Below, in pieces: positions 1-64,000 of a stretch of 64,000 nt of DNA. Below the pieces are notes generated by a model that had not been told where the DNA came from, did no database searches, and was given only the letters and a program-made list of their open reading frames with translations. Both the position numbers and the translations under genes were made by a program. Origin of the DNA: Thermococcus thioreducens. GTDB lineage: Archaea > Methanobacteriota_B > Thermococci > Thermococcales > Thermococcaceae. The DNA is taken from positions 558,001 to 622,000 of the forward strand of contig NZ_CP015105.1 of NCBI RefSeq assembly GCF_002214545.1. The letters run 5' to 3'. How positions within the stretch are numbered: position 1 is the stretch's first letter; each line of letters starts with the position of its first letter.

Positions 1-280
1 CCATCAGCGGTATTGCCGCACGGAGAACGGTGATTATGACGACGTTTCGCCTGTCTCTGACTATCGTTCCAACGGTTTCTTCAAGCGGCGTTTTTATCGG
101 AATCCTCTCGACCTCCATCGTTTTGGTCAGCTCGTAGGCCATGTAGCGGCCGAGCTTGACGAGTCCCTTTCTGAACGGTATCGGCCCCGTTCTCTCGTCC
201 CTCAGCTCCGTCAGAATCTCCATGATGAACGGGGAGTCCTCAAAGGAGTAAACACCCTTCCACCGCTTATCCTCTATCAT
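1..280 (-). CDS. upp: Uracil phosphoribosyltransferase, N-terminal part
   Basis: The reverse strand opens at an ATG at 280 after GGTGAGG and stays open to the window edge (93 codons seen). The N-terminus [18 protein letters not shown] and the later [17 protein letters not shown] match archaeal UPRT, which makes UMP from uracil and PRPP in cytoplasmic pyrimidine salvage. The PRPP-binding loop is beyond the window. A TATA-like GGCTAATAAACC sits in the 50 bp gap after the neighbouring MATE gene, so it probably has its own promoter. Identity is by recall of the family; the gene is incomplete only because of the window edge. Confidence 0.9.
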
Positions 281-330
281 CGCCCTCACCGGTGGTAGGT
301 CAGAGAAAGGGTTTATTAGCCTTCCGGATG

Positions 331-1785
331 TTAAGCAGTGGCCTTCTCAGGCTCGGTTTTTGACTTCTCTTCGATTATCCGTTTCATCCACGTGCCGCGC
401 AGGAACCAGGCGAGAGCAACCATCGCGGCTATAAAGTTGCTCATGCCCATGCCGAAGAACACTCCCCTGCTCGTGAAGCCGAAGAGCTCCGCGAGAGGTA
501 CGGTGATTCCAAGGATTGTTATGGCACCGATGTAGCCGAAGGCGTAGCTGAGCGGAATCCTCAGCCCCCAGAGGCGGAATATCCCGAGGGCCATGCTCTT
601 CTTGGTGTGGCCCGCCGAACTGAAGGTTCTGTTGACGACTATGAATATTCCATTGAAAAACGGCACCGAGATTAGGAAGTATTTCATAACGACCTCGCTC
701 TCCTTGATGACGGCAGGGTCGTTTAAGAACACGCGGAATATCTCGACGCGGAAGACCCCGATTATCAGTATCGCGAGGCTAGCTATTGCGAAGTTTATGA
801 GCATCGCCCTCTCGGCTATTCTTTTTGCCCTTTCGTAGTTCTCCGCTCCGACGTTCTGGGCTATCATCGTCCCCATCGCCATACTTATTCCGCGAGAGAT
901 GCTCGTGAGGAAGTTCACCAGTCTGGTAGTTATAACGTAGGCGGCGTAGGTGACATCTCCGAAACCGAATATTATCCTAGTGAGGATAACGAAGCCGAAG
1001 CTGTTCGCCGACTGGCCGATGCTCGACGGCAGGCCAACCTTGAATATCTTCTTGTAGAACTCGAAGTCTGGCTTGAGGCTCTCAAGGCTCAGGCTCAGCC
1101 CGACCCTATCGGTTAAGAGGAGGTAGAGTCCTATGAATGCTCCTACCGAGTTTGCAAAGACCGTCGCTATTGCAGCCCCTGCAACTCCCAGCTTCGGGAA
1201 GCCCAGCCAGCCGAATATCAGTATCGGGTCTAGGATTATGTTTATCGCCACGGTGAGAAGGGTTATCTTGACCGGTGTTTTCGTGTCCCCCGTTGCTCTC
1301 ACGAGCGCTCCAAAGGCCATGAAAGTGAAGGAAAATGGGATGCCGAGGAATATTATCGTCGCGTAGGTGAGCGAGTATGGGTAGACGTTCTCGCTGACCT
1401 TCATGAAGTGCAGGGCGTACGGCAGGAGGAGCGTTCCAATTATGGCAGTTGCCGTCGCGAAGAACAGCATGAGTGAGTAGAGTGCCCCGGCGGAGCGGTT
1501 TGCCCTGTCATACTTCTCAGCGCCTATATACTGGCCTACGAAGGCAAAGCCCGCTGTGGTAAACCCGAGTCCAAGGGCCATTAATGTGCCGATTATTGGC
1601 CACGTGACTCCCGGGGCCGAGAGCGCCTCCCTCCCGAGTTTGCCGAGCCAGAAGGTATCGGTTATGTTGTAGACAACTTGGACTAGGTTGTTTACAATGA
1701 GCGGGCCCGCCAGAACGAGAAGTGTCTTTTCTATGGGCCCGGTTAGTATCTCTTCGCGCATCCTCCCGATTTTCTCGCTCTTCAT
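331..1785 (-). CDS. MATE family multidrug/cation efflux transporter (copy 1)
   Basis: A 484-residue polytopic membrane protein with the two six-helix halves of the MATE family; both halves start with the usual pattern ([22 protein letters not shown] early, [21 protein letters not shown] in the middle). MATE proteins expel drugs or metabolites in exchange for Na+ or H+; the substrate here is unknown. I chose the ATG at 1785 because it aligns with the start of the next gene; a TTG two codons upstream is also open. The 39 bp gap before it holds CCTTTTATATCACC, a good TATA box, so it can be transcribed separately from its upstream paralogue. Confidence 0.9.
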
Positions 1786-1824
1786 GTGCAATCAGACCGC
1801 AATCGAAACGGTGATATAAAAGGT

Positions 1825-3225
1825 TTATGATGCGCTCGCGGGTTCCTCGATTATCCTTTCCATCCAGCTCCCGGTCAGGAACCAGGCGAGAGCAACAACC
1901 GCGCCGAGAACGTTGCTCAGACCCATCCCGAGCCACATTCCGGAGGTGTCCCTCACGAGGATTCCGAGGCCGTAGCTGAGGGGCAACCTTAGCCCCCAGA
2001 GGCGGAGTATGCTGAGGAGCATGCTCTTCTTGGTGTGCCCTGAACTCTGGAAGACGTTGTTTACCGCCGAGAATATCCCGAAGAAAGGCAGCGATGCGGA
2101 GAAATACTTAACTACCTTAGCGCTCTCGGCTATTATCGCCGGGTCGTTGATGAAAAAGCTGAATATCTCCACACGGAAGAAGGCGAAGAGGAGCGTTCCG
2201 ACGCTCAGGATGGCAAAGTTTATTGCCATCGTCTTCTCGGCTATGGTCTTGGCCCTCTCGTAGAGCTTTGCCCCAACGGTCTGACCCACCATTGTCCCCA
2301 TCGCCATGCTTATGCCGTCAGAGAAGGCGAACATGAAGTTGGTCAGCCTGTTGGTTATGGAGTAGGTCGCGAAGGCCACATCGGCCTCGCCGAACTGACC
2401 ACCGAGGGTGAAGATTATCCTCGTGAGTATGACGAAGCCGAGGGCTGTGGTTGACGAACCAACGCTTGAGGGTATACCAACGCGGAAAATGCGCTTGTAG
2501 AATGGCCAGTCTGGCTTCAGGCCTTCCACCGTAAGGTGTATCCCAACCTTCCCCCTGAAGAGGAGGTATCCACCGAAGAGCGAGCCGAGGCTGTTGGAGA
2601 ACATCGTTGCTACTGCTGCACCTATGACCCCAAGCTCTGGAAACGGCCCCCAGCCGAATATCAGGAAGGGGTCCAGGGCCAGATTGAGGAGCACGGTGGC
2701 TATGTTTATCTTAACCGGTGTTTTTGTGTCTCCTATCGCCCTCAGGAGGAAGTTGAAGGCGAAGAGCGTGAAGGCGAAGGGTATTCCGGCGAAGATGACG
2801 CGGGTGTAGTTGAGTGCGTAGGGATAGACGGTGTCACTAACGTTCATGAACTTGAGGAGGTATGGGGCCGAGAGGACACCAAATACGCCAACTCCAATAG
2901 CGAAGAGCATCATGAGGGAGTAGAGCGCTCCCGCGGCCCTGTTCGCTTTTTCATACTCCCTCGCCCCGACGTACTGGCTGACGAAGGCGAAGCCTGCTGT
3001 AGCGAACCCCATTCCGATGGCCATGAAGAACCACACCAGCGGCCACGCCGTCCCTGGTGCCGCCAGCTCCTCCCTTCCGAGCTTCCCGAGCCAGTACGTG
3101 TCGGTGAGGTTGTAGAGAACCTGAACGAGCTGGTTTATGATTAGGGGATAGGCTAGCACGATGAGCGTCTTCACTATCGGGCCGCCCACGATCTGGTCGC
3201 GCATTGCCTCTACTTCACGTCTCAT
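1825..3225 (-). CDS. MATE family multidrug/cation efflux transporter (copy 2)
   Basis: A 466-residue MATE exporter closely similar along its length to the gene just downstream (shared [51 protein letters not shown] and the C-terminal SGHTKKSM...RLWGLR.PLSYG segments). The two genes are therefore a tandem duplication that has diverged. The promoter GGCTTTTATACACACG lies about 25 bp before the ATG and there is no ribosome-binding site, so the transcript is probably leaderless. The substrate cannot be read from the sequence. Confidence 0.9.
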   Translation of the reverse strand: MRREVEAMRDQIVGGPIVKTLIVLAYPLIINQLVQVLYNLTDTYWLGKLGREELAAPGTAWPLVWFFMAIGMGFATAGFAFVSQYVGAREYEKANRAAGALYSLMMLFAIGVGVFGVLSAPYLLKFMNVSDTVYPYALNYTRVIFAGIPFAFTLFAFNFLLRAIGDTKTPVKINIATVLLNLALDPFLIFGWGPFPELGVIGAAVATMFSNSLGSLFGGYLLFRGKVGIHLTVEGLKPDWPFYKRIFRVGIPSSVGSSTTALGFVILTRIIFTLGGQFGEADVAFATYSITNRLTNFMFAFSDGISMAMGTMVGQTVGAKLYERAKTIAEKTMAINFAILSVGTLLFAFFRVEIFSFFINDPAIIAESAKVVKYFSASLPFFGIFSAVNNVFQSSGHTKKSMLLSILRLWGLRLPLSYGLGILVRDTSGMWLGMGLSNVLGAVVALAWFLTGSWMERIIEEPASAS

Positions 3226-3363
3226 TGAGATGGCTGTCGAAACGTGTGTATAAAAGCCTTATGGTGGATAAAAGAGCCAGCAACATGGATATCCCTGTCT
3301 GAAAAACGCCGCTGGAGTCTCAATACACAAGCGATAGAAACGGAATAGAAAAGGGAAGGAAGC

Positions 3364-5718
3364 TCACTCGAAGAGCCTCTTGCGAGCCGCCTCAAGGATG
3401 AGCTTCTGCTCCTCCTGGGCGACGGTCTTCCTGATGAGCTCCACCGCGTCGGGGTTGGCGCTGATGCTGTCGATGCCGAGCCTGACGAGGATCTTGGCCA
3501 TCTTGGGGTCGCTTCCTGCCTGTCCGCAGATGCTGGTCTCGACGCCGTACTTCTTGGCGACCTTGATGACGTTCTCGATGAGCTTGAGCACCGCCGGGTG
3601 CTTCTCGTCGTAGAGGTATGCTATCCTGTCGTTGTCCCTGTCGATGGCGAGGGTGTACTGGGTGAGGTCGTTGGTTCCGAAGCTGACGAAGTCGAGGCCT
3701 TCCTTGATGAGATCCTCGATGATGAGAGCCGCTGCCGGAACCTCGACCATTATTCCCCACTCGACGTCCTTGTGCGGCTCAAGGCCGACTGAGCGGGCGA
3801 TCTCCTTGGCCTTCCTGATCTGCTCGGGGTTGGCGACGAGCGGGAGCATGACGCCGATGTTGTCGTAGCCCTCCTCGACGACCTTCTTGATGGCCTTGAA
3901 CTCCGCCTTGAGGAGCTCAACCTGGTCAAGGCTCCTCCTGATTCCGCGCCAGCCGAGCATCGGGTTCCTCTCGTCCGGTTCGTCCTCTCCGCCGGGCATC
4001 TCCTTGAACTCGTTGGTCGGAGCATCAAGCGTCCTGTACCAGACGGGCCTCGGGTAGAAGGCAGCGGCAACGGTTCTGATGCCGTCGGCGAGCTTCTCGA
4101 CGAGCTCCTCCTCCTTGCCCTCCTTGATGAACTTGACCGGGTGCTTGCCTATGGTGAGGATCATGTGCTCGGCGCGGAGGAGACCGACACCGTCGGCGCC
4201 GGTGGCGGCTGCCCTCTCGGCGACCTCCGGCATGGAGACATTGACCTTGACCTTGGTGGCGGTGACGAGCGGAGCACCGGCAACGACGACCTGTCCGCCG
4301 GCGGCTTTCTCTTCCTCCTTCTTCTCGACGAGGCTCTTGACTATGCCCTTGTAGACGACACCCCTGGTTCCGTCAACGGTGACGTAGTCGCCGGTCTTGA
4401 GCTTCTTGGTGGCCTCCTTGGTACCGACGACTGCCGGGATGCCGAGCTCACGGCTGACGATGGCGGCGTGGCTGGTTCTTCCGCCCTCGTCGGTGACGAT
4501 AGCGGAAGCCCTCTTCATGGCCGGAACCATGTCCGGGTTGGTCATGGTGGTGACGAGAACGTCGCCCTCCTTGACCTTGTCGATCTCGTCGGCCTCGAAG
4601 ATGACGACGACCCTTCCGGCACCTATGCCCGGTGAGGCACCGAGACCCTTGAGGATGACCTCGGCCTCCTCAACCTCGGCGGCCTCCTGGGCAGTCTCGG
4701 TCTCCTTGAGGGTGGTGATCGGCCTGCTCTGGACGATGTAGAGCTTGCCGTCGTCGGCGTCGTAGGCCCACTCGATGTCCTGCGGCCAGCCGTAGTGCTC
4801 CTCGATCTTGGCGCCTATCTTGGCGACCTCGATGATCTGCTCCTCGGTGAGAACCTGCTTCTCAACCCACTCCGGACCGAGGTAGTCGGCGACCTTGACG
4901 TAGATGGTTCCCTTGCCGGTCTCCGGATTGCGGACGACCATGACCTCCTTCTTGGCGATGTACTTCTCCTTGATCCTCCAGGTGCCCTTCTCAACTATGT
5001 ACTCGTCAGGAGAAACACTGCCGCTGACGACGGCCTCACCGAGGCCCCAGCTGGCGTTGATCATGATCTCGTTCCTGTTGTTGGTGACCGGGTTGGCGGT
5101 GAACATAACACCGCTGGTCTTGCTGTTGACCATCTTCTGGACGACCGCTGAGAGGTAGACCTTGCTGTGGTCGAAGCCCTGCTTGGCCCTGTAGAAGGTG
5201 GCCCTGGCGGTCCAGAGGCTGGCCCAGCACTTCTTGACCTTGTCTATGACGTCGTCAACGCCGTAGACGTCGAGGTAGGTCTCCTGCTGGCCGGCGAAGC
5301 TGGCCTCCGGGAGGTCCTCAGCGGTGGCCGAGCTCCTGACGGCGACATAAACGGCGTCCTTGTTGAACCTCTGGGAGAGCTCCTTGTAGGCCCTCTCAAT
5401 CTCTCCGGCTATCTCTGCCGGCATCGGGAGCTCGATTATCTTCTGCCTGATCTTGGCGGTGTTCTCCTGGAGCTGCTTGGAGTCATCGACGTTGGTCTCG
5501 GCGATGACACCCATAATCCACTCCTGGAGGGTCTTTCCGTCCTCAAGCTTGACGTTCTCGACGAAGTACTTGTATGCCTCGGCGGTAACACAGAAGCCGG
5601 GCGGAACCGGAATGCCGGCGTTGGTCATTTCTCCAAGGTTGGCACCCTTTCCGCCAACAAGAGCGACGTCGCCCTTTCCGAGTTCCTCAAACCACTTTAT
5701 AAACTTGTATTCGCTCAT
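3364..5718 (-). CDS. ppsA: Phosphoenolpyruvate synthase (pyruvate, water dikinase)
   Basis: A 784-residue enzyme converting pyruvate and ATP to PEP, AMP and Pi; in Thermococcales it links pyruvate to gluconeogenesis and may also run toward pyruvate. The domains are in the usual order: ATP-grasp nucleotide-binding domain (1-340, with GGKGANLGEM near the start), phosphohistidine domain with His417 in EGGRTSHAAIVSRELGIPA, and PEP/pyruvate TIM barrel (about 480-784) with Cys731 in TSICGQAGSDP. Start ATG 5718 follows GGAGGG at good spacing. Codon use is strongly biased to G/C-ending codons, as expected of a highly expressed gene. It stands alone, 133 bp from its upstream neighbour. Confidence 0.97.
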   Translation of the reverse strand: MSEYKFIKWFEELGKGDVALVGGKGANLGEMTNAGIPVPPGFCVTAEAYKYFVENVKLEDGKTLQEWIMGVIAETNVDDSKQLQENTAKIRQKIIELPMPAEIAGEIERAYKELSQRFNKDAVYVAVRSSATAEDLPEASFAGQQETYLDVYGVDDVIDKVKKCWASLWTARATFYRAKQGFDHSKVYLSAVVQKMVNSKTSGVMFTANPVTNNRNEIMINASWGLGEAVVSGSVSPDEYIVEKGTWRIKEKYIAKKEVMVVRNPETGKGTIYVKVADYLGPEWVEKQVLTEEQIIEVAKIGAKIEEHYGWPQDIEWAYDADDGKLYIVQSRPITTLKETETAQEAAEVEEAEVILKGLGASPGIGAGRVVVIFEADEIDKVKEGDVLVTTMTNPDMVPAMKRASAIVTDEGGRTSHAAIVSRELGIPAVVGTKEATKKLKTGDYVTVDGTRGVVYKGIVKSLVEKKEEEKAAGGQVVVAGAPLVTATKVKVNVSMPEVAERAAATGADGVGLLRAEHMILTIGKHPVKFIKEGKEEELVEKLADGIRTVAAAFYPRPVWYRTLDAPTNEFKEMPGGEDEPDERNPMLGWRGIRRSLDQVELLKAEFKAIKKVVEEGYDNIGVMLPLVANPEQIRKAKEIARSVGLEPHKDVEWGIMVEVPAAALIIEDLIKEGLDFVSFGTNDLTQYTLAIDRDNDRIAYLYDEKHPAVLKLIENVIKVAKKYGVETSICGQAGSDPKMAKILVRLGIDSISANPDAVELIRKTVAQEEQKLILEAARKRLFE

Positions 5719-5736
5719 GCGAATCCCTCCACAATC

Positions 5737-5777
5737 GTTTACTGCGGGTGATATATCGAGGGCCCGTATTTAAAATT
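5737..5777 (-). promoter_or_regulatory. ppsA promoter with a half TGM-like box
   Basis: On the minus strand AATTTTAAATACGG (5764-5777) is the TATA region and places transcription start near 5742. Just downstream, the plus strand reads GTTTAC-TGCGG-GTGATA (5737-5753). One arm of the Thermococcales glycolytic motif (TATCAC-N5-GTGATA) is perfect; the other keeps only three of six bases. Regulation by TGR/TrmBL1 here is weakly supported, and the position downstream of TATA is not what is expected for a gluconeogenic gene. Confidence 0.4.
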
Positions 5778-5851
5778 AACTATCCATGGCTGTTCTTTGG
5801 GGTACATGAATGAAAAAGAAGGCGAATGTGTTCATTTGGGTTGACGGGGGC

Positions 5852-7273
5852 TTAACTATCCCTGCTTTTGGAGATTGAGGTGGAGCGTATGAAAACCTTA
5901 AAGCCCTCTTCGGGGAACTCCCTGGCGATGGTGTACATACCGCTTTCTTCGATGTTTAGTGGAGGGTCGCTCTCCATTTTGATTATAAGGCCGTACTTTC
6001 CGCTGGCGATTCTGTTACGAACCTGTTGTCTGTCTATTATGACCTGGATTATTGCATCCGGATAGTACAGTCCTGCCATCGTGTACATCTTGGGCGAAAC
6101 AAGGAGCCATTCCACGGAAGGGTAGTTGGCTGAGGCGTATTCCATCACCTTAACATAGACAGCCCCCTGTTCGTCCCACTGCCCTTTGAGGTATAGGGCG
6201 TCTCTTCCAATTGGAATCAGGAACAGTATCAGGAGCATGATAGACGCATACTTTCTGTGCTCGGCACTCGTTATAAGTTCGTGGAGAATCTCCGCCAGGC
6301 TCCACAGGCCGTGAGCGGCTAGGAGGGCAATCACGGGAGAGAGGAACGTTATGAAGCGCTCTTCTTTATGGGTTACGGTCATTATCCCCAGCAGTCCAAG
6401 AAAGAGCCAGCTTATGAGAAGCCATCCCTCGTCGTTCTTTTTGAGGAATACAAAGCCGGCTATTGCTAAGAACAGGAGGATACCCAGGGTGTTGGCTATC
6501 ATTCCCACGTAGTCGAATGCTGAAACCGGTGGTGCGTTGGTTACATACTGGGTGGCCACGCTGAAGGGCTTAAACGCACCGCCGTAATAGAGATGGCCCA
6601 TGTACATCCAGGGCAGGAGGACAAGGATGAAGAGGAGGAACCCGAGGGGATACTCCTTTTTCCTTGCCCAATCCCAGTGTTCGGTCAGATACAGGTATGC
6701 TATTATGACTCCCAGTATCGAGAGTCCTGTGTATCTGGTCAGCACCGCTATTCCCGCGATTATGAACGAGAGGTACAGCCTTGTGGCTTCACCCCTTTTT
6801 CTCCCGGTGTACAGTAGGTATATGGCGAGGGTGTAGAAAAACGTGAACTCGCTGTGGACAAGCTCGCGGGTTCCCATCGCAAAAGCCGGGGGATTGAAGA
6901 CGTAGAACATAGCCGCCGCAAACGCTTTCAGCCGGTCTCTCCACAGCTCCATAGCGAAGGTATATACAAGGCCGGCCGTAAGGGCGTAAAAAAACGCTGA
7001 GACGAGTCGAGCTGCCGCTAGGTGGGAGTGGGGTGGAACTAACCTGAAGAGAAGCGAGAGAGTGTAGACATAGACTGGTGGACGGTACATCATGTAGACC
7101 CCTTGGTAAGTGTAGTTCGTTATGCCCTTGAGGAGATTCCTTGCGATATTTATGTAGAGTGCTCCGTCGTAGGTGATGGTTCTATCGGGGAGGAAGGCTA
7201 TGGCTAGAGTCAGGGAAAAAAGAGCTATTGTCCCACTTATGTATACCTCCCTCCTTGAGAGCACTGGCGTCAC
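5852..7273 (-). CDS. GT-C family glycosyltransferase (PMT/ArnT-like), membrane
   Basis: A 473-residue protein with about ten hydrophobic segments. After the first transmembrane helix comes a loop with ITYDGALYINIARN; Asp36 sits where GT-C enzymes (PMT family 39, ArnT, STT3) keep their catalytic acid. It probably moves a sugar from a polyprenyl phosphate donor on the outer face of the membrane; the sugar and acceptor are unknown. The start is GTG 7273 after GGAGGG. The 57 bp gap to the STT3-like gene holds AAAGGTTTAAATAG, so it likely has its own promoter. Its two neighbours upstream are also surface-glycan-type membrane proteins. Confidence 0.75.
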   Translation of the reverse strand: MTPVLSRREVYISGTIALFSLTLAIAFLPDRTITYDGALYINIARNLLKGITNYTYQGVYMMYRPPVYVYTLSLLFRLVPPHSHLAAARLVSAFFYALTAGLVYTFAMELWRDRLKAFAAAMFYVFNPPAFAMGTRELVHSEFTFFYTLAIYLLYTGRKRGEATRLYLSFIIAGIAVLTRYTGLSILGVIIAYLYLTEHWDWARKKEYPLGFLLFILVLLPWMYMGHLYYGGAFKPFSVATQYVTNAPPVSAFDYVGMIANTLGILLFLAIAGFVFLKKNDEGWLLISWLFLGLLGIMTVTHKEERFITFLSPVIALLAAHGLWSLAEILHELITSAEHRKYASIMLLILFLIPIGRDALYLKGQWDEQGAVYVKVMEYASANYPSVEWLLVSPKMYTMAGLYYPDAIIQVIIDRQQVRNRIASGKYGLIIKMESDPPLNIEESGMYTIAREFPEEGFKVFIRSTSISKSRDS

Positions 7274-7330
7274 GTCACACCCTCCATTTACTCCAGGATG
7301 TGTTACTATTTAAACCTTTCGAAATTAAAA

Positions 7331-9790
7331 TCAGGAGAAGCTGAGCAGTGGATGGGCCTTTAGAAGTCCGTTGATCATATCGATTGCTCTATCGCTGCCG
7401 TAGGCGTAGCTGAAGTAGCGGTACATGGTGAGCACTGAATCGAGGGGGTGTACCTCCCTGTTGGGGTCGAACGTGTTCTCGATGAAGCTGAGGGTCTTCT
7501 CCTCCGCGTCCTTAAGTCCGGCGACGTGATAAATGTATGCCATCTGGGCGTAGGTAGCTCTGGAATACGCGTACTCATACTTCTCTGCCTTCAGCTTTCC
7601 GCTATCCTCCTGCTCCCCTGTCATCCATTCGGCCGCTTTTCTGACCGCTTTGAGGACGCTCTCATTGCCCGTCAGCTGATAGTACCTTGCGAGGCTTGAG
7701 GCGAGTGCTATGGTGGTGCCGAGGTTGTTGTTCCAGCTTCCATCCTCCTTCTGCTCCCTCAGTAGCTGGATGACGATGTTCTTCTCGGTTGTGGAGTTCA
7801 GGATTCCAAGCTCCTTGTAAACTGGGAGCATGAGAGCGTTTGTCACGAGGCCACCTTTATTGTCCTTCGGTGTTGTCATAAAGTAGTCCTCGCGTTCCCT
7901 GCTCTCCAGCAACTTGAGCGACCTCCCCTTTCCGTCGAAGTTGACCTCCTTCAGAGGTTCGAGGGTGTACGCGGTGTACAGGGTAAAGTCGTTGGGTGGA
8001 ACTCCCCAGGGGAACGCTCCGTTGTCCATCTGCTTGTATGAAAGCCAGCGGAGGAGCCAGTCTGTGCGGGCGTTGAAGGCATCATCTCCGGTCTTTTGGT
8101 AGAGGCGTGAGTAGAGGTCAACCATCCAGGCATTAAGATTGAAGTAGGCCTTGTACCTGGTGTCGAAGTCGGCATAATTATATCCCGTCCAGAACTTCTC
8201 CAGGAAATTGACGAGCGGTGAGTAATTTCCGGTATAGTTTAGAGGAAACGGCTGTTCCATCTTTAGGGTAGGTTCTGGAATGAAGCGGTATATGACCGAA
8301 CCGCCGTTGCAGAATTCAACCTTGAAATGGGTATCATAGGGGGCGTATTCCATAAGGCCGTAGCGGATGAGGCCGTACGAATACCGTTTCCTGTCAACGA
8401 AGATGTAGCTTACGTTGTATTTCCTCATAAGATAATACGCCCACTCGCGCTGGTTTGAGCTGAACATTACGACGTGGTCAGTGTACGCCTGGCCCGCCTC
8501 CCTCACGGTGGGAGCCTCTCCAAAGAATCCCTGATAGACTTTTTTCCATATGACAACGTCCTTTCTGTGTGTGTTGCCTATGAGGAGATATCCCATATCC
8601 CACCAAACGAGTATTGTGGCGTTTTCAGGAGTGTTCTGGACTATCCACTCGTAGGCCTCCTTATCGCTCACAGTTGGCGCCTCGACGTACTTGTAAGCTC
8701 CGTAGGCTCCCTGGGCAAGAGGGGTAACCAACAACAGCAGGATTACCAGTGAGGTTACCCAGTGCTTTCGTGAAATACTCTTTATCCACTCAGCGCCCGG
8801 ACCTTTCACGTCTTCGAAGGCTCTCTGGATAAACGGTCCGATGGCAGGAAAGACAGCGTCAATAAGGTACTCTGCGGCCATAACTGAGAGGGGTATTGTC
8901 GCGTAAGGGTCGCGGAAGCGGAAGGAAATTCCGCCGGCCAGCATAAACGCCCAGGCCCAGAGGACGAAGCCACGTCGTATGCTGTCCCTTTTGAAATAGT
9001 ATGGGCTTGCTATCGCTCCAAAGACGAGCTGGATAACGCCTATCCACTTGAAGTAGCCCAGGAAGCTCACTTCGCTTCGCTGAAGCCTGAGGAACAGCTC
9101 CCCAACGGTTGACTGGATGAAAGACACCTGCGTGTAGGCTGTGAACGCTAGAACTGCTAGGACGACAAGGTAGTGGAGGTTCTTTCTTATGAAAGGCCAC
9201 AGGTAGGAGGCGAACAGCAGAACCGCGGCCATGGCAAAGAATATCCACCCCCTGTGGGTCAGCATGTAGACCGTCATCACGATGGCCAGAAAGACCAGGT
9301 TGGAGAGCTTCCTCGATTTCATGAATCTTATCAGGAACAGCAGGCTTACCGAGAACAGGAACAGACCGAGGTTTTCAGGGATGTAGAGGCTAGTCCTGTA
9401 TATGGAGTTGGGGGCAAAGGCAAGAAATGCCGTCGCAAGAAGGGCGCGGTTTTTGTCCCCCGTGAGCTCCTTAAACGCCAGGTAGAAGCCAAGCACTGCG
9501 AGGGTGCCGTAGACTGCCGGAAGGACGAAGAAGAGGTAATCGGACGGGAATATCTTGTAAAACGCCGCGCCGATTATATGGAACAGAGGCGGATAGCTGT
9601 AGGCCCTCAGTCCGATCAGGGAAGGTATATCCTTTGGGATCGAGCCTATGCCTTGGCTGACTATCCTCAGGGTTATGTCTCGGTGAAGGTACTCGTCGTA
9701 TGTCGCTAAGAGAAGCGTTCTGTGGGGAATGAGTCTGATGATGAAAGCAGAAATGAGAAGCAGGGGGAGGTAGAGGCTTTCTCTCTTCAT
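7331..9790 (-). CDS. STT3/AglB-like membrane glycosyltransferase with C-terminal toroid-like domain
   Basis: An 819-residue protein. Residues 1-370 are a GT-C membrane domain with YDEYLHRD after helix 1 (Asp32 at the position of the oligosaccharyltransferase DxD-type loop). A soluble region follows with VWWDMGYLLIG; residues 396-400 (WWDMG) match the WWDYG sequon-binding signature of STT3/AglB except Tyr to Met. From about 545 to the end the sequence changes to repeated helical hairpins (YKQMDNGAFPWG, LREQKEDGSWNNN, EWMTGEQEDSGKL) like the alpha/alpha toroid of terpene cyclases and glycoside hydrolases. This domain is not normal for AglB, so it is more likely a paralogue than the housekeeping enzyme. 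Start ATG 9790 follows GAGGGGTG. Confidence 0.75.
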   Translation of the reverse strand: MKRESLYLPLLLISAFIIRLIPHRTLLLATYDEYLHRDITLRIVSQGIGSIPKDIPSLIGLRAYSYPPLFHIIGAAFYKIFPSDYLFFVLPAVYGTLAVLGFYLAFKELTGDKNRALLATAFLAFAPNSIYRTSLYIPENLGLFLFSVSLLFLIRFMKSRKLSNLVFLAIVMTVYMLTHRGWIFFAMAAVLLFASYLWPFIRKNLHYLVVLAVLAFTAYTQVSFIQSTVGELFLRLQRSEVSFLGYFKWIGVIQLVFGAIASPYYFKRDSIRRGFVLWAWAFMLAGGISFRFRDPYATIPLSVMAAEYLIDAVFPAIGPFIQRAFEDVKGPGAEWIKSISRKHWVTSLVILLLLVTPLAQGAYGAYKYVEAPTVSDKEAYEWIVQNTPENATILVWWDMGYLLIGNTHRKDVVIWKKVYQGFFGEAPTVREAGQAYTDHVVMFSSNQREWAYYLMRKYNVSYIFVDRKRYSYGLIRYGLMEYAPYDTHFKVEFCNGGSVIYRFIPEPTLKMEQPFPLNYTGNYSPLVNFLEKFWTGYNYADFDTRYKAYFNLNAWMVDLYSRLYQKTGDDAFNARTDWLLRWLSYKQMDNGAFPWGVPPNDFTLYTAYTLEPLKEVNFDGKGRSLKLLESREREDYFMTTPKDNKGGLVTNALMLPVYKELGILNSTTEKNIVIQLLREQKEDGSWNNNLGTTIALASSLARYYQLTGNESVLKAVRKAAEWMTGEQEDSGKLKAEKYEYAYSRATYAQMAYIYHVAGLKDAEEKTLSFIENTFDPNREVHPLDSVLTMYRYFSYAYGSDRAIDMINGLLKAHPLLSFS

Positions 9791-9845
9791 TGCACGACAC
9801 CCCTCAAATTTTTAAGCTCCTTTTTTAACATTAATTGGTGGTAAA

Positions 9846-10895
9846 GTGAGGGGGTTAAAAATCTTTAGCCTCGGCTTCTTTTCTTATCTTACCCTTTCAC
9901 TGTACGCCAACTATTTTGACGAAGGCTTACGCAACACAATATATTCACGAGGACTGGAGCCCTCAGTGCTCCTTCTGGGAACTGTCTATGCCCTGGCGTT
10001 CTTTGCGGTTTTCTCTTTGGGCTATGTCCTCAACCTGAGACTCCCATCCTCACTGCTGGCTGTTCTATTTCTGCTACTCTCTTTCCAGAATTTTCCCGTT
10101 TTTTCCCTCCTGGCTGTTTTGGTTCTTATAGTGTACCGGCTGGGAATCAATCCTTTCAGGCTGTTCCCCCAAAGCGCTCTCCTAGTGGCACTTTTGATAC
10201 CCTCTGCTCTATACATCGTCGTGGGTGTGCCACTTCTTGAGAATTCCCTCAGGTATGAACTCGTGGGTTCTCTAGTTCTAGCGGCGGTTCTGGCGGTTGT
10301 TGGAATGGCTTATTCCACGCTTTCTCTTCGCTGGAAAACTTTCCTAGTGGGGGTGTATACCGTGCTGTTCTTCCTCGGCACATTCCGCTCCCTGGTTCTT
10401 CTGGTATATCTGGCTTATTTCCTGGGTACATACTTTGATTATCCTCAGTTTCGAAAATGGCTCCTCGGTCTCAGTCTCATTCCTGCCCTCATCATAGTGG
10501 GTATGAGCGGTGGGATTGAGGCAGTTCTAGTGAGGATAGGCTTCACGTTCCTGGTTTTCCACAACCTCGTTCGTCTTTCCCTTCCATGGGGTTTCTTCCA
10601 TGGTGCTCTCCTCTTCAGTAGCAACCCCCGGGGCATGGTCGCTTCACTGTTCGGTGCCTCCACGAACTATACCTATTTCTTCTTTGGCCAGCCGGTGGCT
10701 GATTTTGGAATTCTGGGCGTGATAGAGGCTTTTTTGCTTGGCACGTTCCTTGGAAACAGTGAGGGGAACAGAGGGAGCTTTGTGGTGGTCTTGTCTCTTA
10801 TGATATACTCGCTAGACCCCGGAGTGGATGCGTTCATAATGTTATTTATTGTGGCCACTTTGCTTTTCTCGGTTTCTGAGGGCAACATAACATGA
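9846..10895 (+). CDS. Polytopic membrane protein, polysaccharide polymerase-like
   Basis: A 349-residue, very hydrophobic protein with about ten predicted helices and few charged loops, divergent from the STT3-like gene (55 bp shared promoter region). The late segment HGALLFSSNPRGMVASLFGA followed by TNYTYFFFGQPVADFGILG resembles the large loop and terminal helices of O-antigen polymerase (Wzy-like) proteins. With the two GT-C genes beside it, a role in building a surface glycan or N-glycan precursor is plausible but inferred. Start GTG 9846 follows GGTGG; no better ATG exists upstream. Confidence 0.55.
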   Translation: MRGLKIFSLGFFSYLTLSLYANYFDEGLRNTIYSRGLEPSVLLLGTVYALAFFAVFSLGYVLNLRLPSSLLAVLFLLLSFQNFPVFSLLAVLVLIVYRLGINPFRLFPQSALLVALLIPSALYIVVGVPLLENSLRYELVGSLVLAAVLAVVGMAYSTLSLRWKTFLVGVYTVLFFLGTFRSLVLLVYLAYFLGTYFDYPQFRKWLLGLSLIPALIIVGMSGGIEAVLVRIGFTFLVFHNLVRLSLPWGFFHGALLFSSNPRGMVASLFGASTNYTYFFFGQPVADFGILGVIEAFLLGTFLGNSEGNRGSFVVVLSLMIYSLDPGVDAFIMLFIVATLLFSVSEGNIT

Positions 10896-10913
10896 AGCGC
10901 GGTCACCAATGTC

Positions 10914-10931
10914 CTTGAATAATCATTCAAG
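10914..10931. repeat. Perfect inverted repeat between membrane gene and protease promoter
   Basis: CTTGAAT-AATC-ATTCAAG is a perfect 7 bp palindrome with a 4 bp centre, 18 bp after the stop of the upstream gene and about 50 bp before the protease TATA box. It could be an operator or an RNA hairpin at the 3' end of the upstream mRNA. No T-run follows, so an intrinsic terminator is less likely. Confidence 0.55.
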
Positions 10932-10976
10932 TTGTAACATGGCAGTTAAGGTGGATTATACAACCGTGTGGTGCGA

Positions 10977-11037
10977 AACGTTTATATCGGTGCTCTATCC
11001 ACAATATAGGTGAACATTACAACCCGGAGGTGTCAGG
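10977..11037 (+). promoter_or_regulatory. Promoter and leader of the subtilisin gene
   Basis: AAACGTTTATATCGG (about 10977-10991) is a strong BRE/TATA element, placing transcription start near 11012. The short leader ends with CCGGAGGTG seven bases before the ATG, a near-perfect Shine-Dalgarno. This is among the better promoter/RBS combinations in the window, as expected for an abundant exported protease. Confidence 0.7.
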
Positions 11038-14000
11038 ATGAATCGGAAGGCCTTGAGTCTTTTGATTGTGGCGGTGCTCGTACTATCGGCAGCTTCAGTA
11101 GCGTTTTCAGCAACACCTGTCTTTGCCGCCCCCTCTAACCCTGCCAAAGTAGAAACCACAAACAATGCTCATCCTGAGCAGTTCATCAGCGGTGAGATTC
11201 TCCAAAAGGAAATACAGAATATCCTGAAGACCAGTGACAAAACCGTACGACTGATAGTCGCACCGGATAGAGACCACAAGATGGAGGTATATAATGCCCT
11301 TAAAAAGCTTGGAAAGATCGATCCAATAAGCAAACCCGAGTATCAGTTCATAGTCGTGGAGATGCCCGTTTCCAGGGTGGAGGAGCTCCAGAACATTCCT
11401 GGTATCCTGCATGTGTGGAAGGACAGGACTGTCAAGCTCCAGGAACCTGTGGCTCCCGAGGATGGGACTGCTCCCAGCGCTCCTGCAAGGGACTCCCTCT
11501 CCCTCCCAGAAATGTTCATGAGCGTTTTCACCATAGACGCGTACAACGTCTGGACTGACTACGGTGTCTACGGAGACAACGTTACAGTTGCCGTTCTTGA
11601 TACGGGTGTGGATGTGGGACACCCGTTCCTCCAGACGACCCTCGATGGAAGGAAGAAGATTATTGACATCTATGACGCGAGCGACGAGGGTATGGCCCAG
11701 ATATACTACAACACTACCACTCCCGTCGGAGGAACTATCACCGTCAACAAGAACGTCACTGTCTTCTGGGGAGTCTACGCTAACTATTACGGTCACCCTG
11801 CATACACCAACTACACCATGGGCACCTATTATGTCGGCAACATAACTGGCGATACATACTACATCGGCCTCCTTCCCGAGAGGTACTTCGACCTCAACAA
11901 CTTCAGCGCGACCCCCTACGACCCGTACGGCCTTGGCCTCTTTGGAGACCTCAGTGATGTTTATCCGGTTCTCATAGTCAACCAGAGCGGTAACTTCACC
12001 GCTTACATAGACTTCAACCTCGACAACAACTTCACCAACGACCAGCCGATGAGAATTTATGACATCAGCGGGGACTACGTCACCGTTAACACAACTAAGG
12101 TCAACGTTGCCTTCATAGAGTTCGAGCCCAGTGAGGGCTACGCCTACTTCATGTGGGACGCCCACGGACACGGCACCCACGTCAGCGGTACCGTTGCGGG
12201 CGTTGGTCTGCCCACTGACCCTGTGTTTTACGGCGTCTACGGCGTTGCTCCCAACGCCCAGCTCATCGAGGTTAAAGTTCTTCCGGGAGAGCTCGGCTTT
12301 GGAAGAACCAGCTGGATAATCAGCGGGATGATATACGCGACCCTTATGGGTGCCGACGTCATCAGCATGTCCCTCGGCGGTGGTGGCGAGATAAACGACG
12401 GACTTGAGACCCCGGAGATATTTTACGTCAACCTGCTCACCGACATTTACGGGGTTACGTTTGCCATTGCCGCTGGAAACGAGGGGCCGACAACCAACAG
12501 CGTTCACGCCCCCGGTGACAGCGACCTGGCCATAACGGTCGGCAACTACTGGGAGAGCGAGAGGTGGGAGCTTCTCTACGGCCTGCCGGGGGTTATGAAC
12601 GGTCCGGCCATGAGTTCCAGCAGGGGACCGAGGATGGACGGTCTCCTCGACCCGGACGTGATGGCCCCTGGAACTGCCATATTCTCAAGCCTTCCGATGT
12701 GGTACACGGTTCTCTACGGAAACCCGTACAGGTACTACGGATTCTGGAGCGGCACATCAATGGCCACCCCGCACGTCAGCGGTGCAGTTGCCCTCATGAT
12801 AAGCTATGCCAAGCAGCACAACATCACCTACAACCCGATAATGATCAAGCGCGCCCTTGAGCTCAGCGCCAAGCCCACGAACCAGACCATGATAGACCAG
12901 GGCTTTGGCCTCATACAGGTCGACAAGGCCATAGCCAAACTCGAAGAGCTCAGCCAGGAACCGACCAATTACCTCTTCGCGGGCACGACCTTCACCAGCT
13001 TCAAGAACCCGATTGAGCAGCCAGTAATACCAACTGCGACGTTGAGCTCAATATATTCTTGGGGAGTGGGCTACTTCCAGTACATGTTCGGCTATCCGTA
13101 CCTCTACAGAGGAGTCTACATAAGGGACGAGTATCCGGGCAGCGTCCCGATATACTTCTCGCCGATGACGTACGAGCCCGGATGGGGCCTCTGGTACGTC
13201 TTCGAGAACAAGACCTACAAGATAAGCACCAACGTTGACTGGATCATGCCGAACACTACCGAGGTCACCATACACGGCGCTAATGCCATGTACATAAGCG
13301 ACCTCATCGGACAGTTCTCCATCAACATCGACTACTCCAAGCTCCAGAAGAGCGGCACCTACGTGGGTCTGATTTACATCGACGACCCGGACACCAGCTA
13401 CATCGATGGTTATGTCGCAGTGACCGTTGACATACCCGCAAACAAGAACGGCGGGACCAGCGCCAAGATCACCGACACCGGCAAACCGGGTGAGGCCAAG
13501 CACTACTTCTTCGAGGTGCCGAGGGGCACAAAGGAACTCCGCGTTACCCTCCGCGTCCCGACGGATGCCAACGGCACCCCAATGGGCAGGGTCAAGCTCG
13601 TCATCGCGAGGCCAATGGGCGGTGTTGTCTACGACGGAGTGCCCGGATACTACTACGTCGGCCCAGGAGGACCGCTTGAGTACACGTGGGTGGTAGAGAA
13701 TCCGGTTGAGGGCGTCTGGGAGATAACGGCCTACGTCAGCGTCAGCTCCTACGCCAGGACCGGCTACGAGGATGCCCACTATGAGATCGAAGTGAGCGCT
13801 GCGTCCGTTTCAATAACACCTGAGATCATCAAGAAAGACGTCCCGTCTCCGGCAAACGTCAGCGTTGGGGCCAAGGTGGAGAACAACTACGGCGACTTCA
13901 ACGCCGTTGCTGTTGGATACGGCCTTGGAAGGCTTGACCAAGCATATGCAATGGTCAGGAACGTCAGCCAGGACGACTGGGATGTCATCGGGGCTTTCTA

Positions 14001-15312
14001 TGTTGACCCAACCACATACTTCATCAGGTTTGGAATTACCGAGCCCGAAGACCCAACTGCTGACCTTGACCTGTATGTGCTGTACTTCCCAACGCTGAAT
14101 GACCTCCTCAACTTCGCGAACTATACGGTCTACTACGACCAGATAGGCCCGACCAGCGATGAGGTCTTCGAAAAGTTCATGCCCGAGACGGGATACTACC
14201 TGATAATGGTCTACGGATACGACACAAGGAGCTACAACCCGATCCACTACACCTTCTACTACCAGGTGCTCGGCGACAACGGTGATGTGGCGGTCGACAG
14301 CACCCCGTTTGCATTTGGCACGGGTACCTCAGAATCCATCGGCGCTAAAGTGGACCTTTCGGCTCCAGGCACTTACCTCGGAGTGCTCGGACTCCTCAAC
14401 GCAGACACTGGGGAGACTATGACCTACGCGCCGATGCTGTTCCAGGTAGGCATGCCCGAGATGTACGTGGTAGTGTATCCGGAAGCCACCCTCGGAAAGC
14501 AGTCAGTGCTCAAGATAAGGCTCCTCGACCTTGCGACGATGGAGAGGATAAACACTCCGGCAAAGGTCGTCGTGAACGGCAGGGAGTACTACACGGACAA
14601 CGGTGAAGTCGAGGTGTACTTCACACCCCTCCACATGGAGCAGACGTTCAACATTCAGGTCTTCAGCGACTACTACCAGGACACCTCCAAGGAGGTGACG
14701 GTTAAGGTCAAGGAGCTTGCGGAGAACAAGGTTTACTCCGCCACCCAGGTATCACCCTACGTCGCGGTTGGACTCGGTACAGTCACGGGCTACCACGACA
14801 CGGGTACGAGCATAGACCTGACGGTTGAGGGTCCGAGCGGAACGACCGGTTACGTCCTCGTAACACTGCCGGTCGATACCCAGTACGTCGACGTTAAGGG
14901 CGACCATGTGATCAGCTACTACATCCTTGACGGTAAGAACGCGAAGTACGCCGTGCTGAAGGTCAAGTACGCCTCACCGGTAACTCTGACGATTGAATAC
15001 AAGACCTCCCGCTGGATCGTCAGCACCTGGAACTACGTCTGGTACATGCTCTACTGGAGGTACGACCAGAAGTTCGACCCGCTCTACCAGAAGGCGGTTG
15101 AGCTCGGCGTCGACAATGAGACCCTCCAGGAGGCCATGCACTACAAGCAGCTCGCCGACCAGTACTATGCTGAGGCCGAGAAGTACCTGACTCCGGGCAG
15201 GGACAACCTCGCAATAGCTGCACTGCCCAACATCCGCAAGGCCTACCTGAACATCCTCAAAGCATACACCATCCTTGAGAAGGCCGTCAAGGAGATTGAA
15301 GCCCAGGGCTGA
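11038..15312 (+). CDS. Pyrolysin/stetterlysin-type secreted subtilisin protease
   Basis: A 1424-residue S8A serine endopeptidase. A signal peptide (about 1-30, ending ATPVFAA) precedes an inhibitor-like propeptide (to about 150). The catalytic triad is Asp188 (AVLDTGVDVG), His378 (HGHGTHVSG) and Ser574 (SGTSMATPH), with oxyanion Asn481 (AAGNEGPT). A long insert lies between Asp and His, as in P. furiosus pyrolysin. The C-terminal 800 residues are beta-rich with many N-glycosylation sequons and end in a charged helical segment (about 1355-1424). It should act outside or attached to the cell, digesting proteins for peptide fermentation. There is no obvious membrane anchor. It is monocistronic with its own promoter. 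Confidence 0.96.
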   Translation: MNRKALSLLIVAVLVLSAASVAFSATPVFAAPSNPAKVETTNNAHPEQFISGEILQKEIQNILKTSDKTVRLIVAPDRDHKMEVYNALKKLGKIDPISKPEYQFIVVEMPVSRVEELQNIPGILHVWKDRTVKLQEPVAPEDGTAPSAPARDSLSLPEMFMSVFTIDAYNVWTDYGVYGDNVTVAVLDTGVDVGHPFLQTTLDGRKKIIDIYDASDEGMAQIYYNTTTPVGGTITVNKNVTVFWGVYANYYGHPAYTNYTMGTYYVGNITGDTYYIGLLPERYFDLNNFSATPYDPYGLGLFGDLSDVYPVLIVNQSGNFTAYIDFNLDNNFTNDQPMRIYDISGDYVTVNTTKVNVAFIEFEPSEGYAYFMWDAHGHGTHVSGTVAGVGLPTDPVFYGVYGVAPNAQLIEVKVLPGELGFGRTSWIISGMIYATLMGADVISMSLGGGGEINDGLETPEIFYVNLLTDIYGVTFAIAAGNEGPTTNSVHAPGDSDLAITVGNYWESERWELLYGLPGVMNGPAMSSSRGPRMDGLLDPDVMAPGTAIFSSLPMWYTVLYGNPYRYYGFWSGTSMATPHVSGAVALMISYAKQHNITYNPIMIKRALELSAKPTNQTMIDQGFGLIQVDKAIAKLEELSQEPTNYLFAGTTFTSFKNPIEQPVIPTATLSSIYSWGVGYFQYMFGYPYLYRGVYIRDEYPGSVPIYFSPMTYEPGWGLWYVFENKTYKISTNVDWIMPNTTEVTIHGANAMYISDLIGQFSINIDYSKLQKSGTYVGLIYIDDPDTSYIDGYVAVTVDIPANKNGGTSAKITDTGKPGEAKHYFFEVPRGTKELRVTLRVPTDANGTPMGRVKLVIARPMGGVVYDGVPGYYYVGPGGPLEYTWVVENPVEGVWEITAYVSVSSYARTGYEDAHYEIEVSAASVSITPEIIKKDVPSPANVSVGAKVENNYGDFNAVAVGYGLGRLDQAYAMVRNVSQDDWDVIGAFYVDPTTYFIRFGITEPEDPTADLDLYVLYFPTLNDLLNFANYTVYYDQIGPTSDEVFEKFMPETGYYLIMVYGYDTRSYNPIHYTFYYQVLGDNGDVAVDSTPFAFGTGTSESIGAKVDLSAPGTYLGVLGLLNADTGETMTYAPMLFQVGMPEMYVVVYPEATLGKQSVLKIRLLDLATMERINTPAKVVVNGREYYTDNGEVEVYFTPLHMEQTFNIQVFSDYYQDTSKEVTVKVKELAENKVYSATQVSPYVAVGLGTVTGYHDTGTSIDLTVEGPSGTTGYVLVTLPVDTQYVDVKGDHVISYYILDGKNAKYAVLKVKYASPVTLTIEYKTSRWIVSTWNYVWYMLYWRYDQKFDPLYQKAVELGVDNETLQEAMHYKQLADQYYAEAEKYLTPGRDNLAIAALPNIRKAYLNILKAYTILEKAVKEIEAQG

Positions 15313-15385
15313 TGCCCTTCTCCCTTCTTCTCCATTTACCCAACCCTTTTAAACCCTCAGGCGTTTTTCCCTCCGGTGTCGCTCA

Positions 15386-15685
15386 ATGATATACGTCAAA
15401 GTCTACAGAGTTCAGGGGGAAGTTCTCCTAGCGGCCTGCGATGAGGAGCTCCTCGGAAAAACTTTCAGGGAAGGCGAGCTGAAGCTCGAAGTGAAGGAGC
15501 GCTTTTACAGGGGAGAACTGGTTGACGAGGATGCCCTGGGGGCCATGCTGGAAGAGGCGACCATCGCCAACCTCACTGGCGAGCGATGCGTCAGAAAAGC
15601 GATAGAACTGGGCTACATTGACGAGACGAGGGTGCTCAGGATTCAGGGTGTTCCCCACGCCCAGATGGCGAAGCTCTTTCTCTGA
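15386..15685 (+). CDS. DUF424 family protein
   Basis: A 99-residue archaeal protein that fits DUF424: MIYVKVYR at the start, then LLGKTFREGELKLEV and EEATIANLTGERCVRKAIELGYI. The molecular function is not established. It often lies near translation genes in archaea and here it precedes NMD3 by 46 bp. The promoter is likely CAACCCTTTTAAACCC about 35 bp before the ATG. One conserved-looking Cys (in GERC) is present. Confidence 0.85.
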   Translation: MIYVKVYRVQGEVLLAACDEELLGKTFREGELKLEVKERFYRGELVDEDALGAMLEEATIANLTGERCVRKAIELGYIDETRVLRIQGVPHAQMAKLFL

Positions 15686-15731
15686 GATTAGGTTTTTAAA
15701 CTCCCTTCCTCACTCCCTTCCGGTGAGAGGA

Positions 15732-16898
15732 ATGAGCGAGAGGTTCTGTTACCGGTGTGGGATAAGCGAGAGTGAGGGGGGCCCGCTCATAGAGGGGCTC
15801 TGTCAGGTCTGCTTCAGGAAGGAAAATCCCGTTCTGCTGATCGATGGCGAGATAAACACGGAGCTGTGTCAGAACTGCGGGAGCTATAAGAAGAGGGGCG
15901 TCTGGGTCGATCCCCATACTTATGAGCTTGATGAGCTGGTATTTGAAGTCGCTGAAAATGCGCTCCTTGAGGTGATAGGAGACTCTCTCGATGAACGGGT
16001 GAGGGAGTTTGGGATAATTTCCCCCGAAGAGCTTGAGGAGATTGAGGAACTCTCCGCTGGGAGAGCCGTCATAGCTTTCCAGCCCGTTGACTGGCACATC
16101 GAATACTTTCCGGCGATAATAACGTACGAGATCCGCGTTAAGGCCAGACTGCACGAGCTCCAGTACGAGCTTCACGACGAGGTAAAATACGTCACCGTCT
16201 ACGTCCGCCAGACCGTCTGTCCTCGCTGTTCTAGGTTCCTTGGTGGTTATTTCGAGGCAATACTTCAGGTTCGTGCCGAAGACAGGCCGCTGACGGAGGA
16301 GGAGCGGAAGGTTATAGGGAAGCTCGTCGAGGAGAAGGTGGACGAGATAATGAGGAAAGACAGAATGGGGTTCATCCAGGACACCATCGAAAAGGAGGAG
16401 GGGCTTGATTTCTACATGGGCTCGACTTCTTCGGCAAGAAAGCTCGCCCAGGCGATAAAGGAGAAATTTGGGGGAACGATAAGTGAGGCCTACGAACTCG
16501 TCGGCCTTGACAGGCAGACCAGCAGGGAGGTCTACCGCACCAGCGTGAGCATCAGGATTCCAAAGTTTCAGAAGGGGGACATAGTGGCTGATAAGCGCGG
16601 CAACGTCTACGAAGTCGAACGCGTGGACGGGAAGGGTCTCTCCCTCAGGAACCTCTCCACCCGTGAGAGCGAACACCGTGACTGGAAGACGGTGAAGCGG
16701 GAGGGCATAGATACCGTGGAGAGCGAGAAGAGCGAGGCCATGGTCACGAGTATAACTCCGACCGAGATTCAGCTCATGGACATGAAGACCTACGAGACGT
16801 ACGAGCTGGAGAAGCCGGACATGGATCTAAGGGAGGGGGAGATATACCGCATTGTGGAGGTCAGGGGCAGGAAGTACCTCCTGGACAGGAAGGAATGA
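15732..16898 (+). CDS. NMD3-related ribosome biogenesis protein
   Basis: 388 residues from ATG 15732, which follows GGTGAGAGG; a longer frame upstream overlaps DUF424 and has no RBS. The N-terminus carries zinc-finger pairs (C6-x2-C9, C24-x2-C27, then LCQNC and later CPRC), followed by the NMD3 domain and a C-terminal beta-rich region with KGDIVADKRGNVYEVERVDG. In eukaryotes NMD3 escorts the 60S subunit; archaeal homologues are thought to act in large-subunit maturation or quality control. Probably co-transcribed with DUF424. Confidence 0.88.
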   Translation: MSERFCYRCGISESEGGPLIEGLCQVCFRKENPVLLIDGEINTELCQNCGSYKKRGVWVDPHTYELDELVFEVAENALLEVIGDSLDERVREFGIISPEELEEIEELSAGRAVIAFQPVDWHIEYFPAIITYEIRVKARLHELQYELHDEVKYVTVYVRQTVCPRCSRFLGGYFEAILQVRAEDRPLTEEERKVIGKLVEEKVDEIMRKDRMGFIQDTIEKEEGLDFYMGSTSSARKLAQAIKEKFGGTISEAYELVGLDRQTSREVYRTSVSIRIPKFQKGDIVADKRGNVYEVERVDGKGLSLRNLSTRESEHRDWKTVKREGIDTVESEKSEAMVTSITPTEIQLMDMKTYETYELEKPDMDLREGEIYRIVEVRGRKYLLDRKE

Positions 16899-16913
16899 CC
16901 CGTTTCTGCACAT

Positions 16914-16940
16914 CAACCTTTTTAACCTTTGGTTTTGAAC
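16914..16940 (+). promoter_or_regulatory. nsr promoter with perfect SurR site in a repressing position
   Basis: CAACCTTTTTAACC (16914-16926) is the TATA region. Immediately after it AAC-CTTTG-GTT-TTG-AAC (16924-16940) is, read on the other strand, a perfect copy of the extended SurR motif GTT-N3-AAC-N5-GTT. It lies between TATA and the expected start, where SurR binding would block transcription. SurR of P. furiosus is known to repress NSR when sulfur is absent, which fits. Confidence 0.85.
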
Positions 16941-16958
16941 CCTTCTCGGTGATGGAGA

Positions 16959-18284
16959 ATGAGAAAAACGATAGTTATCATAGGCGGTGGAGCGGCCGGA
17001 ATGAGTGCCGCGTCCCGCGTCAAGAGGCTCAAACCTGAGTGGGACGTAAAGGTCTTCGAGGCAACGGAATGGGTCAGCCACGCTCCCTGCGGTGTGCCCT
17101 ACGTGGTCGAGGGCATCTCGCCAAAGGAGAAGCTCATGCACTATCCTCCGGAGGTCTTCATCAAGAAGCGCGGCATAGACCTCCACATGAAGGCGGAGGT
17201 CGTAGAGGTGGAACAGGGAAGCGTCCGCGTCAGGGAGGAGGATGGGGAGCACACCTACGAGTGGGACTACCTAGTCTTCGCCAACGGTGCCTCTCCGAGC
17301 CTTCCAGAGATTGAGGGCTTTGGTCTGGAGGGTGTTTTTACGGCGGATTTGCCCCCGGATGCCGTTGCCATAACCGGGTACATGGAGAAGCACGACGTTA
17401 GGGACGTTGTTGTCATAGGCACAGGGTACATCGCCCTTGAAATGGCGGAGGCCTTCGTTGCGAGGGGCAAGAACGTTACCCTCATCGGCAGGAGTGAGAG
17501 GGTTCTGAGGAAAACCTTCGACAGGGAGATTACCGATATCGTAGAGGCGAAGCTGAAGGAGAACCTCAATCTCCGGCTGAATGAGAGCACCCTGCGCTTT
17601 GAGGGCAATGGAAAAGTCGAGAGAGTTATCACCGACGCCGGCGAATACAAAGCAGACATGGTTATTGTGGCGACGGGCATAAAGCCGAACACCGAGCTGG
17701 CCAGAGAGCTGGGCGTGAGGATAGGTGAAACCGGGGCTATATGGACGAACGAGAGGATGGAGACTAGCGTTGAAAATGTCTACGCTGCCGGTGACGTTGC
17801 CGAGACAAAGCATCTCATCACCGGCAGGCGCGTCTGGATGCCCCTCGCACCGGCCGGCAACAAGATGGGCTACGTCGCCGGAAGCAACATAGCAGGAAAG
17901 GATATCCACTTCCCGGGAGTGCTTGGAACGAGCATAACCAAGTTCCTTGACCTGGAGATTGGGAAGACCGGCCTAACTGAGGCCGAGGCTCTCAAAGAAG
18001 GCTACGACGTCAGAACCGCGTTCATAAAGGCCAGGACAAAGCCCCACTACTATCCGGGCGGAAGGGAGATATGGCTCAAGGGCGTCGTCGACAACGAGAC
18101 CGGCAGACTCCTCGGTGTCCAGGCGGTCGGTGCCGAGATACTGCCGAGAATAGACAGCGCCGCCGCCATGCTGACGGCGGGCTTCACAACGAAGGACGTT
18201 TTCTTCACCGACCTGGCATACGCACCGCCCTTCGCTCCGGTGTGGGATCCGCTTATCGTCCTCGCCAGGGTTCTCAAGTTCTGA
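16959..18284 (+). CDS. nsr: CoA-dependent NAD(P)H sulfur oxidoreductase / CoA-disulfide reductase
   Basis: A 441-residue flavoprotein of the pyridine nucleotide-disulfide oxidoreductase family. FAD binding is seen at [14 protein letters not shown] (7-20), the NAD(P)H fold at [17 protein letters not shown] (about 150), and the single redox Cys44 in SHAPCGVPY, the class signature of CoADR/NSR enzymes. It reduces elemental sulfur or polysulfide to H2S with NAD(P)H and CoA in the cytoplasm, and is induced by sulfur in Thermococcales. The ATG at 16959 lies 18 bp after a SurR site. It converges with an MFS gene only 7 bp away. Confidence 0.93.
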
Positions 18285-18291
18285 CCTTTCT

Positions 18292-19536
18292 TCATTTTCT
18301 CAGCAGGGCTATGCTCCCACCGAGCAGGGCAAGTCCGAGTCCAAACGTCGCCCCAAATCCGGCCGATGATATGAGCGCACCGCTTATTGCGCTCCCGGTT
18401 ATGTATCCAGCAGAGCTTATCACGTTGTACGTACCCATGGCACTGCCCTTCTCCTTTTCTCCGGCTTTTTCGCTCACTATGGCCGTTGAAGAGACGCTGA
18501 TGAATGTCCAGGAGTAGCCAGCGAGGGCATATGAAGCAAAGGCAAGGGGTAGCAGTGCCGGTGAAAGGAAGATGCCCACCATTACCGCAATAAACGCCCC
18601 TGCACGGAGCATGAGGCCTTTCCTCAGGGTGCCCTCCCTGTTCCTCCCCATGCCCGCACCCACGCGGGTGTAGTTAAGGGCCGCTATCGCCGAGTTGGCT
18701 ATCAGGGCCAGATAAATTATCTCACGGGAATAACCATTGTCCGAAAGGAGCACGGGCATCTGGGGGAAGTACAGTCCAGCGGCTATCCAGAACAGGAGGA
18801 AAGCCAGATAGAATCTCCCCAGGCCCTCCGGAAGGCTGAAGTTTGTGTGGAGTATAAAGGACGGCATGTATCTGGCCTTTTCAACAACGTAGTTTCCAAA
18901 CGCCCTGATGGATTTTCTGTTGATATAGATGGGCACCTCGCGTATCATGCGCTCCCCCATAACGATCGATGGGACTCCCATCAGACCAAAGGTCAGGAAC
19001 AGCTGGGGTATAGTCATAAACCTGGACAGCCCAAACCCCAGTACAAGGCCGAGGACCCATCCCCATCCGCTTACCTCGTTAAACTTTCCTATGCCGTAGT
19101 CCCAGCTGTGCTTTCTGACGCTTCTAAGAACCAAGGCTATGGGTACCGAAAGGGTCGATGCAAGAAAGAACGCGTAGGCCGTGTTTACCGCAATGAGCTG
19201 GGCGGGTGTTTTCGCCAGCGACATCAGGGTAAGGAATACCGGAACACTCGCAAAACCCAGCAGTATGAATGGCTTCCTCCTGAGGGTTCTGTCGCTCAGC
19301 CTGCCCCAGAATAAGGCGCCGAGCATAGAGGCCAAGCTCGCGAGGGCAAAGGCCAGACCAACGGTTGATGCATTACCTCCGAGTTCAAGGAGGTACAGAC
19401 TAACCAGGGCGGAGCTTCCGCCGGTGGCCACCTTGAAGGGCACGAAGGAGTAGAACCACCTGGGCATCTTCGGGATATAGCGGTAGCGGTTTGCTACTGA
19501 CGCGTTTCTCACCGCGACTGCTACCCTCTGACTCAT
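18292..19536 (-). CDS. MFS family transporter
   Basis: 414 residues from ATG 19536 (after AAGGTGAGAAA; a GTG three codons upstream is also open). It has twelve hydrophobic segments, with the MFS loop signature FWGRLSDRTLRRKPFILLG between helices 2 and 3 and a longer central loop near the middle. The substrate is unknown. The gene is convergent with nsr and shares a 189 bp intergenic region with the divergent ion-channel gene; CCTTTTTAAACCG near 19576 on the minus strand is a likely TATA box. Confidence 0.88.
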   Translation of the reverse strand: MSQRVAVAVRNASVANRYRYIPKMPRWFYSFVPFKVATGGSSALVSLYLLELGGNASTVGLAFALASLASMLGALFWGRLSDRTLRRKPFILLGFASVPVFLTLMSLAKTPAQLIAVNTAYAFFLASTLSVPIALVLRSVRKHSWDYGIGKFNEVSGWGWVLGLVLGFGLSRFMTIPQLFLTFGLMGVPSIVMGERMIREVPIYINRKSIRAFGNYVVEKARYMPSFILHTNFSLPEGLGRFYLAFLLFWIAAGLYFPQMPVLLSDNGYSREIIYLALIANSAIAALNYTRVGAGMGRNREGTLRKGLMLRAGAFIAVMVGIFLSPALLPLAFASYALAGYSWTFISVSSTAIVSEKAGEKEKGSAMGTYNVISSAGYITGSAISGALISSAGFGATFGLGLALLGGSIALLRK

Positions 19537-19725
19537 TTTTCTCACCTTGAGGCCTCGGGGAGGCGGGTTCGGTTTAAAAAGGTTCCCGATTCAAAAGCGG
19601 CTTTAATGTATTTATGTGTTCATTCGACTTGTTCGGGGAGCTTTTCCCTGCCGGCGGAGACGTTGGTGGAATCCGCAAAGTAGAAAACCTTAATTATTCG
19701 GGAAACGAGTTTACCCGGGAGAGCC

Positions 19726-21168
19726 ATGTGTGAGTACACCTACGAGAACGGGCAGAAGTGCAGGCTAAAACCGGTTGAGGGTTCAAAGTACTGTCCCCTC
19801 CATATCCCCTACGATGAGGGGGAGCGGCTTTTGGGTGAGGAGATAAAGAAGGTCAAGGAAGAGGCCTTCCTCAGAAGACTCAAGGCGGGTCAGACTTATT
19901 TTGAGGGAGTTTACCTGTACGACGTTAAAATCAGTGATTTCCGTGCCGAAAAGTCCATAGTCTTCAAGAACTCCCGCGTGAAGACGATACTCTTTGACTC
20001 GGCGAACGTTCCCGGGATAACATTCTACAACTCCCGGGTGGGCAGACTCGTTGTATTCGGGAGTGAGCTGGGGACGTTCCTCCTCCACGGTTCCCACGTC
20101 TTCGGCCTGAACCTGCTGAGGGTGAGGTTCTCCAACTCCGTGTATGTCAGGAATTCGAGCGTCCGCTACCTCATGATAAACTCCACCGAGTATGTCGGCG
20201 GAGGTGAGAAATGGGAGGAGGAGTACGGTGAGAAACGGGCCGTGGGCAGGATAGAGCTGAGCGGCCTGGAGAACGTGAGAAGGATTGGAATTAACGTCCG
20301 ATATCCCCTTATGAGGAAGATACTGGAGGAGCACGGGATAAGGCCCTCTTCATCGTCCGAGAGGAGCGTTAAAGCCACCTCCCTTATTATGCGTGACATC
20401 CAATTTGACAGGGCGGCCAGGTTCAAAAGACAGGTGAGGTTGAGTATAAGGCGGTTCCACGGCAACCTCGTCCTTGAGAACCTTGACATCTTCGGGCACG
20501 CGGAGATCCTTGCCAGCTGGCTTAAGAATCCAGAGTTTGTTCATACGAGGGTCATGGGCAACATGATATTCCGCAGAGTCTCATTCAACGGAGACTTCGC
20601 TTGGAACTCGACTGTTCTGCCCAACATCCCGGTTGAACTCAGCGTTGAAGGATTCGTTGAGGTCGAGGGGTGCAGGTTCAACAGCCACCGCGCGGCGGAG
20701 GTGCTCTACCGCCTCGCAAGGATAAGCTGGGAGAGGAACGGGGACTTTGAGAGGGCCGACCGGTACTATTATCTGGAGATGGTGGAGAAAAGGCAGTCCC
20801 GCCTGGCCGGAAGGAGGAGGGGCATTAAAAGGCTTTTCCTCAAAATGGAGGCGCTCTTTGAGTGGCTTTTCGCGGACCTGACCTGCAAATACGGTACCGA
20901 CTGGAAGAGGCCCATACTGATATGGCTTGGCGCGGTCAACGTCTTCTTCCCCCTGCTCTTCTTCCTGACCAAAAGCGTTGAGGGGTTGTCAGGGAGTATG
21001 AGCTTCCTCGACTACGAGTACTTCAGCGTTGTTACCGCAACCACCCTGGGCTATGGGGACTACCACCCGATAGGCGTCGGCAGGGTCATCGCCTCGGTGG
21101 AGGCTCTGTTCGGAATGTTCATGTGGGCGGTGTTCCTGACAGTCTTTGCGAGGAGGTACATGAGGTGA
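19726..21168 (+). CDS. K+-type ion channel fused to a beta-helix-like domain with N-terminal Cys/His motif
   Basis: 480 residues. The N-terminus MCEYTYENGQKC...KYCPLH gives a C-x8-C-x12-C-x2-H pattern, probably a small zinc site often seen before pentapeptide repeats. Residues about 60-340 are repeating short beta strands (FKNSRVKTILFDSANV, FYNSRVGRLVVFGSEL) like a right-handed beta-helix. The C-terminus has two transmembrane helices (about 402-420 and 455-477) flanking a pore loop with TTLGYGDYHP; GYGD at 442-445 is the K+ selectivity filter. It likely forms a tetrameric K+ channel gated by the cytoplasmic domain; the ligand is unknown. The ATG follows GGGAGAG. Confidence 0.8.
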   Translation: MCEYTYENGQKCRLKPVEGSKYCPLHIPYDEGERLLGEEIKKVKEEAFLRRLKAGQTYFEGVYLYDVKISDFRAEKSIVFKNSRVKTILFDSANVPGITFYNSRVGRLVVFGSELGTFLLHGSHVFGLNLLRVRFSNSVYVRNSSVRYLMINSTEYVGGGEKWEEEYGEKRAVGRIELSGLENVRRIGINVRYPLMRKILEEHGIRPSSSSERSVKATSLIMRDIQFDRAARFKRQVRLSIRRFHGNLVLENLDIFGHAEILASWLKNPEFVHTRVMGNMIFRRVSFNGDFAWNSTVLPNIPVELSVEGFVEVEGCRFNSHRAAEVLYRLARISWERNGDFERADRYYYLEMVEKRQSRLAGRRRGIKRLFLKMEALFEWLFADLTCKYGTDWKRPILIWLGAVNVFFPLLFFLTKSVEGLSGSMSFLDYEYFSVVTATTLGYGDYHPIGVGRVIASVEALFGMFMWAVFLTVFARRYMR

Positions 21169-21172
21169 GAGG

Positions 21173-22306
21173 ATGATAGGCCTTATAATCAACCCAATAG
21201 CCGGAATGGGCGGCAAGGTCGCACTCAAAGGCACCGACGGGGTCGTCGAAGAAGCGATTAGGAGGGGGGCCAGGCCTATTGCTCACGACCTTGTGAGGCT
21301 CTTTCTGGAGGAGCTCTCCCACTACGACGAGGCCGGTGGAATAAGGTTCATTACGGGCCCGGCCCCACTGGGAGAGGACGTTCTTAGGGAGTTTGACTTT
21401 GAGTTTGAGGTGATACGGCACAGGGAAATCGGCTACCGGGAAGTCGATGGGGTCAGGATACCGGACACGACCTCAGAAGATACCAGGGAGCTTGCGAGAA
21501 GGATGCGTGGAAGGGTTGATCTCCTCCTTTTTGCGGGCGGAGACGGAACGGCCAGGGATGTGGTTGGGGCAATCGATGAGAATCTTCCGATCCTTGGAAT
21601 CCCTACGGGGGTTAAGATGTACTCCGGTGTCTTTGCCACCTCTCCGGAGGACGCGGCGAGGGTTCTGGTGGATTTTCTCCACGGGCGCGCCAGGCTGGAG
21701 GAGCGTGAGGTAAGGGATATAGATGAAGACGCCTACCGCCACGACGAGGTTAAAGCGAGGACCTACGGGAAGGCCATCGTCCCGGTTGTCGAGACCCTTG
21801 TGCAGGGCAGCAAGGAGAGGATTCCCCTCAGCGAGGAAGACGAGCTTGAGGCGATAGCTGAAGCCGTCGCCGAGGAAATCCTGGAGGACGATGGAATATA
21901 CTTCCTTGGCTCCGGTTCGACGGTGAAGAGGATAAAGGACAGACTGGGAATAGAGGGAACCCTCCTCGGGGTTGACGTTGTTGAGGTTAGGGACGGCAAG
22001 GCCAGGCTCGTTGTTAGGGATGCCACTGAAAAGGACCTGCTCCGTTTTGCCGATAGAGGACCCAGGGTGGTTGTCACGGTTATAGGCGGTCTCGGGTTCC
22101 TTTTCGGGAGGGGGAATCAGCAGTTCTCAGCGGAGGTGTTGAGGAGGATTCCCCGGGAGGACATAATCGTCGTGGCAACACCTTCCAAGCTTGAAAACGG
22201 CCCGCTCAGGGTTTATACTGGGGATAGGGAGGTGGATAAAAAGCTCAGAGGGTATATCCGGGTTCGTGTGGGCCCCTGGATGGAGAGGCTCGTTAGGGTC
22301 GTTTAG
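21173..22306 (+). CDS. ATP-NAD kinase-like protein (COG3199 type)
   Basis: A 377-residue protein starting with MIGLIINPIAGMGGKVALKG, the N-terminal fold of the NAD/diacylglycerol kinase superfamily, with LLFAGGDGTARDVVGA (about 117-132) as the GGDGT ATP-binding motif. It resembles the large archaeal NAD-kinase-like family rather than canonical NadK. It probably phosphorylates NAD or a small cofactor; the exact substrate is uncertain. It starts 5 bp after the channel gene and follows GAGAGG, so they form an operon. Confidence 0.85.
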   Translation: MIGLIINPIAGMGGKVALKGTDGVVEEAIRRGARPIAHDLVRLFLEELSHYDEAGGIRFITGPAPLGEDVLREFDFEFEVIRHREIGYREVDGVRIPDTTSEDTRELARRMRGRVDLLLFAGGDGTARDVVGAIDENLPILGIPTGVKMYSGVFATSPEDAARVLVDFLHGRARLEEREVRDIDEDAYRHDEVKARTYGKAIVPVVETLVQGSKERIPLSEEDELEAIAEAVAEEILEDDGIYFLGSGSTVKRIKDRLGIEGTLLGVDVVEVRDGKARLVVRDATEKDLLRFADRGPRVVVTVIGGLGFLFGRGNQQFSAEVLRRIPREDIIVVATPSKLENGPLRVYTGDREVDKKLRGYIRVRVGPWMERLVRVV

Positions 22307-22363
22307 GCATTTAAACCAGAAGCCGTTTATAGAACCTTCCCCTATTTCCAACCGGTGAACCCC

Positions 22364-23263
22364 ATGAAGTACAGCCGTATAGCGGTTAGGCTCTTTGAGC
22401 GGGAGGGTGAGGACACCTTCTACGACCCCGCTTACCACGGGAGAACCCTCAAGATATTCGGCATGGATGAGTGGCCGGGAAAAGCGCTGAAGTACTTTGC
22501 GGATAGGTACCGGGAAATTGACTACGGGATCGTTATCTTCGACACGGAGGGAGAGTTTCCAGAGGAAGGTTTTGACACCATCATCCGGATAAGGGATGGC
22601 CAGGGAACGGGTCTCGACCCCATAGTCCTGGCTGAGAAAGGCCTTCTCGACGGCTACACCGCGGCAACGATAGTCCAGACGGTTTACGGGCTCGACAGAA
22701 CCCTGACGGAAAGACTCTACGCCGATTTCCTTGCCGGAAAGGTGAAGAGCGTTCCAGAGGCAGTTAAGTCAGACGGAAAATACGCCGAGGTTATCCGGGA
22801 AAGCTACACTCTCCTGGACGAGGCATTCTATTCCGGAAGGCCCCCCGAGTTTGGAGATAACATTCTGGTGGAGCTGGGGGAGACCTACAGCATAACCCTT
22901 GCGGGTATAGCGTTTCTGGTTGTAAGTGCGGGGGTCAGGCACAGGAGGAGGACGATGATAGGGGTCAACGATGCGGCCGTTTTGGCGTACACCACAGCCG
23001 GCGGTGCCGCAATACCGCTCATAACGAGGCCCCTTCGGGCGAGGGTAACGATTCTCGCGACGCAGTACGCCATAGATTCTATAATGAACTTAGCCGGCCC
23101 GAGCCTGGTTCTCTACCACGACCCTGACACCCAGAGCGTCATCTACGAGACGAACGGCGTCCCACCGGGCCCGATGAGGAAGCACGTCCACAAGGGGGAG
23201 GCGGCCTTCATCTACCGCACTCCAGAAACGATAAACGTGGAGTGGGGGGAGCTGCCCCTTTGA
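22364..23263 (+). CDS. Degenerate HerA/FtsK-like P-loop protein (probable pseudo-ATPase)
   Basis: 299 residues from ATG 22364 after GGTGA. I do not recognise a named family, but the layout matches HerA/VirB4-type ATPases: strand plus degenerate Walker A (LKIFGMDEWPGKALKYFA), second strand VIFDTEGEF (normally D-x-x-GE), GLDPIVLA, a degenerate Walker B MIGVNDAAVL without the DE pair, and ILATQ at the place of the motif III Gln. The P-loop lacks GxxGxGKS, so ATP hydrolysis is unlikely. It lies 57 bp after the NAD-kinase-like gene with its own TATA-like AGCCGTTTATAGAACC. The role is unknown. Confidence 0.6.
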   Translation: MKYSRIAVRLFEREGEDTFYDPAYHGRTLKIFGMDEWPGKALKYFADRYREIDYGIVIFDTEGEFPEEGFDTIIRIRDGQGTGLDPIVLAEKGLLDGYTAATIVQTVYGLDRTLTERLYADFLAGKVKSVPEAVKSDGKYAEVIRESYTLLDEAFYSGRPPEFGDNILVELGETYSITLAGIAFLVVSAGVRHRRRTMIGVNDAAVLAYTTAGGAAIPLITRPLRARVTILATQYAIDSIMNLAGPSLVLYHDPDTQSVIYETNGVPPGPMRKHVHKGEAAFIYRTPETINVEWGELPL

Positions 23264-23307
23264 TTCACTTTTCCCGAACTACAGTCTTTCAAAGGAAAAG
23301 ATGGAAA

Positions 23308-24504
23308 TCACCTCAGGCTCCTCACCAGCTCCTCCATGACGCCGAGGAAAGTCTCGACCTCTTCAAGGCTGTTGTAGACGTGGAATGACGCTCTTACGGT
23401 GCCGTTTATTCCGAGCCTCTTCATAACAGGTAAAGCACAGTGGTGGCCACTCCTAACCATGATGTTGTGGTTGTCGAGAACCGCGGCAACGTCGTGGGGG
23501 TGAAGGCCGGGAACGTTGAAGCTCACGACACCGGCGTGTTTCTTCAGGTTCCTCGGCCCGTACCACGGAACTTCCAGCTCATCAAGCCCCTCTGTTATCC
23601 TCTTGACCAGCTTGTGCTCCTGTCTTTCGATCTTGTCTATCCCTATTTTCTCTATGTACCTTATTCCGGCGGCGAGACCTATCGCACCGCCTATGTTGGG
23701 CGTTCCTGCCTCGAACCTTTCGGGAGGCTCGGTCAGCTTGTAGCAGCACAGGTCAACATCCTCTATCGTCCCTCCGCCTATCAGTGGGGGCTCGAAAGTA
23801 TCGAAGAACTCCTCGTTGATGTAGAGGACCCCAATTCCCGTGGGCCCCATCGGCCCCTTGTGGCCGGAAAGTCCGAGGAAGTCGGCGTTCATCTTCCTTA
23901 CATCGACCTCCATGTGGCCGGTGCTCTGGGCGGCATCGACGACGAATATCGCTCCAGCTTCCTTGGCCATCTTGCCAAGCTCCTCGACCTCGTGGATAAC
24001 GCCGAGGGCGTTGGAGACGTGCTGAACTGCTACAAGCTTTGCACCTTTAATCTTCCTCTCTGCGTCGCTCAAGTCCAGGTTGCCCTCGTCGTCGCCCTCG
24101 ATGAACTCCAGCTTCAGGCCGAGCTTTTTCGCTAACCTCTGCCAGGGGAGCAGATCGGAGTGGTGCTCGTAGGGAGTCGTCACTATCCTGTCGCCGGGCT
24201 TGAAGATGTGCTCAAGGCCGAGGGCAACTAAATTGAGGCTCTCGCTCGTGTTCTTGGTGAATACTATCTCCTCGAACTTGGCGTTGAGGAAATCGGCAAC
24301 CACCTTCCTGCTCTCCTCGTACTTGTGGGTTGCCATCTGGGAGAGCCTGTGTATTCCCCTGTGGACGTTGGCGCGGTACCTGAGGTAGTACTCGTCCATC
24401 GCCTCTATAACCGGCCTCGGCGTGAGCGAAGTGGCCGTGTTGTCGAAGTATATGACCTCTGAAGTCAGGGGTATGTCCTTCCTAACATCCTCCGGGATCC
24501 TCAT
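23308..24504 (-). CDS. Cysteine desulfurase (SufS/CsdA type, group II)
   Basis: A 398-residue class V aminotransferase-fold enzyme. PLP Lys216 is in LSGHKGPMGPTG, His and Asp ligands lie in VDAAQSTGHMEV, and the catalytic Cys356 is in RSGHHCALPVM, the arrangement of SufS-like enzymes. It releases sulfur from cysteine as a persulfide for Fe-S clusters or thio-modification. The start overlaps the stop of the 97-residue gene upstream by 4 bp (ATGA), with GGAGGTGG before it, so the two are translationally coupled. The 3' end is 44 bp from the convergent pseudo-ATPase gene. Confidence 0.92.
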   Translation of the reverse strand: MRIPEDVRKDIPLTSEVIYFDNTATSLTPRPVIEAMDEYYLRYRANVHRGIHRLSQMATHKYEESRKVVADFLNAKFEEIVFTKNTSESLNLVALGLEHIFKPGDRIVTTPYEHHSDLLPWQRLAKKLGLKLEFIEGDDEGNLDLSDAERKIKGAKLVAVQHVSNALGVIHEVEELGKMAKEAGAIFVVDAAQSTGHMEVDVRKMNADFLGLSGHKGPMGPTGIGVLYINEEFFDTFEPPLIGGGTIEDVDLCCYKLTEPPERFEAGTPNIGGAIGLAAGIRYIEKIGIDKIERQEHKLVKRITEGLDELEVPWYGPRNLKKHAGVVSFNVPGLHPHDVAAVLDNHNIMVRSGHHCALPVMKRLGINGTVRASFHVYNSLEEVETFLGVMEELVRSLR

Positions 24505-24794
24505 GAAACCACCTCCAGAACTCCAGCACAGTCATATATCACACGGGCGATGGATTCGCCCGTCTTCGAGTCCTCCAGCAGTTTGATTATTATCTTGCCG
24601 CTTGGGTAGACGCTGACTTCGTAGCCTTCCATTTCAAGGATCAGCATCATCCCCGGCAGGAGCTTCTTTACCGTGTACCCCCTCTCCCTGAGACACTGCG
24701 CAGTTCTGGTCAGATCGACCTTCACCTGGCGCTCCCATGAATAGCCGCTTATGACGATGCCCTTCATCGTTACGCATGGTTTTGCGATTATCAT
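24501..24794 (-). CDS. Small protein of unknown function coupled to cysteine desulfurase
   Basis: 97 residues, not recognised. It is a soluble alpha/beta-looking protein with three cysteines (PCVTMKG, AQCLRERG, YDCAG) and a hairpin EVSVYPSGKIIIKLLED, which recalls the PSGKIV hairpin of TBP-like folds; this likeness is weak. Its stop overlaps the cysteine desulfurase start by 4 bp, so it may be a partner, sulfur acceptor or regulator. ATG 24794 follows GGTGAG. The promoter is AGCTATAAATCG near 24825-24836 on the minus strand. Confidence 0.7.
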   Translation of the reverse strand: MIIAKPCVTMKGIVISGYSWERQVKVDLTRTAQCLRERGYTVKKLLPGMMLILEMEGYEVSVYPSGKIIIKLLEDSKTGESIARVIYDCAGVLEVVS

Positions 24795-24801
24795 GCTCTC
24801 A

Positions 24802-24816
24802 CCGAGTAGAACTCGG
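24802..24816. repeat. Perfect palindrome in the leader of the desulfurase operon
   Basis: CCGAGT-AGA-ACTCGG is a perfect 6 bp inverted repeat with a 3 bp centre. It lies between the TATA box (about 24825-24836) and the ATG at 24794, overlapping the expected transcription start and ending next to the RBS. A repressor operator or an mRNA hairpin masking the RBS are both possible. Confidence 0.5.
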
Positions 24817-24872
24817 GAGAAGACGATTTATAGCTTTCCCTAACCCAAGGTTAAGGACAAAAATGGGAAAAC

Positions 24873-25889
24873 TCAGCAGACCCTCGGTACGGGGTCTCCA
24901 GCAGGTGGCTCAAGGAAGCGTTTTCCGCCTATGCCTGTCTCGACCAGAACTTTACCCCTATAGCGGTCTATGACCTCGCCTATTATGGCCGCGTTCTTGC
25001 CCTTCTCAGTGCGCCTCATAGCCTCCAGCGCTTCCTCCGCGTGCTCCCTTGGAACGACCATGACGACCTTGCCCTCGTTGGCCACATCGAAGGGGCTTAT
25101 TCCGAGCATGTCGCTCGCCGCCCTGACCTCCGGCCTGACGGGGACATCGTTCTCCCTTATGAGTATACCGACGTCCGCTTTTCTGGCCATCTCATTGAGG
25201 GCGTTGCTCAGTCCGCCCCTCGTCGGATCCTTCATGGCATGGATGTTCTCCCAGCCTATTGCTTTGGCTACCGCCTCAACGACCTCCCATACCGGGGCCA
25301 CGTCGCTCTCCAGCTCGGTCTCGAAGGCTATCCCCTCGCGGTGGCTCATCAGCGCTATCCCGTGGTCGCCAACGGTGCCGCTGACGAGGACGGTATCGCC
25401 GACCTTCGCCCCCGAGTCGGTTACCGGCCTCTCAGCGATTCCGATTCCAGCTGTTATGACGAAGATTCCTATCTCGTCCTCGACGACCTTGGTGTCGCCG
25501 GTGACTATGGGGACAGGCACTTCCTTGGCCGTTTCATCCATCGAGCGGAGGATTTTCTTCAGGTCTTCACCGTCGAACCCCTCGCCGATTATCATGGAGT
25601 TGGCCAGAGCGAGGGGCCTTGCTCCCATGACCGCTAGATCATTCACCGTCCCGCTGACTGAAAGACGGCCGATGTCTCCCCCCGGAAAGAAGAGCGGCCT
25701 CACTGTGTGCCCGTCTATCGTGAAGACGATGTGCTTATCTCCGAGGGGTATCGTCGCTCCATCGTCGAGGGCATCCAGCCCGATTCCTCCTGCGCTCTTG
25801 AGGGTCAATGTCCTCAGTATGACGTCCCTCAAGAGCTCCTCCATTATTTCTCCGCCTGCTCCGTGTTCGAGCTTTATTTTCTCCACCAT
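24873..25889 (-). CDS. hypE: Hydrogenase maturation factor HypE
   Basis: 338 residues of the PurM/SelD-like ATP-dependent family. Seen are KLEHGAGGEIMEELL, GLDALDDGATI, TIDGHTV and FFPGGDIGRLSVSGTVNDLAVMGA, and a C-terminal PRVC. Cys338 receives carbamoyl from HypF and is dehydrated to thiocyanate, the source of the CN ligands of [NiFe] hydrogenase. I place the start at ATG 25889 because GGAGG is then correctly spaced and the length equals that of T. kodakarensis HypE as I recall it; an ATG two codons earlier would overlap the HEPN stop by 4 bp. It is the last gene of the hypF-MNT-HEPN-hypE string. Confidence 0.95.
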   Translation of the reverse strand: MVEKIKLEHGAGGEIMEELLRDVILRTLTLKSAGGIGLDALDDGATIPLGDKHIVFTIDGHTVRPLFFPGGDIGRLSVSGTVNDLAVMGARPLALANSMIIGEGFDGEDLKKILRSMDETAKEVPVPIVTGDTKVVEDEIGIFVITAGIGIAERPVTDSGAKVGDTVLVSGTVGDHGIALMSHREGIAFETELESDVAPVWEVVEAVAKAIGWENIHAMKDPTRGGLSNALNEMARKADVGILIRENDVPVRPEVRAASDMLGISPFDVANEGKVVMVVPREHAEEALEAMRRTEKGKNAAIIGEVIDRYRGKVLVETGIGGKRFLEPPAGDPVPRVC

Positions 25890-25891
25890 AC

Positions 25892-26287
25892 TCATTCCTC
25901 CAAAAAGCCTTTAGATGAGAGGTATTGCCTTGTGAATTCAAGGAACTCCTCGGCGTGCTTAATCTGTTGCAGAGACGTCTCCTCAGGGATGTCGTTCATT
26001 ACAGAGTAGTCACCTACCTGTCTTACCTCAAAGGCAAGCGTGATGTAAGTAAAGAACCTGTAGGGAACTTCACCGGTCTTCACGAACTCCTTGCCAAGAA
26101 GAGCTATCAACGCCGAGTGCTTTGAGACGCTTATCCCCTTCGTTAGCAGAATCGCCTCAGCGCAGTAGAACATGGTATAATAAGCCCTCGAAACTGCGAA
26201 GTCGTACATGCCACTTTTGTGGAGTGTTCTCGCCGCTTCGAGACTTCTTTCTGCCTTATTAATCATCAACGGAATTCTCTCTTTCAT
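25892..26287 (-). CDS. HEPN domain protein
   Basis: 131 residues, all helical, with the HEPN pattern NKAERSLEAARTLHKSGMYDFAVSRAYYTMFYCAEAILLTKG and a later RQVGDYSV. It pairs with the nucleotidyltransferase gene upstream (4 bp overlap) as in MNT/HEPN modules. I do not see the Rx4-6H RNase motif in the usual position, so it may be the non-toxic minimal type. Its stop abuts hypE. Why it sits in a hydrogenase maturation operon is unclear. Confidence 0.85.
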   Translation of the reverse strand: MKERIPLMINKAERSLEAARTLHKSGMYDFAVSRAYYTMFYCAEAILLTKGISVSKHSALIALLGKEFVKTGEVPYRFFTYITLAFEVRQVGDYSVMNDIPEETSLQQIKHAEEFLEFTRQYLSSKGFLEE

Positions 26288-26610
26288 ATCCTGATCCCCT
26301 CGGTACTAACGTTCCATATCAACGGATCGCTGGACATTTTGGGGTTTTCAACGTATGGAATCAGTGAGAACACCACGCCGTACTTCAGAACCAATCCCGC
26401 CGAAAGCTTACCGATTCCCTCAAGTTCCTCAACACTGGGCCATCTCTTAACCACAACCAGCACATCAACGTCGCTGTCTTCCCTTGCCTCTCCCCTCGCG
26501 TATGAGCCGAAGAGGATTACCTCCACTAAGTCATCGCCGAGGATTTCTTGCAAACGGGACTTCACCTCACGCAGGATCTTTTCCAGTTCTTCTCTCTGGA
26601 TTATAGGCAT
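26284..26610 (-). CDS. MNT-type minimal nucleotidyltransferase
   Basis: 108 residues from ATG 26610 (GGTG six bases before; a GTG three codons upstream is open). The Pol-beta nucleotidyltransferase signature VILFGSYARGEAREDSDVDVLVV carries the GS motif and the two metal-binding Asp residues (DVDV). Such proteins transfer AMP or another nucleotide, in MNT/HEPN pairs often to the HEPN partner to silence it. The HEPN gene overlaps by 4 bp. It follows hypF by 49 bp and probably shares its transcript. Confidence 0.87.
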   Translation of the reverse strand: MPIIQREELEKILREVKSRLQEILGDDLVEVILFGSYARGEAREDSDVDVLVVVKRWPSVEELEGIGKLSAGLVLKYGVVFSLIPYVENPKMSSDPLIWNVSTEGIRI

Positions 26611-26659
26611 CAGCCACACCTATCTGATGATTGTCTCTTTCTGATTAAATCCTTTCCCT

Positions 26660-28978
26660 TCACAGCGTCAGGTCCTCCCTCGTGAGGTATCCCTCAAGGT
26701 ACAGGCCGCCGAGGAAGGCCTGCCCCACGTTTATCCCGTTGTCGCCGCGCGGCACCTCGTGGGTCGTGTGGAATTTGAGTCCGTTGCTTTCGACGATTTT
26801 CCTGACTGTCTTGACTATGAGCTCATTGAAGGCGACTCCACCGCTTATTCCGATGTTCTTCACACCAAACTCCCGCGCCCTTTCTATTGCCGTTTCGGCG
26901 AATGCCCTTCCAAGGGCCAGGTGAACCGAGTAGGCTATGTCCGCTGGGGCGGCCCTGTCTAGGGCCTCCAAAGCGTCCCTGAACAGCTCATCAACCTTTA
27001 TCAGCTCGCCCTCGACTGGAACCTCAAACTTGAGGTCGTTCTTGCCGCGCATCGCGAAGCTCTCAAGTTTCATGGCAGGCTCGCCCTCGTAGTGCCTTCT
27101 GTATGCTACGTTGAGGAGCACAGCGAAAGCGTCGAGGACTCTTCCCGTTGAGGACGCATAGCCAGTGTTTATTCCCTTCGCGAGCTGGTTCAGGATCACT
27201 TTGAACTCGACCTTCCCGTAGCGGAGGCTCTCTACCGCCTTGGGACAGCACCTCTCTATTATCCCCTCCAGCTCATCTATACTGTAGACCTTGCTCAGTA
27301 CCCCCATAAGCGCCCTCAGCGGGTAGTAGCTTGCCAGATCTCCGCCGGGGAGCGGGTAGTAGTCTATGTGGGCCAGCCTTTCGACGTCCTCGTAGCTCAG
27401 GTATATAACCTCACCGCCCCATGTGTGGCCGTCTGTACCGTATCCGACGCCATCAATGGCTATGCCTATTATCTCATCCAGGCCGTTTTCGGCCATAATG
27501 CTCGCTATGTGGGCGTAGTGGTGTTGCACCTGGAGGAACTCTATATCGAGCTGATTGGCCATCTCCATGGCCAGCTTTGTCGTGTTGTAGCTCGGATGAA
27601 GGTCAGCTATGATTAAGTCGAAGTCCTTAACGCGAAGGAGTCTCTTGAAGTGCCCTATGGCTTTTTCTATGAACTCAAGAACCTCAACTTTGGACGTGTT
27701 GCCTATGTACTGGCTCGGGTAGACCTTCCCGTTCTTTGCCACACCGAAGGCGTTCATCAGTTCGGCCCCAACGGCCAGGCCGCTGTATTCAAAGGGTATC
27801 TCTATCGGCAGAGGCACGAAGCCCCTGCTCCTTCTTATAACCGCCCTCCTTCCGTCCACGAAGCGCACAACGCTGTCGTCGGCTCTGTTGAGTATCTTCC
27901 TGTTGTGAAGGAGGAAGTAGTCCGCAACGTCCTTCAGCTCCTCGAAGGCCCGGTCGTTGTCCTTTACCATGGGCATTCCCGGGTAGTTGGCAGAAGTCAT
28001 GACGTAGACTTTGCTTCTGCTCCAGTGGAAGAGGATGTAGTGGGTTCCCGCGTATGGGAGCATAACGCCTATTGTGTGAAGTCCCGGGGCAAGGTTCTCC
28101 GGCAGGGGAAAGGGTTCCTTCTTGCGGAGGGTTATTATCGGTCTCCGGTATGAGGTCAGCTCCTCAAGCTCCTCTCTGCTTAGGAAGGCGAACTCCTCCA
28201 CAGTCTCGACGTCCTTCGCCATTATTGCGAAGGGCTTCTGGGGCCTGTGGGTTCTCCTCCTCAGCTCCGCAACAGCTTCCTCGTTGGTGGCGTCACAGGC
28301 GAGGTGGATCCCGCCGATACCCTTTACCGCCACTATGTATCCCTTATCGATGAGCGCCGCCGCCTTTTTCAGCGGGTCTCCAATGATTTCCTCCCCGTCG
28401 TTAGTGTAGAGACGGTAGCTCGGCCCGCAGACAGGACAGCAGACGGGTTCTGCATGATAGCGTCTGTTGAGCGGGTCTCTGTACTCGCTCTCGCAGTAGT
28501 CGCACATCGGGAACTCTCTCATCGTGGTGTTGATTCTGTCGTATGGCAGATCTTCTATGATCGTGAACCTCGGCCCGCAGTTGGTGCAGACTATGAAGGG
28601 GTACATGTAGCGCTTGTCGGTCGGGTCAAAAAGCTCCCTCAGACAGTCGTCGCATATCGCTATGTCCGGGGGGATTATCGAGTCCCCACCACCCCCACCC
28701 TGAGAGCTCTTTTCGATGTAGAACCGGTCGAATCCCTGGAGGGGTATCTCTTTTTTGTCCACGCTCTCTATCCTTGCGAGGGGAGGTTTCTTTGCGTAGA
28801 GGTCTCGGATAAAGGCCTCTATATTTCCCTCATTACCCTCGACCACTATCTCGACGCCTGCATCGCCGAGGTTCTTGACGTAGCCCCTCAACCCATGCTC
28901 ATGTGCTATCCTGTAAACGAAGGGGCGGAAGCCGACGGCCTGAACGATACCCTGAACGTGAAGCCTGTAAGCTTTCAT
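26660..28978 (-). CDS. hypF: Carbamoyltransferase HypF
   Basis: 772 residues from ATG 28978 (GGTGAGAGGA before it). Domains in order: acylphosphatase (about 1-90, with VQAVGFRPFVYRIA), four-Cys-pair zinc fingers (CDDCLREL, CTNCGPRF, CDYCESEY, CCPVCGPS), YrdC-like carbamoyl-AMP forming domain (about 195-375) and a Kae1-like C-terminal domain with VQHHYAHIASIMAENG and DGVGYGTDG. It passes carbamoyl from carbamoyl phosphate to the HypE cysteine. Its promoter holds TATA CCTATAAAGG (29011-29020) preceded by a SurR site. MNT, HEPN and hypE follow in the same direction. Confidence 0.97.
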   Translation of the reverse strand: MKAYRLHVQGIVQAVGFRPFVYRIAHEHGLRGYVKNLGDAGVEIVVEGNEGNIEAFIRDLYAKKPPLARIESVDKKEIPLQGFDRFYIEKSSQGGGGGDSIIPPDIAICDDCLRELFDPTDKRYMYPFIVCTNCGPRFTIIEDLPYDRINTTMREFPMCDYCESEYRDPLNRRYHAEPVCCPVCGPSYRLYTNDGEEIIGDPLKKAAALIDKGYIVAVKGIGGIHLACDATNEEAVAELRRRTHRPQKPFAIMAKDVETVEEFAFLSREELEELTSYRRPIITLRKKEPFPLPENLAPGLHTIGVMLPYAGTHYILFHWSRSKVYVMTSANYPGMPMVKDNDRAFEELKDVADYFLLHNRKILNRADDSVVRFVDGRRAVIRRSRGFVPLPIEIPFEYSGLAVGAELMNAFGVAKNGKVYPSQYIGNTSKVEVLEFIEKAIGHFKRLLRVKDFDLIIADLHPSYNTTKLAMEMANQLDIEFLQVQHHYAHIASIMAENGLDEIIGIAIDGVGYGTDGHTWGGEVIYLSYEDVERLAHIDYYPLPGGDLASYYPLRALMGVLSKVYSIDELEGIIERCCPKAVESLRYGKVEFKVILNQLAKGINTGYASSTGRVLDAFAVLLNVAYRRHYEGEPAMKLESFAMRGKNDLKFEVPVEGELIKVDELFRDALEALDRAAPADIAYSVHLALGRAFAETAIERAREFGVKNIGISGGVAFNELIVKTVRKIVESNGLKFHTTHEVPRGDNGINVGQAFLGGLYLEGYLTREDLTL

Positions 28979-29027
28979 TCCTCTCACCGGTTCCTTCTTG
29001 GTAATCTGGGCCTTTATAGGTTTCTAA

Positions 29028-29070
29028 AACCAAAAGTTGAAAACGGGAGGGGAGTTTTTAACCTTTGGTG
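29028..29070 (-). promoter_or_regulatory. SurR double site upstream of the hypF TATA box
   Basis: Read on the minus strand, GTT-TTC-AAC-TTTTG-GTT (29028-29044 on the plus strand) is a perfect extended SurR motif. Nine bases further upstream lies a second GTT-N3-AAC core (29054-29062), followed on the plus strand by CTTTG-GTG, one base off the full motif. The two form a 15 bp imperfect inverted repeat (29030-29044 and 29054-29068). The hypF TATA box (29011-29020) is just downstream, so the sites are in an activating position. Confidence 0.82.
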
Positions 29071-30174
29071 TTAGAATAAAGCCCCGTACTTGTAGAAAAT
29101 GCTGCAGGTTCCTTCGTAAGAGACCATACATGGTCCTATTGGACTCCTCGGCGTGCATGTCTTGCCGAAGTGCGGGCACTGCGGGGGCAGAGCCAGACCG
29201 CGAAGTATCGCACCGCAGATGCAGCCCTTTTCGAGGTCGGGCAGCTTTGGGACCTCCGGGTCGTAGTACGTCCTTATCTCCAGGTCTTTCCACTCCTTCC
29301 TCAGCTCAAGGCCGCTCTTGGGCATGACGCCGAGTGCGCGCCACCTGGCGTCTTTAACCTCGAAGAACTTGTCTATGAGCTTTTGAGCGACAACATTGCC
29401 CTCGTATTTAACGACTCGCGTGTACTCGTTTAGTATCTTGACCTCACCGTTCTTGACCATCCTGACTAGGAGGAGTATTGCCAGCAGCATGTCAACCGGC
29501 TCGAAGCCGGCTATGACCTGAGGTATGCCGTAGTCGGTCGTTATGTACTCCCAGCCCCTTACGCCGATTATCGTGGAGACGTGGCCGGGGTCGATGAGGC
29601 CGTGGAATCTTGTCCCCTGCTTTACAAGCACCTCAACGGCCGGGGGAGTCAGGCGGTGGACGGAGTATATTTTGAAGTTTTCCAGCCCTTCCTCGGCAAC
29701 GGCGTTGAGCATTCCCGCGGCCGGGGCTGTGGTCGTCTCGAAGCCCGGTGAGAAGTGCACGACCGTCCTGTCGGGGTTTTCCTTGGCTATTTTGTATGCA
29801 TCGAAGATCGAATAGACGACCCTGACATCGTAGCCCTCGCTCCTTAAGTCAGCGAAGCTACCCCTCGGGGTCGGGATCTTATACATGTCCCCAAAGGTGG
29901 TGAGGATTATCCTGTCCCCCTCGGCGTAGGCCTGCCTCATTATCTCCTGCATCTTCACTATGTCCTCGACAGGGGTTATACAGACGGGACAGCCCGGGCC
30001 GCTGACTATCTTGATGTTGTCCGGCAAGAGGGAGCGGATTCCGGAGCGGGTCACCGTGTCTTCGTGGGTCCCGCAGACGTGCATGAAGCGGAGCTCGTCG
30101 AGGCCCTTTGCCTCTTCGTGTATCTGCCTGACTATCCTCTGGGCGAGCTCCCTGTCCTTGAACTTCTCCAGCAT
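29071..30174 (-). CDS. hypD: Hydrogenase maturation protein HypD
   Basis: 367 residues from ATG 30174, which follows GGGAGGG and begins 1 base after the hypC stop. HypD holds an Fe-S cluster and a redox-active Cys pair and carries the Fe(CN)2CO unit with HypC. Visible motifs are FMHVCGTHEDTVTRSGIRSLLP, VSGPGCPVCITP, FSPGFETTTAPAAG and the cluster-binding C-terminal region with GCICGAILRGLALPPQCPHFGKTCTPRSPIGPCMVS (Cys spacing as in T. kodakarensis HypD). It forms the hypC-hypD operon behind a SurR-type promoter. Confidence 0.96.
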   Translation of the reverse strand: MLEKFKDRELAQRIVRQIHEEAKGLDELRFMHVCGTHEDTVTRSGIRSLLPDNIKIVSGPGCPVCITPVEDIVKMQEIMRQAYAEGDRIILTTFGDMYKIPTPRGSFADLRSEGYDVRVVYSIFDAYKIAKENPDRTVVHFSPGFETTTAPAAGMLNAVAEEGLENFKIYSVHRLTPPAVEVLVKQGTRFHGLIDPGHVSTIIGVRGWEYITTDYGIPQVIAGFEPVDMLLAILLLVRMVKNGEVKILNEYTRVVKYEGNVVAQKLIDKFFEVKDARWRALGVMPKSGLELRKEWKDLEIRTYYDPEVPKLPDLEKGCICGAILRGLALPPQCPHFGKTCTPRSPIGPCMVSYEGTCSIFYKYGALF

Positions 30175-30175
30175 C

Positions 30176-30421
30176 TTAGTTCCCTCCCGGGAGCTCCTCA
30201 CCCCTGGTTATCCTAAAGACCTCGTCCCACGCTTCGAGTATCTCCCTCGCCCTTTCCTCGTCCAGCTTTTCTATCGCGAATCCCGTGTGCACTATGACGT
30301 AATCGCCAACTTCAACGTCAGGGAGCAGGTCAAGGCGTGCTTCTCTCTTAACGCCGCCGAAATCGACTATCGCGACGTTTCCCTTTATTTCAAGTACCTT
30401 CGCCGGAACAGCCAAGCACAT
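30176..30421 (-). CDS. hypC: Hydrogenase maturation chaperone HypC
   Basis: 81 residues with the family start MCLAVPAKVLEI; Cys2 binds the Fe(CN)2CO precursor and the hydrogenase large subunit. The OB-fold core runs through IVDFGGVKREARLDLLPDVEVGDYVIVHTGFAI. It is the first gene of hypC-hypD; the promoter is GGCCTAAAAAAGCACC (about 30450-30464) on the minus strand, with a SurR motif directly upstream. It diverges from mobA across 103 bp. Confidence 0.96.
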   Translation of the reverse strand: MCLAVPAKVLEIKGNVAIVDFGGVKREARLDLLPDVEVGDYVIVHTGFAIEKLDEERAREILEAWDEVFRITRGEELPGGN

Positions 30422-30471
30422 TTTGTGTCACCCATTGATAATTCAGCCGGTGCTTTTTTAGGCCTTTCCGG

Positions 30472-30488
30472 AACCATAGGTTTTCAAC
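30472..30488 (-). promoter_or_regulatory. Perfect SurR site between hypC and mobA
   Basis: On the minus strand GTT-GAA-AAC-CTATG-GTT is an exact extended SurR motif. It lies about 8 bp upstream of the hypC TATA region (GGCCTAAAAAAGC) and just upstream of the mobA TATA-like element CCCTAAAAGTC on the plus strand. This is an activating arrangement for hypC-hypD and possibly also for mobA. Confidence 0.85.
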
Positions 30489-30524
30489 CGTCAACCCTAA
30501 AAGTCTGGAATCCGACCATGTATC

Positions 30525-31106
30525 ATGCTGGGCATCCTTCTGGCTGGGGGCAAAAGCCGGCGTTTTGAAAGAGATAAACTACTTTTCAGAGTAGATGGAA
30601 AGCCGCTCATCCAGTATGCCTTTGAAAGGCTTGAATCCGCTTCGCTTATAGATAAGATCGTTGTAGTGGCCTCCCCCGAAAACGCCCGTGCGCTGGAGGA
30701 GCTGGGCTACCGGGTGGTGGTTGACAGGATGCTCCTGGGCCCGATAAGCGGCGTCTACACGGCGCTGGGGCTGGGAGATGCCTTTATAGTCGCCGGCGAC
30801 ATGCCCCTAATAGTTCCCGAATTCGTTGATTACATAATCGCCCGGTTCGAGAGGAGCGGGGGAAGAGTATGCGTCCCGAGGTGGGAAAACGGCTACCTTG
30901 AACCGCTCCATGCGGTATATCCTGCTGAATTCAGATCAGTGCTCGAACAAAGGATTGGGAACGGCGACTACGCCCTGAACAGGGCCATCCGGTCTACGGA
31001 CGCCTGCTACATCGGCCTTGAGTCCGTTCCGGAGGAGTGGCTTCTCGGCCTCTTCAACGTCAACAGGAAGGAAGACCTGAAAAAGCTCAGCCGTACTCTC
31101 TTTTGA
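30525..31106 (+). CDS. mobA: Molybdenum/tungsten cofactor guanylyltransferase MobA
   Basis: 193 residues of the nucleotidyltransferase fold. ILLAGGKSRRFERDKLLF is the GTP-binding signature, with GPISGVYTAL and IVAGDMPLIVP (metal-binding Asp) following. It attaches GMP to molybdopterin; in Thermococcales the product would serve tungsten or molybdenum enzymes such as formate dehydrogenases. There is no RBS before the ATG and the TATA is about 25 bp upstream, so the mRNA is likely leaderless. It is the only plus-strand gene inside the hyp cluster. Confidence 0.9.
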   Translation: MLGILLAGGKSRRFERDKLLFRVDGKPLIQYAFERLESASLIDKIVVVASPENARALEELGYRVVVDRMLLGPISGVYTALGLGDAFIVAGDMPLIVPEFVDYIIARFERSGGRVCVPRWENGYLEPLHAVYPAEFRSVLEQRIGNGDYALNRAIRSTDACYIGLESVPEEWLLGLFNVNRKEDLKKLSRTLF

Positions 31107-31127
31107 GGTATTAACCACCTTTTTAGT

Positions 31128-31217
31128 CTAGCTGCGGTTTTCTCCCGCCTTCAGGTCAAGGAGGAACGAGGGGATGGAGAAGGCGCTGGCCACCAGCAGG
31201 AGCGCCCTCAGCCCCAT
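31128..31217 (-). CDS. 29-residue putative membrane peptide after hycI
   Basis: A short frame beginning ATG 31217, four bases after the hycI stop (TGA-TCCA-ATG), and ending TAG at 31128. The product starts MGLRALLLVASAFSIPSFLL and ends DLKAGENRS: a single hydrophobic stretch with a charged tail, that is, a one-pass membrane peptide or leader. There is no separate RBS, so translation would rely on coupling to hycI. It converges with mobA 21 bp away. No family is recognised; conservation in other Thermococcus genomes would decide whether it is real. Confidence 0.5.
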   Translation of the reverse strand: MGLRALLLVASAFSIPSFLLDLKAGENRS

Positions 31218-31221
31218 TGGA

Positions 31222-31695
31222 TCACATCCCGTTGAGGAGCTCTGCCAGAGACCCCGCCAGGGCCTCCGCCTTTTCAATGATTACCTCGCTCGGCGCCTGG
31301 AAAAGGCCCAGAACCTTTGGCTGACAGCCTATGAGGAGGAACTTCGCGTTGGTTCTGGACTTCAGGTATCCCACGAGCACCCTCAGCGGCAGGCTGTGCG
31401 TTGAGACGGCATCCCCCAGCGTCCCCTCCGGGTCGGCTATAACGAGCTCCCCGTGCTCACCGCCGAAGTCAACGGCATCCACAAAGACCACGAGGTCGGG
31501 TTTGAACTCAACTATCTTTCCGGTGTAGCTTTCCGGAACCTCTCCGCAGTTCAGGATGAGAACGTTCGGATTTTTTACGAGCTCTTTCAGCCTCTCTGCG
31601 ACGATTACTCCGAAGGCATCGTCGCCCCTAACGTCGTTCCCTATGCCGCAGATTACCACCCTTTCGGCGTTTTTTAGGAGGTCGGAGAGTTCCAT
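31222..31695 (-). CDS. hycI: Hydrogenase maturation endopeptidase HycI
   Basis: 157 residues of the M52 peptidase family, which clips the C-terminus of the [NiFe] hydrogenase large subunit after nickel insertion. CGIGNDVRGDDAFGV near the start supplies the first nickel-sensing acidic residue, FVDAVDFGG the second, and VSTHSLPL the His. It follows the Mrp-type HypB gene by 56 bp in the same direction, and a putative 29-residue peptide follows it. Confidence 0.93.
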   Translation of the reverse strand: MELSDLLKNAERVVICGIGNDVRGDDAFGVIVAERLKELVKNPNVLILNCGEVPESYTGKIVEFKPDLVVFVDAVDFGGEHGELVIADPEGTLGDAVSTHSLPLRVLVGYLKSRTNAKFLLIGCQPKVLGLFQAPSEVIIEKAEALAGSLAELLNGM

Positions 31696-31751
31696 CTCAA
31701 CACCCCGCCACGCAGAATTTTGAATTTAATAAAAGAAAAATCTCGGTCGGC

Positions 31752-32483
31752 TCAGATCTTCTGGGCAATCTCCCTTATCCTGTCCGCGAACTCCGTCCTC
31801 AGCAGCCCGTCCGGCTTTCCTATCTTCCCTTCCAAGTCTCTGTACAGCGGTATGCCGGTCAGATATGGCACGTCAAACCTCTTAGCCAGCTCCTCTATGT
31901 CCTTCTCCTCGTCCAGCTTGAGGTTCTCGATGATTCCGAGGATTCTGTGTTCCCTCTCCCTGAGAAGGGTCAGAAGCTTTTCAACGACGTTGATTGACAG
32001 CTTCGACGGCGTTGCAACGACGAGGAACTCGCCCCTCTTGAGGAACCTCAGCACGTCGAGGAACTGGTCGCCGAGGCCGGGGGGCATGTCTATGATGAGG
32101 TAGTCCAGCTCGTCCCAGCGCGTTATGGCGAGGAGCTCGATGAGGGCATCGCTTATCTCCATGCCCCTCATGGGTGTGGGTTTGTCCTCGGAGTAGTAGA
32201 CGATGCTCATGAACTTTATTCCGTGAACCGTCGGCGGGATTACACCGTACTCCTCCTCGGGGAACTCCTTTGGCTCGAAGCCGAGAATCACGTGGTCGCT
32301 CGCGCCGTGGAAGTCGAGGTCAAGCAGTCCAACCTTGTAACCCTTCTCCGCCAGAACGAGGGCCAGTGTGGTGGAGACAAGGGACTTTCCTACACCGCCC
32401 TTCCCGCTGACGACGGGGATTATGCGCTTCACCTTCTCAAGCCTGCCCTCTATGCCCTTGACGCGCGGGTCTATGCTTATCAT
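31752..32483 (-). CDS. hypB: Mrp/MinD-type ATPase serving as archaeal HypB
   Basis: 243 residues of the SIMIBI class. The deviant Walker A SGKGGVGKS is at 26-34, the switch LLDLDFHGASDHVILG follows, and Walker B is LIIDMPPGLGD. It is not the GTPase HypB of bacteria; Thermococcales use this Mrp-family ATPase, which binds HypA and loads nickel onto it. It overlaps hypA by 4 bp, which fits that role. The upstream CxxC of other Mrp proteins is not seen. Confidence 0.9.
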   Translation of the reverse strand: MISIDPRVKGIEGRLEKVKRIIPVVSGKGGVGKSLVSTTLALVLAEKGYKVGLLDLDFHGASDHVILGFEPKEFPEEEYGVIPPTVHGIKFMSIVYYSEDKPTPMRGMEISDALIELLAITRWDELDYLIIDMPPGLGDQFLDVLRFLKRGEFLVVATPSKLSINVVEKLLTLLREREHRILGIIENLKLDEEKDIEELAKRFDVPYLTGIPLYRDLEGKIGKPDGLLRTEFADRIREIAQKI

Positions 32484-32899
32484 GCCTCTCCCTCCTTCTC
32501 GATCTTTATGCCGCTTATGTAGACTCCCCTCCCCTGGAGAACCTCAAAGTCCCTGCTCCCGCACTTCGGACAGGCTAGAAACGCGTGTACTACCTCGGGG
32601 ATGAAGTGTATGTCCTCCTTTATGCGCTCATCGAAGCTTTCTTTGACCTCCTTCAGCTTCCACTCGTGACCGCAGTCACGGCACTTAAAAAGGGCTTCCT
32701 CCTCGACGAACTCTATCTCCGCTCCCTCTCCTATCGTCCCCTTTAGGAGCTCCTTCATTGCGAACTCGACTATCTCTGCGTTCACATCTTGGAGCTCTCC
32801 GAGGACGACCCTTACTGCGAGGAGCTTTGTTGCCCCTTCCTTCTGGGCGTAATCGAGGGCGGTTCTAACTATACCATCTGCCAGTGCCCACTCGTGCAT
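32480..32899 (-). CDS. hypA: Hydrogenase nickel insertion protein HypA
   Basis: 139 residues from ATG 32899; the true start is fixed by His2 in MHEWALAD, a required nickel ligand, and GGAGGG precedes it. Structural zinc Cys are 73, 76, 110 and 113 (CRDC and CPKC) with the extended loop typical of Thermococcus HypA. It delivers nickel to the hydrogenase large subunit with its ATPase partner encoded just downstream. The TATA region (CATTTTTAAGAGCG, about 32930-32943 on the minus strand) is preceded by a SurR site. Confidence 0.96.
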   Translation of the reverse strand: MHEWALADGIVRTALDYAQKEGATKLLAVRVVLGELQDVNAEIVEFAMKELLKGTIGEGAEIEFVEEEALFKCRDCGHEWKLKEVKESFDERIKEDIHFIPEVVHAFLACPKCGSRDFEVLQGRGVYISGIKIEKEGEA

Positions 32900-32948
32900 T
32901 TTCAATCCCTCCTCTAGGTTTTAGGGTCACGCTCTTAAAAATGAACTG

Positions 32949-32965
32949 GTTTCAAACCTCGGGTT
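32949..32965 (-). promoter_or_regulatory. Perfect SurR site upstream of hypA
   Basis: On the plus strand GTT-TCA-AAC-CTCGG-GTT is an exact extended SurR motif; the GTT-N3-AAC core is itself symmetric. It lies about 8 bp upstream of the hypA TATA region on the minus strand, in an activating position. It overlaps the last codons of the membrane protein gene that ends at 32952, so the site is embedded in coding sequence. Confidence 0.82.
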
Positions 32966-33893
32966 CACTGGCTCTCATTCTCTTCAGCCTCCACCCAAGA
33001 AAGGCGAAGGTACCAACGCCCAGGAGGGCCTCACCCCTCATGCCGTTGAGTTCGAGGATTATGTCGTAGGGCACGAACCAGAATGCCAGAAAGCCCAGGG
33101 CTAGGGCATACTTTCTCCTCTCGTCCAGATGGGAAGGTGTGGAGTAGAAGTGGAGGGTTACCATAAGTCCGAGGACAGAGGGCACAACGGGGTGTACTGA
33201 GGAGTGGGGGAAGGCTGTGAAGATAAAGAACAACGCGAAGGAGACAGTGAAGCCATAGACGAAGGGATGTCTCCTTGGAATGCCGCGCTTGAAGAGAGTC
33301 TTCATTTTTACCTTCCTTGCGAGGATCAGCAGGAGCACCGTGAGGATTATCGTGAGGATGTACTGAAGTGCCGGCACCCTGTAGGAGCCCAGGACTGCGA
33401 AGAACACTGCACCTGACAGCAGAAACGACGCTGATGTAAGCAGGATTCCCCGCTTTCCGAGAAGACTCTCGTTCCGGAACTCCTGATGGAGGGCATCTAC
33501 CACCATTATCGGGATGGCTATGCTCATCAGGGAGTGGAATATCGTCAGCCACACCGCCCAGGCGGCGTTGACCCCCCAGGCTCTTCCATAGATACCCAAG
33601 ATACCTAAATCCGGCCACTCCGGGTTGAACCAGGACTTTAAAACGAGCCCCTCCTCGATGATTCCGTAGGCAAAGCCGAGGAGCATGAGCCTCAGGTAGT
33701 TCCTCCCCCACCGGATCCAGGCCTCCCGGACGAGGAGAACGCCAGCACCGTAGTAGGCCCACAGGAGGGGAAATGAGAGGGGATTGGTAAGGGCCTCCAG
33801 GGGTGGGGTGGAGCCGCTCAGCACCTCCGCGAATAACGGGGATAGAAATGAAAGGAGAACGGCGGTTTTGGTTTTCCGTTCCATGGGAACCAT
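32952..33893 (-). CDS. Polytopic membrane protein of unknown function
   Basis: 313 residues with about nine hydrophobic segments. A conserved-looking GFAYGIIEEGLVLKSWFNPEW in the first third recalls the EE pair of CPBP-type intramembrane proteases, but the other CPBP motifs are not clear, so this remains a hint. No RBS is visible at ATG 33893 and a second ATG lies three codons in. It follows the TPR gene by 21 bp and probably shares its transcript. Confidence 0.7.
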   Translation of the reverse strand: MVPMERKTKTAVLLSFLSPLFAEVLSGSTPPLEALTNPLSFPLLWAYYGAGVLLVREAWIRWGRNYLRLMLLGFAYGIIEEGLVLKSWFNPEWPDLGILGIYGRAWGVNAAWAVWLTIFHSLMSIAIPIMVVDALHQEFRNESLLGKRGILLTSASFLLSGAVFFAVLGSYRVPALQYILTIILTVLLLILARKVKMKTLFKRGIPRRHPFVYGFTVSFALFFIFTAFPHSSVHPVVPSVLGLMVTLHFYSTPSHLDERRKYALALGFLAFWFVPYDIILELNGMRGEALLGVGTFAFLGWRLKRMRASEPEV

Positions 33894-33914
33894 CGGTCTT
33901 CTTTTGAGCCGAGT

Positions 33915-34874
33915 TCACATCTCGGCCTCTCCGAGGAACTCAAGAAGGTCTAGCAGGCGCGGGTCCTTGACCTTTTCTATGGCTTTTCCTGCCTCTTCCG
34001 CCTCGATCTTGCCGTCCTTGTAGAGGGCTATCGCCTTCACGGCCTCGAAGAAGTCCGCCAGCTCCGGCATTGCTTTGGCGAACATATCCATGTGCAGGTA
34101 AACCGTCTCGAAGTCGTCCTCAAGGAACAGCTGCCAGAGGACGTCCATCAGCGAACCGAAGGCGATATCCTCGTAGTCGCTTCCTCTGGCATGAATCAGT
34201 GCGTAGAGACACTCCTGCAAAGCGGCATCGTAGTTCTCGTCCTCCTCAAATATCTCCTCGAAGCTGAGGTGTATCTCAACGAGGAGGTCGCTCTTGTCTA
34301 AGACCCTTGGTAGAAGACCGGCGAGCATTGCCTTTGCCTCGTAGGTTTCCCCGGATTCGAAGAGAACGTACGCCTTGTGGATGGCTATCCTCAGAACCTC
34401 GTCCTCGTTTTCGAGCTCGCGGTATATCTCCTCCGCCTTTTCCATGAGCCCTATGGCCTTTTCGTACTCCTGGAGTTCCTCGTGGATGAGCGCCATGGCG
34501 TAGTAGATTTTCGCTATGTTCTCCTTGTTCCCCTTCTCGGTCTCCTCTTCAAGCAGTGCCCTGTAAAGGTCGAGGCTCTTTTCAAGCTCTCCTATCAGGT
34601 AGTAGAGGTCGGCCAGCTCAAACTTTACCTCAAAGGTGTCCTTCTCCTCGGCCATCTTTTCAAACTCGCTCAGCTTGTCTATGCCCAGAAGCTCGTGGAA
34701 GTAGTAAACGGTGAGCTTGTACAGTTCGAAATCACCGCACTCCAGGGCGAGCTTTTCGGCCTTTTCGAGGACCTCTTTAAGCTCCTCGTCGCCCAGCTCG
34801 TCAACCCTGTGGTACAGAAGGGTTGCAACCTTTTTGCAGTCTTTTTCCTCGATTGCCTTCAGAATCTCTTCCAT
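33915..34874 (-). CDS. TPR repeat protein
   Basis: 319 residues from ATG 34874, which follows GAGGTG at good spacing; a longer frame upstream runs through the promoter. The sequence is almost entirely amphipathic helix pairs of TPR type (YYLIGELEKSLDLYRALLEEE, YYAMALIHEELQEYEKAIGLMEKAEEIY), is strongly acidic and has no signal peptide. TPR proteins scaffold other proteins; the partner is unknown. TATA-like TTAAATACTTCC is about 50 bp upstream. Confidence 0.85.
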   Translation of the reverse strand: MEEILKAIEEKDCKKVATLLYHRVDELGDEELKEVLEKAEKLALECGDFELYKLTVYYFHELLGIDKLSEFEKMAEEKDTFEVKFELADLYYLIGELEKSLDLYRALLEEETEKGNKENIAKIYYAMALIHEELQEYEKAIGLMEKAEEIYRELENEDEVLRIAIHKAYVLFESGETYEAKAMLAGLLPRVLDKSDLLVEIHLSFEEIFEEDENYDAALQECLYALIHARGSDYEDIAFGSLMDVLWQLFLEDDFETVYLHMDMFAKAMPELADFFEAVKAIALYKDGKIEAEEAGKAIEKVKDPRLLDLLEFLGEAEM

Positions 34875-34943
34875 CTCAGAACACCTCAGAATAATTAGCC
34901 GTCCGGAAGTATTTAACACTTTGGTCAAAATTAAATGGGGGAG

Positions 34944-37900
34944 TCAGCGCCTCCTCCAGAGGGCAACCAGGATCGCCAGAACCGCTATCAGTCCCGGGCC
35001 GCAGGTACCCCCAGCCTCAGTTTGGGACGGCTCTGGACTTGCGGAAGTGGTTGTGGGTTGAGCGGTCGGACTGGGGGAGTTGCTTTCGCTTGTTTCTGAT
35101 GTTTCTGACGGAGTCTGTCTTTGGGTGGTCGTTGGGGCTTCGGTTGATGTTGTTTCGGTCGGAGAGGAGGTAGGTTTGGTGGAGACCTCTATGGTTAGTC
35201 TCTTGACGTCCTCCCCTCCTGCGTCGTCCGTTACCGTCAGCGTTACAGTGTAGTTGCCGGCCTTCTCGAAGGCATGAACAGGCTCGGCCTCGCTTGATGT
35301 ACCTCCATCTCCAAAGTCCCAGCTCCAGCTTACCACTTCTCCATCCCTGTCGTGGGACTTGTCCGCAAAGCTTACCTCCTCCCCGGCTTTCGGCTCCCTC
35401 GGTAGGAATGTGAAGTCCGCGGTGGGCAGGTAGTTCCTTGGTTCAACGGTTATCTCCTTGGAGTAGGCATTCTTAAGGCCGCTCTCATCCTCGACCGTCA
35501 GCAGGACGGTGTATTTGCCCGGCTGAGAATAGGTATGCCTGGGGTTCCTCTCGGTCGAGGTGCTTCCGTCTCCGAAGTTCCAGTTCCAGCCTGCAACTTC
35601 TCCATCAGGGTCAGTGGAGCTGTCTATGAATCTTACCTCTTCACCGACCTTCAGCTCCGCTGGCGAGTAGCTGAAAAGCGCCATGGGCTTTTCGTTGTGT
35701 TGGACATTTATCGTTACACGGCATGTCGCGTTGGCCCCCCACGGATCGTAAACCCTCAGCGTTGCCTGGTAGGTTCCCTCTTCTGGATAGACACGAGTTA
35801 TCCTGGTGGCATTGCCTTCGCTCCTAAAGCCATCGCCGAAGTCCATCTCCCATCTTAAGCTTCCGTTTTCGGGGTCGGTTAGATGGAGCAAGAAGTCAGT
35901 TTTGAGGGGCATCTTCCCTGAATCCGGGGTCACCTCAATCGAGCACTCCGGGGGCTTGTTGAGGGCCTTAAATGCATTGTAGTTTATCTTGAAAAGACCG
36001 AGGTCAATGATTATTGGGCTGTTCTCCCTGTTTTCATAGTAAGAGCCCTTGCTCGGCACGTAGAAGTCGAGCACCAGATGCCCGTCCTCGCTGTCCGTGT
36101 AGATTACGCCGGTGACATTATACCACTTCTCTGAATCCTCGATGCGGCCATCATATGCCACCAAAACACTGGTCTCATCCGAGAACTTGACCTCGTGGGT
36201 GCTGACCTTTTCGTAGCCGTAATCCCCTCTGAAAGACCCTTCAAAACCAGCTATAACCCCGCTGCCAAGTGATGCTTTCACGCCTATGGAAATCCCGAGG
36301 CTGAAGGTGTTTGTGTTCTTCTTCCAGTTGAGCTGTTTCATGTACTGCTCATACGAGCTCCCCACCTTTCCGGCCTCAATTGTGAATACTCCAAGGACGT
36401 TGGAGGCATCGTAGTTCCTGAGCTCAGTTATTCTCGTTGGATACGTGTTGATGTCCCCTATTTCATGAAGGTTCGAGTCGTAGTTCACGAAGTGAACGTT
36501 GGGTGGCCCCTTGGGGATTGTAACCAGGATGTACTGCTGCTTTCCGTTTATGACCGCCAGTTCAGGGGGAGATATTATCGGGAACTCGTACACATCATAG
36601 TCAGTGCTCACGTAGAGGGCACCGTCGGCCATATCGGAGAGCATCCTGTAAGTTATGGTCGTCTCATAGGACTGACCTGTCTCCTTCTGTAGCTTATACC
36701 CAAGTGAGGTTTTTATGTTGAACTCCGTTGAAACAAGCCTACCAATTCCCTCCTTGTACTTTAGCTCTGCCGTCAGCTTAACATCGTGGGTGGCCTTAAC
36801 AGAGGCTATTGACGTCTGAGTCTGTTTGTTGATGAACTCCGAATAGAAAATACCCGTTTCGTTTATGACGTCGAAGTCAACCGGTGGGGCGTTGATAACC
36901 GCCAAGACCGTGTCCACCACATGGAGGGTTCCTCTGTTTGGAGGCCCAACGGCGATTGAGTCCCCGTTTATATCTCCGACGGCCAGACCAGCACCGTATG
37001 TGAACTCAGTCTTGAGGCCGTTCGGGCCGTTCAACAGGTCGCCGGCCATGTTATAGACCCTTACCCTTCCGTCCTGGGAGGCCCAGACTATCTCGTCAAC
37101 ACCATCGGCGTTGACGTCTCCCACCACCATCCTGCCACCCTTTTTAAAAGGAATCGCAAAATAGCTCAGCTCATTGAGACTGTACATCCCGTTGCGGTAC
37201 TCAATGCTGAAAATGTGGATTCCCCTCTTCGCACCTCCGTTGTCGTTGTCCTGTGTGGCAATAACTATCTCCTCCCTCCCGTCCAGGTTTACATCCCCCG
37301 CACTTACTTCGTCCCTTGGGGTGAGGTCAAAGTAGTCCTCCAGATCAAGGGAACCAACAAGACCCGGCGGTGAATTTGGCATTGGGAAATCATATATCCA
37401 CATCTTGTTTTTGTCGTGGTCCGCGAGTATGAACTCCTGACTCGTCGCTTCGTCGTCGATATCCGCCGCCACGATACTGTCTCCGTATTCAAAATCAAGA
37501 TTTCCCATGCTCTCTGAATGGAGTGAAAAACTACTACCGTAACCAAGGTAAATGAAATCGTTTCTGTCTGCAAAGAGTATTTTGTAGAAGGGTTCTCTCC
37601 CTTCAAAACCCAGTCTTATGCAGGCCAGATCATCGCCTTCTTCAAAACCGAAGTCCCATTTGAAAAGCTCGTTTCCATACATGTCGTAGTAGTACACCTT
37701 ATCCGTGCTCCTGTCGCCCTGGATTATCTCCGCCTTTCCGTCGCCGTTGACATCGCAGGCAATCAGCTCGTCCCACTTCTCATAGCCGGTGGGGAACTGC
37801 ATTACGTAGCCGCCAGTTTCATTCTCGTAGCCCCAGATGTAGTCTCCCCTATCACCTATGATGATCTCTTCGTTCGCTATCACCATTCCCCCGGAACCAT

Positions 37901-38000
37901 AGAGAAGGTCGGCCTCTCCAGCCTTCACTGAATGGGAGGGCACGGCAAGTAGGGAGATGATAAGAAATAACCAAACCAGAAGGGCAGTTCTTTTTTTCAT
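34944..38000 (-). CDS. Secreted FG-GAP/PKD repeat surface protein with CGP-CTERM anchor
   Basis: 1018 residues. A signal peptide (about 1-26) is followed by FG-GAP-like repeats with Ca-binding motifs (DVNGDGKAEII, DVNLDGREEIV, DVNADGVDEIV) to about 340, a 330-residue middle region of unknown fold, then three PKD domains (about 690-945; FGDG in each) and a Thr/Ser/Pro-rich linker. The last 19 residues start CGPGLIAV and end in RRR, a CGP-CTERM sorting signal; the Cys is probably lipid-modified after processing. It would be displayed on the cell surface, perhaps to bind polymers or other cells. The gene is transcribed alone with its own promoter. Confidence 0.9.
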   Translation of the reverse strand: MKKRTALLVWLFLIISLLAVPSHSVKAGEADLLYGSGGMVIANEEIIIGDRGDYIWGYENETGGYVMQFPTGYEKWDELIACDVNGDGKAEIIQGDRSTDKVYYYDMYGNELFKWDFGFEEGDDLACIRLGFEGREPFYKILFADRNDFIYLGYGSSFSLHSESMGNLDFEYGDSIVAADIDDEATSQEFILADHDKNKMWIYDFPMPNSPPGLVGSLDLEDYFDLTPRDEVSAGDVNLDGREEIVIATQDNDNGGAKRGIHIFSIEYRNGMYSLNELSYFAIPFKKGGRMVVGDVNADGVDEIVWASQDGRVRVYNMAGDLLNGPNGLKTEFTYGAGLAVGDINGDSIAVGPPNRGTLHVVDTVLAVINAPPVDFDVINETGIFYSEFINKQTQTSIASVKATHDVKLTAELKYKEGIGRLVSTEFNIKTSLGYKLQKETGQSYETTITYRMLSDMADGALYVSTDYDVYEFPIISPPELAVINGKQQYILVTIPKGPPNVHFVNYDSNLHEIGDINTYPTRITELRNYDASNVLGVFTIEAGKVGSSYEQYMKQLNWKKNTNTFSLGISIGVKASLGSGVIAGFEGSFRGDYGYEKVSTHEVKFSDETSVLVAYDGRIEDSEKWYNVTGVIYTDSEDGHLVLDFYVPSKGSYYENRENSPIIIDLGLFKINYNAFKALNKPPECSIEVTPDSGKMPLKTDFLLHLTDPENGSLRWEMDFGDGFRSEGNATRITRVYPEEGTYQATLRVYDPWGANATCRVTINVQHNEKPMALFSYSPAELKVGEEVRFIDSSTDPDGEVAGWNWNFGDGSTSTERNPRHTYSQPGKYTVLLTVEDESGLKNAYSKEITVEPRNYLPTADFTFLPREPKAGEEVSFADKSHDRDGEVVSWSWDFGDGGTSSEAEPVHAFEKAGNYTVTLTVTDDAGGEDVKRLTIEVSTKPTSSPTETTSTEAPTTTQRQTPSETSETSESNSPSPTAQPTTTSASPEPSQTEAGGTCGPGLIAVLAILVALWRRR

Positions 38001-38171
38001 AAATTCGCCCCCTTTCGATAGGAGTTTACAAAGACCTGCAAAAGAGCAGACCTAAGTAAACTCATGACACCATTGGACTTTGAAATATAAAAGGCTTTTC
38101 ACCCATTGTGTTACGATTCCCGGTTATAACTCTTGGGAGAGCTTTTTAAGTCCCCCTTCCTATGATGTAAC

Positions 38172-39116
38172 ATGCTCGAAGTGATTTTCCTCGGCACGGG
38201 CGGCATAATGCCCACCAGGGAGAGAAACGTCCCGGCCATAGCGCTCCGCTACAACGGTGAGATTATACTCTTCGACGTCGGGGAGGGCACTATGAGGCAG
38301 ATGAACACCGCTAAACTCAGCCCAATGAAGGTGGAAAAGATTTTCATCACCCACTTCCACGGCGACCACTACCTCGGTTTGGCTGCATTGATCCAGACGA
38401 TGAACCTGTGGGACAGGGAAAAGCCTCTCCACATCTACGGCCCCAAGTACACCTTTGAATTCGTCCAGCACTTCCTCAACAGCGGCTTCTTCAGGCCGGG
38501 CTTTAAGATACATGTTCATGAGCTGGGCGAGACGAGGCTGAAGTTCGGTGACTATGAAATCTGGAGCTTCAAGGTCGAACACGGGATTCCGGCCTTAGGC
38601 TACGTCTTCAAGGAGAAGGACAAAAGAGGAAAGTTTCTCCCTGAGAAGCTCGCCCAGTATGGTCTGAGCGAGGGGCCGATACTTGGGAAGCTTGAGCGTG
38701 AAGGTAAAATCGAGTGGAACGGGAAAACGATTTACCTTGAAGACGTCACCGGGCCGAGGAGGAAGGGCGTTAAGGTGGTCTACACCGGCGACACCGAGCC
38801 CACTGAAAGGGTCAGGCTCTTCGCCGAGAGGGCGGACCTTCTAATCCATGAGGCCACCTATCTGGATCCTGCCCATAGGGGCGACAGCTACCACTCAACG
38901 GTGGAGGAAGCTTGTGAGGTCGCTAAAACGGCCAAGGTTAAGCTCTTAGCGTTATTCCACAGGGCCTTCCGCTACACCTACGACGAATACCTGAGCGGGG
39001 CCTCACGGATATGCCGGGAGTTCGGGGTTAACTTCATAGTTCCGCGGGATTTTGACGTTTTAACCTTTAAATCGGGTAAATTCAACGTGAGAAACCTTCC
39101 GGAGGAGAGGGGATGA
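38172..39116 (+). CDS. rnz: Ribonuclease Z (tRNase Z)
   Basis: 314 residues of the metallo-beta-lactamase fold. THFHGDHYLG holds His61, His63, Asp65 and His66; the exosite region and YTGDTEPTE and LFHRAF complete the RNase Z pattern. It cleaves pre-tRNA at the 3' end of the acceptor stem. TATA GAGCTTTTTAAGTCC is about 25 bp before the ATG with no RBS, so the mRNA is probably leaderless. It overlaps traB by 4 bp. Confidence 0.95.
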   Translation: MLEVIFLGTGGIMPTRERNVPAIALRYNGEIILFDVGEGTMRQMNTAKLSPMKVEKIFITHFHGDHYLGLAALIQTMNLWDREKPLHIYGPKYTFEFVQHFLNSGFFRPGFKIHVHELGETRLKFGDYEIWSFKVEHGIPALGYVFKEKDKRGKFLPEKLAQYGLSEGPILGKLEREGKIEWNGKTIYLEDVTGPRRKGVKVVYTGDTEPTERVRLFAERADLLIHEATYLDPAHRGDSYHSTVEEACEVAKTAKVKLLALFHRAFRYTYDEYLSGASRICREFGVNFIVPRDFDVLTFKSGKFNVRNLPEERG

Positions 39117-39814
39117 GCTACCTTCGCTATGTCAGGGTCATAGGCACGATGCATGTTTCGCCGAAGAGCAGGGAGGAGGTAATCAGGACAATACTCAATG
39201 AGAGGCCTCATGCTGTTGCTATAGAGCTCGACAGAGCCCGCTTCCTGGCTATGAACGAGAACCGGCGGCTGACTTTGGAGGAATCACTGCGCTTCGGCAG
39301 GAGGGGGCTGATAAACTACGTCTTGGCCAAGGTCGAGGAGAAGCTCGGGGAGGAGTTCGGAATGAAGCCCGGCGAGGAGATGAAAGCCGCTATAAACACC
39401 GCCCAGAGGCTGGGTGTCCCGCTCTACCTCATAGACGAAGACATAAACCTCATACTCTCGAAGATTCTCGCCGCACCGGGGAGAGAGAAGCTCCTCATGG
39501 CTCTGGAGGCGCTTGGAATATTCCTGCCGGTTAAGTCCGGTGAAATGGCCGACCCGATGGCGGAGTACAGGGCCATGATGGTTCAGTTCCGGAGGAGATA
39601 CCCCTATCTCTACCGCGTCCTGGTTGAGGAGAGGAACGAGGTCATGGCGAGGAATTTGATCTCAATCGTGGAGAACCTTAAGCTCCGCGGGGTTAAGAGG
39701 CCGAAGGTCATAGCCGTTGTTGGTCTCGGCCACAAGCCGGGAATTGAGCACCTTCTCGACAGGGCCCGGGGAAGGGGATTCCTCTCGCCCTACTGGACTG
39801 AGGGGGTGGTATGA
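39113..39814 (+). CDS. TraB family protein
   Basis: 233 residues, of the TraB/PrgY-type family: VRVIGTMHVSPKSREEVIRTILNERPHAVAIELDRARF near the start and VVGLGHKPGIEHLL near the end. The family is distantly related to metal-dependent TIKI peptidases; its function in archaea is not known. No transmembrane helices are evident. It overlaps rnz upstream and a zinc-ribbon gene downstream by 4 bp each, so three proteins are translated in a coupled series. Confidence 0.87.
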   Translation: MSYLRYVRVIGTMHVSPKSREEVIRTILNERPHAVAIELDRARFLAMNENRRLTLEESLRFGRRGLINYVLAKVEEKLGEEFGMKPGEEMKAAINTAQRLGVPLYLIDEDINLILSKILAAPGREKLLMALEALGIFLPVKSGEMADPMAEYRAMMVQFRRRYPYLYRVLVEERNEVMARNLISIVENLKLRGVKRPKVIAVVGLGHKPGIEHLLDRARGRGFLSPYWTEGVV

Positions 39815-39990
39815 TGGAAAGGAGGCATCTGGTCTGCCCGCTCTGCGGGGGAACGGACTTTGATGTTGAGGAAGGCAAGATAGACAGCAAATGGGGGTTC
39901 ACCGCCCACAAGGTGAAGATAGTCATCTGCCGGAACTGCGGCTACGTAATGATGTTCTACAAGGGCAGAACCATCTGGGACTTCGACTGA
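39811..39990 (+). CDS. Small zinc-ribbon protein
   Basis: 59 residues, MMERRHLVCPLCGG...VICRNCGYVMMFYKG; Cys9, Cys12, Cys40 and Cys43 form a classic zinc ribbon. The ATG at 39811 overlaps the traB stop by 4 bp and follows GGGGGTGG; ATG 39814 is an alternative start. Similar small zinc ribbons are nucleic-acid or protein adaptors. No function can be assigned beyond zinc binding. Confidence 0.85.
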   Translation: MMERRHLVCPLCGGTDFDVEEGKIDSKWGFTAHKVKIVICRNCGYVMMFYKGRTIWDFD

Positions 39991-40038
39991 TTCGTTACTT
40001 TTATATTTGAAAGAGCCCCAGCATTCTTGGGGATCACC

Positions 40039-40218
40039 ATGAAGGACAGACTCGAAAAGATGCTCAACGTCAGGATTCTTGAAATCGAGGAGCTTGAGGA
40101 CAAGATAGTCGTTTACGTCCCGGAGGATCAGGTGAGGATAGCCGTTGGGAGCGGCGGCGCGGCCGTTAAGGCGGCAGAGCTCGTAATCGGTAAGAAGATT
40201 GAAGTGAAGGGCAGGTGA
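40039..40218 (+). CDS. Small single KH-domain protein
   Basis: 59 residues from ATG 40039. The stretch VPEDQVRIAVGSGGAAVKAAELVIGKKIEVKG is a KH domain of the NusA type, with GSGG in place of GxxG. It is probably an RNA-binding protein related to the C-terminal KH of archaeal NusA. It has a TATA-like TACTTTTATATTTGAAAG about 45 bp upstream, so it may be transcribed separately from the rnz string. Confidence 0.8.
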   Translation: MKDRLEKMLNVRILEIEELEDKIVVYVPEDQVRIAVGSGGAAVKAAELVIGKKIEVKGR

Positions 40219-40239
40219 ACCTCCCCGTGGGGCGTTCTG

Positions 40240-40851
40240 ATGAACTACGAACCCTGGCGCACTGTGAATAAACCCCGGAGTGCCGGAAGGAGGGAGATCG
40301 AAGACCTGCTGATTTCTTTTCTAGTCCTCACTCTGCTGTTTTCCAACTTTGATCCATACGCCCTCCCCTACTCCCTCATTGCGGTTCTGACGGCTTTCAT
40401 CTTCCATGAACTCGCCCACAGACAGGTTGCGCGGCACTACGGTTACAGGGCGTACTACAAACGCTGGGAGACGGGTATACTTCTCGCCCTCCTCCTTGGA
40501 CTGGCAACCCGGCTCCTTACAGGAACGGCGTGGATATTCGCCGCCCTCGGTGCCGTCCAGGTCTATGCCCCCTACGCCGTTGATTCCAGGGAGGCGTTTG
40601 GAAGGATAGCCCTCGCCGGCCCACTGACCAATATAGCCGTTGGTGTAGTTGCGCTGGTTCTTTTGAGAACCTTTCACCCGTTTACTACCCTCTGGTGGGT
40701 TTTTAGGACGACTGCAACCGTCAACCTGTGGCTGGCGTTCTTCAACCTGCTTCCGTTCCCACCGCTGGACGGCTCGAAGGTCGTCCGCTGGAACGCTGGA
40801 GCCTGGGCCGTATCCATCGGCATCGCATACCTCCTCTTCAGACTGGTGTAA
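40240..40851 (+). CDS. M50 family (site-2-like) membrane metalloprotease
   Basis: 203 residues with about six hydrophobic segments. The zinc motif HELAH is at 56-60, and LPFPPLDGSKVV (about 175) supplies the third ligand Asp of the NPxDG-type motif. Site-2-like proteases cut within membranes to release regulators; this short form lacks PDZ or CBS domains. It starts 21 bp after the KH gene. Its stop codon is part of the regulatory box of pgi. Confidence 0.85.
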   Translation: MNYEPWRTVNKPRSAGRREIEDLLISFLVLTLLFSNFDPYALPYSLIAVLTAFIFHELAHRQVARHYGYRAYYKRWETGILLALLLGLATRLLTGTAWIFAALGAVQVYAPYAVDSREAFGRIALAGPLTNIAVGVVALVLLRTFHPFTTLWWVFRTTATVNLWLAFFNLLPFPPLDGSKVVRWNAGAWAVSIGIAYLLFRLV

Positions 40852-40887
40852 CACTCCCGGTGATATAGAAGGGAAAGGTTAAATAGG
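40849..40887 (+). promoter_or_regulatory. pgi promoter with TGM box upstream of TATA
   Basis: TAACAC-TCCCG-GTGATA (40849-40865) matches the Thermococcales glycolytic motif TATCAC-N5-GTGATA at 11 of 12 positions. AAAGGTTAAATAGG (40874-40887) is the BRE/TATA, so the box lies just upstream of it, the arrangement linked to activation by TGR/TrmBL1 during gluconeogenesis. The box overlaps the stop codon of the M50 gene. Confidence 0.75.
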
Positions 40888-40917
40888 CCCACCCTCACTT
40901 TTATCACGGTGGTTCCC

Positions 40918-42922
<2,005 letters not shown>

Positions 42923-43002
42923 AACAAACCTTTTTATTTTGTGTTCCAAAATTTTTACGGGATTTCCTTTTCATCTTCGAAAATTATCACGGGGTGGTCG
43001 GT

Positions 43003-44184
43003 TTGCTTTTGGAGGCTCCGGTTTACAAGGAGCTGTTCGGGGCCGTTGAGATTTACGAAGTTCAGAAGGTCATCAAGCTGGACACGCAGACGCGGGACGT
43101 GGGGAGCTTTACCGTCACCAACGTGCCGAGGGAGGACATCTACGGCATACTTGAGGACATGGCCATAGTGGTTCCTATGAAAAACGAGAAGCTTCAGTTA
43201 GTGGACGGGGTTCTGAAAGCGATACCCCACCAGTGCCCGATAATAATAGTCTCCAACAGCAAGAGGGAGGGGCCAAATCTCTTCAAGCAGGAGGTTGACT
43301 TGGTCAAGCACTTCTACAACCTGACCCGGTCGCGCATAATAATGATCCATCAGAAGGACAGCGGTATTGCTGAGGCGTTCAGGGAGGCGGGATACACAGA
43401 GGTGCTCGATGAAAAAGGTGCCGTTAGGAGCGGCAAGGGGGAGGGAATGCTCATAGGGATACTCATTGCCAAGGCAGTTGGGGCCAAATACGTGGGCTTT
43501 GTTGATGCGGACAACTACATTCCCGGTTCGGTCAATGAGTACGTGAAGGACTACGCGGCTGGCTTTTTGATGAGCGAAAGCGAGTATGCAATGGTTCGTC
43601 TGAGCTGGAGGCACAAGCCAAAGGTCAGCACCAAGGGACTCTACTTCAAGAAGTGGGGACGCGTGAGTGAGATAACCAACAAGTATATGAACGCCCTCTT
43701 TGGCGTGGCAACCAATTTTGAGACCAACATCATAGTCACAGGGAACGCCGGGGAGCATGCGATGACACTGAAACTGGCTGAGATTATGCCGTTCTCCACA
43801 GGATACTCTATAGAGCCCTTCGAACTGGTGTACCTCTTCGAGACCTTCGGCAGATGGGGCAGAGACCCCCACACGGACGTCTATGACCAGGGAGTTGAGG
43901 TCTTCCAGATTGAGACCCTCAACCCACACCTCCATGAGGACAAGGGGAAGGAGCACGTCAGGGACATGATTCTGAGCTCCCTCGGGACGATTTATCACTC
44001 CGAGCTTGCCACAGAGGGCCTCAGGCGGAGAATCCTTCAAGAGCTACGTCTTCACGGCCTCATTGGCGAGAATGAAGAGCCGCCAAAACCCAGAACCATG
44101 CCCCCAATCGAGAACATAAACGCGAACCAATGGATGAAAATCCTCGAAGACAATGCCGAAACACTCCTGCGCTTTGAGGTGTGA
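43003..44184 (+). CDS. mpgS: Mannosyl-3-phosphoglycerate synthase
   Basis: 393 residues, started at TTG 43003 because the product then begins [10 protein letters not shown] as in P. horikoshii; GGTGGT lies before it. A GTG three codons upstream is the alternative. A GT-A fold enzyme (family 55) making mannosyl-3-phosphoglycerate from GDP-mannose and 3-phosphoglycerate. [25 protein letters not shown] and [12 protein letters not shown] (DxD-type metal site) are clear. First gene of the mannosylglycerate operon for heat and salt protection. Confidence 0.95.
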
Positions 44185-44186
44185 GG

Positions 44187-44918
44187 ATGAGGGTGATCTT
44201 CCTAGACCTCGACAGAACCCTGCTCGGTGACGACTACTCGCCTGAGCCGGCTGAGCCGATCCTCAAGTCCCTAATCAGCGCGGGCTTTGAGGTCGTGCTC
44301 AATTCATCGAAGACGCTCGCGGAACAGGAGTACTACAGGGGAGCCTGGGGGCTGGAAGGTCCATTCATAGTCGAGAACGGAAGTGCCATCGTAATTCCGG
44401 AGGACTACTTTCCCTTTGACGTTTCCGGAAGGAGACGGGGCGGGTACATCCTCATTGAACTTGGAGAGAAGTACAGCCGTATAAAACGCGTCCTTGATCC
44501 CCTGGCGCCCGAGTACGGCCTTAAGTACTACGGAAACTGCACGCTCGATGAGGTCATGGCATTTACAGGGTTGCCCGAGAATCTGGCGAGGCTTGCAATG
44601 AGGCGGGACTACAGCGAGACGATATTTGCATGGGAAAGGCCTGGTTTCGAGGATTTGCTTTCCGAGAGGGGCCTCAGGGTATCGCGGGGCAGCAGGTTCA
44701 TAGGTGTAACGGGGGGCACCGATAAGGGGCGCGCCGCCGTGGAACTGCTGAAGCTGTACTCCCGCCTTGAGAGGGTCGAAAGCTACGCCGTGGGTGATGG
44801 GGAGAACGATTTCCCTCTCCTTGACGTTGTCGACCATGCCTTCCTCGTTGGAACCCTCAGACATAGGGGGGCTAAAAATATAAGCTCGATCAACGAACTA
44901 CTGGAGGTGGTGTTATGA
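44187..44918 (+). CDS. mpgP: Mannosyl-3-phosphoglycerate phosphatase
   Basis: 243 residues of the HAD superfamily (Cof/MPGP subfamily). FLDLDRTLLGDD carries the nucleophile and acid Asp pair (DxD), LNSSKTLAEQEYY the Ser motif and VGDGENDFPLLDVVDHAFLVG the Mg-binding motif. It removes phosphate to give mannosylglycerate. I chose ATG 44187 (AGGTGTGAGG before it); a GTG at 44181 would overlap mpgS by 4 bp. manC overlaps its end by 4 bp. Confidence 0.94.
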   Translation: MRVIFLDLDRTLLGDDYSPEPAEPILKSLISAGFEVVLNSSKTLAEQEYYRGAWGLEGPFIVENGSAIVIPEDYFPFDVSGRRRGGYILIELGEKYSRIKRVLDPLAPEYGLKYYGNCTLDEVMAFTGLPENLARLAMRRDYSETIFAWERPGFEDLLSERGLRVSRGSRFIGVTGGTDKGRAAVELLKLYSRLERVESYAVGDGENDFPLLDVVDHAFLVGTLRHRGAKNISSINELLEVVL

Positions 44919-46297
44919 AGACTCTGATTCTAGCTGGAGGGAAGGGAACGAGGCTGTGGCCCCTCAGCAGAGAGCTGATGCCCAAACAGTTCATAAGGAT
45001 GTTCGATGAGTACTCTCTCTTTCAGAAGACCGTCCAGCGCGCCCTTACGTTTTCCAAACCGGACGAGATTTTTGTGGTCACCAACGATATGTATCGGTTC
45101 CGCGTTCTCGACGACCTTAGGGAGCTCGGCTTGGAGCTTCCGGAGAACAACATCCTCCTTGAGCCAAAAGGAAAGAACACCCTGCCGGCCATATTCTGGG
45201 GAATACAAAGAATCGAGGAGGCCTTTGGTGACTCGGTAGTGGCCGTGCTTCCCTCGGACCACTTGATAGACGCCAACGAGAACTATGTAAAAGCCTTTAG
45301 AAACGCGGAGAAGCTCGCCAGGGACTACCTTGTGACCTTTGGGGTAAAGCCGACCAAGCCGCACACCGGCTACGGGTACATAAAACCGGGGGAGAAGCTT
45401 GAGGGTGGATATCTTGTGGCGGAGTTCAAGGAGAAGCCCGACCTTGAAACGGCGAAGCGCTACGTTGAGAACGACTACTACTGGAACAGCGGAATGTTCA
45501 TGTTTGACACAGGGATTTTCACAGATGAGGTTAGGAAGCACGCCCTTAATGTCTACGAGGCCTTCGAAAAGGCCGAGAGCGTTGAGAAGGCCTACGAGCT
45601 CGTTCCGGAGCTGTCTGTTGACTACGGAGTCATGGAGAAGACGGACAGAGCGGCTGTTGTTCCCCTCAACGTCTACTGGAACGACCTGGGCAGCTTCGAC
45701 GCCATCTACGAGGTAATGGAGAAAGATGAGAGCGGGAACGCCGTCAAGGTCGGAGGCAGAAAGGGCTACCACATCGGTATTAACTCCCGCAACAACCTTG
45801 TGATGACGAGCCGCCTAACAGCGACCGTCGGGGTCGAGGATCTCATTATCATAGACACCGACGATGCCCTCCTCATAGCGCACCGCGGGGAAGGACAGAG
45901 GGTGAAGGAGGTCTACAAACGCCTTAAGGAGCTGAACGATGAGCGTGTGATGGTCCACCGAACGGCTTACAGGCCCTGGGGAAGCTACACCGTTCTGGAG
46001 GAGGGAGACCGCTACAAGATAAAGCGCCTGAGCGTCCTGCCGGGCAAGAAGCTCTCCCTTCAGATGCACTACCACCGCTCCGAGCATTGGGTGGTCGTCA
46101 GGGGCACCGCAAAGGTTCGCGTCGGGGAGAAGGAAATCCTCCTCCGGCCAGGCGAGAGCACGTTCATACCTGCCGGCGTTATCCACAGGCTTGAGAACCC
46201 AGGCAAGGTGGTTCTTGAGGTTATTGAGACCCAGATCGGGGAGTATCTAGATGAGGATGATATAGTTCGTTTTGAAGACGATTTTGGGAGGGAGTGA
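44915..46297 (+). CDS. manC: Bifunctional mannose-1-phosphate guanylyltransferase / mannose-6-phosphate isomerase
   Basis: 460 residues. The N-terminal nucleotidyltransferase has LILAGGKGTRLWPLSREL and PKQFIRMF, and ends near 340; the C-terminal cupin (about 345-455) has SLQMHYHRSEHWVVVRGTAKV and FIPAGVIHRLENPG. It turns fructose 6-phosphate to mannose 6-phosphate and mannose 1-phosphate to GDP-mannose, bracketing the ManB step. It overlaps mpgP by 4 bp. Confidence 0.95.
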   Translation: MKTLILAGGKGTRLWPLSRELMPKQFIRMFDEYSLFQKTVQRALTFSKPDEIFVVTNDMYRFRVLDDLRELGLELPENNILLEPKGKNTLPAIFWGIQRIEEAFGDSVVAVLPSDHLIDANENYVKAFRNAEKLARDYLVTFGVKPTKPHTGYGYIKPGEKLEGGYLVAEFKEKPDLETAKRYVENDYYWNSGMFMFDTGIFTDEVRKHALNVYEAFEKAESVEKAYELVPELSVDYGVMEKTDRAAVVPLNVYWNDLGSFDAIYEVMEKDESGNAVKVGGRKGYHIGINSRNNLVMTSRLTATVGVEDLIIIDTDDALLIAHRGEGQRVKEVYKRLKELNDERVMVHRTAYRPWGSYTVLEEGDRYKIKRLSVLPGKKLSLQMHYHRSEHWVVVRGTAKVRVGEKEILLRPGESTFIPAGVIHRLENPGKVVLEVIETQIGEYLDEDDIVRFEDDFGRE

Positions 46298-46299
46298 TG

Positions 46300-46722
46300 A
46301 TGGCTGAGGATGAGAAGGAGCAGAAGAAGGAGAGGGCCAAGAACTGCGGGGACGAATGGGAGCGGTTCAGCGGCTCCATATCTTCCCTTTCGCTCAACCT
46401 TCTGCCAACTCTGCTATTCGTGCTCATAATGTCCTACATAATTGTCGTTGGACTACAGAACGCGGATATAACCTTCACAGTCCAGGGGCAGGAGGTCACC
46501 ATAACCTATCCGCAGATAAACATACCCGTGGACTATTCGGCCATAAAGAATGCGGTGGTTTACCTGTTCGCCGCGATACTGGTAGGTATGCCCGTGCCCC
46601 TGCTCTCGGGCAGATGGAAGCCGCTGAAGATACTTGTCTCTCTGATTCAAGCTGGGGCGTTCGTCTACGGACTCTACATCTTCGTGATGATGGTAATCAA
46701 CTTTGCCAGTGCTCTAATGTGA
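46300..46722 (+). CDS. Small membrane protein in the mannosylglycerate operon
   Basis: 140 residues from ATG 46300 (GGGAGGG seven bases before; in-frame GTG and ATG at 46294 and 46297 are alternatives). A charged N-terminus (EDEKEQKKERAKNCGDEWERF) is followed by a helix (about 35-55), a short extracellular-looking loop with Thr/Val strands and two more helices. No family is recognised. It lies between manC and manB with no gap, so it is part of the operon; a role in export, osmosensing or enzyme docking is only a guess. Confidence 0.75.
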   Translation: MAEDEKEQKKERAKNCGDEWERFSGSISSLSLNLLPTLLFVLIMSYIIVVGLQNADITFTVQGQEVTITYPQINIPVDYSAIKNAVVYLFAAILVGMPVPLLSGRWKPLKILVSLIQAGAFVYGLYIFVMMVINFASALM

Positions 46723-46732
46723 GGTGGTTGCG

Positions 46733-48103
46733 ATGGGAAGGCTGTTCGGTACTTTCGGCGTTCGCGGAATTGCCAACGAAGATATAACCCCGGAGTTTGC
46801 CCTCAGGATGGGCATGGCCTTTGGGACTATGCTCAAACGGGAGGGGAGGGAAAGACCCCTGGTAGTGGTTGGCATGGACACCCGCGTCAGCGGGGAGATG
46901 CTCAAGAGTGCGCTTATAAGCGGCCTTCTCAGCGTCGGCTGCGACGTTATAGACGTCGGAATAGCTCCAACACCAGCGATACAGTGGGCCACCAACCACT
47001 TCAACGCCGACGGTGGGGCTGTGATAACTGCCAGTCACAACCCGCCGGAGTACAACGGTATAAAGCTCCTCGAACCCAACGGCATGGGGCTGAAGAAGGA
47101 GAGAGAAGCGGTGGTTGAGGAGGTCTTCTTTAATGAGAACTTCGACAGGGCCAGGTGGGACGAAATCGGTGAGGTCAGGAAAGAGAACATCATCAAGCCC
47201 TACATCGAGGCGATAAAGGCTCGCGTTGACGTCGAGGCGATAAGGAAGAGGAGGCCCTTCGTCGTGGTTGACACCTCCAACGGTGCAGGCAGTCTGACGC
47301 TTCCCTACCTGCTTAGGGAGCTCGGCTGCAGGGTCGTCAGCGTCAACGCCCATCCTGACGGTCACTTCCCGGCCAGAAACCCGGAGCCGAACGAGGAGAA
47401 CCTGAGGGGCTTCATGGAGATCGTGAAAGCCCTTGGCGCCGACTTCGGCGTTGCCCAGGACGGCGACGCCGACAGGGCGGTGTTCATAGACGAAAACGGC
47501 AGGTTCATACAGGGCGATAAGACCTTCGCGCTCGTAGCAGATGCTGTTCTGAGGGAAAACGGGGGAGGTCTTCTAGTTACCACCATAGCGACCTCGAACC
47601 TTCTTGATGATATAGCCGAGCGGAACGGTGCTAAAGTCATGCGCACGAAGGTGGGCGACCTCATCGTGGCAAGGGCTTTGCTTGAGCACAACGGGACAAT
47701 TGGGGGAGAGGAGAACGGCGGTGTTATCTTTCCGGACTTTGTCCTCGGCAGGGACGGAGCCATGACGACGGCAAAGATAGTCGAGATTTTTGCCAAGAGC
47801 GGAAAGAAGTTCAGTGAGCTGATCGATGAACTGCCGAAGTACTACCAGTTCAAGACGAAAAGAAAGGTGGAGGGTGATAGGAAGGCGATAGTCGTCAGGG
47901 TTGCCGAGCTTGCCAAGGCCGAAGGCTACACCGTTGACACCACCGATGGGACGAAGGTGCTCTTCCCCGACGGCTGGGTTCTGGTCAGGGCCAGCGGAAC
48001 CGAGCCGATAATCAGGGTCTTCAGTGAGGCAAAGAGCGAGGGGAAGGCCGAGGGGTACCTTAAACTTGGGTTGGAGCTTCTGGAGAAGGCGATTGGGGCC
48101 TGA
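46733..48103 (+). CDS. manB: Phosphomannomutase / phosphoglucomutase
   Basis: 456 residues from ATG 46733, preceded by GAGGTGG. The alpha-D-phosphohexomutase pattern is complete: FGTFGVRGIANED, catalytic phosphoserine in TASHNPPEYNGIK, metal loop DGDADRAVF, sugar loop GGEENGGVIFPDF and phosphate loop RASGTEPIIRVFSE. It converts mannose 6-phosphate to mannose 1-phosphate for GDP-mannose. Last gene of the operon; TTTTTCTTC about 20 bp after the stop may end transcription. Confidence 0.95.
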   Translation: MGRLFGTFGVRGIANEDITPEFALRMGMAFGTMLKREGRERPLVVVGMDTRVSGEMLKSALISGLLSVGCDVIDVGIAPTPAIQWATNHFNADGGAVITASHNPPEYNGIKLLEPNGMGLKKEREAVVEEVFFNENFDRARWDEIGEVRKENIIKPYIEAIKARVDVEAIRKRRPFVVVDTSNGAGSLTLPYLLRELGCRVVSVNAHPDGHFPARNPEPNEENLRGFMEIVKALGADFGVAQDGDADRAVFIDENGRFIQGDKTFALVADAVLRENGGGLLVTTIATSNLLDDIAERNGAKVMRTKVGDLIVARALLEHNGTIGGEENGGVIFPDFVLGRDGAMTTAKIVEIFAKSGKKFSELIDELPKYYQFKTKRKVEGDRKAIVVRVAELAKAEGYTVDTTDGTKVLFPDGWVLVRASGTEPIIRVFSEAKSEGKAEGYLKLGLELLEKAIGA

Positions 48104-48186
48104 TTCCCATTTTATGCCCTAACTTTTTCTTCTGGAAGTCTCGTCACTTGGAAGTTGAGAAGAAAGGGGAATAGAAAAGAGAGGAT

Positions 48187-49536
48187 TTAACTGCTCTTCA
48201 CGTAGAACCCCATTGGAATCTCCGCGGAGCACGAGCTGAACCAGCCCGCCTTGAACTTGTACTTCTGGGAACTCTTGAAGGCGTGAATCATCACTGAAGG
48301 GCCGTTCTCTTTTATAGTTCCATCTATTGTCACGCTTCCGGCTTTCTCATACTGAACCGATGCCGCTAATCCTGCGACGGGCGCTGGTGCACCAAAGGCA
48401 ACTGCAATTGCTCCCACAGGAATTCCAATGCCAAACTTGACGCCGCACTTTCCACCAATCGCCTGGAACATATACGCCAGAGTTATACCTTTGTTCGCCG
48501 TAAGTGGATGCTGTAGACTCTCTTTAGTGAATCTAAAAAACGTCCGGTCAAAATCCGGACTGCCGAGGGAGCTTCCACCGTCAATTATGTATCCGTTGAC
48601 GCCTTTACTCGCTTTCACGTCATAAATTCCAACGTCTATCCTCTCCCTGCCAGTCTCACTGCAGCCATAAGCACCCATTCCCCAGGCACAGATGTATTCT
48701 TTTTCGTGTCTGTAGTAAGGTTTGGCTAGAATGTATATGTAACCCATATTGCCCTTGGGAACATCCACGATGTCTCCAAAGTAATAGTGGCCTTCAACTG
48801 GAACCCATTTCTTTCCGTATATCGTCACCGACGATGACAGAACCTTAACCGGGTCGCCACCCTTGAACTTTGCCTCCAGGTTAGTTCCATACGCTAGAGT
48901 CGCCGAGAACTCCGTTTTGTAGTCTGCCCTTAAAGAAATCGAGCCCTGTAACTTTCCTTTTCCATCCCTGTTGTCGATGATCAGCAGGGGGACCTCAACG
49001 TAGTCTTCTGCTTCCCAGGAGTCTTCTGCCGGGCGCCATTCATAGTGGTACCAGCCCGCGTGGTTGGGCTTTGGTAGGGATTCCTTCTCAAGAATCTCTA
49101 TATTTACTCGCTTGGAGGCTCCCTGCAAATCCTTCTCCGATAGGAGGGTTGAACCTATGCCCCTGTAAAGAACGCCGTTCTCCCTGTCTATGACCCAAAC
49201 TGAAATCCTGACTCCGTAGCGTTTCTCCTCGCTTATGCTTGGGAGGAGTTTCCGCAGGTTTGCCACCTTCACGATGCCCCTTGTAGTGTCAAGCTTCCAG
49301 AATCCGGAGCGCTTGATTCTGTAGTGGCCGAGGGTTTTAATGCCGGAAGGAGTGGCAACGTCAACCTGAACCTGAATTTCATAATCTCCAGAGAAGCCCT
49401 TGAGGGTTCTTCCCTTCTCATCTGTCAGGACAATGGTCATTCCATCTTTGGGCGGTATCCACTCTGCTGATACTGATGTTGCTATCAGGAGTGTTACTAG
49501 CACCAACAATAGGAGATTTCTTGTTTGCTTTATCAT
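48187..49536 (-). CDS. Secreted protein of unknown function
   Basis: 449 residues with a signal peptide (about 1-24, ending SVSAEW). The body is beta-rich, with four cysteines (YICAWGMGAYGCSETG, GGKCGVKFG and FSSCSAE) that may form disulfides. Near residue 375-400 is a glycine/alanine-rich hydrophobic segment (GIGIPVGAIAVAFGAPAPVAGLAAS) that could insert in a membrane. No family is recognised. Codons and flanks are more A/T-rich than the surroundings, which suggests later acquisition. It stands between convergent manB and the cbi operon. Confidence 0.75.
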   Translation of the reverse strand: MIKQTRNLLLLVLVTLLIATSVSAEWIPPKDGMTIVLTDEKGRTLKGFSGDYEIQVQVDVATPSGIKTLGHYRIKRSGFWKLDTTRGIVKVANLRKLLPSISEEKRYGVRISVWVIDRENGVLYRGIGSTLLSEKDLQGASKRVNIEILEKESLPKPNHAGWYHYEWRPAEDSWEAEDYVEVPLLIIDNRDGKGKLQGSISLRADYKTEFSATLAYGTNLEAKFKGGDPVKVLSSSVTIYGKKWVPVEGHYYFGDIVDVPKGNMGYIYILAKPYYRHEKEYICAWGMGAYGCSETGRERIDVGIYDVKASKGVNGYIIDGGSSLGSPDFDRTFFRFTKESLQHPLTANKGITLAYMFQAIGGKCGVKFGIGIPVGAIAVAFGAPAPVAGLAASVQYEKAGSVTIDGTIKENGPSVMIHAFKSSQKYKFKAGWFSSCSAEIPMGFYVKSS

Positions 49537-49626
49537 TGAGTATCACTATAATAATTCACTACAGTAGTATTTTTAAAATTTGTGGCAACCTAATCAGCTG
49601 GAAGATTTAATTTTAACATAAAAAAG

Positions 49627-50439
49627 TCAATAGCTCTGGTTAAACCCTCCAGCCTTCCACTCTTCCAGCAGTTTTCTTCCCTCTTCCACGCTCCTCGGAA
49701 CCGGCAGGCCGAGGCCCAGGAAGAGTTCGGCCAGGGGAGGTACGTCGAGGTTGTGCTCCCTCAGAAGCTCCGGATTCCCGAGTATCTCCTCGGGCGTTCC
49801 CACTCTTATTATCCTGCCGCCGTCCATGAGGGCTATCCTGTCGCACATTCCAAGGTATTCTGCCTCGTGGCTCGCCAGAATTACTGTTTTCCCCTCGTCC
49901 CTCAGCCTGAGTATGATTTCCCTGAGCATGTTCTTACCCCTGAAGTCCAAGTTAGCGAAGGGTTCGTCGAACACCACAACCTCGGGCTCCATTGCCAGAA
50001 CCGTGGCTATCGCTATTCTCTTCTTCTCGCCGAAGCTTAGCTCCTTGGTTTCTCTGTCGGCGTAGTCCTCCATTCCAACCCTCTCCAACGCCCACAGGAC
50101 GCGCTCCCTCAGCTCCTCTCCTCTCAATCCCAAGTTGTAGGGGCCGAAGGCCACATCCTCGAACACAGTCGGAGAAAAGAGCTGGTCGTTGGGGTCCTGA
50201 AAAACTATCCCGACCTTTCTCCGTACTTCCTTCGGCTGTTTTACCGGATCAAGGCCGTCCACGATGACTCTGCCCTTCTTTGGTTTGAGTATACCGTTGA
50301 GGTGCAGCATAAGGGTGCTCTTTCCGGCTCCATTCGGCCCAAGGAAGCCAAACAGTTCTCCCCTCTTAATCTTAAGGGTTATTCCCCTGAGAACTTCCCT
50401 TCCAGAGTAGGAGAAGTGAAGATTTTCCAGCTCTATCAT
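49627..50439 (-). CDS. cbiO: Cobalt/nickel ECF transporter ATPase
   Basis: 270-residue ABC ATPase: Walker A GPNGAGKS, Q-loop VFQDPNDQLF, signature ELSFGEKKR, Walker B VVVFDEPFANLD, H-loop ASHEAEY. The QDPNDQLFSPTV stretch is typical of CbiO/EcfA. Unusual signature start (ELSFGE instead of LSGGQ) is common in archaeal CbiO. It energises uptake of Co2+ or Ni2+ with CbiM, CbiN and CbiQ; nickel for hydrogenases is a likely use. It overlaps cbiQ by 4 bp. Confidence 0.94.
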   Translation of the reverse strand: MIELENLHFSYSGREVLRGITLKIKRGELFGFLGPNGAGKSTLMLHLNGILKPKKGRVIVDGLDPVKQPKEVRRKVGIVFQDPNDQLFSPTVFEDVAFGPYNLGLRGEELRERVLWALERVGMEDYADRETKELSFGEKKRIAIATVLAMEPEVVVFDEPFANLDFRGKNMLREIILRLRDEGKTVILASHEAEYLGMCDRIALMDGGRIIRVGTPEEILGNPELLREHNLDVPPLAELFLGLGLPVPRSVEEGRKLLEEWKAGGFNQSY

Positions 50440-51095
50440 AGCAGCAGTCCCCCCAATGCTAATAGAGCCAGTGTTGCGGTCTTTGCGTTTGGTCTTGGCT
50501 CCTCCAGGCTGGGAAACTCCCCAAATCCCCTCGCGAGCATGGCTCTGTATATCCTCCCGTTTCTAAGGTATGCCCGGACGAATACCTCCCCGATGAGGGA
50601 GCCGAGCTTTCTGTAGTACTCCTTCCTCCCCACACCAAACGCCCTTGAGTCCACGGCGCGCTTCATCCTCGTTGTCTCATCAACGAAGAGGTCGAGGTAG
50701 CGGTAGGTGAACGCCAGGGTTAATGTGAGTATCCGCGGGAACCTCAACGCTTCCATCTCGGCAAGAATCCTTGAAAAACCAACGGAGTTAGTCACGACGA
50801 GTGCAGCCCCCGCTGATAAAAACGCCTTTCCGAGGAGCATGAAGAAGGAGTATATCCCCTCGTGGGTTATCGGACCAATTGGCGTTTCCAGAACTGGTTT
50901 TCCAGGATTAAACAGCGCCAATATGAACAGAAAACCCTCAAAGCCAAGGAGGAAGCCGAGTTTTTTGAAAACACCTTTTTTTGGCCTCATCGTGAGCACA
51001 ACGATCAGAAAAATGAGACCAAAATAGGCTAACTCCGTGAGGCTTTTTCTTGTCACAACGCCGATTGCATAAAGAAAAATAAAGGGCAGGTACAC
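50436..51095 (-). CDS. cbiQ: Cobalt/nickel ECF transporter transmembrane subunit
   Basis: 219 residues if started at GTG 51095, 1 base after the cbiN stop with AAGGGTG before it; a longer frame from TTG 51134 would overlap cbiN by 38 bp. It has about five hydrophobic segments and the coupling motifs of EcfT proteins, FVDETTRMKRAVDSRAFG and YRAMLARGFGEFP (two A-R-G-type helices). It links the ATPase to CbiM. Confidence 0.9.
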   Translation of the reverse strand: MYLPFIFLYAIGVVTRKSLTELAYFGLIFLIVVLTMRPKKGVFKKLGFLLGFEGFLFILALFNPGKPVLETPIGPITHEGIYSFFMLLGKAFLSAGAALVVTNSVGFSRILAEMEALRFPRILTLTLAFTYRYLDLFVDETTRMKRAVDSRAFGVGRKEYYRKLGSLIGEVFVRAYLRNGRIYRAMLARGFGEFPSLEEPRPNAKTATLALLALGGLLL

Positions 51096-51096
51096 C

Positions 51097-51345
51097 TCAG
51101 GCACCCTTGGCGAGTTTTGCCAGGCCGTAGCCAACTCCGAAGGTCAGGAAGATTCCGACTAGTCCCATGACCACGCTCTGGCCCCAGGTTTCACCGTAGT
51201 CAAGGGGGGCCTCGTAGATTGGACTCTCGGTAAGGCCCACCTTCTCCATCGTTGCTTCAAGCCCATCGGGGTTGCTCGATGCGAGCGGCAGCACTATCGC
51301 CAGCACGACGGCTATGATTATCAGACCCTTAAAAATCGTCCTCAT
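51097..51345 (-). CDS. cbiN: Cobalt/nickel transport protein CbiN (PDGLE)
   Basis: 82 residues with an N-terminal helix (about 5-24), the family hallmark SSNPDGLEATMEKVG just outside, and a second helix near the C-terminus (GLVGIFLTFGVGYGLAKL). The small subunit helps metal loading of CbiM. Start ATG 51345 overlaps the cbiM stop by 4 bp. Confidence 0.92.
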   Translation of the reverse strand: MRTIFKGLIIIAVVLAIVLPLASSNPDGLEATMEKVGLTESPIYEAPLDYGETWGQSVVMGLVGIFLTFGVGYGLAKLAKGA

Positions 51346-51956
51346 GCGGGCACCCCCTCAACTGACGGAAGCTTTGCCCTTACGGCATAAACTATCAGGA
51401 CGGTGAGTATTGCCTCACCAATTCCGATTATAGCGTGGTAGCCGAGCATAAGGGAGAGCACTTTCATGAACGGGAGGCTCTTGCTGAGGCCGATCTCCAC
51501 TGCGGTCATGCCCGCTCCAAGAACGACGGAGAGCCAGGAGGCAAGGGCTATGGCGAAGGTCTCGTTGATGCCCCTGAGCTTCGTGTAAACACCGTAGCCT
51601 ATGAAGGCTCCTATAAGCCCCATGTTGAGGATGTTTGCGCCGATTGCCGTTATCCCACCGTCGCCGAAGAGGAGCGTCTGTATAAGCAGAACTGCCGTCA
51701 TGACTATTACCGCCGCGTATGGTCCGAGCATTATAGCGACCAGCGTTGCCCCAAGCAGGTGGCCGCTGACGCCACCTATTATCGGGAAGTTGACCATCTG
51801 CGCCGCGAAGATTCCAGCCGCGAAGAGGCCCAGGAGAGGTATTTTCTCCTCCGGGAAGTTCCTGAGCTTTTTGGCGGCGTAGGCTATCCCGGCTATCGTT
51901 ATTGCGTAGGTAACCACTATCATCGGCGTGCTCAGCAGTCCATCTGGAATGTGCAA
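51342..51956 (-). CDS. cbiM: Cobalt/nickel transport substrate-binding subunit CbiM
   Basis: 204 residues. I start it at TTG 51956, not at the upstream ATG 51971, because the product then begins Met-His-Ile-Pro-Asp. The N-terminal amine and His2 are metal ligands in the family and must be at the very N-terminus; GGAGGTG lies six bases before the TTG. Seven hydrophobic segments and VSGHLLGATLVAIMLGP are typical. It binds Co2+ or Ni2+ in the membrane. First gene of cbiMNQO. Confidence 0.93.
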   Translation of the reverse strand: MHIPDGLLSTPMIVVTYAITIAGIAYAAKKLRNFPEEKIPLLGLFAAGIFAAQMVNFPIIGGVSGHLLGATLVAIMLGPYAAVIVMTAVLLIQTLLFGDGGITAIGANILNMGLIGAFIGYGVYTKLRGINETFAIALASWLSVVLGAGMTAVEIGLSKSLPFMKVLSLMLGYHAIIGIGEAILTVLIVYAVRAKLPSVEGVPA

Positions 51957-51977
51957 CTCAAACACCTCCATCTCTGG

Positions 51978-52020
51978 TTGGTGTTATCAATGAGCTAAAT
52001 GGTAGCACCAAATAAAAGGG
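51978..52020 (-). promoter_or_regulatory. cbiM promoter with candidate metal-regulator operator
   Basis: TTGGTGTTA (51978-51986) and TAGCACCAA (52003-52011) form an inverted repeat (8 of 9 pairs) separated by 16 bp, the spacing known for NikR operators. CCCTTTTATTTGG (52008-52020) on the minus strand is the TATA region, so the repeat covers TATA to start. A nickel- or cobalt-sensing repressor is a reasonable inference; the half-site differs from bacterial NikR. Confidence 0.55.
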
Positions 52021-52111
52021 TTTCTCTAACTGGGTATTATCAACCTAAGGTTTCAGGGCAACAGTGATGGCCATACTAAAAAAGGGCGGAGTATAACAAA
52101 AAGAAAGACCC

Positions 52112-52912
52112 TCAGAGATAGCCCCTGTCCTCCTCCTCTGGGGTGGGAGGCATCTGCTGCTCCAGCATGGCCCTTTGCATCTCCTGAACCTTCCTGAGTA
52201 TCTCCTCCGTCTCCTTGGCGCGCTCTTCCAGGGCGGTCATGTCGAGCTCAAGACCGAGGATTTTGGTCACAGCTAAGAGGACGGACTTTGCGGCTTTGGC
52301 ATCCACGATGTAGCCAAGGCTCTCTCCGAGGAGACTTATACCGTACATCGAGCGGAGCTTGCCCATACCGAGGAGCAGTCCGGCAGCGCCTACTATGGCC
52401 CCGCCCTCGTCCTCGCGCCAGATAACCTCTACTTGGCAACCTTCCAGCTTTTTCTGGTAGTATTCTACCAGCTCTTCGTGGGTTACCGCCGCTAAAACCC
52501 TCGGTTCCCCCTGGAGCTCGGGCACCTGGTAGCCGCCCATAGTGATTATCTCGCGGACACCGAACTCGTTGACGAAGTCCAGCATCTTTCCAACGACCTC
52601 AAAGTGGCCGGGGCTGTCGGTGGGCGGAACCTGCTGGTCCCCGGTGATTATTATGATGTCTCTGCCGTTCTCGTCGGGGTTTTTCCAGTAGTAGAATTCG
52701 TTCTTCATGAGCTCAACGACAGAGTTCTTCTTTATGAGAACCTGATGCATGAAGTGCGGTGAGTAAAGGTCTGCGAACTTGACCGCGTTGAGCTCCTGGA
52801 TGAGGTGCTCGGCAGCCAACTTCCCGACAAGGCCTATCCCCGGGAGACCCTCTATGAAGACCGGGTCTCTGAGTTCAGGCCTTTCATAGACGTGGATAAC
52901 TGACTCCTTCAT
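52112..52912 (-). CDS. PAC2 family proteasome assembly chaperone homologue
   Basis: 266 residues with the PAC2 pattern: PVFIEGLPGIGLVGKLAAEHLI, YSPHFMHQVLI, IIIITGDQQVP, GVREIITMGGYQV and AGLLLGMGKL. Archaeal PbaA/PbaB proteins help or bind the 20S proteasome, some through a C-terminal hydrophobic-Tyr-X tail. Here the C-terminus is a coiled-coil-like helix followed by RGYL with Tyr in the penultimate place. It begins 1 base after the nop10 stop and so is part of the aIF2 alpha-nop10 operon. Confidence 0.9.
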   Translation of the reverse strand: MKESVIHVYERPELRDPVFIEGLPGIGLVGKLAAEHLIQELNAVKFADLYSPHFMHQVLIKKNSVVELMKNEFYYWKNPDENGRDIIIITGDQQVPPTDSPGHFEVVGKMLDFVNEFGVREIITMGGYQVPELQGEPRVLAAVTHEELVEYYQKKLEGCQVEVIWREDEGGAIVGAAGLLLGMGKLRSMYGISLLGESLGYIVDAKAAKSVLLAVTKILGLELDMTALEERAKETEEILRKVQEMQRAMLEQQMPPTPEEEDRGYL

Positions 52913-52913
52913 A

Positions 52914-53093
52914 TCAATCCCTCCCTGCTATACCCAGCTGCTCGCGCTTGAGTCTTCTCCGGTACTCGCCGTACGGGTCTTCCGGCGAGAAGCGCGGCGG
53001 GTGGGCTACCTTGGTTTTAGCTCCACAGATGGGACAGGTTTCCTTGAGGGTGTAGCGCCCACACTCGGGACACTTCTTTATGCGGAACCTCAT
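52914..53093 (-). CDS. nop10: Nop10, H/ACA RNP protein
   Basis: 59 residues, MRFRIKKCPECGRYTLKETCPICG, with zinc Cys 8, 11, 20 and 23, then AHPPRFSPEDPYGEYRRRLKRE, the Cbf5-binding linker and helix. It is a core subunit of the pseudouridylation guide RNP. The ATG overlaps the aIF2 alpha stop by 4 bp (ATGA), the usual gene order in Euryarchaeota. Confidence 0.96.
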   Translation of the reverse strand: MRFRIKKCPECGRYTLKETCPICGAKTKVAHPPRFSPEDPYGEYRRRLKREQLGIAGRD

Positions 53094-53917
53094 GCCCCTC
53101 TCCTCTTTATCTTCTTAATGCGCTTCTCCTTCCTGATAAGGGCCGCCTCGCCGCCGGCTTCCTTTATAACGCGCAGTATCTCCTCGGCGATGTCTTCAAG
53201 GACCTCCTCGGCCTTGTAGTAGTCCGGGGCAGTTATGTCAATCCTGTACCTCGGCGCCCCTTGGTAGGAGAACTTGACGTCTATCTCCTTCTCCTCGTTC
53301 GCCCTGTCACGTGCCCTGATTAGGGCTTCCTTGATAATCTCGACCCCGTTGGGGCTGGGGACGGTTATCTCGAACTCGGCATCGATGGTGACCGTGGGTA
53401 TCTCGACGTAGGCCTCTATGATCGGTTTAAGGGCTTCAATCCATTCCTCGCTTATGAGCTCTTCGAGGACTTCCATTCCATTTTGAGCGGCATCCTCAAA
53501 GGCGGCATATACTTCTCCGTACTCCTCCTCAAGGGGAACCCATACTTCCTTCCAGGCGGTTTCAAAGTCCTTTCCTATCTTCTCTGCCGCCATCTTGAGA
53601 AGGTTCTCCGCCTTCTGGGCGCGTTTGTACTCCTGGAGCTTGGCCTTTCTCTGCTGCTGGTTCACCCTCTTGAGGCTCAGGTCGATGTGCCCCTTGCTCG
53701 GGTCAACGCGTATAACCTTGGCGACTATCTTCTGCCCTTCCTTGACGAAGTCCCTTATGTTCTTGACCCATGTCGAGGCGACCTCGCTTATGTGCATGAA
53801 CCCCTCTTTGCCGGGGTACTCGTCGAGCTTGAGGAACGCACCGTAAGGGTGAATGCTCTTGACGGTAGCGACGACAAACTCTCCCTCCTCGGGATACTCT
53901 TTGGCTTTCCTCGGCAT
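53090..53917 (-). CDS. eif2a: Translation initiation factor aIF2 alpha subunit
   Basis: 275 residues from ATG 53917 after AGGTGG; a GTG three codons upstream is open. The N-terminal S1 domain (GEFVVATVKSIHPYGAFLKLDEYPGKEGFMHISEV) is followed by a helical domain and the C-terminal alpha-beta domain that binds aIF2 gamma. It helps bring initiator tRNA to the small subunit. It is first in the operon aIF2 alpha-nop10-PAC2. Confidence 0.97.
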   Translation of the reverse strand: MPRKAKEYPEEGEFVVATVKSIHPYGAFLKLDEYPGKEGFMHISEVASTWVKNIRDFVKEGQKIVAKVIRVDPSKGHIDLSLKRVNQQQRKAKLQEYKRAQKAENLLKMAAEKIGKDFETAWKEVWVPLEEEYGEVYAAFEDAAQNGMEVLEELISEEWIEALKPIIEAYVEIPTVTIDAEFEITVPSPNGVEIIKEALIRARDRANEEKEIDVKFSYQGAPRYRIDITAPDYYKAEEVLEDIAEEILRVIKEAGGEAALIRKEKRIKKIKRRGA

Positions 53918-54009
53918 TTTAACCACCTCAAAATTTTCTCTGCCTGAGTAACTTACGAAAAGATGTTTTTAAAGTTTAGCAGAAGGCGAAATTAAGAGAA
54001 AGGGATGGT

Positions 54010-54207
54010 TCACTCAAGAACCTCAAGTATCTTGGCCTTGATGACACCCTTTCCACCGGTCGGCTCGACGAGCGTTGCACCGCAGACGAGACACCTAACG
54101 GTGGTCGCAGGGTTGCTGAAGACTATCTGCTCGTTGCCGCAGTCGATACACTTGACGCGGAGGAACCTGCTCCTCGGCATAGGGATGAGGTTCTTCGGGA
54201 GCGCCAT
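54010..54207 (-). CDS. rps27e: Ribosomal protein eS27
   Basis: 65 residues with zinc Cys 20, 23, 39 and 42 (KCIDCGN and RCLVCGA) and PTGGKG near the end, the eS27 pattern. A small-subunit protein. It starts 3 bp after the L44e stop with GGTGTGACC before the ATG, so both are on one transcript. Confidence 0.97.
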
Positions 54208-54210
54208 GGG

Positions 54211-54495
54211 TCACACCTCCACCAGCTCGAACTTCTTAACGCGGAAGCCCTGTCCCCTGGTGTGGGCCTTGCCGCAGACGGTGCATCTAAAGCGGAGGTC
54301 GAGCTTCTTGACAGGCTTCTCCCTTCCGGCCGGGTTCGGCCTCGGGAAACCGCGGTAACCCTTCATGATCCTCCTGAAGCGCCTCTGGCCCTGGCTGAGC
54401 TCGCTCCTTGGCCTCTTCTTGACCTTTTCGACCTTGTGGATAGTGTGCTTCTTACAGTAGGGGCAGTAAGTCCTTATCTGCTTCGGATACTTCAT
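54211..54495 (-). CDS. rpl44e: Ribosomal protein eL42 (L44e)
   Basis: 94 residues from ATG 54495, with GGAGGTGAGAGA before it. Zinc ligands are C11-x2-C14 and a second CTVC pair near residue 72; the stretch [20 protein letters not shown] is diagnostic. It sits near the E site of the large subunit. A longer frame upstream crosses the leader and is not coding. Its mRNA has an unusually long, G/C-rich leader. Confidence 0.97.
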
Positions 54496-54616
54496 TCTCT
54501 CACCTCCACGCAGGGCCCGGTGGGTTCCTACTCGCCCCAGCCTCGGAGACCCCCGAGCCGTGAGGCATGATAGTGCCTGCAGGCATCGGTAGGGGTGAGG
54601 CTTTAAAAAAGTTTTT
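54496..54616 (-). promoter_or_regulatory. L44e promoter and structured G/C-rich leader
   Basis: The minus-strand TATA region is AAAACTTTTTTAAAG (54601-54616), giving a leader of roughly 80 nt, much longer than elsewhere in the window. It can form CTCGG/CCGAG (54542-54557), a 10 bp palindrome GCCTGCAGGC (54575-54584) and a long-range CCTAC/GTAGG pair (54527-54531 with 54589-54593). This may be a ribosomal-protein autoregulatory leader or an overlapping small RNA gene. The plus-strand promoter of the next gene (AAATTTTTAAATAACC) starts at about 54634. Confidence 0.45.
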
Positions 54617-54679
54617 GCGGGTTGAACCAAAATTTTTAAATAACCAAATGTTAGTAAATTGCTTCGGGGGGTGAGGGCC

Positions 54680-55255
54680 ATGGAGAGGATGATAACCACT
54701 GTTGAGGAGCTGAAAAGGCTGGAGGAGAAGGCCGAGCGCGAGTACAGGAGGCTTCTTAAGAAGCTCAAAGACCCGGAGTATGCCGACCTGAGGGCCCTCA
54801 TAATGAGAATGGCCATAGATGCGGCCTTCCACAGACACCTGATGGAGGCACTTGAGAGGGCATACCACGATTCAATGAGACTGGTGGAGGAGTACGGGAG
54901 TGGTGAGAGCACCGGTGAAGTGGCCCTCATCCCGGGCCTGCCCACGGTTGTGATGCCCCTGGGATTTGGTGCAATGGGGGCCAGGGTGCCCCCGGAGGAG
55001 ATAATTGAGGAGTACCTGAAAGACTTCCCAACGGAGGTCGTACTGCCCGAGAACGGTGACGGAAAGGTGGGAGAACTCCTTGGGCGATACCTTGAGCTGG
55101 AGAGGGAGATGGTGGAGCTCTACGACAGGCTGTCAAGGAGGGCCTTCCACCCGGTTGTTAGGGAGCTTGTCAAGGAGATAAAGAGAAATGAGGAACAGCA
55201 CGAGGCAATCCTCAAAAAGCTCGGCGAGAAGTATTCTCACTCCGCCGGGGCATAG
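54680..55255 (+). CDS. Ferritin/rubrerythrin-like helical protein
   Basis: 191 residues from ATG 54680 after GGGGGGTGAGG; an in-frame ATG three codons later is an alternative. Two long helix pairs (about 5-70 and 125-190) flank a Pro/Gly-rich linker ([22 protein letters not shown]). The second pair has [16 protein letters not shown] and [12 protein letters not shown], like the E...ExxH metal ligands of ferritin-like proteins; in the first pair a similar FHRHLMEAL is seen. It may be a di-iron or structural protein of oxidative defence; unproven. It ends overlapping the convergent wHTH gene by 19 bp. Confidence 0.65.
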
Positions 55256-55416
55256 TAGCAGCGCTTTGGAGAGATTATTTTCCCCTCCTTCTTGAGAGCC
55301 TTGATGGCTTTGTCAACTTCCTTTTTGTCAATCCCCGCGAGCTCCGCTATCTCCTTGCTCTTGAGGGGCTTTCCGGCCTCCTTCAAAACCTTGAAAACGA
55401 GTTCAACCTCGGCCAC
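55237..55416 (-). CDS. Small winged-helix DNA-binding protein
   Basis: 59 residues from GTG 55416 (GGTG six bases before; GTG 55425 also open). Helix-turn-helix is clear in KPLKSKEIAELAGIDKKEVDKAIKALKKEGKI, followed by a short wing [12 protein letters not shown]. It may be a transcription factor or a nucleic-acid-binding module; no target can be read from the sequence. Its 3' end overlaps the ferritin-like gene on the other strand by 19 bp. Confidence 0.8.
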   Translation of the reverse strand: MAEVELVFKVLKEAGKPLKSKEIAELAGIDKKEVDKAIKALKKEGKIISPKRCYYAPAE

Positions 55417-55477
55417 TTTTATCACCCTGTTGGTTTGTCAATAGAACCTGAAGCGTTTGAACTTAAAAGGTTATTGG

Positions 55478-56059
55478 TCAGAACTGTAATATGAATGGAA
55501 CCACGAACGGTACCAGCGCGGTGAGCACGAAGCCGTGAACGAAGGCTATAAGTGCGACCTCACTGCCCCCGAACTTCGTCATTATAGGTAGCGTCGTGTC
55601 CATCGTGGTTGCACCACCCATGGAGACCGCCAGCTCCTTGGGGACTCTCCTTATCATTACTGGGTAGAGGAGCACCGTGAAGATTTCCCTCGTGAGGTTA
55701 GCCAGGAAACCAAGGGTTCCGTAGACGGCTGAATACTGGGCTATCAAAGGCCCGGTGAGACTGTACCAGCCACAGCCGGCCGCCACAGCCAGCCCCCACT
55801 TGGGTTCTATTCCCAGGAGCAGGGAAGCGACGAGGCCGCCCAAGAGTGAGCCCAGGAATGTGCCGAGAGGCAGTTTTATGGCCAGTCTTCCGAGCTTCTT
55901 AATCTCCCTCAGGCGAAAGCTCTGGCCCAGATCAATTCCGATTATCAGTATCAACAGGTAGAGCATGATTTCATAGAGGTTTCCGAACTCCGGGGCATAG
56001 AAGTGTCCAGTGAGTATGCCAGCGACCAGCGCGAGCAGGACGTAAATCAGAAACCTCAT
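55478..56059 (-). CDS. Lysine exporter LysO family, C-terminal subunit
   Basis: 193 residues from ATG 56059 after GGGGGAAGGGG. About six transmembrane helices with the LysO (DUF340) core: LLILIIGIDLG, GCGWYSLTGPLIAQYS, LTREIFTVLLYP and GGATTMDTTLPIM. In E. coli LysO these belong to the second part of one protein. Here the first part is a separate gene that overlaps by 4 bp, so the exporter is a two-subunit version. It likely exports lysine or a toxic analogue. Confidence 0.85.
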   Translation of the reverse strand: MRFLIYVLLALVAGILTGHFYAPEFGNLYEIMLYLLILIIGIDLGQSFRLREIKKLGRLAIKLPLGTFLGSLLGGLVASLLLGIEPKWGLAVAAGCGWYSLTGPLIAQYSAVYGTLGFLANLTREIFTVLLYPVMIRRVPKELAVSMGGATTMDTTLPIMTKFGGSEVALIAFVHGFVLTALVPFVVPFILQF

Positions 56060-56301
56060 CCCCTTCCCCCCACGATGAGGGCGATTCCGACGCTTCCCGC
56101 AATTGTTAGAGCCGCAAATACTATGGATGAGCTTAGGAGCCACAGGGCGTCTATCCTTACTTTCCCGGTCTCGACGCCCATGAAGAATATCAGGAGCAGC
56201 AGTGCGGCGCTCATCGGAAGATCAACGTTCACCCTGCGCTCCTTCCTGCGGAGAACGTATCCGATGATAACACCCGCAATGAGTGGGATGAAGATGTTCA
56301 T
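56056..56301 (-). CDS. Lysine exporter LysO family, N-terminal subunit
   Basis: 81 residues with three hydrophobic helices, FIPLIAGVIIGYVLRR at the start and LLLIFFMGVETGK in the middle, matching the N-terminal domain of LysO (LVPLIVGYL and LILFFMGI). ATGA overlap with the next gene links the translation of the two halves. A TATA-like element is not certain: the mRNA start is near AACCTTAAGAGG about 20 bp upstream. Confidence 0.82.
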   Translation of the reverse strand: MNIFIPLIAGVIIGYVLRRKERRVNVDLPMSAALLLLIFFMGVETGKVRIDALWLLSSSIVFAALTIAGSVGIALIVGGRG

Positions 56302-56490
56302 GTAAAGACCTTCCTCTTAAGGTTAATAAACGTATCGAGGGGCTCGGTGGGTGTTCACGTCATCATTCGTGAGCGTTCAGCATGCTTGCTAGTCGTCATC
56401 GCCCGTAACCCGTTAAAATCACGCCCTTTTAAACCTATGCGGGCAAAGGTTTTTTTACGACAACCATTCATCATCCAAATGGTGGTTCAC

Positions 56491-57690
56491 ATGATTCGCG
56501 CATCCGAACGGGCTATGGGCATCGAATACGCCATAAGGGACGTTGTTCTCCCGGCTAGGGAGCTTGAAAAGAAGGGAATAAAGGTAATAAGGCTCAACAT
56601 AGGTGATCCGGGCAAGTTTGATTTTCAGCCGCCCAAACACATGAGGGCCGCGTACTGCAAGGCCATTCAGGATGGGCACAACTACTATGGGCCGAGCGAA
56701 GGCATTCCCGAGCTGAGGGAAGCGATAGTGGAGCGCGAGAGGAAGAAGAATGGCGTTGACATAACTCCCGACGACGTCCGCGTTACCGCGGCCGTTACCG
56801 AGGCGCTGCAGTTCATATTCGGCGCCCTCCTCAACCCAGGGGACAACATCCTTGTCCCTAGTCCAAGCTATCCGCCTTACACGGGCCTCGTCAAGTTCTA
56901 CGGCGGCATTGCCAACGAGTACCTCACAGTGGAGGAGAACGGCTGGCAGCCGGATATCGACGACATGAGGAAGAAAATAGACGAAAGGACAAAGGCCATA
57001 GCGGTCATTAACCCGAACAACCCAACGGGAGCGCTCTACGAGAAGAAGACGATTAAGGAGATACTCGACCTCGCCGGTGAATATGGCCTGCCCGTGATAA
57101 GCGACGAGATATACGATCTCATGACCTACGAGGGGAAGCACGTCTCTCCTGGCTCCCTCACGAAGGACGTCCCTGTAATAGTCATGAACGGTATGTCAAA
57201 GGTTTACTTCGCCACAGGGTGGCGTCTCGGCTACTTCTACTACGTTGACCCCAAGAACAGGCTCGCCGAGGTCAGAGAGGCTATAGACAAGATGGCCAGG
57301 ATAAGGCTGTGCCCCAACACCCCGGCCCAGTTCGCCGCCATAGCCGGCCTGACGGGCCCGATGGACTACCTTGAGGAGTACATGGCCAAGCTTAAGGAGA
57401 GGAGGGATTACATCTACAAGCGCCTAAGTGAGATTCCGGGGATAAGCACCACCAAGCCCCAGGGAGCCTTCTACATCTTCCCGAAGATAGAGGAGCGCTC
57501 CAAGTGGAAGAGCGATAAGGACTTTGTCCTTGATGCCCTCCACGAGGCCCACGTGCTCTTCGTCCACGGTTCCGGCTTCGGAAAGGCCGGGGCATGGCAC
57601 TTCAGAGCGGTCTTCCTGCCGCCGGTTGAGATACTTGAGGGGGCCATGGACAACTTCGAGGCATTTATGAGGAAGAGGCTTGGGGCTTGA
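56491..57690 (+). CDS. Alanine aminotransferase (class I)
   Basis: 399 residues from ATG 56491 with GGTGGT before it; the product then begins MIRASERAMGIEYAIRDVV as in the P. furiosus alanine aminotransferase. The frame continues 48 codons upstream but that part crosses the promoter (AAAGGTTTTTTTACGAC, 56446-56462). PLP Lys is in NGMSKVYFATGWRLG, and NPNNPTGALY and YGPSEGIPELREA are present. It makes alanine from pyruvate and glutamate, a reductant-disposal step during fermentation. Confidence 0.93.
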   Translation: MIRASERAMGIEYAIRDVVLPARELEKKGIKVIRLNIGDPGKFDFQPPKHMRAAYCKAIQDGHNYYGPSEGIPELREAIVERERKKNGVDITPDDVRVTAAVTEALQFIFGALLNPGDNILVPSPSYPPYTGLVKFYGGIANEYLTVEENGWQPDIDDMRKKIDERTKAIAVINPNNPTGALYEKKTIKEILDLAGEYGLPVISDEIYDLMTYEGKHVSPGSLTKDVPVIVMNGMSKVYFATGWRLGYFYYVDPKNRLAEVREAIDKMARIRLCPNTPAQFAAIAGLTGPMDYLEEYMAKLKERRDYIYKRLSEIPGISTTKPQGAFYIFPKIEERSKWKSDKDFVLDALHEAHVLFVHGSGFGKAGAWHFRAVFLPPVEILEGAMDNFEAFMRKRLGA

Positions 57691-57716
57691 AGCCCCTTCT
57701 GCCCCAGTTTTAGTTG

Positions 57717-57920
57717 TCACCCGCCCGAGACGACGGGGATGACTTCAACGTAGTCGTTGTCGCTGACGTTCTCGTCTTCAAGTGCGACCCTACCGTTCAC
57801 CTTGGCTATGGCGCTTTCCGTGTTGAAGCCGACCTCACGGAGAACGTCTGCGACCTTGAGCCCTTTCTTCCACTCAATCTCCCTTTCTATACCCCTTCCA
57901 AGGACCTTTACCCGTATCAT
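57717..57920 (-). CDS. Ubiquitin-like MoaD/ThiS family protein
   Basis: 67 residues from ATG 57920 after GGTGGT. It has the beta-grasp pattern of MoaD/ThiS with VKVLGRGIEREIEWKKGLKVADVLREVG and NGRVALEDENVSDNDYVEVIPVVSGG. The C-terminal Gly-Gly can be adenylated to form a thiocarboxylate for sulfur transfer (cofactor or tRNA thiolation) or for protein modification as in SAMP. No E1 or sulfur carrier partner gene is adjacent. The TATA is AGTTTATAAAGAGG near 57945. Confidence 0.88.
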   Translation of the reverse strand: MIRVKVLGRGIEREIEWKKGLKVADVLREVGFNTESAIAKVNGRVALEDENVSDNDYVEVIPVVSGG

Positions 57921-58131
57921 CGTCACCACCGGAAGGCATATCTTTTCCCTCTTTATAAACTCCACTGGCCGATGCGCTTACGCTCCTTTCGGCTGAGCGG
58001 TTGACCCGGCACCGAGCGGTGCGGAGGGCCATCACTCCTGAGGCCAGGAAACTTTTGCCAAGCAAAGCCAAACCAAGAAATTCTTCGAGTAGAAACGCAC
58101 TCAAAACAAGAAACAATCACCTTTTGACAAG

Positions 58132-58150
58132 ACTTTTGCCCTGCAAAAGT
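58132..58150 (-). terminator. Hairpin after tRNA-Cys
   Basis: ACTTTTGC-CCT-GCAAAAGT is a perfect 8 bp inverted repeat with a 3 bp loop, ending 6 bp from the 3' end of tRNA-Cys on the minus strand. It is followed by a modest T-containing tract, so it could end or process the tRNA transcript. The same GCAAAAGT word occurs again about 80 bp further on. The rest of 57921-58156 holds the promoter of the MoaD-like gene; I see no gene in it. Confidence 0.45.
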
Positions 58151-58156
58151 TTGTTG

Positions 58157-58231
58157 TGGAGCCGGGACCGGGATTTGAACCCGGGTGGAAGGGATCTGCA
58201 GTCCCTCGCCTCGCCTCTAGGCTATCCCGGC
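58157..58231 (-). tRNA. tRNA-Cys (GCA)
   Basis: A full cloverleaf on the minus strand: acceptor GCCGGGA pairs with TCCCGGC, the anticodon stem-loop GGGA-CTGCAGA-TCCC gives anticodon GCA, and the T-loop is GGTTCAAATCC. The discriminator U and CCA are encoded. No intron is seen. It lies 21 bp downstream of tRNA-Ser and probably is co-transcribed. Confidence 0.96.
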
Positions 58232-58252
58232 ATTTGACCCGAAGAAAGATGC

Positions 58253-58338
58253 TGGCGCCGCGGAGGGGATTTGAACCCCTGTGGGCAACGCCCACCGGCT
58301 TAGCAGGCCGGCGCCCTACCAGGCTAGGCTACCGCGGC
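58253..58338 (-). tRNA. tRNA-Ser (GCU)
   Basis: Minus-strand cloverleaf with acceptor GCCGCGG/CCGCGGC, anticodon loop CTGCTAA giving anticodon GCT, a long variable arm (GGTGGGCGTTGCCCAC) as in class II tRNAs, and T-loop GGTTCAAATCC. Discriminator G and CCA are encoded. It reads AGC/AGU serine codons. It diverges from nreA. Confidence 0.96.
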
Positions 58339-58440
58339 ACTCCAATGTCCGAGTTATATGAGCCGGAGAGGGTTTTTAAGTTTTTTGGAACTTCGTCACC
58401 ATTGGCAAACCATAAATACCCTCTAATGTACCTATCTCCA

Positions 58441-59709
58441 ATGAGTGCTCCACCCTTTAACTCAAAACTCTGTGCGGTATGCAAAGGCAGGAAGCTCCTC
58501 TGCGGCAGGCCAACCTGTCCTATTCTTGAACGCTTCAGGGTAGCCCGCACCGTCGAGCAGAGGCTGAACAAACGCCACCTTTTCGGCTCTTCCCCGCCCA
58601 GCATTTTCGTTGGTGAGTATGGCTATCCCCGGGTCCGCATAGGTCCTCTTGTGCCTCCCATCGAGGGCAAGACGGACTACCTTGACAACCCCCTCAAATG
58701 GGAGAACAAGACGATTCGCGATATCCTCTACTACCGCTCGCTTCTCGTCATGGGTGAGACCAAAGCTGATATTCACGTGAGGAGGAGCGGCAGAATTTTG
58801 GGTGAGGTTCAGGAGCTGGCGATGTCGATAAGGCCGGTTGACAGCGAGATACTCCTCAAGAGAAAGCCAGTCCTCAAAGTTCTTCCAAGCGAGTTCGCGC
58901 CGCCAATAGGACCAAAGGCGGAACTCCTCGATTTTGAGCTCACCGAGAACCCGAAAATTCCACGCAGGACGGACTACGTTGTTAATGACGAGCTGAAGGC
59001 CGAGCAAGCTATAATGCGCCTGTACAACTGGGGCTTCGACGAGTACTACATCATAAGACTCCTCTCCGCTGGGCTTCTTGGGGTAGACAAAAAGCTCGTC
59101 CCGACGAGGTGGAGCATAACCGCTGTCCAGGACACGATAGGCAAGAACCTGAGGCGCGAGATTCTCCGCTACCCCGAGATAAACGACTACGAGGTCTACT
59201 TCTACCGATTCCTTGGAAACAGATACGCTGTTCTTCTGATGCCCGAGAGCTACGCCTTCGAGCTTCTGGAGGTATGGCTGAAGGGTTCCCTCTTCGGGGC
59301 TGGCGAGCCCAGCGTCATTCACGACTACGAAGACTTCCGCGGGAGGAGGGAGTACGTCAAGGAAACGGCCGGAGCGTATCACGCCGCCAGGCTGAGCGTC
59401 CTTGAGGCACTCCGCGTGAGGAGGAGACAGGCGAGGATAGTGGTCTTCCGCGAGGTCACACCGGAGTACTATGCCCCTGTTGGGGTCTGGCAGATAAGAC
59501 TGGGCGTTAAAAAGGCGATGGACAACCTGGTTGGACGCTTTGAGACGCTCAACGAGGCCCTCGATGCCATAAAGCGTCGCCTTGAGCATCCATTTGAGAA
59601 ATACCTTGCGAGAAGCTACATCCTCGGAAGCCTCGCGAGGCAGAAGACTTTAGACGAGTGGCTCGGAAAGAATATATACCGCCTCGGCGGAGAGAATCCC
59701 GGTGGATGA
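58441..59709 (+). CDS. nreA: NreA family DNA repair protein with PIP box
   Basis: 422 residues from ATG 58441; TATA AAACCATAAATACCC is about 25-30 bp upstream, so the mRNA is almost leaderless. A much longer frame runs back across both tRNA genes and is not used. The N-terminus has a zinc motif (C11, C14, C21, C26 in LCAVCKG and LLCGRPTCP), then the archaeal NreA core (GSSPPSIFVGEYGYPRVRIGPL). The end carries QKTLDEWL (401-408), a good PCNA-interacting peptide. NreA is implicated in repair of DNA damage in archaea. Confidence 0.9.
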   Translation: MSAPPFNSKLCAVCKGRKLLCGRPTCPILERFRVARTVEQRLNKRHLFGSSPPSIFVGEYGYPRVRIGPLVPPIEGKTDYLDNPLKWENKTIRDILYYRSLLVMGETKADIHVRRSGRILGEVQELAMSIRPVDSEILLKRKPVLKVLPSEFAPPIGPKAELLDFELTENPKIPRRTDYVVNDELKAEQAIMRLYNWGFDEYYIIRLLSAGLLGVDKKLVPTRWSITAVQDTIGKNLRREILRYPEINDYEVYFYRFLGNRYAVLLMPESYAFELLEVWLKGSLFGAGEPSVIHDYEDFRGRREYVKETAGAYHAARLSVLEALRVRRRQARIVVFREVTPEYYAPVGVWQIRLGVKKAMDNLVGRFETLNEALDAIKRRLEHPFEKYLARSYILGSLARQKTLDEWLGKNIYRLGGENPGG

Positions 59710-59775
59710 CGAGCACTCCATCCCACTGAGAGATGATGACTGCACGTCAGGCCGACACCGGCTGGAGGTGATAAC

Positions 59776-59973
59776 GTGGAGGGGGTTGATGTTATTAGGG
59801 AGCTCATGAGGATTGAGGAAAAGCTTGAGAACATAGAGAAACTCTTGACAGAGTTACTTGAGAGGGAGGAGAGCTACGCCCTGATGAAACTCTCGGAGGA
59901 ATCACTAAAGGAGTTCCTCGAGAACGAGCCGGACATATACTCAGAGGAAGACCTTAGGGTGAGATACAGATGA
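59776..59973 (+). CDS. Putative antitoxin of a MazF-like pair
   Basis: 65 residues from GTG 59776, with GGAGGTGATAAC before it. It starts with a coiled-coil helix (IRELMRIEEKLENIEKLLTELLERE) and ends in a loose acidic tail (SEESLKEFLENEPDIYSEEDLRVRY), the organisation of short antitoxins. It overlaps the toxin gene by 4 bp. No DNA-binding motif is obvious, so autoregulation is unclear. Confidence 0.75.
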   Translation: MEGVDVIRELMRIEEKLENIEKLLTELLEREESYALMKLSEESLKEFLENEPDIYSEEDLRVRYR

Positions 59974-60305
59974 AGGGGAAGATAGTTCTCGTGCCGTTTC
60001 CATTTACAAGTCTAAAAGGAACAAAACTCCGTCCGGCTCTTGTGCTGTTTGAAGATAGAAAAGACGTTACACTCGCCTTTATCTCCTCAAGGAGTGAGCA
60101 CTATAACTCAAAAACCGACGTTCTAATTGAACAGGTTCATCCAGAGTTCCACCTAACTGGTCTCAAAGTTTCATCGTTCGTTCGACTTACAAAGATAGCA
60201 ACAGTCCAAAAGGACATCCTCGTCGGTGAACTTGGGGAAATTGGACCACTTCTCAAAACGAAGATAAACCAGAAGATATGCTCTCTTCTGGGGTTTGAGC
60301 CATGA
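59970..60305 (+). CDS. MazF/PemK-like toxin
   Basis: 111 residues with the start KGKIVLVPFPFTSLKGTKLRPALVL (the R-P loop after a V-PFP strand is diagnostic of MazF/PemK), FISSR as the Ser/Thr-Arg motif and KVSSFVRLTKIATVQKDIL as the core beta sheet. It is presumably an mRNA endonuclease held inactive by the upstream protein. It overlaps its antitoxin and the following phosphodiesterase by 4 bp each. Confidence 0.85.
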   Translation: MKGKIVLVPFPFTSLKGTKLRPALVLFEDRKDVTLAFISSRSEHYNSKTDVLIEQVHPEFHLTGLKVSSFVRLTKIATVQKDILVGELGEIGPLLKTKINQKICSLLGFEP

Positions 60306-61423
60306 GAAAGAAGCTCGCCCTCATAAGCCTCGACGGCTGTGGGGTTTACAACCTGAAGCACATGCCCTTCCTGAGCGAGTTAGCTGAAAGCGGGAGCTTT
60401 GCCGTGGTCGATTCCATTTTCCCAACGCTGACTGACCTCGTCCACACGAGCGTCATGACGGGTGTCTGGCCCAGAGACCACGGCGTCGTCGAGAACGGCT
60501 ACTACGACCGCCTCTCTGACAGAAAGGTCAACTTCTACGACTACGAGGTGGCCTTTAATCCCCACAGGGTAATTAGGGGCCCGACCATCGTTGACCTGTT
60601 GCGGCAGAAAGGTGTCAGAACCGCCAGCGTCTCCGGCTATACCATGCCCCCGTTCAGTGGAACGGACGTTAGAATCTTCCCACCCTTCTTTGCTGGTGAT
60701 AGGATGTACCGCCAGCACGGTCGCGATTGGAGGAAGGACGTCTGGGTGCTGAACTCCGCCCTCTACCTCTACGAGGAGTGCAGGCCGGATTTGCTCCTCG
60801 TCCACTTCGCCTCGATAGACGGCATGAGCCATGACCATGGCCCCCTGAGTGAGGGTTCTCTAAAGGCTGTCGAGACTGTGGATACGGCCGTGAGAACCCT
60901 CTGGGAGAGACTGAAGGAAGAGTATGCATTCATAATCTTCGCCGACCACGGACAGGAAGAGGTTCACACCTGGGTGAACTTGAAAACCTACCTCAAGAAG
61001 CACGGCATCGAGACGCTACGCGTCTCCTCTGGCGGTGGGGTTCACGTTTATCTCAGAGACCCGAACCAGGCCGAGGAAGCCTTTGAAGTTCTGAGAAAGG
61101 CTCCGGGGGTCAAAGAAGTCTTTTTCCGCGATGAGCTTCCACACCTTGACACGCCCCTGAGCGGCGAGCTGATAGTCTCCGCCAAGCCTGGCTACTGGTT
61201 CTGCTCCCACAGGATGTGCAAGGGCATAAAGGGAGTGAGCCACTGGGTCAAGGGAATGCACGGCTCGATGAACGAGCCGGTAATGAAGGTTCCGATCATC
61301 CTCTGGGGCTTCGAGAGGGTGGGGCTTGACGAACCGAGCCTCATGGATATAGCACCGACGGTTTTGAAGTTTTTTGGCTTGGAAAAGCCGGGGAATATGG
61401 TGGGGCGGAGTTTGATTCTCTGA
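60302..61423 (+). CDS. Alkaline phosphatase superfamily nucleotide phosphodiesterase
   Basis: 373 residues. LISLDGCG starts with the first metal Asp, PTLTDLVHTSVMTGVWPRDHGV holds the Thr nucleophile, and HFASIDGMSHDHGP, IIFADHGQEEV and KGMHGSMNEPVM supply the remaining Asp/His ligands, the pattern of archaeal NPP-like and phosphonoacetate hydrolase-like enzymes. It hydrolyses a phosphodiester or pyrophosphate; the natural substrate is unknown. There is no signal peptide, so it is cytoplasmic. It is the third gene of the TA-phosphodiesterase string. Confidence 0.85.
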   Translation: MRKKLALISLDGCGVYNLKHMPFLSELAESGSFAVVDSIFPTLTDLVHTSVMTGVWPRDHGVVENGYYDRLSDRKVNFYDYEVAFNPHRVIRGPTIVDLLRQKGVRTASVSGYTMPPFSGTDVRIFPPFFAGDRMYRQHGRDWRKDVWVLNSALYLYEECRPDLLLVHFASIDGMSHDHGPLSEGSLKAVETVDTAVRTLWERLKEEYAFIIFADHGQEEVHTWVNLKTYLKKHGIETLRVSSGGGVHVYLRDPNQAEEAFEVLRKAPGVKEVFFRDELPHLDTPLSGELIVSAKPGYWFCSHRMCKGIKGVSHWVKGMHGSMNEPVMKVPIILWGFERVGLDEPSLMDIAPTVLKFFGLEKPGNMVGRSLIL

Positions 61424-61434
61424 ATGTTGGGTTA

Positions 61435-61919
61435 TCATTCAGAGGGTCTAAGAATGAATTTGAGGATCTGCGCCTTATCTTTTTCAGAGTAACTGTACTC
61501 GATTTCTAAAGCTATGGGTTTCAATGCGGATTCTAGGACTCCCTTAATCTCAGATAAGCTGGGACATCCAATTTGGGCGTTATGATACCTATAATACCGT
61601 CTGGTGTGTATTGGTACGAACCATCACTTCGAAGGAGTTTAACATACCTTGTCAATGAAATGAGCTCCCGTCTTCCCCATGATTTTTCGTAGACTTCCAT
61701 CTGTATCATAGAGATACCCTTAAAAAACGTTGATTTCAGGTTTTTGATACCCGCTGAGCGGTTTTTTCTGAAAAGCTTACTTATCCCAGAGTTTGTGTTG
61801 AACAGTATTATCCGCTTATTAGTTACTGCTAACCCATTGAATTTCCCTGGAGAAATATCCAGATTATTGAAGACGGAGAGGATATACTCCCCCGGCATCA
61901 GGTAGTCCCGAAGCTCCAT
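61435..61919 (-). pseudogene. PH-domain-like protein broken by a frameshift
   Basis: ATG 61919 opens a frame of 128 codons (MELRDYLMPGEYILSVFNN, VTNKRIILFNT, YTPDGIIGIITPKLDVP) resembling bacterial/archaeal PH-like domains. Near 61560 it slips to AYLRLRES and stops. The next frame continues sensibly from the same place: SLSEIKGVLESALKPIALEIEYSYSEKD...FILRPSE, ending TGA at 61435. One missing base next to CCCAGC would join them into a protein of about 161 residues. It is a frameshift mutation or a sequence error; a programmed shift is less likely because no slippery run is seen. The gene is A/T-rich. Confidence 0.75.
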
Positions 61920-61960
61920 TTCCCTCCTCCCTCCGGGTATTTATAGATTTCCCTCCTCCC
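61918..61960. repeat. 14 bp direct repeat spanning promoter and RBS
   Basis: ATTTCCCTCCTCCC occurs at 61918-61931 and 61947-61960, 29 bp apart. On the minus strand each copy reads GGGAGGAGGGAAAT; the inner copy is the ribosome-binding site of the frameshifted gene and CTATAAATA between the copies is its likely TATA box. It may be a small tandem duplication. Confidence 0.7.
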
Positions 61961-61982
61961 GGAGGGTATAATATTGGGGAGC

Positions 61983-62168
61983 TTAGAGCAGTCCAAGGCG
62001 GCGAAGCTTACGCTCCTCCAGAATCCATTCTTCCTCGCGGATTTCCTTCATGATTTCCTTGGCAGATTTACCGAGCTTCAAAAGTCCCTGGAGCTCAATG
62101 TCCTCGTCAATTGGAACAAGAACGACTTCATCTCCAAAGTCGAGGATCTCAAATTTGCGCCTTTTCAT
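61983..62168 (-). CDS. Orphan antitoxin-like protein
   Basis: 61 residues from ATG 62168 after GGAGAGCAGGA. The N-terminal strands KRRKFEILDFGDEVVLVPIDEDIELQGLLKLG look like an AbrB/VapB-type fold and the C-terminal helix KEIMKEIREEEWILEERK like a toxin-binding tail. No PIN or RelE-type toxin follows: the next gene downstream is the broken PH-like gene. It is therefore an orphan, or its toxin has been lost. Confidence 0.65.
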   Translation of the reverse strand: MKRRKFEILDFGDEVVLVPIDEDIELQGLLKLGKSAKEIMKEIREEEWILEERKLRRLGLL

Positions 62169-62267
62169 TCCTGCTCTCCTATGCTCAAGCTCACTAATGA
62201 CACAAAAACCTTCCGGCGAAGACACTCAAACGGGAGAACAGGAGAGAAGGAGAAAAGCCTCCAGCCC

Positions 62268-62915
62268 TCAGCGTGAGGACTGGGCGATCCTCTCGATCTC
62301 TTCCTTCTTGCTGTAGGCGAAGCTCTTCGGGTCCCTGTTGGCGGCGGCGATTATCTCCTCGGCGAGGGCCTGGGCGTAGCTGGTCTTGTTCCTGTAGCAC
62401 TTGGCGCTCGCTCCAAGGGCGATGTTCTTCAAGGCGATGTCGAGCCTCCTGAGCGGGGAGACATCAACCGCCATGTGGTAGCGGATTCCACCGAAGGCGA
62501 TGGTGGTGGTGTCCTCCCTCGGAGCGGAGTTCTCGATGGCCCTGACGAGAACCTGAATCGGGTTCTGCTTGGTTCTGCGCTCGATTATCATGAAGGCCTC
62601 CTTGACAACCTCGTAGGCCTTCATCTTCTTGCTCATGAGGGAGCGGTGCTCCCTTCTCATGAAGTGACCGCCGACCTTGTGGCCGCTGGCACCGCTGCGC
62701 ATGACCTTGTTAATCAAGCGCTCAACGATGTGGACGTTGGCCTTACCGAAGGGCTTCTTGGCGTGCCTTCCATGGCTGTGCGGGAGTATGCGGGCGTCGA
62801 GGTTGATGTATGGCCTGAGTGACGGGTCGTTCACAACGACGTCCTCAACGCTCCACCTGCCCATGACCTTGAGCTCCTTCGGCTGGTAAAAGCGCTCTGT
62901 TAAAGCTTTGGCCAT
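62268..62915 (-). CDS. rps7: Ribosomal protein uS7
   Basis: 215 residues with the archaeal S7 pattern: [66 protein letters not shown] and [20 protein letters not shown]. It nucleates assembly of the small-subunit head. It follows S12 by 5 bp. A T-containing tract after the stop may end the str operon, since no elongation factor gene follows here. Confidence 0.98.
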
Positions 62916-62920
62916 TCACT

Positions 62921-63364
62921 TCACCTCCTCGGCTTCTCCTTCCTGCCCTTGACTAGCTCCTTGAGGGAAACCCTGTTCACCTTGACGACCTTGTACCTGA
63001 TTCCCGGGATGTCACCCATGGAACCGCCCTTAGGACCGCCGATTCCCTCGATGATGACCTCGTCGTGCTCGTCGATGTGGTTGATAGCTCCGTCACCGGG
63101 AGTAAATGCAGTAACGACCTTACCGTTCTTGATGAGCTGGACACGGACAGCCTTACGCATAGCCGAGTTCGGCTGCTTTGCCTCAACCGCGATCTTCTCA
63201 AGGACGATTCCCTTGGCCTGCGGAGCTCCCTCAAGCGGGTCGCTCTTCTCCTTGAGCCTGAGGACTCTCCTCTTGTACCTTATGTCACTCCAGCGGAACT
63301 TCTTTCTCTTGAGCTTGAGCTTCCTACCGGCAAACTCTCCATACGGGGCCTTCTTTCCAGGCAT
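62921..63364 (-). CDS. rps12: Ribosomal protein uS12
   Basis: 147 residues from ATG 63364 (GGTGATGATC before it). [20 protein letters not shown] and [31 protein letters not shown] are the conserved decoding-centre segments. It starts 10 bp after nusA. Two further in-frame ATG codons just upstream have no better RBS. Confidence 0.98.
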
Positions 63365-63374
63365 GATCATCACC

Positions 63375-64000
<626 letters not shown>

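Follow-up and report, generated by a model that had tools for sequence, protein, structure and literature searches.

The gene TOR, which encodes an STT3/AglB-like protein with a toroid, lies on the minus strand of the window (the whole stretch of 64,000 nucleotides analysed here), and its open reading frame of 819 amino acids is present as given in a preliminary description of this DNA. The source genome is a single contig of 2.07 Mb whose relatives are Thermococcus species. On one side TOR is flanked by a gene for a PMT-family GT-C protein and by ppsA, and on the other by a divergent gene for a Wzy-like membrane protein (WZY) and by a large subtilase gene (Table 1).

Table 1. Features of the TOR locus, with positions counted from the first nucleotide of the window
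Feature	Position	Strand	Description	Evidence
TOR	7331..9790	-	819 aa, ATG start; STT3/AglB-like GT-C core, central-core-like domain and C-terminal alpha/alpha toroid	ORF list; 30-member orthologue alignment; hhalign to AglB; AF2 models
TOR GT-C transmembrane core	8687..9790	-	Residues 1-368	hhalign to AglB; Pfam PMT_2; Foldseek to STT3/AglB/ArnT
TOR EL1 motif YDEYLH	9683..9700	-	Residues 31-36; counterpart of AglB D-P-Y-Y-H	D32/H36 invariant; aligned with AglB
TOR central-core-like extracytoplasmic domain	8273..8686	-	Residues 369-506	59/138 columns invariant; dN/dS 0-0.03; AF2 low-confidence at 386-436
TOR WWDMG	8591..8605	-	Residues 396-400	WWD and Gly invariant; position 4 is M/V/L instead of Tyr
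TOR (alpha/alpha)6 toroid	7355..8185	-	Residues 536-812; 12 helices, six pairs	AF2; Foldseek; conservation test
TOR-WZY divergent intergenic region	9791..9845		AT-rich centre; two Shine-Dalgarno-like sites, CACCCC (towards TOR) and GGTGGT (towards WZY)	Aligned in 30 loci
WZY, Wzy-like PF01901 membrane protein	9846..10895	+	349 aa; constant TOR partner; counterpart of c3	Pfam O_anti_polymase E 2.2e-15; 29/29 adjacency; hhalign to c3 E 5e-42
PMT-family GT-C	5852..7273	-	473 aa; optional cassette part; relative of c4	Pfam PMT_2 2e-13; 6/30 A-type loci
ppsA	3364..5718	-	Conserved left flank of exchange site	ORF list; compared loci
Large subtilase	11038..15312	+	Usual right flank of exchange site in Thermococcus	Pfam Peptidase_S8 4e-50

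The GT-C core of TOR is related to AglB and STT3, as had been proposed. TOR aligns with 17 AglB-type proteins over residues 8-480 in hhalign (probability 99.6%, E 8e-25) and with human STT3B in phmmer (E 1.9e-6), which among PDB sequences also matches STT3A/B around WWDMG, while a profile of 30 TOR orthologues (820 columns, 54-97% identical to the window protein) matches STT3 chains with an E-value of 6e-12. The window protein itself scores below the TIGR04154 cut-off. The best PDB matches of the full TOR model in Foldseek are STT3 (8age, E 6e-8) and AglB (7e9s, 4e-6). The Asp32 in EL1 and the variant WWDMG noted earlier belong to a set of residues invariant in the 30 orthologues (Y31, D32, E33, H36, E139, E240, W396, W397, D398, G400 and R409), and the 17 AglB proteins have D46, R403, WWD, G497 and R506 invariant, with H50 (at least 90%) and E347 nearly so. 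D32 aligns to D46, the catalytic aspartate of EL1, and both the D-to-H spacing in EL1 and the Trp-to-Arg spacing of 13 are exactly those of AglB.

Other motifs of this family are eroded or displaced in TOR. EL2 is without an acidic pair (DxD/DxE/DxH) and carries a single acid, E139 (in IPEN), aligned to the second one; E240, the candidate for the EL5 TIXE glutamate, lies in the right loop and is four columns off in the profile alignment; and for the arginine contacting pyrophosphate the nearby invariant candidates are R291 and R293, where the alignment is not clean. The region of the DK/DM/MI sequon pocket reads VDRKRYSYGLI, in which neither the Lys nor the Ile/Met position is conserved as such and the motif is not intact. 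Residues 386-436, poorly modelled by AF2 in the full-length protein, are the active-site part of the core domain. TOR thus has in common with AglB/STT3 (PF02516, TIGR04154; A. fulgidus AglB 7e9s, yeast STT3 8age) the GT-C core, the EL1 Asp and His, and WWDxG in an extracytoplasmic central-core domain, but differs from them in the M/V/L replacing the Tyr of WWDYG, the single EL2 acid, the lack of an intact DK/MI motif, the (alpha/alpha)6 toroid after the core, the strict linkage to a Wzy-like gene and the patchy distribution. TOR is distinct from the housekeeping AglB, as the same genome encodes two other, canonical AglBs of 960 and 790 amino acids, and orthology of TOR with the housekeeping enzyme was not found.

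All TOR domains are under purifying selection, with dN/dS values of 0.07-0.11 in the transmembrane core, 0-0.03 in the central-core-like domain, which is the most constrained part, and 0.06-0.09 in the toroid; the combination of domains is not chance, since the ratio is low in all three parts. The in-frame stops seen in several orthologues proved to be the normal stop codons at the ends of the genes, into which the alignment ran, and recoding was rejected. At G028:C1:1189969-1192415 (locus L072) TOR lies in two overlapping frames and is therefore broken there by a frameshift or a sequencing error.

The alignment with AglB stops at residue 480, and in place of the C-terminal peripheral beta domains of AglB there is a toroid of about 277 residues, in agreement with the toroid-like helical repeats first described and with no ordinary AglB periplasmic domains predicted in their stead. 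AF2 models this region alone with a pLDDT of 90 and a pTM of 0.91, as 12 helices in six pairs, and the helices are also well modelled in the full-length protein. The earlier label 'terpene-cyclase-like' holds for the toroid fold and is over-specific beyond it, because sugar epimerases, glucuronyl hydrolase and TED domains resemble the toroid about as well: Foldseek places terpene cyclases roughly level with cellobiose 2-epimerase, unsaturated glucuronyl hydrolase and complement TED folds, with TM-scores mostly near 0.5 (class II terpene cyclases, E 2e-4, TM 0.50-0.57). The neighbours being of several kinds and mostly at a TM-score of about 0.5, the fold does not settle the chemistry. TOR shares this fold (TM ~0.5-0.57) and a QxxDGxW-like repeat with alpha/alpha-toroid enzymes such as class II terpene cyclases (e.g. 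7xkx, drimenyl diphosphate synthase), cellobiose 2-epimerase and GH88-type hydrolase, but its toroid is only 9-19% identical to theirs, has no catalytic signature found in common with them and is fused to a membrane transferase. A terpene cyclase of the DxDD type is unsupported, as only a DxD (541-543) located before the first toroid helix is invariant and the fourth position varies; the SQHop_cyclase_N match scores 18.4 bits against a cut-off of 26.2.

Conservation in the toroid is concentrated at one end, where 52 of 176 positions in the loops and the helices following them are invariant, compared with 12 of 101 in the other helices and back loops (Fisher p 6e-4), a pattern in the predicted model that is as expected of a binding or active-site face. 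Across 115 genomes of the phylum, the toroid profile matches only TOR and TOR remnants, so no such toroid was found elsewhere in them.

The functional link with a Wzy-like gene suggested for TOR is borne out, as TOR adjoins ppsA and is head-to-head with WZY in 29 of the 29 neighbourhoods fetched. WZY scores 57.3 bits against the PF01901 cut-off of 24.2, and polymerase activity of this family is a prediction only (PMC5898192). The neighbouring GT-C protein, proposed as a further pathway member, turns out to be only an occasional partner, occurring in 6 of 30 loci including that of the window. That it is a leftover of the alternative cassette described below is not supported, because the copies in the two cassette types form separate clades. 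In one genus-level group (loci L066, L067, L074 and L075) the TOR-linked Wzy-like gene is tandemly duplicated and the copies form separate clades.

Of 94 Thermococcaceae genomes, 40 encode TOR (cassette A), 39 encode c2 of an alternative cassette (cassette B, c1-c2-c3-c4), 15 have neither and none has both (Fisher p 2e-14, uncorrected for relatedness). In cassette B, c1 is a membrane-anchored secreted protein that is weakly TrmB-like (sugar-binding-like), c2 and c3 are PF01901 proteins and c4 is a PMT-type GT-C, and in some loci c3 or c4 is absent or has no separate ORF call. Cassette B adjoins ppsA in 19 of the 20 loci fetched, the exception being L088, where it lies away from ppsA and can therefore also occupy another site. 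In all 8 resolved genomes with neither cassette the site is empty and ppsA stands directly beside the subtilase gene. The TOR-linked Wzy-like protein is the counterpart of c3 (hhalign E 5e-42) and not of c2 (E 2e-11), and TOR therefore replaces c1 and c2; the other main allele has two PF01901 proteins and a secreted TrmB-like sugar-binding protein, and TOR seems to take the place of the latter together with the second of the PF01901 proteins. Relatives of TOR were found neither in plasmids nor in viral contigs, and a pattern scan of genome contigs beyond the phylum returned only Thermococcaceae/Thermococci records.

Cassettes A and B are exchangeable alleles at a ppsA-linked site. In two genomes, G098 and G102 (loci L081 and L082), cassette B is flanked on one side by 36 codons of the 3' end of TOR, with 97% and 94% protein identity to the TOR of a sister genome, and on the other by 157 codons from the 3' end of the TOR-type Wzy gene (95%), while the DNA of the left flank in L081 is 97.5% identical to that of the TOR-bearing genome G095. 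These remnants on both sides of cassette B in near-identical DNA are direct evidence of replacement between the cassettes, and close relatives with flanks about 97% identical carry different cassettes. Mapped on the ppsA tree, the three states require 20 changes, and well-supported branches impose at least 9 changes of the TOR state; the count is approximate, since ppsA is a neighbour of the site of exchange and may take part in its recombination. As TOR is swapped at this site, among neighbouring strains, for another set of sugar-polymer genes, TOR probably builds an exchangeable surface coat.

Bringing together the demonstrated homology to AglB, predicted toroid fold, constant pairing and allelic replacement, we put at about one half the probability that TOR is a glycan ligase of the STT3 type that transfers en bloc, has a toroid for recognising or processing the glycan and is paired with a Wzy-like polymerase on an exchangeable surface polysaccharide. 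Thermococcaceae would then have in TOR a third GT-C transferase of the STT3 type, a specialised one, and the TOR-WZY pair would be one allele of a surface-glycan cassette beside ppsA. The Wzy-like protein would extend a lipid-linked glycan outside the membrane, the toroid would bind and possibly trim or modify the polysaccharide, and TOR would move the assembled chain en bloc from its lipid carrier to a surface acceptor. Retention of WWD would make a protein the most likely acceptor; the erosion of EL2 and of the DK motif, as read from the sequence, speaks against ordinary sequon use. The product may be a surface glycan that is diversified by exchange, much as at O-antigen loci. A fuller version, less likely than not, is a Wzy-dependent, STT3-catalysed surface-glycan system in which the built-in toroid reads or edits the Wzy-made polymer before en-bloc transfer, the whole being a serotype-like allele exchanged among hyperthermophilic archaea by homologous replacement.

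TOR could otherwise be a PMT/ArnT-like GT-C monosaccharide transferase, adding sugars from dolichyl phosphate to a membrane lipid or to the polymer that the Wzy-like protein makes, with the WWD domain as an inherited structure devoid of OST function. This rather unlikely alternative draws on PMT_2 (residues 67-217), and not STT3, being the sole Pfam family to pass its cut-off in the window protein, as well as on the eroded EL2, EL5 and DK motifs, the c4-type PMT enzymes of cassette B and the presence of ArnT among the Foldseek matches. Against it, however, the WWD, the Arg 13 residues past its first Trp and the EL1 D/H are all invariant, STT3 surpasses ArnT by more than 3 orders of magnitude in Foldseek E-value with the full model, two TOR orthologues pass the STT3 cut-off (PF02516), and TOR co-occurs with a PMT-type GT-C in six loci.

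It is improbable that the toroid is the main enzyme, a glycan-modifying epimerase, lyase or glycosidase held in place by an STT3-like membrane part, that edits the Wzy polymer through chain-length control or sugar modification. Residues ~650-780 of TOR have sub-threshold Pfam matches to C5-epimerase, GH127, pectate lyase and squalene-hopene cyclase, weak matches to C5-epimerase, GH127, pectate lyase and GH88 toroids recur across the family, cellobiose 2-epimerase and unsaturated glucuronyl hydrolase are structural matches, and the invariant acids D541, D543, E611, D643 and E779 lie on the conserved face or in adjoining helices. However, no catalytic signature of any epimerase, lyase or glycosidase toroid family was matched in the TOR toroid, and constraint on the central-core domain exceeds even that on the toroid, so that the transferase part must do more than serve as an anchor. 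It is highly improbable that TOR is, as in Archaeoglobus, simply an extra AglB paralogue for ordinary N-glycosylation whose C-terminal domain has diverged. Its core and WWD are AglB-like and archaeal genomes can hold several AglB paralogues (three in A. fulgidus; PMC3703281), but the genome already has two canonical AglBs, and TOR has a patchy distribution, is accompanied by a Wzy-like gene in every neighbourhood fetched and gives way to a cassette that itself contains Wzy-like genes.

The en-bloc ligase reading has a bacterial parallel. In the Wzy scheme of bacteria, polymerisation on a lipid carrier is followed by en-bloc ligation to a surface acceptor by WaaL or PglL, and the loci are exchangeable and serotype-like. 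The proposed TOR-WZY pair would work alike, and its locus is likewise exchangeable and serotype-like, but the TOR ligase is of the STT3 type and not of the O-antigen-ligase type, and the cassette is without a flippase or an initiating transferase. With a protein of the STT3 family linked to a Wzy-like gene, the TOR locus brings together polymerise-and-ligate and N-glycan transfer, which usually operate as separate systems. Neither a toroid-tailed STT3 protein nor a Wzy-linked TOR cassette was found in the open-licence papers searched, and the TOR architecture and TOR-WZY module appear to be undescribed, while the general kind is known.

The separate, undescribed pathway first suggested stands in part: the architecture and module appear new, but the type of pathway is partly described, as the alternative cassette at the same site corresponds to a euryarchaeal operon of arCOG03206 (PF01901), arCOG03414 and arCOG00563-00566 (PMT), predicted in 2015 for a lipopolysaccharide or glycosylation pathway by Makarova, Galperin and Koonin (PMC5898192, available portion, in which no mention of TOR was found). 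The TOR allele has in common with this operon the site (19/20 B loci), a c3-type Wzy-like protein and sometimes a PMT-type GT-C, but carries the STT3-toroid protein in place of arCOG03206 (c2) and arCOG03414 (c1). A locus with two alleles, plus an empty state, and a replacement footprint makes serotype-like exchange in archaea directly testable.

Around the exchange site, a tandem pair of MATE-like transporters, about 58% identical, occupies positions 331-3225 of the window and lies beside ppsA in most relatives. The subtilase is very variable among relatives (27-98% identity, about 1100 to 1925 amino acids), with its last ~100 residues conserved.

Follow-up and report, generated by a model that had tools for sequence, protein, structure and literature searches.

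A predicted SurR operator at the core promoter of the CoA-dependent sulfur reductase gene nsr in Thermococcus thioreducens

The closest described counterparts of the locus analysed here are nsr (PF1186) and the nsr operators of other Thermococcales, which share with it the regulator family, the gene and the motif. According to the available passages of PMC12162507, the regulator SurR recognizes a defined motif under the control of a CxxC, and in its reduced state represses Nsr, Mbs and Pdo. The same passages describe SurR sites upstream of the TATA box as activating and sites downstream of it as repressing, and they cite Hidese 2017 for a requirement of two sites, one upstream and one downstream, at some repressed promoters. 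Excerpts of other studies report a short SurR motif before the Nsr gene of T. piezophilus (PMC8595942), an increase of NSR protein on sulfur in T. onnurineus (PMC4463584) and a 2.4-fold rise of nsr mRNA on sulfur in Palaeococcus (PMC6981617). In T. aciditolerans (deep-sea strain), SurR-linked genes that depart from the standard rule are described in the part of PMC12401011 at hand.

An exact motif search of a 64,000-nt stretch of T. thioreducens DNA (the window) matched GTTNNNAACNNNNNGTT on the minus strand in the promoter of a sulfur-metabolism gene, the CoA-disulfide reductase/NSR gene nsr. The promoter region reads CATCAACCTTTTTAACCTTTGGTTTTGAACCCTTCTCGGTGATGGAGAATG on the plus strand, and its features are collected in Table 1. 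All nine fixed bases of the long form GTTn3AACn5GTT are matched, and the site is identical, letter for letter, to the SurR motif as printed in the passages of PMC12162507. The motif starts with the last two bases of the TTTTTAA box and extends downstream, leaving a gap of 18 bp to the nsr start. With TTTTTAA as the putative TATA box, this is the repressing type of layout, at or downstream of TATA. The T. piezophilus site differs in being the short form with a gap of 17 bp, as far as the excerpt of PMC8595942 goes. The SurR-repressed mbs promoter of T. kodakarensis, from the partial text of PMC12401011, likewise has a motif that overlaps the BRE/TATA region. However, two sites are said to be needed at some repressed promoters (Hidese 2017 via the PMC12162507 passages), whereas a single SurR site is present within 100 bp upstream of nsr, and no second site was seen there. 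Based on the TATA position and a median of 23 bp between TATA box and transcription start in T. kodakarensis (excerpt of PMC4247193), nsr transcription should start near 16942-16948.

Table 1. Features of the nsr promoter and further exact SurR motifs in the window (window coordinates)
Feature	Position	Strand	Remarks
BRE-like stretch ahead of TATA box	16911..16918	+	predicted from sequence; columns partly conserved
TATA-like box TTTTTAA	16919..16925	+	from sequence; putative TATA role
SurR-binding motif, long form (GTT-N3-AAC-N5-GTT)	16924..16940	-	GTTCAAAACCAAAGGTT minus strand, AACCTTTGGTTTTGAAC plus strand; exact match; predicted site
Extended three-part operator AACC-N3-GGTT-N3-AACC	16924..16941	.	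12/12 bases match; column counts in 61 distinct promoters
Ribosome binding site GGTGAT	16948..16953	+	from sequence; good site; fits GGDGRD of T. kodakarensis (PMC4247193, excerpt)
nsr, CoA-disulfide reductase / CoA-dependent NAD(P)H sulfur reductase, 441 aa	16959..18284	+	TIGR03385; PDB 4fx9
Second SurR motif	29028..29044	-	40 bp before hypF (minus strand), upstream of CCTATAAAG box; exact match
Third SurR motif	30472..30488	-	between divergent hypC (minus) and mobA-like gene (plus); exact match
Fourth SurR motif	32949..32965	+	43 bp before hypA (minus strand), upstream of TTTTTAAG box; exact match

A sequence-only reading of the window had placed a SurR motif at this promoter, within 16914-16940 and between the TATA box and the gene start. 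The exact match confirms the motif, which does lie inside that range and before nsr. However, the range also takes in BRE/TATA bases ahead of the motif proper, and the two-base overlap with TTTTTAA means that the motif is not strictly between the box and the gene. The 12 fixed bases counted in that reading have to be rejected for the motif as it was written, which has nine (GTT, AAC, GTT); by coincidence, the extended array AACC-N3-GGTT-N3-AACC does have 12 fixed bases, all of which match. The window as a whole contains four exact matches to the long motif versus 0.22 expected, and none of 100 shuffles reached four.

The nsr product scored 601.4 bits against TIGR03385 (curated cut-off 578.8); no other of the 14 matches in its own genome passes this cut-off. 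Among solved structures it is closest to those of coenzyme A disulfide reductases, namely PDB 4fx9 (E value 1.9e-246), 3kd9 and 5l1n. The score over the curated CoA-disulfide reductase cut-off upholds the earlier assignment of the gene as a CoA-dependent sulfur reductase, and the product is predicted to be an elemental-sulfur reductase using NAD(P)H and CoA. The paralogues next best to TIGR03385 (362.4 and 244.4 bits, below the cut-off) have no long motif nearby in the genome motif list.

A SurR orthologue, on whose presence the sequence-only reading had made its claim depend, is encoded at genome position 681631-682350 on the minus strand. The 240-aa protein scored 404.7 bits against NF047699 (curated cut-off 250) and matches PF22315, the C-terminal PF0095-like domain. 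Its closest solved structure is P. furiosus PF0095 (2qlz, E 1.8e-92), to which the CxxC near its N-terminus, CTEC, can be aligned. The surR gene is divergent from pdo, encoding a protein disulfide oxidoreductase (TIGR02187), and a long SurR motif is located between the two genes.

It is highly probable that the site is the SurR operator of nsr, with repression by reduced SurR that is lifted by sulfur. Binding, redox release and repression at nsr would be expected by analogy with the literature on relatives. When elemental sulfur is lacking, reduced SurR, its CxxC in the form of free thiols, would bind the nsr site, cover the end of the TATA box, reach towards the putative transcription start and thereby keep the transcription machinery off the promoter. 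On the arrival of sulfur, the CxxC would be oxidised and SurR would be released, allowing nsr to be transcribed. The motif and the repression of NSR, for which the sequence-only reading referred to work on P. furiosus, agree with the passages of PMC12162507. Since other Thermococcales are already known to control nsr through SurR in this way, with sulfur relieving the repression, this is an ordinary case, which adds a further genome to the SurR regulon. It also confirms that reading a window blind can correctly identify the operator of an established redox switch. A regulator other than SurR might conceivably read the array at nsr, considering that SurR binding there is a prediction and that, among the ArsR-type regulators encoded in the genome, the analysis covered SurR. 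We assign this a very small probability: the array motif is the published SurR motif in the text of PMC12162507 available, and the same motif precedes surR/pdo, hydrogenase and hyp genes, which are the published kind of SurR target.

To evaluate the conservation of the site, 94 genomes were searched, comprising 61 from a genus draw and 33 more from a family draw. Upstream regions of nsr were obtained from 89 of them, leaving out two matches without the N-terminus and three incomplete genomes without a match at E 1e-180. The long motif is present within 100 bp upstream of nsr in 76 of the 89 relatives, which further supports the motif claimed at this promoter; one region has only the short GTTn3AAC and 12 have neither form within that distance. 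The register is that of the window in 74 of the 89, the motif starting at -34 (41), -35 (26) or -36 (7), and in G018 and G066 the long motif is found only in a register that takes in the TATA box itself. There are 61 distinct promoter sequences among the 74, with the nine motif bases invariant by construction of the set. The T run and the AA of the TTTTTAA box are nearly invariant in these 61, and spacer bases 5 and 6 vary. Among 34 homologous loci outside Thermococci for which an upstream region was available, the long motif is absent from the 100 bp before the gene in every case and the short one is present in two, compared to 16 of 23 Thermococci loci with the long motif in the same homologue search. 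The conservation of site and position in the family and the absence outside Thermococci support a function of the nsr site.

These comparisons bear on whether the motif could have arisen by chance in an archaeal promoter rich in A/T, assembled from TTTTTAAC with GTT and AAC words. Across 61 genomes matches to GTTn3AACn5GTT outnumber those to its backward control only 2.2-fold (1925 versus 867), so that single matches elsewhere are often due to chance, and 14 of the 42 matches in the own genome lie inside genes by hand assignment. At nsr, however, the motif recurs at the same place with its spacer bases varying, and its probability in 100 bp of one promoter is 0.0022 under a first-order Markov model trained on nsr upstream regions. 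A chance match was rejected on the basis of the 76 conserved sites and the 34 homologues outside Thermococci that lack the long motif, and we regard its probability as negligible. It was also observed that NSR-like proteins of about 56-63% identity (L170-L177, L186) occur in Archaeoglobi and Desulfobulbaceae assemblies without a SurR operator, which suggests a transfer of the gene alone.

Beyond the nine motif bases, the 61 distinct promoters have C at position 4 in 58, G at position 8 in 56 and C at position 18 in 55 cases. The full array AACC-N3-GGTT-N3-AACC is found in 61 of the 89 nsr upstream regions, with a probability of 3.5e-5 in 100 bp under the same type of first-order Markov model of nsr upstream regions. 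The conserved nsr operator is a regular 12-base array, and its spacing matters genome-wide. In the whole genome of T. thioreducens (2,065,932 bases, one contig), there are 42 matches to the long motif versus 9 to the backward control. With C and G added (GTTn3AACCn3GGTT), the 61 genomes contain 513 matches versus 49, and with the third half-site moved by one base, 142 versus 202 (N4) and 38 versus 93 (N2). For the window's own genus, which accounts for 28 of the 61 genomes, the counts for motif and control are 1086/222 (long motif), 325/9 (C..G form), 97/34 (N4) and 24/16 (N2). In the own genome the C..G form is seen in 12 of 28 motifs outside genes and in none of 14 inside genes. These labels were assigned by hand from ORF calls; among the 28, the motif at 838440 overlaps the end of an upstream ORF, and two others, at 894836 and 1701173, fall within short ORFs taken as spurious.

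From these observations we tentatively raise a possibility that we consider rather doubtful. In place of a motif with a free 5-base spacer, the true SurR operator might consist of three half-sites of 4 bases that alternate with strict spacing, GGTT-N3-AACC-N3-GGTT, in 7-bp steps. With an equal 3-base gap in both arms, SurR would recognize the third half-site as belonging to a single regular lattice, perhaps via its second winged helix or a second dimer, and at nsr this lattice would be embedded in the end of the TATA box. Several lineages would have broken the array and kept SurR, and should then express nsr without sulfur control. The C..G spacer pattern is not mentioned in the passages of the SurR literature covered; the primary SurR consensus papers lie outside these, and novelty is not claimed. 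The extended consensus could sharpen SurR site prediction, because the loose published motif is only about twice as frequent as its control across the family.

The long nsr site is absent in 13 of the 89 relatives (G043, G053, G048, G037, G047, G030, G044, G039, G034, G003, G074, G077 and G062), a set with many draft assemblies. SurR is present in 12 of these 13, the exception being G053 (75% complete), which gave no match. Altogether, SurR was found in 21 of 22 genomes searched, with the CxxC kept in 21 of 21, and a long motif is present within 160 bp before surR in 17 of the 21, that is, in 9 of 9 genomes with the nsr site and 8 of 12 without it. On the NSR protein tree, the nsr-site trait needs eight changes, at least five of which are forced by well supported branches; G034 is on a long branch, and its placement is unsure. 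The site was apparently lost by a point change, a spacing change or a deletion. That 12 of the 13 siteless genomes keep SurR implies that SurR control of nsr is dispensable, and these genomes provide a cheap natural test of its importance. They also lend some weight to another alternative, that SurR binds but nsr expression in this species is mainly set by something else, with little effect of the site; the weak coupling of mbs and mbh to sulfur in T. aciditolerans, from the excerpt of PMC12401011, points the same way. On the other hand, most relatives have kept the site, and a protein bound there should interfere because the site overlaps the TATA box. The probability of this alternative is small.

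The other three motifs of the window (Table 1) lie in a hydrogenase maturation cluster at 28987-33000 that contains hypF, hypC, hypA and a mobA-like gene. SurR-activated hydrogenase/hyp promoters have the same motif as nsr but, unlike nsr, the site is upstream of a TATA-like box. At two such promoters in the window, those of hypF and hypA, the TATA-like box (assigned by eye) is on the gene side of the motif. In the literature this arrangement, the reverse of that at nsr, is associated with activation. By layout, the window shows both faces of the SurR switch, with nsr in the repressed and the hyp genes in the activated arrangement. Other long motifs in the genome precede hydrogenases, hyp genes, Mrp-type antiporter subunits, thioredoxin reductase and an Nfn-like subunit, and these target genes match the published kind of SurR regulon.

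An extended SurR motif is also located 45 bp before the ORF of 4-phosphopantoate--beta-alanine ligase, an enzyme of CoA biosynthesis (L088, G000:C1:1795215-1795231); the sulfur reductase of this genome is CoA-dependent. The TATA-plus-site layout was found in 5 of 30 anchored ligase loci (G000, G026, G059, G003 and G023; own genome included), and in six others of the 30 the only long motif lies at a greater distance upstream; another 20 stretches were dropped since the gene start could not be anchored. With the layout in 5 of 30 only, a SurR site before this ligase is unsupported as a family-wide rule. Further extended motifs precede an amino acid racemase family gene (L084, G000:C1:1230415), an iron-type alcohol dehydrogenase (L085, 1388689), a 231-aa protein without a family match (L079, 838440) and a 466-aa protein whose sole match, to soxA, is weak (L087, 1747008), all of which are possible further members of the regulon. 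Elsewhere in the window, an ORF of 1424 aa at 11038-15312 was assigned by eye to a secreted subtilisin-like protease.
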